A program made the translations under genes and the position numbers. This document shows positions 1 to 25,232 of a stretch of 25,232 nt of DNA, one piece after another; within the stretch, counting starts at the first letter, position 1, and every line of letters begins with the position of its first letter. Origin of the DNA: a virus; IMG/VR virus record IMGVR_UViG_3300042505_001297, positions 1 to 25,232 of that record; one strand, given 5' to 3'. The notes under the pieces are model-generated. The model had not been told where the DNA came from, did no database searches, and saw only the letters and a program-made list of their open reading frames with translations.

Positions 1-2
1 CG

Positions 3-749
3 ACGACCGGCAACGCGACGCAGTTGCAGTCGCGCCCGATCTCGACCGCCGCCCCCTCCTCCGGCAACTCGCTGGTGTGGGATGGTTCCGCGTGGGTGCC
101 AGCCAACGGCGTGACTGGGGCAACCGGCCCCGCCGGCCAGGACGGCGCGAAGGTCTACCACGGCGACGGCGCGCCAGCCGCAGCGTTCGGCACCTCCGGC
201 GACCTGTGGGTGGACACGACCGGCCAGCGAATCTACGGACCGAAGGCCAACGGATCGTGGGGCGAGCCGATGAACCTCGCGCCGGGCCTGCCTGGGCCGA
301 CGGGTGCGACCGGGGTCGGTGCGACAGGTCCAGCGGGCGTCGCGGGAGCGACGGGAGCGACCGGGGCCGCCGGAGCCAGCGTGACGGGGCCAGCGGGGTC
401 GGCGGGTTCCGTCGGTGCCACCGGGCCTACAGGCCCAGCCGGGCAGGCTGGCACATCGGGCAGCAACGGCGCGGTCGGCGCGACTGGGCCGACGGGGGCC
501 GCAGGGTCCGCAGGAGCCAACGGAGCAGCGGGCGCCACGGGGCCGACCGGTGCCAGCGGGGCGGCCGGGAGCAACGGAGCGGCTGGCGACGCTGGCGCTA
601 CCGGGCCGACAGGTCCATCGGGTGCCGCAGGCAGTAACGGCGCGAACGGTGCCACGGGAGCGACCGGCCCGACGGGGATCGTGTTCTCCTTCGGCAGCGC
701 ATACCCGGCTGGCGGCAATCCTGGCGACCTGTACCTAAGACACAGTTGA
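3..749 (+). CDS. collagen-like phage tail fibre protein (5'-truncated)
   Basis: The reading frame is open to the left edge, so this is the C-terminal part of a longer protein; the first start codon inside the window (TTG at 24) is probably internal. After a short non-collagen segment (around residues 10-90, with '[16 protein letters not shown]', a motif common in phage fibres), about 130 residues are Gly-X-Y triplets of the GATGPTG type. A short C-terminal cap ends in '[12 protein letters not shown]'. Gly-X-Y repeats of this kind form collagen-like triple helices in phage tail fibres, so a host-contacting or spacer role in a fibre is inferred. The triplets also make the DNA internally repetitive from about 290 to 680. 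The stop overlaps the Shine-Dalgarno region of the next gene. The collagen-like assignment is firm; the exact tail position is inferred. Confidence 0.85.
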
Positions 750-757
750 GGGGCGAC

Positions 758-1207
758 ATGAACTTGCAGGCACTCGCCGCGAAGATCCGCGAGCCCCAAT
801 ACCAGGGGATGGCCGACCAGCTGCTGGCCGACGCAATCAACGGGCTCCGCGTCTCCGTTCGTCGCCCGGTGCCGACATGGGCGATCCGGCAGGCCGCAAT
901 CGAGGGGGGCTATTGGGTTTCGCTCCTCGATGCTCGTGAGTCTTCGACCGCTGCCGTCCGCGCCCTTGCGATCTCGGTTCTCGCGTGGATCGACGATCAG
1001 TCGGGCACGATTCAGACGGTCGACCTCGACCGGACCGCGGTGGTCGCCATGAGGGCCGCGCTCGTCCAGGCGGGGATCGTGACGCAGAAGCAGGCCGACG
1101 CGCTGTCGTCGCTCGCGGATGCGTCGATCCCGTGGACCGAGTCGGTCGGTCTGCCGGAGATCGGTGTCGGTCTCATCGTCAACGCTCGGAGACTCGCCAA
1201 TGGCTGA
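758..1207 (+). CDS. small phage tail-region protein, unknown function
   Basis: The protein has 149 residues. I chose the ATG at 758 because GAGGGG lies just upstream (748-753); a longer frame could start with TTG at 746. It is mainly helical and soluble, with no membrane segment. The opening 'LAAKIREPQYQGMADQLLADAINGL' style (split here: LAAKIREPQYQG, then MADQLLADAINGL) resembles small hypothetical proteins found beside fibre genes in many siphophages, in which a 'GMTDQxVADxLN' element recurs. No function is known to me for that group. It overlaps the next gene by eight bases, so translational coupling is likely. The assignment as a real gene rests on frame, ribosome site and tight packing. 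Confidence 0.75.
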   Translation: MNLQALAAKIREPQYQGMADQLLADAINGLRVSVRRPVPTWAIRQAAIEGGYWVSLLDARESSTAAVRALAISVLAWIDDQSGTIQTVDLDRTAVVAMRAALVQAGIVTQKQADALSSLADASIPWTESVGLPEIGVGLIVNARRLANG

Positions 1208-1700
1208 CCTGAAGCTCTCCTACCCCGCCGCCTCCGACCTCACGATCACGCTCGCGTCGCTCGGGAGTGATACGAACCTCCTGACCGGCCGCGAATCGGC
1301 AACCATCGATAACGCAACGAATCTGTACCTCGATTACCTCATCAGCGGGAAGATTACCGCGGGCACCTCGCCAACGGCTGCACGGTCAATCGAAGTGTGG
1401 GCAGTCGGGTCGTGGGACGGAACCAACTGGCCGGATGTGTTCGACGGCACCGAGTCCGCCGAAACGATCACCTCGGCCGACATCAAGGCCAGCGTCTGCC
1501 GGTTTGTCGCTGCGATGGCAACGGCAAACACCACCGACCGTACCTACCACTTCGGCCCGGTGTCGCTCGCTGCGGCGTTTGGCGGGACGCTGCCGCCGAA
1601 GTTTGTTCTGTTCGTGACGCACTCGACCGGCGTGAACCTGAACAGCACCGCCGGGAATCACCAGATCCGTATTCAGCCAGTTTTCCAAACGGTGAACTGA
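1200..1700 (+). CDS. phage structural protein, beta-rich, unknown function
   Basis: The protein has 166 residues and begins 'MADLKLSYPAASDLTITLASLGSD'-like (MADLKLSYPAASDLTITLAS, then LGSD). The ATG at 1200 lies inside the end of the previous gene, with GGAG a few bases upstream. A longer open frame from 1119 is ignored because it overlaps the neighbour too far. The sequence alternates small and hydrophobic residues ('NATNLYLDYLISGKI', 'FGPVSLAAAFGGTLPPKF'), as expected of a beta-sandwich. I recognise the pattern from a family of unnamed phage virion proteins next to fibre genes; that is memory, not a search. A part in the fibre or tail tip is inferred from position. The stop codon shares one base with the next start (TGATG). 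Confidence 0.75.
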   Translation: MADLKLSYPAASDLTITLASLGSDTNLLTGRESATIDNATNLYLDYLISGKITAGTSPTAARSIEVWAVGSWDGTNWPDVFDGTESAETITSADIKASVCRFVAAMATANTTDRTYHFGPVSLAAAFGGTLPPKFVLFVTHSTGVNLNSTAGNHQIRIQPVFQTVN

Positions 1701-2509
1701 TGCGCTTTGAGCATCCATCGCTTCGCCAGGGGCTCGTCGGCGCGTGGTGCCCGTCGCTGGGTCTTCCGTCTGCGCTGATCGAAGAACGAACGAAAGGCAA
1801 CCACGCGCCCATCGGCGGATTGGTGTCTGAGGTTCAGAATGGATTTCCGTGCGTGTCCAGCAGGCTAAACGGTTCGTCTGTCTCGCGCGCCGTGATTCCT
1901 CTTTCAGGCGACATAACTGCTTCGATGTCGTTCTTTGGGAAGCAGGACAGCCTGTTGAGTCAGTTTACTGTTCTCGGGGGGCTGGCCGCGTCAGGCGCGA
2001 CAGCATCAGGGTTTTCTGTGGCTCAGGTTAATGGAGTTATTCGCGCAGAGTTCACAGGGGTAAGTTTCGCCTCGACTGCGATAGTGATAACGCTTGGGCA
2101 GTGGTTTCACTTCTGCATGGTAAAGACTCCTGGCCCAATCAACACGACTACGCGGCTGTTTTTTAACGGAACTGAGATTGCTGGTACTGGCTCGACCAAC
2201 ACTCCCAACGTTGTTGCCAGTAGGTTTTGGTTTTGCGACTACGGTGCGAATGTCGGCGCTTTTCGCAGGACGGTCGCGCTCGACGACATCCGCATCTACA
2301 ACCGTGCCCTCGCGCCCGCCGAAATCCGCCTCCTCGCCTCCCGTCGCGGGATCGGGCTTCAGCCGCTGCCGGATCGGGCGGTGAGTATGCCGCGGAAGTT
2401 GTTCGTGAACGTCGGCGGCACATGGCGGAACGGGGACGCCTACGTCAACGTCGGCTCCGGCTGGCGGCTGGGGGTTCCTTTCGTGAACGACGGCGGAACT
2501 TGGCGCTGA
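1700..2509 (+). CDS. LamG/concanavalin A-like domain protein, candidate receptor-binding protein
   Basis: The protein has 269 residues. The ATG at 1700 overlaps the preceding stop by one base. Residues from about 30 to 225 look like a laminin-G-type jelly roll: a hydrophobic beta pattern, 'GQWFHFCMVK', 'TRLFFNGTEIAG', and the very characteristic closing motif 'LDDIRIYNRALAPAEIRLLA'. The last 45 residues contain three related short repeats ('VNVGGTWRNGD', 'VNVGSGWRLGV', 'VNDGGTWR') of a kind often found at the ends of phage tail proteins. LamG folds bind glycans, so host-surface recognition is a fair inference. The stretch from about 1890 to 2250 is visibly poorer in GC than the rest of the operon, which may mark an exchanged host-range segment. 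Confidence 0.8.
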   Translation: MRFEHPSLRQGLVGAWCPSLGLPSALIEERTKGNHAPIGGLVSEVQNGFPCVSSRLNGSSVSRAVIPLSGDITASMSFFGKQDSLLSQFTVLGGLAASGATASGFSVAQVNGVIRAEFTGVSFASTAIVITLGQWFHFCMVKTPGPINTTTRLFFNGTEIAGTGSTNTPNVVASRFWFCDYGANVGAFRRTVALDDIRIYNRALAPAEIRLLASRRGIGLQPLPDRAVSMPRKLFVNVGGTWRNGDAYVNVGSGWRLGVPFVNDGGTWR

Positions 2510-2611
2510 CGCACCCCCTCCGCTGACCGCACCGAAACTTTGGAAAAGCCGCTTGACGGGTCCGCGATCCGATAGACGATGCGGGCCGACATCGTCCTGC
2601 GAGGCCAACGA
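2510..2611 (+). other. intergenic leader before the glycan gene cassette
   Basis: About 100 bases separate the LamG gene from the preferred start of the next gene. The segment contains the promoter-like motif at 2553-2580 and a GAGG ribosome site at 2601-2604. In an operon where most genes overlap, a gap of this size suggests a separate transcription unit. No clear terminator hairpin was seen. Confidence 0.5.
2553..2580 (+). promoter_or_regulatory. promoter-like motif, copy 1 of 2
   Basis: The decamer TTGACGGGTC (2553-2562) is followed after exactly 12 bases by GACG (2575-2578). The same decamer with the same 12-base spacing to GACG recurs at 14620-14645, also in a rare intergenic gap of the plus-strand operon. 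TTGACG fits a bacterial -35 box well; the -10 position (GACGAT) fits poorly. A phage-modified or activator-dependent promoter is therefore more likely than a plain sigma-70 one. A GAAAA tract precedes both copies. Confidence 0.5.
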
Positions 2612-3697
2612 ATGAACGACCACCTTCACCACCTCTCCGTCCACGCCTACTACGCTGGCGAACGCGAGGTCGGCCGTCGCGCCTGCGAGCGACTGCTCGC
2701 GAGCGACCTGTCTCCAGATCGCGAGCGAGTCGTGCGCCGGAATCGGACGTGGTACACGCAGCCCGTGACGGACTTGGCGGCGGCGCGGTTCGTGAGGATA
2801 GACCTCGCCATCGCACCTCCGCACGACGGGTGGTCGCTCTTCAACCCGTCGATCGCGAGCGACGGCAACGGGTACATGGTGGTGGTCCGGTCGAGTAACT
2901 ACGCGATCGTCGACGGGCAGTATGTGATTCCGATGGCCGACGGCAATTGCATCCGCACCGAGAACATCCTCGCGTTGGTGACGGAAGACCTCGTCGTCGC
3001 CGACCCCCGGCCGATCGCCGGACCGCACTACTCGCGGTCGGACTTCCCGGTCGACGGGCTCGAGGACTGCCGCCTCAACAGCGTCGCAGGGCGGTGGTAT
3101 CTGTCGGCGACCGTCCGGAACGTCGAGGGGTTCGACGGCAACTGCCGGATCGCGACGGCCGAACTGTTCCCGAACGAGCGCTTCGCCGACCATTTCGCCG
3201 TGCGTCCGGAGCCGATCGCAGGCCGGCACGAAAAAAACTGGATGCCCATTGAGGGGACGCACCGGTTTCTCTACGCCGCCTGGGAGGACGGGAGGGTCGT
3301 CACGGCGACGCGGGGGCTGAAGGGGTGGAAACTCCACCAGCACGGCGAATCACCGAGGATTGCTCGGGGGTTCCGGGGTGGCTCCCAGGTCATTCACGCC
3401 GTCGGATCGACCTACATCGCGCTCGTCCACGAGGTCGCGCAGGACGACGACGGCAAGCGAATCTACGAACACCGTTTCGTGGCGTTCACGATCGCCGACG
3501 GAATCCCGTCCTTTGCGGGCGTGTCTGCGCCGTTCTACTTCCGCGAGCACCGCGCGATTGAGTTCGCCGCTGGCCTTGCCAGGCGTGGCGACCAGGTGGT
3601 CGCGTCCTTCGGAGTGCGGGACGCCGAGGCGTGGATCGCGGAGTTCGACCTCCACGACATCCTCGCGATGATCTACGTTCCGGAGGGCGAGGCGTGA
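2612..3697 (+). CDS. beta-propeller glycosidase/phosphorylase-like protein with helical N-terminus
   Basis: The protein has 361 residues from the ATG at 2612, preceded by GAGG. An in-frame ATG at 2579 would lie inside the promoter-like motif and is less likely. Residues 1-50 form a helical, TPR-like start. From about 60 on, repeated short beta motifs suggest a five-bladed propeller like GH130/GH43 enzymes: 'FNPSIASDGNGY' near 77-88, 'DGLEDCRL' near 148-155 and 'EKNWMPIEG' near 207-215. The NPS, E-D-(C)-R and K-N-W-P elements are typical of GH130-like glycan phosphorylases and related proteins of unknown activity. It starts a four-gene carbohydrate cassette and overlaps the next gene by GTGA. 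The fold assignment is fair; the substrate is unknown. Confidence 0.65.
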   Translation: MNDHLHHLSVHAYYAGEREVGRRACERLLASDLSPDRERVVRRNRTWYTQPVTDLAAARFVRIDLAIAPPHDGWSLFNPSIASDGNGYMVVVRSSNYAIVDGQYVIPMADGNCIRTENILALVTEDLVVADPRPIAGPHYSRSDFPVDGLEDCRLNSVAGRWYLSATVRNVEGFDGNCRIATAELFPNERFADHFAVRPEPIAGRHEKNWMPIEGTHRFLYAAWEDGRVVTATRGLKGWKLHQHGESPRIARGFRGGSQVIHAVGSTYIALVHEVAQDDDGKRIYEHRFVAFTIADGIPSFAGVSAPFYFREHRAIEFAAGLARRGDQVVASFGVRDAEAWIAEFDLHDILAMIYVPEGEA

Positions 3698-4395
3698 CCA
3701 AGGCGAAGCTCGTCACCGGCTACATCCGCCTCGACTCCGCGCACCGGAGCCACGAGTCCTACGTCGAGTTCGGAAATCGGCTCCTCGGCCTGGGCCTGCC
3801 CGCCACCGTGTACCACGAGGTGATGTACGGGACCATTCGCGGCGTGACCGGCCAGGACATGCACCCAACGTCACTTGATCGCTGCTGGCTGCGGATGCTC
3901 GCGGCAAGCCCCTCGGTGCCTCCAGGGAACCCCGACAAGGACACGGCGGGGTTTCTTGCCGTCCAGGCAGAGAAGTCGGCCTGGATCGCCAGGGCGGCTC
4001 GTGGCGAGTCGCCGGACACGCGGATGGTGTGGGTCGATTTTGGCGTTCTTCATGTCCCCGGCGTGACGGAGACGGAGATCGTTCGCTTCTTCGACCGTGC
4101 CGCGAGCGCCCCCGCCGACCGGATCACGGTGGCGTCGATCTGGGGGCCGCCGGAGCAGGACATCGACCCCACCTCACCGGCGTGGCACTTCGCTGGCGGC
4201 GTCCTCATCGTCCCGGCGTCGCTCGCATCGTGGTTCCACGCCGAGGTCGTCCGGCATGCCGAAGCGCTCCTAGCGACCGAGGGGATGATCACCTGGGAGG
4301 TGAACTACTGGGCGGCGGTTGCGCTCGCCAATCCGGAGAAGTTCCGGTGGTATCCGTCCAATCACGACGGGAGCCTGTTTGAGAATGGCCCGTGA
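3694..4395 (+). CDS. HtrL/YibB-like putative glycosyltransferase
   Basis: The protein has 233 residues. GTG at 3694 overlaps the previous stop (GTGA), and GGAGGG lies about eight bases upstream. It opens with 'KLVTGYIRLDSAHRSHESYV', then 'FGNRLLGLGLPATVYH', and carries 'MVWVDFGVLH' near residue 113, followed by 'WHFAGGVLIVP' and 'WEVNYWAAV', with 'HDGSLFENGP' at the end. This order (opening strand, W-D-x-G in mid protein, a G-G hairpin, a late E-x-N/W helix, terminal D/N-H-D) resembles the HtrL/YibB (WlaTC-like) group, thought to be GT-A type glycosyltransferases. That family match is from memory and moderate. Its place between a propeller enzyme and two glycosyltransferases supports a sugar-related role. 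Confidence 0.5.
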   Translation: MTKAKLVTGYIRLDSAHRSHESYVEFGNRLLGLGLPATVYHEVMYGTIRGVTGQDMHPTSLDRCWLRMLAASPSVPPGNPDKDTAGFLAVQAEKSAWIARAARGESPDTRMVWVDFGVLHVPGVTETEIVRFFDRAASAPADRITVASIWGPPEQDIDPTSPAWHFAGGVLIVPASLASWFHAEVVRHAEALLATEGMITWEVNYWAAVALANPEKFRWYPSNHDGSLFENGP

Positions 4396-5083
4396 CCGCA
4401 CCTACGCCGTCGTGATGCCGACCTTCAATCGCTACGAAGAGTGCCTTCGCGCGGTGCGGTCGGCGTTCGCGCAGACCGTCCCGCCGACGGAGGTGGTGGT
4501 CGTGGACGACGCAAGCGACGATCGCCGGTACGAATGGCTTGACGAGATCGTCGACGACGAGCGGCTGACGATCCTGCGGCTCGAGGAGAACTCGAGGGTG
4601 ACGCACGGCGTCGGCTACGCGATCGGCTGGGTGCGCAACTGGGGGCTCCGCTATCTGCTCTCCGGCGCCGCCTGCCCCGCGTGGATCGCGATGCTCGACG
4701 ACGACGACGAGTGGATGCCGGGGAAGATGGAGAGGAGCCTGGAGGTGGCGGGCCGGTACGAACACCACCGGCTCATCGCGACCAATGCGATCAACCGCCG
4801 GACCGACGGCGTCGCCTGCGGCTATCACCACGGCGAGCAGGGCAGGATCGTCGGCCCAGGCGTGTTTGACATCACCGAAACGCTCACGGCGAGCAACGCG
4901 ATCATCTGCTCGACGGCCATGCTCGGAGCGGACATCGCTCGACAGGTCGGCGACCAGCGCGACACCGGTTTCGGCGAGGACTGGGACTACTGGCAAAGGG
5001 CGGCAAAGCTGACTCCCGCCTTGTTCGTGAACGAACCGCTGGCCTTCTACGCGGTCGGCAACCACAAGCACTACCGGTACTGA
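4385..5083 (+). CDS. family 2 glycosyltransferase
   Basis: The protein has 232 residues from the ATG at 4385, which overlaps the previous gene by 11 bases. It shows a complete GT-A core: 'YAVVMPTFNRYEECLRAV' at 7-24 (nucleotide-sugar binding start), 'VVVDDASDD' at 38-46, the metal-binding 'MLDDDDEW' at 103-110 (DXD) and the acceptor-side 'GFGEDWDYW' at 195-203 with the likely catalytic ED. There is no membrane segment, so it is cytoplasmic. Family 2 enzymes transfer sugars from nucleotide donors to protein, lipid or polysaccharide acceptors; donor and acceptor cannot be read from the sequence. Encoded inside a tail operon, it may glycosylate a virion protein or modify the host surface (inference). 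Confidence 0.9.
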   Translation: MARDRTYAVVMPTFNRYEECLRAVRSAFAQTVPPTEVVVVDDASDDRRYEWLDEIVDDERLTILRLEENSRVTHGVGYAIGWVRNWGLRYLLSGAACPAWIAMLDDDDEWMPGKMERSLEVAGRYEHHRLIATNAINRRTDGVACGYHHGEQGRIVGPGVFDITETLTASNAIICSTAMLGADIARQVGDQRDTGFGEDWDYWQRAAKLTPALFVNEPLAFYAVGNHKHYRY

Positions 5084-5084
5084 A

Positions 5085-6140
5085 ATGCGCATCGGAATCT
5101 ACGCGCTCGCGAAAAACGAAGCCAGGAACGTCGCCGCCTGGGAGGAGTCCTCCCGCGACGCGGATGTTCGCGTCGTCACCGACACCGGCTCAACCGACGC
5201 AACCGTGCAGATGCTCCGCGACGCGGGGGTAGAGGTGGCGTTTGGGGATGTGGTCCCGTGGCGGTGGGACGACGCACACAACCTTTCGCTCCAGCACCTC
5301 CCGCGTGATGTCGACGTGTGCATCCGTCTCGACCTGGACGAGGTACTCGAGCCGGGGTGGCGGGCGGTGGTGGAGGCGGCGTGGGCGGCCGACACGACGC
5401 AGCTTCGGTACTGGTACGCCTGGTCGGGCGAACTCAAGATTCTCTGCGACCGCATCCACGCGCGGAGCGGGTTCCGGTGGGGCGGGGCGACGCACGAGGG
5501 GCTCGTGTGCTGGGACGGTCCGCACGTCCAGACCGTCGTCGACACCCTCCTTATCCGCCACAACCGCGAGCCGGGGAAGCAGCACAAGAGCGACTTGACG
5601 CTCCTCCGGCGGTCGGTCGTGGAAGCCCCGCACGATGCCCGCATGCAGTGGTATCTGGCGCGCGAGCTCGACTACGCCGGCGACCCGGAGGCGGCTGCGG
5701 CCTTTCACCGCTACCTGGACATGGCCGGGGGAGTCCCGCAGGAGCGGGCCTACGCATGCCGGCAGCTAGCGCTCCTCGAGCCGTCAAAGGCGCGACTGTG
5801 GCTGGAGCGGTCGATCATCGAATCGCCGACCGAGCCGGAGGGCTATCTGCGGCTCGCCCACAACTACCAAGAGCGGAGCGACCCGGTCGGGGCGCTGTTC
5901 TACTCGCGCGCCGCTGCGGGGTGCGACGCCCATGCGATGAGCCACACGAGCGAGCCGGGAGCCTACGGAGCCTACCCCTGCATCGTCGCCGCCCACGCCG
6001 CCGCGAAGCTCGGGCTGGCGAGCGAGGCGGCGCAGCATGCACGAGTCGGGATCGCCAGGGACAAGCAGGCGTCGCAGCACCTGGCCGGCCTGCTCGCCGG
6101 AGACACAGCGTTCACTGAGCCCGGCCCGCGCCCCAACTGA
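5085..6140 (+). CDS. GT-A glycosyltransferase with C-terminal TPR-like repeats
   Basis: The protein has 351 residues and starts one base after the previous stop. The N-terminal 160 residues are a short GT-A domain of the SunS/WaaE-like kind: 'IGIYALAKNEARNV' at 3-16, 'VVTDTGSTDAT' at 30-40, 'RLDLDEVLEPGW' at 81-92 (DXD) and 'RWGGATHEGL' at 131-140. The rest (about 175-340) is helical with repeated A-rich hairpins ('ELDYAGDPEAAAAFHRYL', 'LRLAHNYQERSDPVGALFYS'), consistent with TPR units that bind a protein partner. Such fusions often glycosylate proteins, which here would point to a virion acceptor such as the fibre or LamG protein (inference). It ends the cassette, eight bases before the tail-completion gene. 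Confidence 0.85.
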   Translation: MRIGIYALAKNEARNVAAWEESSRDADVRVVTDTGSTDATVQMLRDAGVEVAFGDVVPWRWDDAHNLSLQHLPRDVDVCIRLDLDEVLEPGWRAVVEAAWAADTTQLRYWYAWSGELKILCDRIHARSGFRWGGATHEGLVCWDGPHVQTVVDTLLIRHNREPGKQHKSDLTLLRRSVVEAPHDARMQWYLARELDYAGDPEAAAAFHRYLDMAGGVPQERAYACRQLALLEPSKARLWLERSIIESPTEPEGYLRLAHNYQERSDPVGALFYSRAAAGCDAHAMSHTSEPGAYGAYPCIVAAHAAAKLGLASEAAQHARVGIARDKQASQHLAGLLAGDTAFTEPGPRPN

Positions 6141-6148
6141 GGACTCCC

Positions 6149-6622
6149 ATGAGCGAGTACGCCGCTATCGAAGAACTCGTCGCCGAATCGCTGGCAAACA
6201 GCCTGTCGCAAGTGCTGTGGTCGGGCAGCGTGTCGTCGTTCACCGCGAAGATGCAGTACGTCCCCGACTACGAGGTGGCGGACCTCGCCACCCTCCGCGT
6301 GTCGGTCGTCCCAGGCGACTTGGACATTTCCCTTTTTGAGGGGCGTGGCGGCGACCTCCACGAGCCGCATGTCCACATCGTGATGGCGAAGCGGTTCGCA
6401 AACGACGCCGAGGTACGCGACCTCATCAAGCTTCGGACGCAAATCCAAGACAAGGTCCGCAGCGGCACACTCCCGGCATCCACCCCCGCCATGCCATCCG
6501 GGGTGCAGTGGTGGGGAATGCAAGTGTCGAGCACGTTCGACCGCGACCAACTGTCCGCCTCTCGAGTGTTTCTGGCAGACATTGAGGTGTCGTATCGCAT
6601 CCTGCTGGGCAGAGAGGGGTGA
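6149..6622 (+). CDS. putative tail completion/terminator protein
   Basis: The protein has 157 residues. The ATG at 6149 follows a GAGG ribosome site. It begins with a helix (LVAESLANSL), then strands 'LATLRVSVVPGD' and 'HVHIVMAKRF', a linker helix 'AEVRDLIKLRTQIQDKV', and a final strand 'ASRVFLADIEVSYRILL'. Size, strand-helix layout and position directly before an HK97 gp10-like gene and tube genes match siphophage tail terminator or head-tail completion proteins. These families diverge strongly, so the call rests mainly on gene order. The next gene starts four bases after the stop. Confidence 0.55.
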   Translation: MSEYAAIEELVAESLANSLSQVLWSGSVSSFTAKMQYVPDYEVADLATLRVSVVPGDLDISLFEGRGGDLHEPHVHIVMAKRFANDAEVRDLIKLRTQIQDKVRSGTLPASTPAMPSGVQWWGMQVSSTFDRDQLSASRVFLADIEVSYRILLGREG

Positions 6623-6625
6623 CCG

Positions 6626-7348
6626 ATGCTCGGAGGCGGATTCAACCTGACGGTGCGCACCGACATGTTCTTCGATCGCAATGCGATCAAGAACTCGCTT
6701 TCGGTGATGGAATACCGCGGTCTGATGCGCGGGTCGGCCAGAATCAAGGACTACGCGCGCCGGTCGATCCGCCGCGTCGGGCGGGCGAAACCGCCACTCC
6801 GCGTGATGCGGATGAATCCAGGCATGAGCCTCGCCGCCTTTGGTGGCGTTTACGCGCTGAGTCGCCGGAACCGCAATGCCATCCTCACGACCATGCAGGA
6901 AATCCAGCGGCGACCTCCGTCTGAGCCGGGGACGCCCCCGCACACGCATGTGCCGATCAGCGTGATGGTTGGCATGCGGAGGAATCTCTACAACGCATAC
7001 GACGTGGGCGCGCATTCGGCGGTTGTCGGGCCGTCGAAAAAGGGGGAGTCGTGGTGGATTCCGCACCTCCACGAGTTTGGGTCTGGGACCGGTCGACCGC
7101 AGCGCGGATGGGCGTTCAACGGTCGGTGGCCGCCGTCGAGGCGAAAGGGTCCGATCATCAAGTGGCTCGCCGAAGGCAAGACCCCTCGCGACCCAGGCAA
7201 GTGGCTCCCGACGAAGCTGCGCCGGAACACGGGCGGCTACCCTCCTCGCCCCTACATGCTGCCGGCGATGAATCGCGCGATCGCCAGCGGCGTTCTTGCG
7301 CGCGAGTTCCGAGGAAGGTTCGTCGCCGGGAGGTTCGGGAGCCCGTGA
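6626..7348 (+). CDS. HK97 gp10-like tail completion protein
   Basis: The protein has 240 residues and is strongly basic in its first 80 residues ('SARIKDYARRSIRRVGRAK'). A central part carries 'YDVGAHSAVVGPSKK' and 'WWIPHLHEFGSG', and the end carries 'GGYPPRPYMLPAMNRAI'. The 'VGP.....P..HEFG' and 'PPRPYMLPA' elements are the usual hallmarks of HK97 gp10-type proteins, which join tail tube and neck. It is longer than the typical 120-150 residues because of an insertion around 175-205 rich in W, P and K. Together with the gene before it, it forms the classical pair upstream of tube genes. Confidence 0.7.
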   Translation: MLGGGFNLTVRTDMFFDRNAIKNSLSVMEYRGLMRGSARIKDYARRSIRRVGRAKPPLRVMRMNPGMSLAAFGGVYALSRRNRNAILTTMQEIQRRPPSEPGTPPHTHVPISVMVGMRRNLYNAYDVGAHSAVVGPSKKGESWWIPHLHEFGSGTGRPQRGWAFNGRWPPSRRKGPIIKWLAEGKTPRDPGKWLPTKLRRNTGGYPPRPYMLPAMNRAIASGVLAREFRGRFVAGRFGSP

Positions 7349-7437
7349 GGTGGGGTGGTATACTGAAGTTCAGTACCCTGCGGCGCAGTTGATTCGCCCC
7401 ACCAACACACGTCGACATCGTTGCCCCTGGAGGTTTC
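7349..7437 (+). promoter_or_regulatory. structured intergenic leader with extended -10 element
   Basis: This 89-base gap precedes the tube-like genes. TGGTATACT (7356-7364) matches an extended -10 box, but no good -35 is visible. A perfect inverted repeat TACTGAA-G-TTCAGTA overlaps it (from 7361). A larger pair, GGTGGGG (7349-7355) and CCCCACC (7397-7403), can enclose that hairpin. A strong GGAGG ribosome site lies just before the ATG at 7438. The segment could be a promoter for abundant tail protein, an RNA processing or stability element, or both. Confidence 0.45.
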
Positions 7438-7842
7438 ATGCCAATCTCAGCGCACAACTACACGCTCGGGCGCGAGCAGTCGTTCAATTTCGTGAACGGG
7501 CTGACCTACTTCATCGCGAACCGCGACATCAAGACGGTCACATGCACGTTCGAGACTTCCGCCGAGGCGGATGTCACGACCCGCGCGAGCGGCAACGAAT
7601 CGGAATTCTATCCGGTCCGCCGCAACACCGGGTTTGAGGTCGTGTGCCTGGCGCACAGTTGCGCCATGCATTCCACCGGGACCGTCTTCGTGAGCGCATC
7701 GGTCGGGAGCCTGTTCTCGGGGATTACCGGAGCGACCGGGTTCGGTCACTTCTACGTCAACAACATTTCCGAGCCGCACGAGAACGACGGTGCCATTGAG
7801 TACACGATCTCCCTGCGTCGGACCGCCATCTTCTCCGGTTGA
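7438..7842 (+). CDS. putative tail tube protein (paralogue A)
   Basis: The protein has 134 residues, with an ATG after a strong GGAGG. It opens 'HNYTLGREQSFNFVNGL' and continues with alternating strands ('VTCTFETSAEADVTTR', 'FEVVCLAHSCAMHS', 'TGFGHFYVNNISEPHEND', 'IEYTISLRRTA'). The strand pattern, size, position upstream of the tail chaperone and tape measure, and its own leader all suit a tail tube protein, which polymerises into the tail shaft. The next gene opens with a similar motif ('HTYALGRDCTISVNGT'), so the two look paralogous. Which of the two is the main tube subunit cannot be told from sequence alone. Confidence 0.6.
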   Translation: MPISAHNYTLGREQSFNFVNGLTYFIANRDIKTVTCTFETSAEADVTTRASGNESEFYPVRRNTGFEVVCLAHSCAMHSTGTVFVSASVGSLFSGITGATGFGHFYVNNISEPHENDGAIEYTISLRRTAIFSG

Positions 7843-7863
7843 TAGTCGCGAGGGGGTGGCGTC

Positions 7864-8328
7864 GTGGCAGAGGCTCAACACACATACGCGCTCGGTCGCG
7901 ATTGCACCATTAGCGTGAACGGGACCGTGTTGAGCTCTGCCGGGGATGTGTTCATCCGCGAGACGGTCGTGACGATCGGGGCGACGGTCAGGAACTCGGC
8001 GGTCGCGGTAGCGATCCCGATCCAGCGTTCGCTTGAGATCGACTTTTCCCTAGCCGACGCCAGGGACATCAAGTTTCTCGGGGGGCTCCGGACCGTGCCG
8101 GTCCCCGGCGCCCAACAGCCAAACGTCTCCACCATCCAGTCCAACGTGGTGTCGGTGTCGCTGGCTGGAGGCGTGTTTGACGGGACCGGACGCTTCACTG
8201 TGCATGACGTTGTCGGCGACGAGCCACTCAACGGCGCGGTGCTGGCGAGGGTGTCGCTGCGGCAGTGGGTCGGGATGGAGGCAGGCAAGGTTGGCACGGC
8301 AGGCAACGCCACGCCTCCGGCAGAGTGA
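7864..8328 (+). CDS. putative tail tube protein (paralogue B)
   Basis: The protein has 154 residues. GTG at 7864 follows GAGGGGG at good spacing. It opens 'HTYALGRDCTISVNGT', parallel to paralogue A, then 'VFIRETVVTIGATVRNS' and 'SLEIDFSLADARDIKFL', and closes with 'NGAVLARVSLRQWVG'. Beta strands dominate, with no membrane segment. The pattern of a conserved N-terminal strand and a final R-rich strand fits tail tube or tube-related proteins. It sits directly before the chaperone gene. Either a second tube subunit or a tube initiator or decoration role is possible. Confidence 0.55.
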   Translation: MAEAQHTYALGRDCTISVNGTVLSSAGDVFIRETVVTIGATVRNSAVAVAIPIQRSLEIDFSLADARDIKFLGGLRTVPVPGAQQPNVSTIQSNVVSVSLAGGVFDGTGRFTVHDVVGDEPLNGAVLARVSLRQWVGMEAGKVGTAGNATPPAE

Positions 8329-8344
8329 TCACAAGGGACAGGAC

Positions 8345-8920
8345 ATGCACACGTTCACCGACGCCAAGCAACGCACCTGGGAGTTGTCGGGCAATTTCGC
8401 GAGCTACTCCCGCGTGAAGGCCCGGTGCTCGGTCGACCTCACAGACATCGTCGACGAGAAGCGGCAGTGCCTGTCGCAATTGGCCGATCCGTTCACGCTC
8501 GGCGACGTGATCTGGTGCATGATCGAGCCGCAGGCCGAGAAGCGCGGCGTGACCCGCGACGACTTCGGCGAGGGGCTCGACGGGGATGCGTGGGAGGCGG
8601 CCGCTCGCGCACTGATGGACGAGATGGTTTTTTTTTGCCGCCCGAGCGCGAGGCCGATGCTCCAGATGACGATGAGGAAGGTCGACCAGGCGAGGAAGAA
8701 CCTGGACGAGAGGATGCCGGCCATGCTGACGGAGGCCGAGCGCCGGATCGACGAGATGTTCGCAGAGTTGACCCGTGGGAGCTCGGTTACGAACTCGCCG
8801 GGATCATCGGCGTCCACCCCGGAGGGTGGAGCTTGCGAGAACTCTCGTGGGCAGCAACCGGACGGCAGCGGGAAGCCTGGAACCACACGTCGGCGCAAAT
8901 CGCGCAGCATGCAGAGTTGA
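8345..8920 (+). CDS. tail assembly chaperone, short form (gpG-like)
   Basis: The protein has 191 residues from the ATG at 8345 (GGGACAGGAC upstream). It opens 'MHTFTDAKQRTWELSGNFAS', then has 'DPFTLGDVIWCMIEPQAEK' around residues 43-61 and a long charged helix to about residue 142. GC at third codon positions is very high in this frame up to about 8770, so this frame is truly coding there. After 8770 its sequence becomes low-complexity (Ser, Gly, Pro), while the -1 frame becomes protein-like. That is the classical lambda G/GT arrangement: a short chaperone and a frameshifted long form that coat the tape measure protein during tail assembly. Nine T in a row occur at 8628-8636 (codons Val95-Phe96-Phe97). 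Confidence 0.75.
   Translation: MHTFTDAKQRTWELSGNFASYSRVKARCSVDLTDIVDEKRQCLSQLADPFTLGDVIWCMIEPQAEKRGVTRDDFGEGLDGDAWEAAARALMDEMVFFCRPSARPMLQMTMRKVDQARKNLDERMPAMLTEAERRIDEMFAELTRGSSVTNSPGSSASTPEGGACENSRGQQPDGSGKPGTTRRRKSRSMQS
8628..8636 (+). promoter_or_regulatory. T9 homopolymer, candidate slippery site
   Basis: Nine consecutive T fall on codons GTT TTT TTT TGC of the short chaperone form. Two adjacent Phe codons can re-pair after a one-base backward slip and continue at TTG CCG in the -1 frame, which is open to the end of the T domain at 9042. Such a run is striking in GC-rich DNA. The codon bias of the zero frame up to 8770 argues that, if slippage occurs here, the overlapping part is read in both frames. 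Confidence 0.5.
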
Positions 8921-9042
8921 ACCGCGACCCGAAGAAGCGGTCGCGCCCGTTCTCGTGGAAGGAGTTCCACCCGCTCGAGCAGAAGCGGAAGAAGCCGAAG
9001 ACGGTCAGCCTGGACGAGCTTTACAAGATGGCTATGGGGTGA
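8635..9042 (+). CDS. T-domain extension of the tail assembly chaperone (-1 frame, gpT-like)
   Basis: Reading in the -1 frame relative to the short form, the clearly protein-like part runs from 8770 to the stop at 9040-9042 (90 residues): 'DPWELGYELAGIIGVHP', 'WSLRELSWAATGRQREAW', 'NRDPKKRSRPFSWKEFHP'. These are the typical elements of chaperone T domains next to a tape measure gene. Between the T9 run and 8770 this frame has no ATG or GTG; its only plausible internal start is TTG at 8635 inside the T run. The domain is therefore most simply made as a -1 frameshift fusion with the short form (232 residues in either scenario). The slip may occur at the T9 run or near 8768. Confidence 0.7.
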   Translation: MPPEREADAPDDDEEGRPGEEEPGREDAGHADGGRAPDRRDVRRVDPWELGYELAGIIGVHPGGWSLRELSWAATGRQREAWNHTSAQIAQHAELNRDPKKRSRPFSWKEFHPLEQKRKKPKTVSLDELYKMAMG

Positions 9043-9045
9043 CGC

Positions 9046-11607
9046 TTGGCAGGATCGTCCGAAGTTCGCGCCGGTGCCGCGTTCATCGAAATCCGCGCGG
9101 ACGACTCGCAATTCCAGCGCGCCGTCAAGTCTGTCCACAACCGGCTGGCGATGATCGGTCAGTCGCTGCGGCGGGTCGGCTCGCAGTTGGCCGCCGCCGG
9201 GGCCGCAATGGGGGCGTCGATGGTCATCGCCGCCACCCATGCGGCGAAGTTTGAGGACGCACTGCTTGAGCTCCAGGCGTCGGTGTCGGACCTCCGGCCG
9301 GATCAGTTGAAGCGCGTCCGCGAGGAAGCCCTCCGGATGTCGAAGGAGATGGGAATCTCCCCGGAGCGGATCGCCGAAGCGTTCACCCTCCTCGTGAAGG
9401 CAGGCATGAGCGTTGAGGACGCTCTGGACGGCGCCGCGAAGACCGCAGTCGAGTTCGCCCGCATCTCCGGCGTTTCGGCCCAGGAAGCCGCCACGTTTAT
9501 GAAGGTTGCGATGAACGTCTTCGGCGGCAGCGCCGCCGCCGCGGCCGACACCCTTTCCGCCGCCGCTGACGCATCGGAAACCGACATCCGCCACATGGTG
9601 GAAGCGTTCGGGCTCGTCGGCTCGGCTGGCAAGACGTTCGACCAGACGCTCTTCGACATCGCGCAGGGATTTGCCGTCCTAGCCCGCTACGGAATCCAGG
9701 GGGAGGAGGCCGGCACTGGCATCAAGGTGATGCTCCAGCGCCTCATCGCCCCGTCGCGCGAGGCTGAGAAGGCGCTTGCCAAGGTGGGGTTCTCAATCAC
9801 CAATTTCCGCGACACCGAAGGGCGGATGCTGCCGCTGGTGCAGATCGTCGGCGTCCTCGCCAAGCGATTGCAATCTGTCGACAAGATCACCCGCGACCAA
9901 GTCCTCGATCAAGTGTTCGGGGACCGCGGCGTCCGCGTAGTGGGCGCGTTCCTCGACATGGGCGTCGAGGGGTTCGACGAGCTCGCGACCGCGATGGAGC
10001 ACAACCTTCCGGTATCCGAGAAGTTTCGGATCGTGATGAGCGGACTGACGGGGCTCGGGGAACGGCTCGTGGCATCGGTGCGCCGCCTGGCGATCGCCCT
10101 GACCTCGAGTTTCGGTGACGGGCTGCGGGTGGCCGGTGATGGGGTCGTGAGACTGATCGACGGACTGTCGTGGTTGCTCGAGAAGGTTCCCTTCCTCGGC
10201 AAGGTTTTCGGCGTCGTCGCCGGTCTGGCTTTCGTAGTCGGTGCCGCCATGCTCGTGGTCGCCGGGGCAATTGCCGCGGTGACGTTCTCGCTGCGGACGA
10301 TCATCGGGGGGCTGTCTGCGGTAACGAAGTTTGGTCCGAAGGTGCTCGCCACCGGCGCTGCGTTCGGGCGGTGGGCGGTATTCCTAGCCGAAATGGTGTC
10401 AGCGATCGGGCTTGCGAAGACCGGCCTACTCGTGTTTGAGCATCTGTTCGGAGCCTGGGGGGTATTCATCTCCGAGATGATTCAGTCGGCCGGGCTCTTT
10501 CAGACGGCGACGCTGCTGCTTGAGCATGTCGTCGCGACCCTCAAGTCGCGAGTGGCTTCGCTGGCAACCACGATGCGACCGGCGCTCGACGCGATCAGCA
10601 CCATGATCAAGAGGCTGTTGTCGTCTCAGGCGACCATGCGGGCGGTGGAACTGGCGACGCTCGCCTCCGGAAAAGCCTTCCGGATGCTGCGAAACGCGAT
10701 GATCGCTGTGGAAGCGATCGGGTGGAAGGGTCTTCTCGCTGGCGCTGCGGGGTCGGCCGCCAGCAAGGGCAAGGGTATTTGGGACATGGTGAAGACCATC
10801 GGCATCGGCGGGACGCTGATGGTGGGGTTGAAGTCCGCGACTTCTTGGTTGACCGGAGGGATGAAGTCGCTCGGGTCAGCGATCACGCGGGTAGGGAGCG
10901 CTTTCGGTCCGTGGGGCAAGGGTCTGGCGATCGTGCTCGCCATTGGCGCCGGGGTGTTTGCCATAAAGTCCGACCTACAAGACCTCAACTCGGTCGGTGG
11001 TCTGTTGAGCAACGGATGGCTTTCGGAGTTTATCGCTGGCGGCGCAGTCTCTGCGGCACAACTCGGCGCCAGGGTTGCGGGCGGAAAGAACCCAAACGTC
11101 AATCGGTCGACGCTTCGCGATCCCATGAGCGAGCCGGGCGACGGAATGCAGTCTGGCGCGGCAGGGAAGTCCGTCGGAACCTTCAGCGCCGACGCTGCAA
11201 TGCAGCTTGGCATCGGTCCGGACGTCTCGGCCGCAAACGAAACGGCAACGAACACGGGTCGCACGGCCGACGCTACCGAAGAGCTTGTCCGGCGAGCATC
11301 GTCAACGCCGACGGTGGACCGCGCCGCCCCAACGACCGCCATTGTCGCTGCACCGCAGGGGGATCTCGCTCTCCCGCCAGCCTCGATCGCCGCGCCGCCA
11401 CAGATCGCAAACAGCATTCCTCCGGCCGCAAACCTTCGCGCTGGGTTAAGCAGCGCCACGAACGGCGTCGCCCCCACCGCCCCGGCGGGCTGGGATCGCG
11501 AGATGCTTTCGGCTGCGGAGCGGACCGCGCTCGCGGCAGAGACGGCGCTGCCGATCCTCCGCAACCTCCTCACGGCGACCAAGACCCTGTCGCCAGCCTT
11601 CGGGTGA
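9046..11607 (+). CDS. tail tape measure protein (TP901-type core)
   Basis: The protein has 853 residues. TTG at 9046, three bases after the chaperone stop, is preceded by GGGGTGA. It opens 'VRAGAAFIEIRADDSQFQRA'. Residues about 60-330 carry the TP901 core: 'AAKFEDALLELQASVSDL', 'TLLVKAGMSVEDALDGAAK', 'VLARYGIQGEEAGTGIKVML', 'VFGDRGVRVVGAFLDMG'. Hydrophobic helical segments follow at about 385-425 and again between 500 and 660, and the last 200 residues are a flexible Ala/Pro/Ser-rich tail. Tape measure proteins set tail length and leave through the tube at DNA entry. At 853 residues the tail would be roughly 125 nm by the usual 1.5 angstrom-per-residue rule (estimate). Confidence 0.92.
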   Translation: MAGSSEVRAGAAFIEIRADDSQFQRAVKSVHNRLAMIGQSLRRVGSQLAAAGAAMGASMVIAATHAAKFEDALLELQASVSDLRPDQLKRVREEALRMSKEMGISPERIAEAFTLLVKAGMSVEDALDGAAKTAVEFARISGVSAQEAATFMKVAMNVFGGSAAAAADTLSAAADASETDIRHMVEAFGLVGSAGKTFDQTLFDIAQGFAVLARYGIQGEEAGTGIKVMLQRLIAPSREAEKALAKVGFSITNFRDTEGRMLPLVQIVGVLAKRLQSVDKITRDQVLDQVFGDRGVRVVGAFLDMGVEGFDELATAMEHNLPVSEKFRIVMSGLTGLGERLVASVRRLAIALTSSFGDGLRVAGDGVVRLIDGLSWLLEKVPFLGKVFGVVAGLAFVVGAAMLVVAGAIAAVTFSLRTIIGGLSAVTKFGPKVLATGAAFGRWAVFLAEMVSAIGLAKTGLLVFEHLFGAWGVFISEMIQSAGLFQTATLLLEHVVATLKSRVASLATTMRPALDAISTMIKRLLSSQATMRAVELATLASGKAFRMLRNAMIAVEAIGWKGLLAGAAGSAASKGKGIWDMVKTIGIGGTLMVGLKSATSWLTGGMKSLGSAITRVGSAFGPWGKGLAIVLAIGAGVFAIKSDLQDLNSVGGLLSNGWLSEFIAGGAVSAAQLGARVAGGKNPNVNRSTLRDPMSEPGDGMQSGAAGKSVGTFSADAAMQLGIGPDVSAANETATNTGRTADATEELVRRASSTPTVDRAAPTTAIVAAPQGDLALPPASIAAPPQIANSIPPAANLRAGLSSATNGVAPTAPAGWDREMLSAAERTALAAETALPILRNLLTATKTLSPAFG

Positions 11608-11610
11608 CAC

Positions 11611-12624
11611 ATGCAACTTCCATCGGTGATTGAGCTCGGCGAGAGCGGAGCGGGGTCGATCCAAACCTCGCAGGACGGCATGCTTGGGCGCGAGATTGAG
11701 CTCAAGTGGCTTGCGCAGGGGCTCCGCAGCTACCAGGAGGCAGAGAAGAAGGCGGCGGAACTGGCGCCGATCTATCACGCCGAGCATCGCAGGACGCGGC
11801 TCGACGTGCGGCCGATTGGAAACACATGGTGGGAGCTCTCGGCGGCCTACGGCAACGCTGCGATTGACCCCCTCTTGATCGACCCGAAGGCGCTTGAAGG
11901 TGCTGCCGGCGGGATGGTCAAAACGCCGACGGCAGTGCTGTTCGCATCGACGCTGTCATTCGACACGACGGGTGAGACAGAGCACATCACGCAGGCATGG
12001 CCCTACGGTCCGGAGGGTGGCGACAAGGAAGGCAAGCCGATTGAGTTCAAGTTCCCCGACACCGAAGCGCCGACGATGCACGGCGCGATCAACGTCGATG
12101 GAGAAAGCGTCCACGGTGTTGACGTGGTCGGCCGAGCGTTTTCGTTCAACGAAACGTGGAACGTGTCGGCGGAAGAACTCATCAAAAAACCTGACAAGTT
12201 GAAGAAGAAGAACGAAGCGGGCGCGCTTGTGGATGTTGAGCAGTTCAGCCTTCTGGAGCATCTGTTCCGGCTCTCGGGTACCGTCAACCAAAACAAGTTT
12301 CGGGACTTCCAACCGGGCGAAGTCTTGTTCCTCGGCGCTCGCGGCGAAATGAGCCGCGGCCAGACAATGGTCGCCGTGACGATGTCGTTTTCTGCGAGAA
12401 AGAATCGGTCGCAGTTCATGGTCGGTGGTGTGTCGGTTGACGGCAAGAACGGGTGGGACCACCTCTGGATTCACTACGAAGCGGAAGCCGCCGCGAACGT
12501 GATCGTCAAGAAGGCAAAGTACGTCTACGTCGACCAAGTCTACGAATACGCCGATTGGGAGCCGATGTCGGTCGGTACATCGTGGTCGAAGTTCCACCTG
12601 TCGAAGTCACCGTTCAATCAGTGA
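11611..12624 (+). CDS. phage tail-tip/baseplate candidate, unknown family
   Basis: The protein has 337 residues and starts four bases after the tape measure stop. It has a helical N-terminal segment ('GLRSYQEAEKKAAELAPIYH') followed by mostly beta sequence: 'HITQAWPYGP', 'HGAINVDGESVHGVDVV', 'FSFNETWNVSAEEL', 'GEVLFLGARGEMSRGQ', 'VAVTMSFSARKNRSQF', and 'YVYVDQVYEYADWEP' near the end. I do not recognise a named family. The position straight after the tape measure gene is where distal tail (Dit-like) and baseplate hub proteins are encoded, so a tail-tip role is inferred. Third-position GC is somewhat lower here and in the two following genes than in the tape measure gene. Confidence 0.6.
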   Translation: MQLPSVIELGESGAGSIQTSQDGMLGREIELKWLAQGLRSYQEAEKKAAELAPIYHAEHRRTRLDVRPIGNTWWELSAAYGNAAIDPLLIDPKALEGAAGGMVKTPTAVLFASTLSFDTTGETEHITQAWPYGPEGGDKEGKPIEFKFPDTEAPTMHGAINVDGESVHGVDVVGRAFSFNETWNVSAEELIKKPDKLKKKNEAGALVDVEQFSLLEHLFRLSGTVNQNKFRDFQPGEVLFLGARGEMSRGQTMVAVTMSFSARKNRSQFMVGGVSVDGKNGWDHLWIHYEAEAAANVIVKKAKYVYVDQVYEYADWEPMSVGTSWSKFHLSKSPFNQ

Positions 12625-12631
12625 GGCAGGC

Positions 12632-13327
12632 GTGGCAGACCCATACCGCAAGACGCAGCCTGGCGAGCGCCTTCAGATTTCGAGCCGCGCCTGGAATCGC
12701 TTGCTCGACGGCACGCATCGCGCGAACGTGCCGGTAGGGCAGGGCTTTGCCCTTCCGGCTCTTCCAGCGATTCGCGGAATGATGCAGTGGCCCGGTGGCA
12801 CCTTCCCGTCTTTTCAACTTCCCCGTCCGGTGTTCGGGCAAGTGTTTGAGATTCTTTCGGAAGCTGGATCATACGGCGGCGAGGAGAACCCCGGCGACGA
12901 GCTCGTGGTTCCGCAAGTTCCAATACCCGAGGTGTGGGAGCCGCAAGAGATTGAGTCGAATCTCTTCCGATACACGACGCCGCAGGGGATTCCAGCGTCC
13001 GCGTCGAGCCGGAGTCGCAACATGGCTCCGTTCGCGATCTGCGTGGCTCCGGATCGCATGGAATTTGCGTTCGCGGGGTTTGCGTGGACTCGAGTGCGGA
13101 TGTTTGCCGCGTCGCATCAGTACGCAAGGCTCCCAGGACGGTTTGAGGACACCGAACAGCAAAAAACGGAAGTTCGTGGATGCCTCGACTCGTGCTTCTT
13201 TGGGCCTGCCAGAATAATCGGCTATCTCGCAAACGACGCGGATCGGCCGCACATCATCTACATCCAAGACCTGTCGTTCATTGACTTCCCGTCGTATCAG
13301 TTCGCATGGGCGCTGGTGAAGTTCTGA
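12632..13327 (+). CDS. phage tail-tip candidate, unknown function
   Basis: The protein has 231 residues. GTG at 12632 is preceded by GAGG at good spacing. It begins 'MADPYRKTQPGERLQISSRA', followed by 'WNRLLDGTHRANVP'. This kind of opening ('P-G-x-x-L-x-I ... W-N') recurs at the start of phage proteins that have a helical anchor and then a beta domain. The rest is beta-rich with many aromatic residues ('GFAWTRVRMFAASHQYARLP', 'HIIYIQDLSFIDFPSYQFAW'). No catalytic motif or membrane segment is visible. It overlaps the next gene by one base (TGATG), so the two are translationally coupled. Confidence 0.6.
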   Translation: MADPYRKTQPGERLQISSRAWNRLLDGTHRANVPVGQGFALPALPAIRGMMQWPGGTFPSFQLPRPVFGQVFEILSEAGSYGGEENPGDELVVPQVPIPEVWEPQEIESNLFRYTTPQGIPASASSRSRNMAPFAICVAPDRMEFAFAGFAWTRVRMFAASHQYARLPGRFEDTEQQKTEVRGCLDSCFFGPARIIGYLANDADRPHIIYIQDLSFIDFPSYQFAWALVKF

Positions 13328-14610
13328 TGTGGATTCTCCATCCAAGCGTCGACCTAAGCTTCAGCCTTCCTGGGCCAGGCGTCCCGATGGTGGGCAACTA
13401 CGCGCTTCAGCCTCACGCGACGATCGTCGAGGAAGAAAACTCCGTAACGCTTCTCGAGAAAGTGTTTGGCGTGTGGGGGTGGCTGGCGTGGTACGCAGAA
13501 GAGGGCGAGCCATTTGTCGAAATCGCAATGCCTGGCGGATCGACGGCGCGAATGCAGTGGGAAACCAATTTGAGGAACCCGTTTCTCTGGAGGGTAGCCG
13601 TCACGCTTACGACGCCAGCAGGCAGTGTGACGAAGACGTATGTCCAACCATTCGACCTCTGGCTAACCGTCACGTTTACTGCCGGTATTTACGCCGCAGA
13701 CGACGGAAGCATTCGCGCTTACCTCTGGGTCAGTGGCCAGCATCCGTTTGCAGGCGCTCAAGAGTTTGCTTTTGGTGGCGGCCTGCTTCATGCAACCGCC
13801 CCCACCGGGCAATCCTTCGACGACCTAGCCGGAACCGTGTCGGTGACAACGCCCACGGGCATGCAATACCTCGCGTCGCAACGATTCTTTCACCTCGACC
13901 TTCTGCGAGGGGAATCGCCAGCGCTTCCCGACGGCAAGACCCCGTCGCAAAGGTGGGATTCGACGTTAGGGTGCGTGCGCGAACCATTGGAGCACTGGCT
14001 AGGGGCGACCCACACTTTCAACAACTACCTCGTCGACCACGCTTCAATCCCATCCGGCTACGGAATCGGCCTTTTTGGTCGAGAGCGACAGGGAGCCATC
14101 TTTGACTATGGAACGCTCCAGATGGGCGAGCGTGTCGCATCAAACTCCGGGTCTTCTCTTGCCGAAGCGATGTTCACGCACGATGGCGCCAGCAATATCT
14201 CGCATGACACCACCGTAAACGGACGAATGTCGGAACTCACGGTAACCCTTGCCGGGACCGCAATCGTTCTTTCGCAGGAGGGGCTTGGGTTCAATCAGTA
14301 TCAAGGGCAAGGGTCTGTCCTCTCCTCTGTTGTCAAGGTTTACGCAACCGTCCGACGGCTCGTGTCATACGTCGAGCCAACGCTCAATAGCATCGCGCAA
14401 GTCGACGCATACAGCGTCTCGCTAAACGTCGCCACGCTCGACTACGACGAATCGCTGGACCCGCCACCTGGGTGGGCGTTTCTCCGTTACTTCATCCTGG
14501 CCGACGCCGAGGCGACCAATCTCCTCGCCGGCAACGTCGTCGCGCTCCCGGCCGCCACTGCCTACCCCATAAACGCAGCGGTCACGATTTCGGTCCAGGC
14601 GACCGGCTGA
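13327..14610 (+). CDS. large beta-rich tail protein, unknown function
   Basis: The protein has 427 residues from the ATG at 13327, sharing one base with the previous stop. It is rich in beta-forming and aromatic residues throughout: 'WGWLAWYAEEGEPFVEIAMP', 'FDLWLTVTFTAGIYAADD', 'MQYLASQRFFHLDLLRGE'. The C-terminal portion contains repeated strand pairs ('RMSELTVTLAGTAIVLSQEG', 'VDAYSVSLNVATLDYDES'). No membrane segment or hydrolase motif stands out. As the last gene of the tail block before a second promoter-like motif, it may be a central tail-tip or receptor-contact protein (inference from position only). Confidence 0.6.
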   Translation: MWILHPSVDLSFSLPGPGVPMVGNYALQPHATIVEEENSVTLLEKVFGVWGWLAWYAEEGEPFVEIAMPGGSTARMQWETNLRNPFLWRVAVTLTTPAGSVTKTYVQPFDLWLTVTFTAGIYAADDGSIRAYLWVSGQHPFAGAQEFAFGGGLLHATAPTGQSFDDLAGTVSVTTPTGMQYLASQRFFHLDLLRGESPALPDGKTPSQRWDSTLGCVREPLEHWLGATHTFNNYLVDHASIPSGYGIGLFGRERQGAIFDYGTLQMGERVASNSGSSLAEAMFTHDGASNISHDTTVNGRMSELTVTLAGTAIVLSQEGLGFNQYQGQGSVLSSVVKVYATVRRLVSYVEPTLNSIAQVDAYSVSLNVATLDYDESLDPPPGWAFLRYFILADAEATNLLAGNVVALPAATAYPINAAVTISVQATG

Positions 14611-14619
14611 AAATCCCTG

Positions 14620-14645
14620 TTGACGGGTCGCCGGACCCGGAGACG
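14620..14645 (+). promoter_or_regulatory. promoter-like motif, copy 2 of 2
   Basis: TTGACGGGTC (14620-14629), 12 bases, then GACG (14642-14645), exactly as in copy 1 at 2553-2578. It lies in the 53-base gap between the tail block and the metallophosphoesterase gene, ending 18 bases before that gene's ATG. TTGACG is a good -35; the -10 region is not canonical. Identical wording and spacing in two separate gaps argue for function. Confidence 0.55.
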
Positions 14646-14663
14646 CTACGTCATGGAGGCCCG

Positions 14664-15674
14664 ATGGCAGGTGTTCCGGACGCGATCACGCCGCTCGTGG
14701 TGCAGATTGTGCGGAAGCACCACAACGCACCGGCGAGGACGCTCGCGAGGCGGGTTGTGGCTGAGACAAACGGCGCGCTGACGCTCGAGCAGGCGAGAAC
14801 GCGGGTCCGGAGACTTCTAGGGCAATCGGGAGGCGACCAAGCAAGACAAATGGCAGACAAATCGCTGGTACGACCCGCGCGAAAGCCTGGGCAGAAGGTC
14901 GAGTTCCCGAAGACCCAGGCCGAAGACTGGGTGCCGTACACGTTCGATGTCGTCGGGCGGATCGGCGTGATCTCCGACGTGCATGTCCCCTACCACTCCG
15001 ACATCGCGTTTCATGCCGCCGTCGAACATCTCAAGAAGCAGAAGATCGCTGGGCTGTTGATCAACGGCGACTTCGCCGACTTCTATTCGATCTCCCATTG
15101 GGAGAAGCGCCCGAAATACCGCGACTTCCCTGGCGAGCTTCGCACGGTGCGGGAGTCGCTGGCGTGGTTGCGGAAGCAATTTCCCGGCATCCCGATCACC
15201 TACAAACTCGGCAACCACGAAGAGAGGTATCAAAAGTGGTTGTATCAGCATGCCGCTGAAATCAGCGACGAGCCGGAGATGGGTATCGACGTGTGGCTCC
15301 GTCTCCACAACCACGACATCACGCTCGTCCAAGACCAGCGCATCGTGATGCTCGGCGAACTCCCGGTCCTGCACGGGCATGAGCTTCCTCGAGGAATCTC
15401 GTCGCCGGTGAACCCCGCGCGAGGGGCGTTCATGCGGACGAAGCACACCGTGTTAATCGGACACCAACACCAGACGAGCGGACACTGCGAGCCGGACATG
15501 TTCCAGGCTGAGACGTTCTGCTGGTCGGCCGGATGCCTGTGCCACCTCACTCCGGAATTCTCGCGAATCAACCGGTGGAACTGGGGGTTCGCGATCGTCG
15601 AGGTGGAGAAGGACGGGCAGTTCGACGTTCGCAATCTGCGGATCACTTCCGACGGCGTGGTGAGGACTTCGTGA
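14664..15674 (+). CDS. calcineurin-like metallophosphoesterase
   Basis: The protein has 336 residues from the ATG at 14664, with GGAGG at 14655-14659. After a helical N-terminus (about 8-52, possibly nucleic-acid binding) and a basic linker, all metal-site motifs are present: 'ISDVHVPYHSD' (D105, H107), 'LINGDFADF' (D136), 'LGNHEERY' (N184, H185, E186), 'VLHGHELP' (H238) and 'IGHQHQT' (H267, H269). The enzyme should bind two metal ions and cleave phosphomono- or diesters; the substrate is unknown. Phage members act on DNA or RNA ends, cyclic nucleotides or nucleotides. It is the first gene after the second promoter-like motif and overlaps the next gene by GTGA, hinting at a joint nucleotide or nucleic-acid role. 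Confidence 0.88.
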   Translation: MAGVPDAITPLVVQIVRKHHNAPARTLARRVVAETNGALTLEQARTRVRRLLGQSGGDQARQMADKSLVRPARKPGQKVEFPKTQAEDWVPYTFDVVGRIGVISDVHVPYHSDIAFHAAVEHLKKQKIAGLLINGDFADFYSISHWEKRPKYRDFPGELRTVRESLAWLRKQFPGIPITYKLGNHEERYQKWLYQHAAEISDEPEMGIDVWLRLHNHDITLVQDQRIVMLGELPVLHGHELPRGISSPVNPARGAFMRTKHTVLIGHQHQTSGHCEPDMFQAETFCWSAGCLCHLTPEFSRINRWNWGFAIVEVEKDGQFDVRNLRITSDGVVRTS

Positions 15675-16408
15675 CCGAGGAGCAATACCTGCGCGACGTG
15701 GAGATGCGGGCGCGACGTTTCTCCGGCGCGTGGACGGGGACTTCGGGGACGCTGGCGGCCGACTGCATTCGACTTCTGAACATGATCCGAGAACGGAGGG
15801 AATCTGTGTCGAGCACTACTGAATGGTCAACGATCGCCACCACCAACACCGGCCAGCGTGTTCGCCAGCGCAAGGTCTATTCAGCGACGCAGCCGCCTGC
15901 GTCCCACGCTCTCGGCGACGACCTCGACGAGTACGGCGGCGATCCGCCCCAGGTGGTGCCGGAGCGGACGCCGGACCCCGCAAACCCCAAGGACATCATT
16001 GGCTCGACCAAACTTCCCCTCCACCTCTGGCCGGCGACTGCGACGGCCGAGGGGTGCATCGCGCTCCACAACGGAGCCGAGAAGTACGGGCGGATGAACT
16101 GGCGGGCGATCCCCGTGCGGGCGTCGATCTACTACGCCGCGATGCTCCGGCACATGGCAGCGTGGTTCGACGGCGAGGAGGTCGACGAAGAGGGGGTGCG
16201 GCACCTCGGGTCGGCGCTCGCGTGCGCGGCGATCCTGGCCGACGCCCAGGCGGCCGGGACGCTCGTCGACGACCGGAACATCCCCGGCGGATGGCGGCTC
16301 GTCGCCGACAAGCTCACGCCGCAGATCAGCGCCATCAACGAACGGCGGCGCGGGTCGCCGCCTCCCCGGCACTACACGATCGCCGACGCCCCCCACGGAG
16401 GTGCCTGA
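15671..16408 (+). CDS. DUF5664-type protein (dATP/dGTP diphosphohydrolase N-terminal-like)
   Basis: The protein has 245 residues. GTG at 15671 overlaps the previous stop. The first 95 residues are a helical start and a disordered linker. From about 104 on there is a well-formed domain: 'NPKDIIGSTKLPLHLWP', 'ALHNGAEKYGRMNWRAIP', 'VRASIYYAAMLRHMAAWFDG' and 'HLGSALACAAILADAQAAG'. The 'NGA.KYG..NWR' and 'R-H-x..W..GE..D' pattern is that of DUF5664, which I recall being described as the N-terminal region of phage dATP/dGTP diphosphohydrolases. It may hydrolyse or sense purine deoxynucleotides. The activity is inference; the family match is fairly strong. Confidence 0.7.
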   Translation: MTEEQYLRDVEMRARRFSGAWTGTSGTLAADCIRLLNMIRERRESVSSTTEWSTIATTNTGQRVRQRKVYSATQPPASHALGDDLDEYGGDPPQVVPERTPDPANPKDIIGSTKLPLHLWPATATAEGCIALHNGAEKYGRMNWRAIPVRASIYYAAMLRHMAAWFDGEEVDEEGVRHLGSALACAAILADAQAAGTLVDDRNIPGGWRLVADKLTPQISAINERRRGSPPPRHYTIADAPHGGA

Positions 16409-16427
16409 TCACAGGTACACTAGAAGA

Positions 16428-16673
16428 ATGGCCGGCCAGCCTGGCAACGACGCGAGTTTCCGGGTTTCCGGCCGGGGGCGCGAGCCCCTCGCGACGCCTT
16501 CGTCGCCGGGGTTTCACGTTTACGTTCCGTCATACCAGCGGGCTGGAGTCGGCGCGATCACGAGCATCCGCAGCGGGGGCGAATCGGCCCCGGTGAGGAT
16601 GCGGATGTCTGACCTCGAGTACCTGTCGATCGTGTCGGGAATCCCTGTCCGCGACCTCCTGCGAAGGAACTGA
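16428..16673 (+). CDS. small protein, unknown function
   Basis: The protein has 81 residues from the ATG at 16428 (AGAAG just upstream); a GTG at 16401 inside the previous gene would add nine residues. It is basic and partly disordered at the start ('RVSGRGREPLATPSSPGFHV'), with a short ordered end 'RMSDLEYLSIVSGIPVRDLL'. The end could form two short helices for protein contact. No family is recognised. It ends three bases before the next gene. Confidence 0.5.
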   Translation: MAGQPGNDASFRVSGRGREPLATPSSPGFHVYVPSYQRAGVGAITSIRSGGESAPVRMRMSDLEYLSIVSGIPVRDLLRRN

Positions 16674-16676
16674 GCA

Positions 16677-17183
16677 ATGGCGACCGCGATGTCGATCTCG
16701 ACGGCGAACCGTCTGTCCTACTCTCTGGCAGGCGCGCCGGAACTCGGGACGTTGGGCGAGGGGTACGAAACGTCCGTCTCGCGGACCGTCTCCAACGGCA
16801 CCGCGAGCAACCAGGCCAACGCCGCGTGGGCCGAACTCGTCACCGTTCCGGCCGGACAGGTGCTGTCGCTCGACCTCACGAACCTCGCTGCCGAGAAGTT
16901 CAACTTCGCGGGCTACGTTTCGTTCTCCGTCGTCAAGGACGTGATGGTCGTCAACAAGGAGACGGTTGCCGGTCGCTACGTCCTGTGGGGCGTGTCGAGC
17001 CCGTCCGACACGACCGGCTACGCCGCCCGGATCAACCGCAGCGGCGACTACCGGTGGAGCGACTATGCCGACGGCGTGACGCTCACCGCTGGCAACAAGA
17101 CGATCTACGTCGCGAACCCCGGTGCGGCCGCCGTGCTGCTCGAGGTCGCCATCTGCGGAGTCGGCACCTACATCGACAATTGA
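16677..17183 (+). CDS. beta-rich virion-like protein, unknown function
   Basis: The protein has 168 residues. The ATG at 16677 follows AAGGAA. It begins 'MSISTANRLSYSLAGAPELG' after a short lead and is composed almost wholly of predicted strands: 'WAELVTVPAGQVLSLDLTNL', 'FAGYVSFSVVKDVMVVNKE', 'GRYVLWGVSSPSD', 'KTIYVANPGAAAVLLEVAIC'. This resembles a compact jelly-roll or Ig-like domain as in phage decoration or fibre-tip proteins. 'VPAGQVLSLDLTNL' recalls short phage structural proteins with a single beta-sandwich. Its place between the nucleotide genes and the lysis-like block does not define a role. Confidence 0.6.
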   Translation: MATAMSISTANRLSYSLAGAPELGTLGEGYETSVSRTVSNGTASNQANAAWAELVTVPAGQVLSLDLTNLAAEKFNFAGYVSFSVVKDVMVVNKETVAGRYVLWGVSSPSDTTGYAARINRSGDYRWSDYADGVTLTAGNKTIYVANPGAAAVLLEVAICGVGTYIDN

Positions 17184-17191
17184 GGCACCAC

Positions 17192-17569
17192 ATGACGGGC
17201 GTGACCCCTGAGTTCCTGCAAGCCGAGGTCATGGAGTTCCTCGGGTCCGCTCGCGAGAAGGCCCGCGGCGGCCTTACGCGAGACGAGTTCACCGTCCTGC
17301 GCGACGAACTCGTCGTGCTCGCCGTCCACGGTCTGGAGGGGGTGACGCTCGCCGGACCGGACAAGAAAGCGTGGGTGCTGTCGGTCGTCGGTTTGCTCGT
17401 CGACGCCGTCGGCGTGTCGCTGCTGCCAGCCCCGCTCGCATTCCTCTGGCCGGTTGTTGGCCCGTTCATCCGCTCGCGGGTTGTGTCCGCCACCTCCGGC
17501 GCGATTGAGACGGCGCTGACTGCCCTGCGATTCCGTTTGCCCGTGTCCGCCACCACCGGAGCCGCGTGA
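17192..17569 (+). CDS. small protein with hydrophobic segment, holin-like candidate
   Basis: The protein has 125 residues. The ATG at 17192 follows GAGG. An amphipathic, charged N-terminal half ('EVMEFLGSAREKARGGLTRD') is followed by a hydrophobic stretch from about residue 63 to 92 ('WVLSVVGLLVDAVGVSLLPA', 'PLAFLWPVVGPFI') and a basic/polar tail. This could be one long or two short membrane helices. It starts a run of small membrane proteins around a peptidase, which suggests a holin or envelope role, but no holin family signature is recognised. It overlaps the next gene by the GTGATG junction. Confidence 0.5.
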   Translation: MTGVTPEFLQAEVMEFLGSAREKARGGLTRDEFTVLRDELVVLAVHGLEGVTLAGPDKKAWVLSVVGLLVDAVGVSLLPAPLAFLWPVVGPFIRSRVVSATSGAIETALTALRFRLPVSATTGAA

Positions 17570-18201
17570 TGCCGCCCTTCTGGATGCTCGCAGTCGGCGC
17601 TGCCGTGGCCTACCTGGTCTGGTCGCGGCCGTCGCAGCCGCAGCCCCTGCCGCCCATTCCGCCGATCGGCCCTCCAGGCATCAAGCCGCTGGGGATGCCG
17701 GGGGCGGCGTCGCAGGGCGGCCCGCACCCGCTCACGCTCCTGGCGATCCTCGCCGCCGGCGGGATGATCGCGTTCTCGATTCTGGAATCTAGAACGCCAG
17801 CCCCCGCCCCCGCCCCCGGCCCGGCGCCGGTCGTCGGCCTTGACCTACGCGGCTCGTTCGTCGGCCAGGACGCCAGCGTCGACGCCGGGGTGACGGCAGC
17901 GTTGCTCGCAGAAATCGCCGACGTCCTCGAGTACGACGGCGCGCCAACCTCCGGCGCCGAGCCTCGCCTGCGGACCGGCGCGCAGTTCGACGACCTTCGC
18001 CGCAGTGCGAGGGAACTCCGCTGCCGGGGCGTCCTCCTCGGGCAGAAGCACCCGCTGGCGAGGGACGCAATCGCGAAGTACCTCGACGCGGCGGTCGGCA
18101 CCGATGGCGGGCCGGTGGACGCCGCCGGCCGAGCGAAGTGGGTGGCGGCCTACCGTGAAATCGCCCGCGCAGCCTCCCAGGCCGCAGGAGTATCCCGATG
18201 A
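17569..18201 (+). CDS. two-helix membrane protein, unknown function
   Basis: The protein has 210 residues from the ATG at 17569 (a GTG one codon earlier is also possible). A first membrane helix lies at about 4-18 ('FWMLAVGAAVAYLVW'), then a Pro-rich loop with PPIPPIGPPG, a second helix 'LTLLAILAAGGMIAFSIL' at about 55-72, and a Pro/Ala linker. The C-terminal soluble half (about 90-210) is helical ('GVTAALLAEIADVLEYDG', 'QFDDLRRSARELRCRGVLLG'). No known motif is present. It overlaps the peptidase gene by ATGA, so the two are likely translated together and may act together at the membrane. Confidence 0.6.
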   Translation: MPPFWMLAVGAAVAYLVWSRPSQPQPLPPIPPIGPPGIKPLGMPGAASQGGPHPLTLLAILAAGGMIAFSILESRTPAPAPAPGPAPVVGLDLRGSFVGQDASVDAGVTAALLAEIADVLEYDGAPTSGAEPRLRTGAQFDDLRRSARELRCRGVLLGQKHPLARDAIAKYLDAAVGTDGGPVDAAGRAKWVAAYREIARAASQAAGVSR

Positions 18202-19334
18202 CGCGATCGGCGAGGGCATGGTCGTGGTCGGCGATCCTCTTTGTGATCGTCGCGGCAGCACTCGGGGCGCTCGTCGACCGGGCGACGCACCGGCTTGCCG
18301 ACACCGTCGAAGACCGGTTTGGGTATACCCCAGACCCGCAGGGGACGCGCGAGTTCCTCGCCGAGCTTGAGCACCCGACGTTCGGCGACGCCGCCGAGGA
18401 AGCCGTCGCCAAGGTGCAGTACCGGGACACCTTCCCGTACCGACACCTCGACAAGGCGCACCGCTCCGTCTACGGGGTGCCGTGGCAGTCGCTCAACCAG
18501 GGCAACCACGGTTCGTGCGTGTCGTTTGCGTTCGCGCTCGCGTCTCGAGTGGGGCAAAGCTGCGATTGGGTCGTCGGCCGCATGCCGATGCCGCCTCCAG
18601 AATGCGCGACGGAGCCGATCTACGGGGGGTCGCGCACACTCGGGAGGCTCCCGCCTCTCAAGGTTCCGCCGTTCGGCACCGAGACGAACAACGGCGGGGA
18701 CGGGAGCTACGGGGCGGCGGCGGCGCGGTGGGTTGCGGGCCTCGACAAGCTTCGGCGTGGCGGCATCCTGTACCGGCAGAAGTACGGGGCGCTCGACCTA
18801 TCGGACTACTCCATCCCACGGTCGCGCGACTGGGGTCGCGTCGGCGTCCCCGACGACCTCGCGCAGTTGGCGTTTGAGCATCGCGCCCAGGCAGTCGCCC
18901 AGGTCAACACCTGGGACGAACTCTGCGCCGCCCTGGAGTCGGGCTATGCGGTGGTGCTGTGCTCGTCGGTTGGCTACGGCGGCACGACCGTCACCGACGC
19001 GGACGGATTTCTTCCAAGGGGGTCGTCTTGGAGTCACGCGGTTTGCGTGGTCGCGACCAGGCATGCCAGGAACGCGCCGAAGGACGGGTCGGTCAAGAAT
19101 CCTCGAGACGGCGCCCTCATCCAAAACAGTTGGGGAACGCAGTGGCTGCGTTACGGCGGGCGGTGGCCTGCCGATCAACCGGCCGGCTCGTTTTGGGCCG
19201 AGCGTCGCCACGTCGAGGCCGCCCTGGCGCAAGGCGACTCGTTCGCCGTCGGTGGCGTGGACGGATTCCGCTACCGAGACATCGATCACGCTGCGTGGTT
19301 CCAGCCTCAACCGTCACCCTCGACCCCGGAGTGA
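18198..19334 (+). CDS. papain-like (C1A) cysteine peptidase with N-terminal membrane anchor
   Basis: The protein has 378 residues. The ATG at 18198 overlaps the previous stop (ATGA) and follows AGGAG. An N-terminal hydrophobic helix (about 10-26, 'WSAILFVIVAAALGALV') after basic residues is a signal anchor or signal peptide. The catalytic set of papain-family enzymes is complete: Q101 and C107 in 'LNQGNHGSCVSFAFALAS', H280 in 'SSWSHAVCVV' and N310 in 'LIQNSWGTQWL'. There is no clear propeptide; residues 30-95 may serve as one. The protein would act outside the cytoplasm or at the membrane. Its place among small membrane proteins points to host lysis, envelope breakdown or processing of a surface protein (inference). 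No standard muramidase or amidase is visible in the window. Confidence 0.9.
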   Translation: MTRSARAWSWSAILFVIVAAALGALVDRATHRLADTVEDRFGYTPDPQGTREFLAELEHPTFGDAAEEAVAKVQYRDTFPYRHLDKAHRSVYGVPWQSLNQGNHGSCVSFAFALASRVGQSCDWVVGRMPMPPPECATEPIYGGSRTLGRLPPLKVPPFGTETNNGGDGSYGAAAARWVAGLDKLRRGGILYRQKYGALDLSDYSIPRSRDWGRVGVPDDLAQLAFEHRAQAVAQVNTWDELCAALESGYAVVLCSSVGYGGTTVTDADGFLPRGSSWSHAVCVVATRHARNAPKDGSVKNPRDGALIQNSWGTQWLRYGGRWPADQPAGSFWAERRHVEAALAQGDSFAVGGVDGFRYRDIDHAAWFQPQPSPSTPE

Positions 19335-19337
19335 TCG

Positions 19338-19619
19338 ATGCTCATCGACAGGAAGATGCTCACCGTTGTGCTGGTGGCGGTCGCGATTGGGTGGTGGCTG
19401 GGCTCGAGTAATCGCTCGCCGCTCAACCCCCACCCCGTGCCGGACCGTCCGGTGCTGTCGGCGCTGGTTCGGGTGACAAGGTCGCTCGCGCGGCTCGGCT
19501 TGTGGGTGGCGCTGGCCGGCGAGCAAACCCCGCCCCCGGAGCCCTCGCAGCAATTGGTTCGCGCGCCGTCGGTCGACGCCGACGGGCATCGAATCCTCGA
19601 CCACCGGGAGGGTTGGTGA
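19338..19619 (+). CDS. small membrane protein, unknown function
   Basis: The protein has 93 residues. The ATG at 19338 follows GGAG and lies three bases after the peptidase stop. An N-terminal helix 'MLTVVLVAVAIGWWLGSS' (about 7-24) resembles a signal anchor, and a second, weaker hydrophobic stretch 'LARLGLWVALAG' lies near 50-61. The rest is Pro/Ser-rich and soluble. Size, anchor and position after a peptidase gene would suit a spanin-like or accessory lysis protein, but there is no lipobox or coiled coil to support that. It overlaps the next gene at GTGA. Confidence 0.55.
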   Translation: MLIDRKMLTVVLVAVAIGWWLGSSNRSPLNPHPVPDRPVLSALVRVTRSLARLGLWVALAGEQTPPPEPSQQLVRAPSVDADGHRILDHREGW

Positions 19620-19621
19620 GC

Positions 19622-19783
19622 ATGGACCCGATTCTGTTTGAGATCGTCGCCTGGATAGCCGGCGTCGCCGCCATCGGGTCCGCCGTTGGCGTGTTGATCG
19701 TCCTCGCTGGCTGGTGGCTGTTCGCGCGGCTGTCGGCGTCGATCTCTGCCTTTATCGATCGCGACGAAGGAGGAAGCCAGTGA
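19622..19783 (+). CDS. very small single-helix membrane protein
   Basis: The protein has 53 residues from the ATG at 19622; GTG at 19616, overlapping the previous stop, would add two. A long hydrophobic segment ('IVAWIAGVAAIGSAVGVLIV', then 'LAGWWLFARL') fills most of the chain and is followed by the charged end 'SAFIDRDEGGSQ'. One long or two tightly packed membrane helices are likely. This is a plausible pinholin or holin candidate by size and composition only. The stop overlaps the next start (GTGA), and GAAGGAGGAAG serves as the next ribosome site. Confidence 0.5.
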   Translation: MDPILFEIVAWIAGVAAIGSAVGVLIVLAGWWLFARLSASISAFIDRDEGGSQ

Positions 19784-20058
19784 CCCTCTACCGCTCCTTG
19801 ATCGCCCTGCTCGCCTCCCTGTCCGCCGATCCGGCCGAGGTCGACCGCGAGCATCCTCGAGCCGCTGCGGCGGTGGCCGCCGCCTATGCGTCGTTTGCCC
19901 CCGACGCCCCGCCGGAGCCACCCTCCCCGCCCCCGGCGGTTGGTTGTGGGTGCGGTTCGGATTGCGTCCACGCCGTCTACAAGCCCGACGGCAAAATCGA
20001 AATGCCGTGCGAGCGAGACTGCGGCTGCGGATGTCGGTTGTCCGGCGAGGAGGAATGA
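19780..20058 (+). CDS. small cysteine-rich protein
   Basis: The protein has 92 residues from GTG at 19780, with AAGGAGG upstream. The N-terminal half is helical and Ala-rich ('LYRSLIALLASLSADPAEVD', 'RAAAAVAAAYASF'), and a Pro-rich hinge follows. The last 30 residues hold eight cysteines, 'CGCGSDC', 'VYKPDGKIEMPC' and 'DCGCGC', arranged like a small metal-binding knuckle or disulphide module. I have a memory of similar short proteins with 'YKPDG' and Cys clusters in planctomycete prophages, not confirmed here. The function is unknown; zinc or iron-sulphur binding is possible. It ends on the TGATG junction with the next gene. Confidence 0.6.
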   Translation: MTLYRSLIALLASLSADPAEVDREHPRAAAAVAAAYASFAPDAPPEPPSPPPAVGCGCGSDCVHAVYKPDGKIEMPCERDCGCGCRLSGEEE

Positions 20059-20438
20059 TGTCCGCCCCCGCCATGCCGGAGATCGACATCCTCGTCGCCT
20101 GGACCCGCCAGCACCTGGGGGTGCGGGCAGTCGCAGCCGGGCCGGAAGCGACCGACGAGCTCGTCCGGCTCCTCCTGCGGCATTGGCCGCACCACGCGCT
20201 CGACCGGCTGGCGTCGAACTCCCCGCACCACCGGGGCATCGTCCACGTTGGCCTGCTCGCGCGCGCCCAGGTGCGGGAGGTCTGGGAGGCCCGGCACGGC
20301 GTGTCGCCGGAGTGGGAGTCTATCCACGCGGGGTTGGTTGGGACGGCGTGGATTCTGCTTCTGGAAACGTGGTTCGTCGACCACTCCCAGCGGGCGAAGT
20401 TCCGCGAATACTCGCGGGCGCTCGCCCCCCGGCGCTAA
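20058..20438 (+). CDS. small helical protein, unknown function; last gene of the plus-strand operon
   Basis: The protein has 126 residues. The ATG at 20058 shares a base with the previous stop and follows GAGGAGG. The chain is soluble and mostly helical: 'ATDELVRLLLRHWPHHALDR', 'VGLLARAQVREVWEARHG', 'LVGTAWILLLETWFVDHSQ'. Four His-containing helices with W and R residues give no known motif. It ends exactly where a minus-strand ORF also ends (convergent overlap of three bases at 20435-20438), so no terminator space exists between the two operons. Confidence 0.6.
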   Translation: MSAPAMPEIDILVAWTRQHLGVRAVAAGPEATDELVRLLLRHWPHHALDRLASNSPHHRGIVHVGLLARAQVREVWEARHGVSPEWESIHAGLVGTAWILLLETWFVDHSQRAKFREYSRALAPRR

Positions 20439-20563
20439 AGGCCCAGAATCACCCCCAGAAGGTCGCGGACGGCACGGGCGAGCGTGGAGTCGCTTCCCAG
20501 TTCCTGCCCGAGCCTGACAAGCACGAGGGCTTGCAGGACGCCGTCCCAAGTCAGCCGACGCAT
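20435..20563 (-). CDS. very small protein, unknown function
   Basis: The protein has 42 residues and starts 'MRRLTWDGVLQALVLVRLG'. The ATG (complement of 20561-20563) overlaps the end of the prim-pol gene by 13 bases and has a good GAGGTG ribosome site five bases upstream. It is amphipathic and helical, with basic and Leu/Val-rich sides. It ends convergently on the last plus-strand gene. Short length makes chance possible, but the ribosome site and fit at the end of the operon support it. Confidence 0.45.
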   Translation of the reverse strand: MRRLTWDGVLQALVLVRLGQELGSDSTLARAVRDLLGVILGL

Positions 20564-21048
20564 GCGAGCACCTCGTCGAGGATCGCCGCAGGCAGATCGG
20601 CCACCGGCGTGTTGGTTGGGGTGAGCAGCCATTCGTACCGGCCCCCGGCGGGGTGTCGGGACGGCGGGAGGACGGACTGGGCGGCGCGCCCGCCGATCCG
20701 GACTTCGAGCGGACCGGCATGAAGGAACGCCACGGCCGGGAGATTGGTTGTCCACTTGAACAGCCGGTGCTCGCCCCGGTGCGACCGCCATGTCGGCGTG
20801 GGGAGGTCGAGGACGCCCATCTGGGCGAGAGCATCGCGCCCCGCCGGTTCGTCGAACTCGACATCGATCAGACCGGACGCGGGGCCGAGGAGTAGGCCGA
20901 CGCCGGACCCCGACCGCAGCCATGCGGCCACGGTGTCGGGGTCGGTTGTCGCCCTGTCGGGCCAGCCTGCTCCGAGCGGGCGCTTCTCGCCCCTCGCGAG
21001 TCGCACCATGCGGGCGCCGGAGGCGAGAAGGTGGCGGATGTCGTCCAT
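20551..21048 (-). CDS. stand-alone prim-pol (bifunctional primase/polymerase) domain protein
   Basis: The protein has 165 residues. The ATG (complement of 21046-21048) has GGAGAA upstream; a longer frame to 21204 overlaps the preceding gene and is less likely. It shows the compact prim-pol core: 'KRPLGAGWPDRATTD' at 22-36, 'GVGLLLGPASGLIDVEFDEP' at 49-68 with acidic pair D62/E64 for metal binding, 'WRSHRGEHRLFKW' at 87-99 and 'EVRIGGRAAQSVLPPSRHP' at 115-133 followed by GGRYEW. These match archaeo-eukaryotic primase-like prim-pol domains of phage and plasmid replication proteins. A C-terminal helicase domain, often fused in this family, is absent. A role in priming phage replication is inferred. 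Confidence 0.85.
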   Translation of the reverse strand: MDDIRHLLASGARMVRLARGEKRPLGAGWPDRATTDPDTVAAWLRSGSGVGLLLGPASGLIDVEFDEPAGRDALAQMGVLDLPTPTWRSHRGEHRLFKWTTNLPAVAFLHAGPLEVRIGGRAAQSVLPPSRHPAGGRYEWLLTPTNTPVADLPAAILDEVLACVG

Positions 21049-21104
21049 CGGTTGGTTCTCCGTTGGTTGTGGGTTGTGGTTGTCTTGGTGTCGTCGGTCG
21101 GTGG

Positions 21105-21443
21105 TCAGGCGGTCGCCGCTTCGGCCCTCATCAAGGCGTGGGCGATTTCGGGAATCGCGCCCAAGCCGTCGTTGTGCGACCAGTTCGGCAGCGCTCGCGC
21201 CCATCGTAAGTTGACGGAGGCATGGTCGGAATAGCAGGCCGCTAGGTAGCGGGTCGCTAGCGTCAGCCGCAGCCGATCCAGCCGCATCGGTCGGTGCGGA
21301 AGGACGCGGGTTGTCGTGCCGGCGATCGTTGCTACCCAGCCGTCGCGGACCTTGCGGAACTGAAGCTCGACGTGGGGGTGCGATTCAACGAATGCGTCGG
21401 CGTCGGCGGCGTTGTCGATCCATCGGACATCGAAAGCGGTCAT
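21105..21443 (-). CDS. hypothetical protein of the early operon
   Basis: The protein has 112 residues from the ATG at 21443 (complement), with AAAGGAA upstream. It begins 'MTAFDVRWIDNAADADAFVE', then 'HVELQFRKVRDGWVATIAG' (strand-rich) and 'DRLRLTLATRYLAACYSDHA', ending in an Ala-rich helix. A small alpha/beta protein with no recognised motif. It lies 57 bases upstream of the prim-pol gene, and a strong hairpin separates it from the gene before it. Confidence 0.6.
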   Translation of the reverse strand: MTAFDVRWIDNAADADAFVESHPHVELQFRKVRDGWVATIAGTTTRVLPHRPMRLDRLRLTLATRYLAACYSDHASVNLRWARALPNWSHNDGLGAIPEIAHALMRAEAATA

Positions 21444-21469
21444 CGTTCGTTCCTTTTCCTGAGGTGTTG

Positions 21470-21494
21470 CCCGCCCGGCGAAGTGCCGGGCGGG
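21470..21494 (-). terminator. strong GC hairpin between early genes (terminator or attenuator)
   Basis: CCCGCCCGGC (21470-21479) and GCCGGGCGGG (21485-21494) form a perfect 10-bp stem with a five-base loop. It begins eight bases after the stop of the upstream minus-strand gene. No T-run follows, so it is not a textbook intrinsic terminator. Partial termination, mRNA stabilisation or processing between two early genes are the options. Confidence 0.5.
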
Positions 21495-21501
21495 GGGCGA
21501 A

Positions 21502-22002
21502 TCAAGCGGTGGCAACAGCGCCGACTACATCGGCGGCACGGTCGGCCCCGATGATGCGGGCGACGGCGGCACGGTAGATGTCGACAAGGTAAACGGAAGA
21601 CGGCTCGCCGCAGTCCGCCATTTCCACCATGTGCAACCACCATCCGGGGAGGTCGCCGCCGTCGGAGGTGGGCAGATTGCAGGCAATGTCCGACGCCCCG
21701 TAGTTGCGACGGCCGAAGACGGCAGCAGGGACATCCGGGGCGAGAACCGGGACGCCGTCGAACGTCGCGGAGCGGAGGATGGCGGCGGTGGAGAGGTCGT
21801 CTGCGGTCCAGTCGTCGTAGCTGGCGTGGATGGTCGCGATCAGCGCTTCGATGGGTGATGCAAAGTCACGAACGACGTTGCCGATCGGCTCGCATTCGTA
21901 GCCGTTGTCGATTTCGATGTCGCAATCGGGATCGTGCCAATCGGCGCGAAGGGTGTATTCGGTGTCGCGGATGGTCGCGGTGATCATGGTGTCGGCGTTC
22001 AT
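21502..22002 (-). CDS. hypothetical protein, first gene of an operator-controlled early operon
   Basis: The protein has 166 residues from the ATG at 22002 (complement), GGAG upstream. It begins with strands 'MITATIRDTEYTLRADWHD', 'CDIEIDNGYECEP', then a helical part 'FASPIEALIATIHASYDDW', and ends 'VYLVDIYRAAVARIIGADRA'. The sequence is acidic, like many small phage early proteins that contact host or phage enzymes. No family is recognised. The promoter at 22053-22082 with an embedded palindrome would give a leader of roughly 45 bases, and transcription could run on to the prim-pol gene. Confidence 0.65.
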   Translation of the reverse strand: MNADTMITATIRDTEYTLRADWHDPDCDIEIDNGYECEPIGNVVRDFASPIEALIATIHASYDDWTADDLSTAAILRSATFDGVPVLAPDVPAAVFGRRNYGASDIACNLPTSDGGDLPGWWLHMVEMADCGEPSSVYLVDIYRAAVARIIGADRAADVVGAVATA

Positions 22003-22052
22003 GGGAGAGCTCCGGGGAGGTTGGTGGTGTCGGGGAATCCCCCGCCGCGGTA

Positions 22053-22103
22053 GATATACCCGATATCGGGATATCAGTGCAAGAGGGGAGAGAAAAAGTT
22101 TTT
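22053..22103 (-). promoter_or_regulatory. promoter with palindromic operator, copy A
   Basis: Read on the minus strand: -35 TTGCAC (complement of 22077-22082), 18 bases, -10 TATATC (22053-22058). The spacer contains the perfect palindrome CCCGATATCGGG (22059-22070), flanked by TATA/ATAT that widen the symmetry. An AAAAACTTTTT tract lies upstream (22093-22103), like an UP element. Copy D at 24948-25001 shares the whole arrangement, including the C-rich stretch between tract and -35. It would drive the 22002 gene and those behind it. Confidence 0.7.
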
Positions 22104-22106
22104 CGA

Positions 22107-22331
22107 TTACTGCTGCGCACCGGGAAGAAGCACCTCTTCCACGTCGACGCCGTAGACGGACAGCGTCACGCTCGAGCCTGCCGGCGTGACCTTGAACCAG
22201 GCTCGGCCGGTCGCGTAATCGACTTCGTATTCCGTCTTGCAGTTCCACATCGTCTCGAGGAACTCCATCCTCCCCCGGAACTCGTCGCAGAGCTTGTCGA
22301 GCTTTTGCCTGGATCGTTTTCGTTTCGCCAT
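22107..22331 (-). CDS. small hypothetical protein
   Basis: The protein has 74 residues from the ATG at 22331 (complement), with GAGG upstream. A basic N-terminus ('MAKRKRSRQKLDKLCDEFRG') leads into a helix, followed by strands 'KTEYEVDYATGRAWFKVTP' and 'SVTLSVYGVDVEEVLL'. The layout (basic helix then a small sheet) could bind nucleic acid, but no motif is decisive. It has its own promoter-like -10 and palindrome just upstream, so it is probably an independently controlled early gene. Confidence 0.6.
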   Translation of the reverse strand: MAKRKRSRQKLDKLCDEFRGRMEFLETMWNCKTEYEVDYATGRAWFKVTPAGSSVTLSVYGVDVEEVLLPGAQQ

Positions 22332-22351
22332 TATCGGCCTCGCTGCTCTAT

Positions 22352-22369
22352 CCCGATGTCGGGATTGTA
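22352..22369 (-). promoter_or_regulatory. -10 element with palindromic operator, copy B
   Basis: On the minus strand a good -10 box TACAAT (complement of 22364-22369) is followed directly by CCCGACATCGGG (22352-22363), a one-mismatch form of the palindrome in the other promoters. Here the operator covers the likely start point rather than the spacer. No convincing -35 is visible. It would control the gene starting at 22331. Confidence 0.6.
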
Positions 22370-22406
22370 GGGCGGCAGTGTGCCGCGATCGGAAATGAAA
22401 AGGGAA

Positions 22407-22664
22407 TCAACCCTCAACGCGAGGGCGGCCGCGGCTCGGGTCGCGCTGGAAAGCCTTGGCGGAATCGGCATCGACAATGTAGTTTCTGCCAATCTTCAGA
22501 CCGGCAACCTTGCCGGACGCAACAAGCTTTCGCAGCCATGTTTCGTCGACGTCTGCCAGGCGCGCCGCCTCCGGCAACGGAATCATCTTCGAGATGTCGA
22601 CGGAAGGGGCGGCGGCCGCCGCTGGTTTCCGTGCTCGAGCTTTTGGGGTGGTGCGTTTTGGCAT
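22407..22664 (-). CDS. small helix-turn-helix DNA-binding protein (excisionase/MerR-like)
   Basis: The protein has 85 residues from the ATG at 22664 (complement), with GGAGG five bases upstream. After a disordered basic Ala-rich lead (1-25), residues 28-70 form a winged-HTH of the excisionase/HTH_17 type: 'IPLPEAARLADVDETWLRKL', then 'VASGKVAGLKIGRNYIV' and 'DADSAKAFQR'. The 'xPEAAxLxxVxxxWLRKLVxxGxVxGxKIGRxY' logic is standard for DNA-binding proteins that read a target with a helix and wing. Its promoter carries the shared palindrome, so it could be autoregulated. It may be the regulator of the operator set or an excisionase; the sequence does not decide between them. Confidence 0.8.
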   Translation of the reverse strand: MPKRTTPKARARKPAAAAAPSVDISKMIPLPEAARLADVDETWLRKLVASGKVAGLKIGRNYIVDADSAKAFQRDPSRGRPRVEG

Positions 22665-22681
22665 GATGCCCTCCGGCGAGG

Positions 22682-22709
22682 ATTATCCCGACATCGGCTT
22701 CCGAGTCAA
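22682..22709 (-). promoter_or_regulatory. promoter with palindromic operator, copy C
   Basis: On the minus strand: -35 TTGACT (complement of 22704-22709), 16 bases, -10 GATAAT (22682-22687). This is the best sigma-70-like promoter in the window. The spacer contains GCCGATGTCGGG (22687-22698), a variant of the shared palindrome. The predicted transcript starts only about 10 bases before the HTH gene, right at its GGAGG, giving a very short leader. Confidence 0.72.
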
Positions 22710-22726
22710 CAGGACTCCGCGTTTTC

Positions 22727-22838
22727 CGGTTGGTTGTCTGCGGTTGGTTGTCTGCGGTTGGTTGTCTGCGGTTGGTTGTCTGCGGTTGGTTGTCTGCGGT
22801 TGGTTGTCTGCGGTTGGTTGTCTGCGGTTGGTTGTCCC
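22727..22838. repeat. 14-bp tandem repeat, eight copies
   Basis: The unit CGGTTGGTTGTCTG is repeated head to tail without change for seven copies, and an eighth ends CCC instead of CTG. The 14-bp period is not a multiple of three, so no coding function is expected. It lies directly upstream of the HTH gene promoter. Related GGTTGGTT words occur in the leader of the prim-pol gene at 21050-21070. Confidence 0.95.
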
Positions 22839-22977
22839 GATTCCCAGGCGAAATCCGTCCAGACGATCATCGTCGCCACGACATTCGTTCAAACGATACT
22901 TGTTTCCACAAGTGTTGGTAATTTAGGAAAGATTATTGCATTTTCGCCTGTTTTTACGGTGTTTTTGCGGTTTTTGC
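22839..22977. other. AT-rich segment between two repeat blocks
   Basis: About 140 bases are clearly poorer in GC than everything nearby, with T-rich tracts near the right end (CCTGTTTTTACGG) and small inverted repeats (CGTTCAAACG; ACTTG-TTTCCA-CAAGT around 22898-22913). There is no credible gene. An AT-rich core beside direct repeats is a common layout for replication origins, but no known initiator gene sits next to it. The end of the segment resembles the sequence before the second repeat array near 25010. Confidence 0.45.
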
Positions 22978-23565
22978 TCGGCGGTGCGGTGTGCGGTCTG
23001 TGGTCTGTGGTCTGTGGTCTGCGGTCTGCGGTGCGCTCGAGCACCGCGGCGGCCGCGGTGTGGCGCTCGAGCGGTGCGGTGCGGTCTGTGGCGCTCGAGC
23101 GGTGCTCGGCGGTGCGGTGCGGTGCGGTGCGGTGCGGTGCGGTCTGTGCCAGGTGTGGCGCTCGAGCGGTGCTCGGCGGTGCGGTGCGGTGCGGTGCGGT
23201 GCGGTGCGGTGCGGTGCGGTCTGTGCCAGGTGTGGCGCTCGAGCGGTGCTCGGCGGTGCGGTGCGGTGCGGTCTGTGGTGCGCTCGAGCACCGCGGCGGC
23301 CGCGGTACGGCGCTCGAGCGGTGCGGTGTGCGGTCTGTGCCAGGTGTGGCGCTCGCGCGGTGCTCGGCGGTGCGGTCTGTGCGGTGCGGTCTGTGCGGTG
23401 CGGTGCGGTGCGGTGCGGTGCGGTCTGTGCCAGGTGTGGCGCTCGAGCGGTGCTCGGCGGTGCGGTCTGTGCGGTGCGGTCTGTGCGGTGCGGTGCGGTG
23501 CGGTGCGGTGCGGTCTGTGCCAGGTGTGGCGCTCGAGCGGTGCTCGGCGGTGCGGTGTGCGCAAC
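22978..23565. repeat. composite GC-rich repeat region with palindromes
   Basis: Nearly every base belongs to overlapping repeats of GCGGT. Higher units can be seen. CTGTGCCAGGTGTGGCGCTC begins at 23144, 23221, 23335, 23425 and 23515. The last three starts are 90 bp apart and, compared by eye, the 23335 and 23425 units differ by one base. ACCGCGGCGGCCGCGGT, an 8-bp inverted repeat around one G, occurs at 23043 and 23290 and again at 25094. The palindrome GCTCGAGC occurs many times. Open frames exist on both strands only because stops are absent. The block lies between a terminator and a promoter, so it is non-coding. Confidence 0.9.
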
Positions 23566-23603
23566 AAAAAACCGCACCGGGGGGGATTACCCCGCGGTGC
23601 GGT
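23566..23603 (-). terminator. intrinsic terminator of the 68-aa/GP88-like operon
   Basis: On the minus strand ACCGCACCG (complement of 23595-23603) pairs with CGGTGCGGT (complement of 23571-23579), with extra C/G pairing inside, and is followed at once by TTTTTT (complement of 23566-23571). It begins about 15 bases after the stop of the 68-aa gene. Stem strength and T-run make this the clearest terminator in the window, and it shields the repeat region from transcription. Confidence 0.78.
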
Positions 23604-23617
23604 CTATCGGGGTTTCC

Positions 23618-23824
23618 CTACTGTGCCGATGTCGGTTTTTTCAAACCGCGACGATCCATTTCCAGCCTGTAGGCCTGCAAGAGCATAGCACCGCCGAAAC
23701 TTGCACAGCTGTAGGACAAGCGCCGTTCCTCGGCCACTAATTCGAGATCGGAAAGGCGGTTTCCCGGATTGTTCTCCGGCCGAATGTTCCGGACGATATC
23801 GGCCGCGGTGATTACATTTTCCAT
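23618..23824 (-). CDS. small hypothetical protein
   Basis: The protein has 68 residues from the ATG at 23824 (complement), with AGAGGAAAA as ribosome site. It begins 'MENVITAADIVRNIRPENNP', followed by 'RLSDLELVAEERRLSYSCAS' and 'GGAMLLQAYRLEMDRRGLKK'. Three helices are likely, with no known motif. It lies 67 bases behind the GP88-like gene, separated by a 12-bp tandem repeat, and is followed by a strong terminator, so it ends that transcription unit. The palindrome-like GCCGATGTCGGT at 23625-23636 falls within its last codons. Confidence 0.6.
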   Translation of the reverse strand: MENVITAADIVRNIRPENNPGNRLSDLELVAEERRLSYSCASFGGAMLLQAYRLEMDRRGLKKPTSAQ

Positions 23825-23834
23825 GGTTTTTCCT

Positions 23835-23891
23835 CTGTGGTGCGGTCTGTGGTGCGGTCTGTGGTGCGGTCTGTGGTGCGGTCTGTGGTGC
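23835..23891. repeat. 12-bp tandem repeat, four full copies and a partial
   Basis: CTGTGGTGCGGT is repeated four times head to tail, followed by nine bases of a fifth copy. It fills the gap between the GP88-like stop and the ribosome site of the 68-aa gene. The words GCGGT and CTGTG are the same as in the large repeat blocks. It would be transcribed as part of the operon and may set spacing or RNA structure. Confidence 0.9.
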
Positions 23892-23903
23892 TCAATTGAG
23901 CAC
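23888..23903. repeat. perfect 16-bp palindrome over a stop codon
   Basis: GTGCTCAATTGAGCAC reads identically on both strands and contains the stop codon of the GP88-like gene. The half CAATTGAGCACCGCGG recurs inside the same gene at about 24834-24849. It may be a protein-binding site or a small transcript hairpin; the sequence does not tell which. Confidence 0.7.
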
Positions 23904-24896
23904 GGGAAAAATCTCTTCCGTTTCTGGACGATCCGATACCCAAGCTAGATCGATAACGGCGGTACCATCCTGTCGCAATTCGTCGACAAACCATGTTTGC
24001 CCAGCGGGGAACGGCTTTGCAAACCCGAGCTCAATAGCGGTCTGTTTAGCCTTTCGACCGCCTTTCAATCGCAGCCCCACGCACACCCCTTTCCCGTCGA
24101 ATTCCGGAGTCCGGACGTCGGAAATGTCTCCGTCGACAACTGGCATTGCAAACCACTCCCCGGTCGTGTGATTGAAAAACTCGACCGTTTTTGGGAGAAG
24201 TCCGTATCGGTGCCGCGGCCCGAAATAGTAGCTATCGAAAACGACGATCATATTCACGCCAAGATCGTACATTTCCCGAGCGGTGCGGTAGTCTGTGCTT
24301 TCCTTGACGGAAAAAGATAGATGGTAGTTTGCGGGGTATTCTCCACGGGCGTATCGACGGCACCGCTCGGCGCATGCGGTGTAATCGTAGAATGTCACGT
24401 CGGGGTGCATGCGCATGATTTCCGCGGGGTGTGCGATATCAGAGGCGGTATTGAGGCGGCAGAATGCCCGAGCGCCTTTTTTGGCCGCCCGCCTTGCAAG
24501 CGCCACAAGCGCCGAATTCAGCCGCTGGTAGAAACGTTGCGGCCAGTATGCCCACAAACGAGTACGTTTGGTTGCGGCCGCGCGCACCGTTGCGGTAACC
24601 GTACGGCCCGCAAACCACAGCACACACGCCAGAATGCAAGCCCGTGTGGCATGCGGGCAGACATTCACCACGCCACTACGCTTTGACGGCGCGAGACTGA
24701 TACCAGCATTGATGATAGAAGCGCCGTTAGGGGTTTTCCGGATTTTTGTGTTGTCGCTCAGAATGTTGCGCACCGCCTTATCGGCCGCGGCCGCCTTATC
24801 GCTCGGCGGGGAAAGCTTGAAGCGGGGGTTTCTCCAATTGAGCACCGCGGCCGCGGCGGTTTTAACGGCTCGAGCGATTTTGTTGACGATCGTCAT
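23892..24896 (-). CDS. GP88-like phage protein with Cys motif
   Basis: The protein has 334 residues from the ATG at 24896 (complement), preceded by AAGGG. An upstream GTG at 24938 lies almost on the predicted start of transcription and is less likely. An Ala-rich N-terminus (1-40) is followed by 'NILSDNTKIRKTPNGASIIN', then 'GISLAPSKRSGVVNVCPHAT' with 'CILACV' (C-P-x-A-T-x3-C-x3-C), and further on 'NYHLSFSVKES', 'MIVVFDSYYFG' and 'GVCVGLRLKGG'. The 'NxK..K......S..LAP...SG..NVCP.A...C...C' series is that of phage gene-product-88-like proteins (also DUF7227), whose function is not known to me. Codon use is less GC-biased than in the late genes. The opening codons contain the GCACCGCGG words of the repeat blocks. 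Confidence 0.72.
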   Translation of the reverse strand: MTIVNKIARAVKTAAAAVLNWRNPRFKLSPPSDKAAAADKAVRNILSDNTKIRKTPNGASIINAGISLAPSKRSGVVNVCPHATRACILACVLWFAGRTVTATVRAAATKRTRLWAYWPQRFYQRLNSALVALARRAAKKGARAFCRLNTASDIAHPAEIMRMHPDVTFYDYTACAERCRRYARGEYPANYHLSFSVKESTDYRTAREMYDLGVNMIVVFDSYYFGPRHRYGLLPKTVEFFNHTTGEWFAMPVVDGDISDVRTPEFDGKGVCVGLRLKGGRKAKQTAIELGFAKPFPAGQTWFVDELRQDGTAVIDLAWVSDRPETEEIFPVLN

Positions 24897-24947
24897 TTCA
24901 CTACCCTTGGGTGTTTGTGCGTCGCGGGGAATCCGCACCGCCTCAAT

Positions 24948-25001
24948 ACGATAACCCCGATATCGGGATAATGCAAGCGGGGAGAACAGGAAAAGTTTTT
25001 T
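24948..25001 (-). promoter_or_regulatory. promoter with palindromic operator, copy D
   Basis: On the minus strand: -35 TTGCAT (complement of 24971-24976), 17 bases, -10 TATCGT (24948-24953). The spacer contains the perfect palindrome CCCGATATCGGG (24956-24967). An A/T tract (AAAAAACTTTT, complement of 24991-25001) and C-rich stretch upstream match copy A closely, which suggests the two promoters share origin. It would drive the GP88-like gene with a leader of about 45 bases. Confidence 0.7.
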
Positions 25002-25024
25002 GGCCTGTTTTTGCGGGGAAATTT

Positions 25025-25106
25025 GCGGTGTGCGGTGTGCGGTGCGCTCGAGCGGTATTCGGCGGTGCGGTGTGCGGTCTGTGGCGCTCGAGCACCGCGG
25101 CGGCCG
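25025..25106. repeat. degenerate GCGGT-type repeats before the right-hand array
   Basis: GCGGTGTGCGGTGTGCGGTG words, GCTCGAGC palindromes and a third copy of the 17-base inverted repeat ACCGCGGCGGCCGCGGT (25094-25110) are found here. They are the same building blocks as in 22978-23565, in new order. The block lies upstream of the GP88-like gene promoter. Confidence 0.85.
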
Positions 25107-25232
25107 CGGTGCGGTGTGCTCGGCGGTGCGGTGTGCTCGGCGGTGCGGTGTGCTCGGCGGTGCGGTGTGCTCGGCGGTGCGGTGTGCTCGGCGGTGCGGT
25201 GTGCTCGGCGGTGCGGTGTGCTCGGCGGTGCG
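25107..25232. repeat. 17-bp tandem repeat running off the window
   Basis: CGGTGCGGTGTGCTCGG is repeated head to tail seven times without change, and an eighth copy is cut by the window end. The true size of the array is therefore unknown. No gene is visible within it. Confidence 0.95.

Follow-up and report, generated by a model that had tools for sequence, protein, structure and literature searches.

A palindrome ahead of four early units of a metagenome-derived phage, most likely the operator of a small phage-encoded regulator

The leftward early block and its palindrome copies

The sequence analyzed here, which we call the window, is the complete 25,232-bp stretch of a linear IMG/VR contig and is probably a fragment of a phage genome. 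No DNA similarity of the window to known phages was found, and a look-up of a planctomycete host by phage genes yielded nothing beyond generic primase domains and weak matches to phosphoesterases. Within the window, a leftward early block and a rightward tail block, which includes a tape measure gene, converge.

The genes of the leftward block considered here are all located on the minus strand. Read from right to left, they are a GP88-family gene (23892..24896; PF17338, E 9.8e-36), followed by an open reading frame for a 68-aa protein (23618..23824); a gene encoding a small, 85-aa HTH_17 protein with a predicted Xis/BldC-type fold and a GRPR tail (22407..22664), which is the candidate regulator; a gene for a 74-aa protein without a family match (22107..22331), whose relatives also neighbour the HTH gene; and an operon in which open reading frames for proteins of 166 aa (21502..22002) and 112 aa (21105..21443) precede a last gene with a primase/polymerase N-terminal domain (Prim-Pol, 20551..21048; PF09250, E 1.3e-27). 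The 68-aa, 166-aa and 112-aa products gave no family match either. A putative terminator on the minus strand, a stem with a T run at 23565..23602, would close the GP88 unit.

The initial annotation of this DNA described four copies of a palindrome, each in front of a different minus-strand gene. We searched the whole window for the palindromic 12-mer CCCGAYRTCGGG, allowing up to two mismatches, and recovered the four copies exactly where they had been placed, starting at 22059, 22352, 22687 and 24956. They are the only matches with at most one mismatch in the 25,232 bases, and each is indeed located ahead of a different unit: the GP88 and 68-aa genes, the HTH gene, the 74-aa gene, and the 166-aa/112-aa/primase operon.

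Three copies lie in the spacer of a minus-strand promoter and one lies behind a -10 box, as the annotation had also described. Copy A (22059-22070, minus strand; CCCGATATCGGG, an exact match) is situated in a promoter spacer, ahead of the operon ending in the primase domain gene; as read from the sequence, this promoter (22053..22082) consists of TTGCAC (22082-22077), an 18 bp spacer and TATATC (22058-22053). Copy C (22687-22698; GCCGATGTCGGG on the minus strand, with one outer mismatch) is situated in the spacer of the HTH gene promoter (22682..22709), which is composed of TTGACT (22709-22704), a 16 bp spacer and GATAAT (22687-22682), a layout that is also found at the HTH gene promoters ("HTH2 promoters") of relatives. 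Copy D (24956-24967, minus strand; CCCGATATCGGG, exact) is present in the spacer of the GP88 gene promoter (24948..24976), for which TTGCAT (24976-24971), a 17 bp spacer and TATCGT (24953-24948) are predicted by consensus. Copy B (22352-22363; CCCGACATCGGG on the minus strand, exact) directly follows a TACAAT box (22369-22364) ahead of the 74-aa gene, and no good -35 box for this TACAAT is visible in the minus-strand reading. The A/T tract and C-rich stretch that A and D were said to have in common upstream of the -35 box are present: in the minus-strand reading, both contain AAAAACTTTT..CTCCCC.CTTGCA, plus GGATTCCCCG downstream. The promoters of A and D are also listed in the near-identical contig L005 (positions 2977 and 273). 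A strict scan for -35/-10 boxes misses the window's own copies because of their TTGCAY -35 boxes.

All four copies fall outside the gene calls, that is, in the non-coding share of the window, which amounts to 8% (2,011 bases). Dinucleotide shuffles of the region 20551-25232 contained 0.13 copies on average and two at most, and four or more copies were obtained in none of 1000 shuffles. With two mismatches allowed, the 16 matches in total only slightly exceed the shuffle mean of 11.2, and the extra ones are scattered. A de novo search of the window alone for any recurrent near-palindrome yielded three copies, which is not significant, as at least three were obtained in 43 of 300 shuffles. Because this test without a pre-fixed motif is not significant, the evidence from the window by itself amounts to a moderate claim, and the case rests on the comparative evidence. 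We also considered that the palindrome might be a terminator or another RNA hairpin, and rejected this reading: copies A, C and D are located upstream of the likely start, and no T run follows any of the copies.

Inverted repeats in the early promoters of related phages

Relatives were first reached by scans with single proteins (tape measure, primase), and a scan with a primase-domain alignment led to about 80 related viral loci or contigs. About 60 of these 80 contain HTH_17 relatives of the window protein; most related loci carry one or two small HTH_17 genes, usually upstream of the primase gene, and a GRPR-type tail is present at the end of nearly all of the relatives' HTH_17 proteins. 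The 74-aa gene is found beside the HTH gene in L046, L076, L077, L085 and L097 (47-58% identity). L077 keeps the GP88, HTH and 74-aa genes; the 74-aa/HTH pair is kept in the other four, together with GP88 in L046, L076 and L097.

Only this phage and the near-identical contig L005 contain the exact 12-mer; L005 is also the only other viral contig with the exact extended site, and the relatives reached through GP88 and the metallophosphoesterase (L006-L015, L005 excepted) contain no operator with at most one mismatch. Related phages have an inverted repeat of altered spelling (GCCGATCGGC, CCCGACCGGG, ACCGATRTCGGT) within the 16-18 bp spacer of early promoters. The initial annotation had named conservation upstream of the same genes in related phages as a check on the motif; the exact 12-mer is not conserved in the relatives, but its core and position are. 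In another subgroup (L044, L083, L085 and L097), the primase promoters contain the core CCGAYRTCGG in the form ACCGATRTCGGT, at the same place as copy C and with the outer bases changed; the primase promoter reads TTGATAAAGCTACCGATGTCGGTAATGAT in L085 and L097, and is close to that in L044 and L083.

For a comparison independent of the motif, the HTH2 promoters were extracted by their -35/-10 boxes, disregarding palindromes, which gave 22 distinct promoters including that of the window. These have near-consensus boxes and 16-17 bp spacers, and the position of the dyad relative to the -10 box is very constant. The palindromy of their -10-adjacent sequence scored 56 against 46.8 for shuffles (sd 2.5), a value reached in none of 2000 shuffles; here and in the other shuffle and permutation tests on the relatives, the significance overstates the number of independent events, since the relatives are phylogenetically related.

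Often, other early promoters of a genome carry the dyad as well. Leaving out the HTH or primase promoter that defined the dyad in each genome, we counted 26 such promoters in 18 genomes, a few of which are weak promoter look-alikes, against 3.5 expected and a maximum of 11 in 500 permutations with letter-permuted dyads as controls. In this count, L107, L101 and L090 have no second site. In L062, the promoters TTGACA-GGCTATTTACCGATCGG-TAGATT, TTGACC-GCATTTTGGCCGATCGG-TAATAT and TTGACA-GCGTATTTACCGATCGG-TAATAT, together with the HTH2 site, bring the dyad to four units; four units also carry it in L064, and L093 and L099 have three or four sites, including GCCGATAGG forms. The pattern CCGA-N0-3-CGG occurs in 38 of 161 promoter spacers; its frequency among random 20-mers is 1.5%, and two of the 36 mirror decoys contain it.

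The repeats in the spacers are inverted ones. Their score was 117 against 101.3 for shuffles (sd 3.1; reached in 0/1000), whereas direct repeats at 9-11 bp show no excess, as 986 of 1000 shuffles reach the observed value. Between phages, the two arms differ symmetrically (GCCG..CGGC vs CCCG..CGGG vs ACCG..CGGT), and up to three kinds of spacer dyad are present in a single phage, L046 (TACCGATAGCGGTA, TATCCAGTTGGATA, TGTACGCCCGTACA). These results bear on the possibility that no separate regulator is involved, and that RNA polymerase itself reads the palindrome as part of the promoter (as an extended spacer or -10 element), or that a promoter was copied from unit to unit. The very constant position relative to the -10 box would fit such a reading, as would the roughly 75 bp that A and D have in common, as if by duplication. 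However, spacer inverted repeats beyond chance, and several unrelated dyads in the same place within the L046 genome, are at odds with it, and since the two arms change together from phage to phage we regard a pure promoter element as highly improbable.

L077 is the closest relative by HTH sequence (62%), and its promoters carry a different dyad that is not obviously shared. L090 and L098 have CCCGACCGGG at the HTH2 promoter and GCCGATMGG or similar at other promoters. A covariation of the repeat spelling with the recognition helix of the HTH protein was suggestive in these two genomes, failed at their other promoters, and was discarded.

Phages borrow host repressor sites, and the palindrome might likewise be the site of a host regulator, such as an SOS or stress repressor, that was adopted by the phages so that their early genes follow the state of the host. 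Some relatives do have the same spelling in common. However, the spelling varies among related phages, and a single phage, L046, has up to three kinds of spacer dyad. When 84,980 species genomes were searched for TTGCA-N2-5-ATCCCGATATCGGG, nine scattered matches came up, which is about the number expected by chance and does not point to any one clade. We therefore consider a host regulator quite improbable.

The HTH_17 protein and other possible phage regulators

The HTH protein of the window matches Pfam HTH_17 (PF12728) with an E value of 0.0014 and 19.3 bits, below the curated cut-off of 27, and its PHROG matches are annotated as excisionase/regulator. Among the 18 family members, 15 have an HTH_17 match at E <= 0.05. 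A model built from 18 homologues (mean pLDDT 74) shows the order helix-helix-strand-strand-helix, with a short helix at 66-71 and a loose GRPR tail. Its best Foldseek neighbours are Pukovnik Xis (PDB 4j2n), TraN and BldC, followed by RdfS, the phage P2 protein 4lhf and SoxR, with weak E values (0.03-0.3) and mostly high probabilities (0.9-1.0); Pukovnik Xis again came first in a sequence-profile search. Tested in this way, the protein is modelled as a small wHTH domain of the Xis/BldC type. It has no match in the 84,980 species genomes.

Given the comparative evidence, the 85-aa HTH_17 protein is most likely the regulator that would bind the palindrome. Counted against it are the repeat spelling, which does not clearly track one HTH protein, the presence of two HTH paralogues in many relatives, the different dyad of L077, and the direct repeats that known Xis/RDF relatives of this fold recognise.

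The strongest alternative is a different phage regulator, for example an XRE (CI/Cro-like) repressor encoded outside the fragment, with the HTH_17 gene being one of its targets and its product acting as an excisionase or otherwise. Short palindromes over early promoters are typical binding sites of XRE repressors. An XRE-type HTH_3 gene was found in 9 of the 27 related records searched, and some of these have early-promoter dyads (L062, L064, L047); moreover, the fold of the HTH protein is closest to that of Pukovnik Xis, and integrases (PF00589) were matched in 8 of the 27 records. On the other hand, it is the HTH_17 gene that constantly accompanies the dyad. In L047 no dyad copy is visible at the XRE gene, while the HTH_17 promoter has one, and L076 and L097, records of 31-44 kb with spacer dyads, lack an HTH_3 match, as does the window. 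In our opinion, a different phage regulator such as an XRE repressor is unlikely to be the protein that reads these sites. The initial annotation had noted that no lambda-like repressor is visible; this is correct for the window record (there is no HTH_3 match in G000 or G001), a feature that sets the window apart from the lambda CI/Cro (XRE) type, but it cannot be extended to the phage, since the record is a fragment and a third of the related records searched have an XRE-type gene.

Known operator systems and the proposed control circuit

The palindromes resemble MerR/SoxR operators in lying inside the -35/-10 spacer (A, C and D), and the modelled wHTH fold is distantly similar, with SoxR among the fold matches. 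A MerR operator requires a 19-20 bp spacer and a regulator that dimerises through a coiled coil. In contrast, the spacers of the window promoters are 16, 17 and 18 bp and not over-long, and the HTH model does not contain a long C-terminal coiled-coil helix.

With Apl, P2 Cox and the Xis-type RDFs, the HTH_17 protein has in common that it is a small wHTH phage protein, with the model nearest to Pukovnik Xis and PHROG matches to excisionases. In phage 186, Apl represses early promoters besides its role as an excisionase; like other RDFs, it binds as cooperating monomers to direct repeats with a spacing of about one helix turn (PMC7498355). The sites in the window and its relatives differ in being inverted repeats, without an excess of direct repeats at 9-11 bp, and a direct-repeat (RDF) reading of the sites was rejected. 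PF00589 was not matched in the window record, which is a fragment. If the HTH protein is the regulator, it would bind DNA unlike its characterised fold relatives, because the repeats are inverted and not direct. We have not classed the system as RDF, MerR or CI, because for each of these one defining feature was looked for and is absent here.

The closest analogies are to dispersed operator sets. In the mycobacteriophage L5 clade, stoperators are asymmetric, a genome can have as many as about 30 of them, and they halt elongation as well; the spelling of the site varies between related phages, and autoregulation is suggested by a site at the gene for the repressor (PMC6550527, PMC9283540). One regulator with several dispersed sites over early promoters is what we predict here, but the four sites in the window record are symmetric, are all at promoters and none is within a gene call. 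In phage SPbeta, a repeated 15-bp element in phage promoter regions, SPBRE, was found by sequence and later shown to be the site of the master repressor MrpR, a protein with the fold of a tyrosine recombinase (PMC10516654). The palindrome is likewise a repeated element at phage-gene promoters, although no MrpR-like protein of the tyrosine-recombinase type is seen in the window record. By analogy, the system would work like the operator sets of L5 and SPbeta, with sites of another shape and with other proteins. The earlier description of the control system as undescribed was therefore too strong, since dispersed phage operators over an early regulon are of a known kind.

Taken together, the palindrome is real and conserved in position, and it most likely serves as an early-gene operator for a predicted regulator. 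The early annotation suggested that one regulator controls the whole early block, perhaps the HTH protein, and this gains support from the recurrence of the inverted repeat at the HTH_17 promoters and other early promoters of relatives. Near-consensus hexamers and 16-18 bp spacers suggest that the promoters are active and need blocking, and such promoters would not need a MerR-type activator; together with the site at the regulator's own promoter, such ordinary spacers would indicate a repressor with negative autoregulation.

We infer the following circuit. The phage would encode a regulator of its early, leftward genes, with the palindrome as the operator. This regulator, most likely acting as a symmetric dimer, would bind the inverted repeat, which is placed between the -35 and -10 boxes or directly behind them, and would in so doing keep RNA polymerase from the promoters of all four units (GP88, HTH, 74-aa and primase operon). 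The 85-aa HTH_17 protein (22407-22664) would in this way also repress its own promoter. On the available sequence evidence, we consider it rather probable that the sites are operators of an autoregulating, likely dimeric repressor encoded by the phage, with the HTH_17 protein as its most likely identity. A broader version can be put forward only tentatively: across a large uncultivated phage group, Xis-fold proteins might have become site-specific, dimeric early repressors that bind spacer inverted repeats and silence the remaining early units along with their own mRNA, which is leaderless in relatives. Repeat spelling might then have diversified such that each phage forms its own immunity group.

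A palindrome in early promoters that is respelled in dozens of related phages most likely points to shared on/off control by a small phage-encoded DNA-binding protein. For phages known here from metagenome-derived contigs alone, this provides a testable control circuit in which the promoters and a candidate protein are named. Should the repressor prove to be the HTH protein, an excisionase-type fold would have been converted into an early repressor that binds inverted repeats, and the diversified repeats could predict mutual exclusion among these phages.

Promoter-to-start distance of the HTH genes

In the related viral contigs, the distance between the -10 box and the first ATG was determined for 35 promoters of the HTH2 type (those of L047, L062, L066, L074, L081 and others), which precede the small HTH_17 gene. 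This distance is 6 or 7 bases in all 35 cases. Because so few bases separate the two elements, the HTH2 mRNA of these relatives should be leaderless. Unlike these genes, the HTH gene of the window (22407-22664, minus strand) has a GGAGG sequence upstream of its ATG. A tandem of two HTH_17 genes is present immediately upstream of the primase gene in L086 (1244-1728).

Repeats between early genes and near XRE genes

The gaps between the early genes of the window are filled by several tandem repeat arrays (22727-22836, 22985-23556, 23834-23891 and 25106-25232), with units of 5, 7, 12, 14, 17 and 90 bases. Tandem arrays with different units are likewise located between the early genes of L046 and L077. 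Near the XRE genes, which encode a candidate repressor type, L098 (about 2852-2930) and L064 (about 2354-2420) contain large inverted repeats followed by a sequence resembling a tRNA 3' end, and these regions are possibly phage attachment sites.

Further palindromes in promoter spacers

In L046 (about 5063) and L044 (about 7035), the spacer of a minus-strand promoter contains a palindrome of a third type, TGTACGCCCGTACA or TGTACACCTGTACA; in L046, this promoter precedes the integrase-like gene. In the L046/L097 subgroup, the promoter of the GP88 gene, a PF17338-family early gene, holds ATATCC-N4-GGATAT repeats, and a similar repeat precedes the conserved pair formed by a 74-aa gene and an HTH gene (repeats of this type: L046, about 15319 and 15385; L097, 19258, minus strand). 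This subgroup thus has at least two classes of putative operators.
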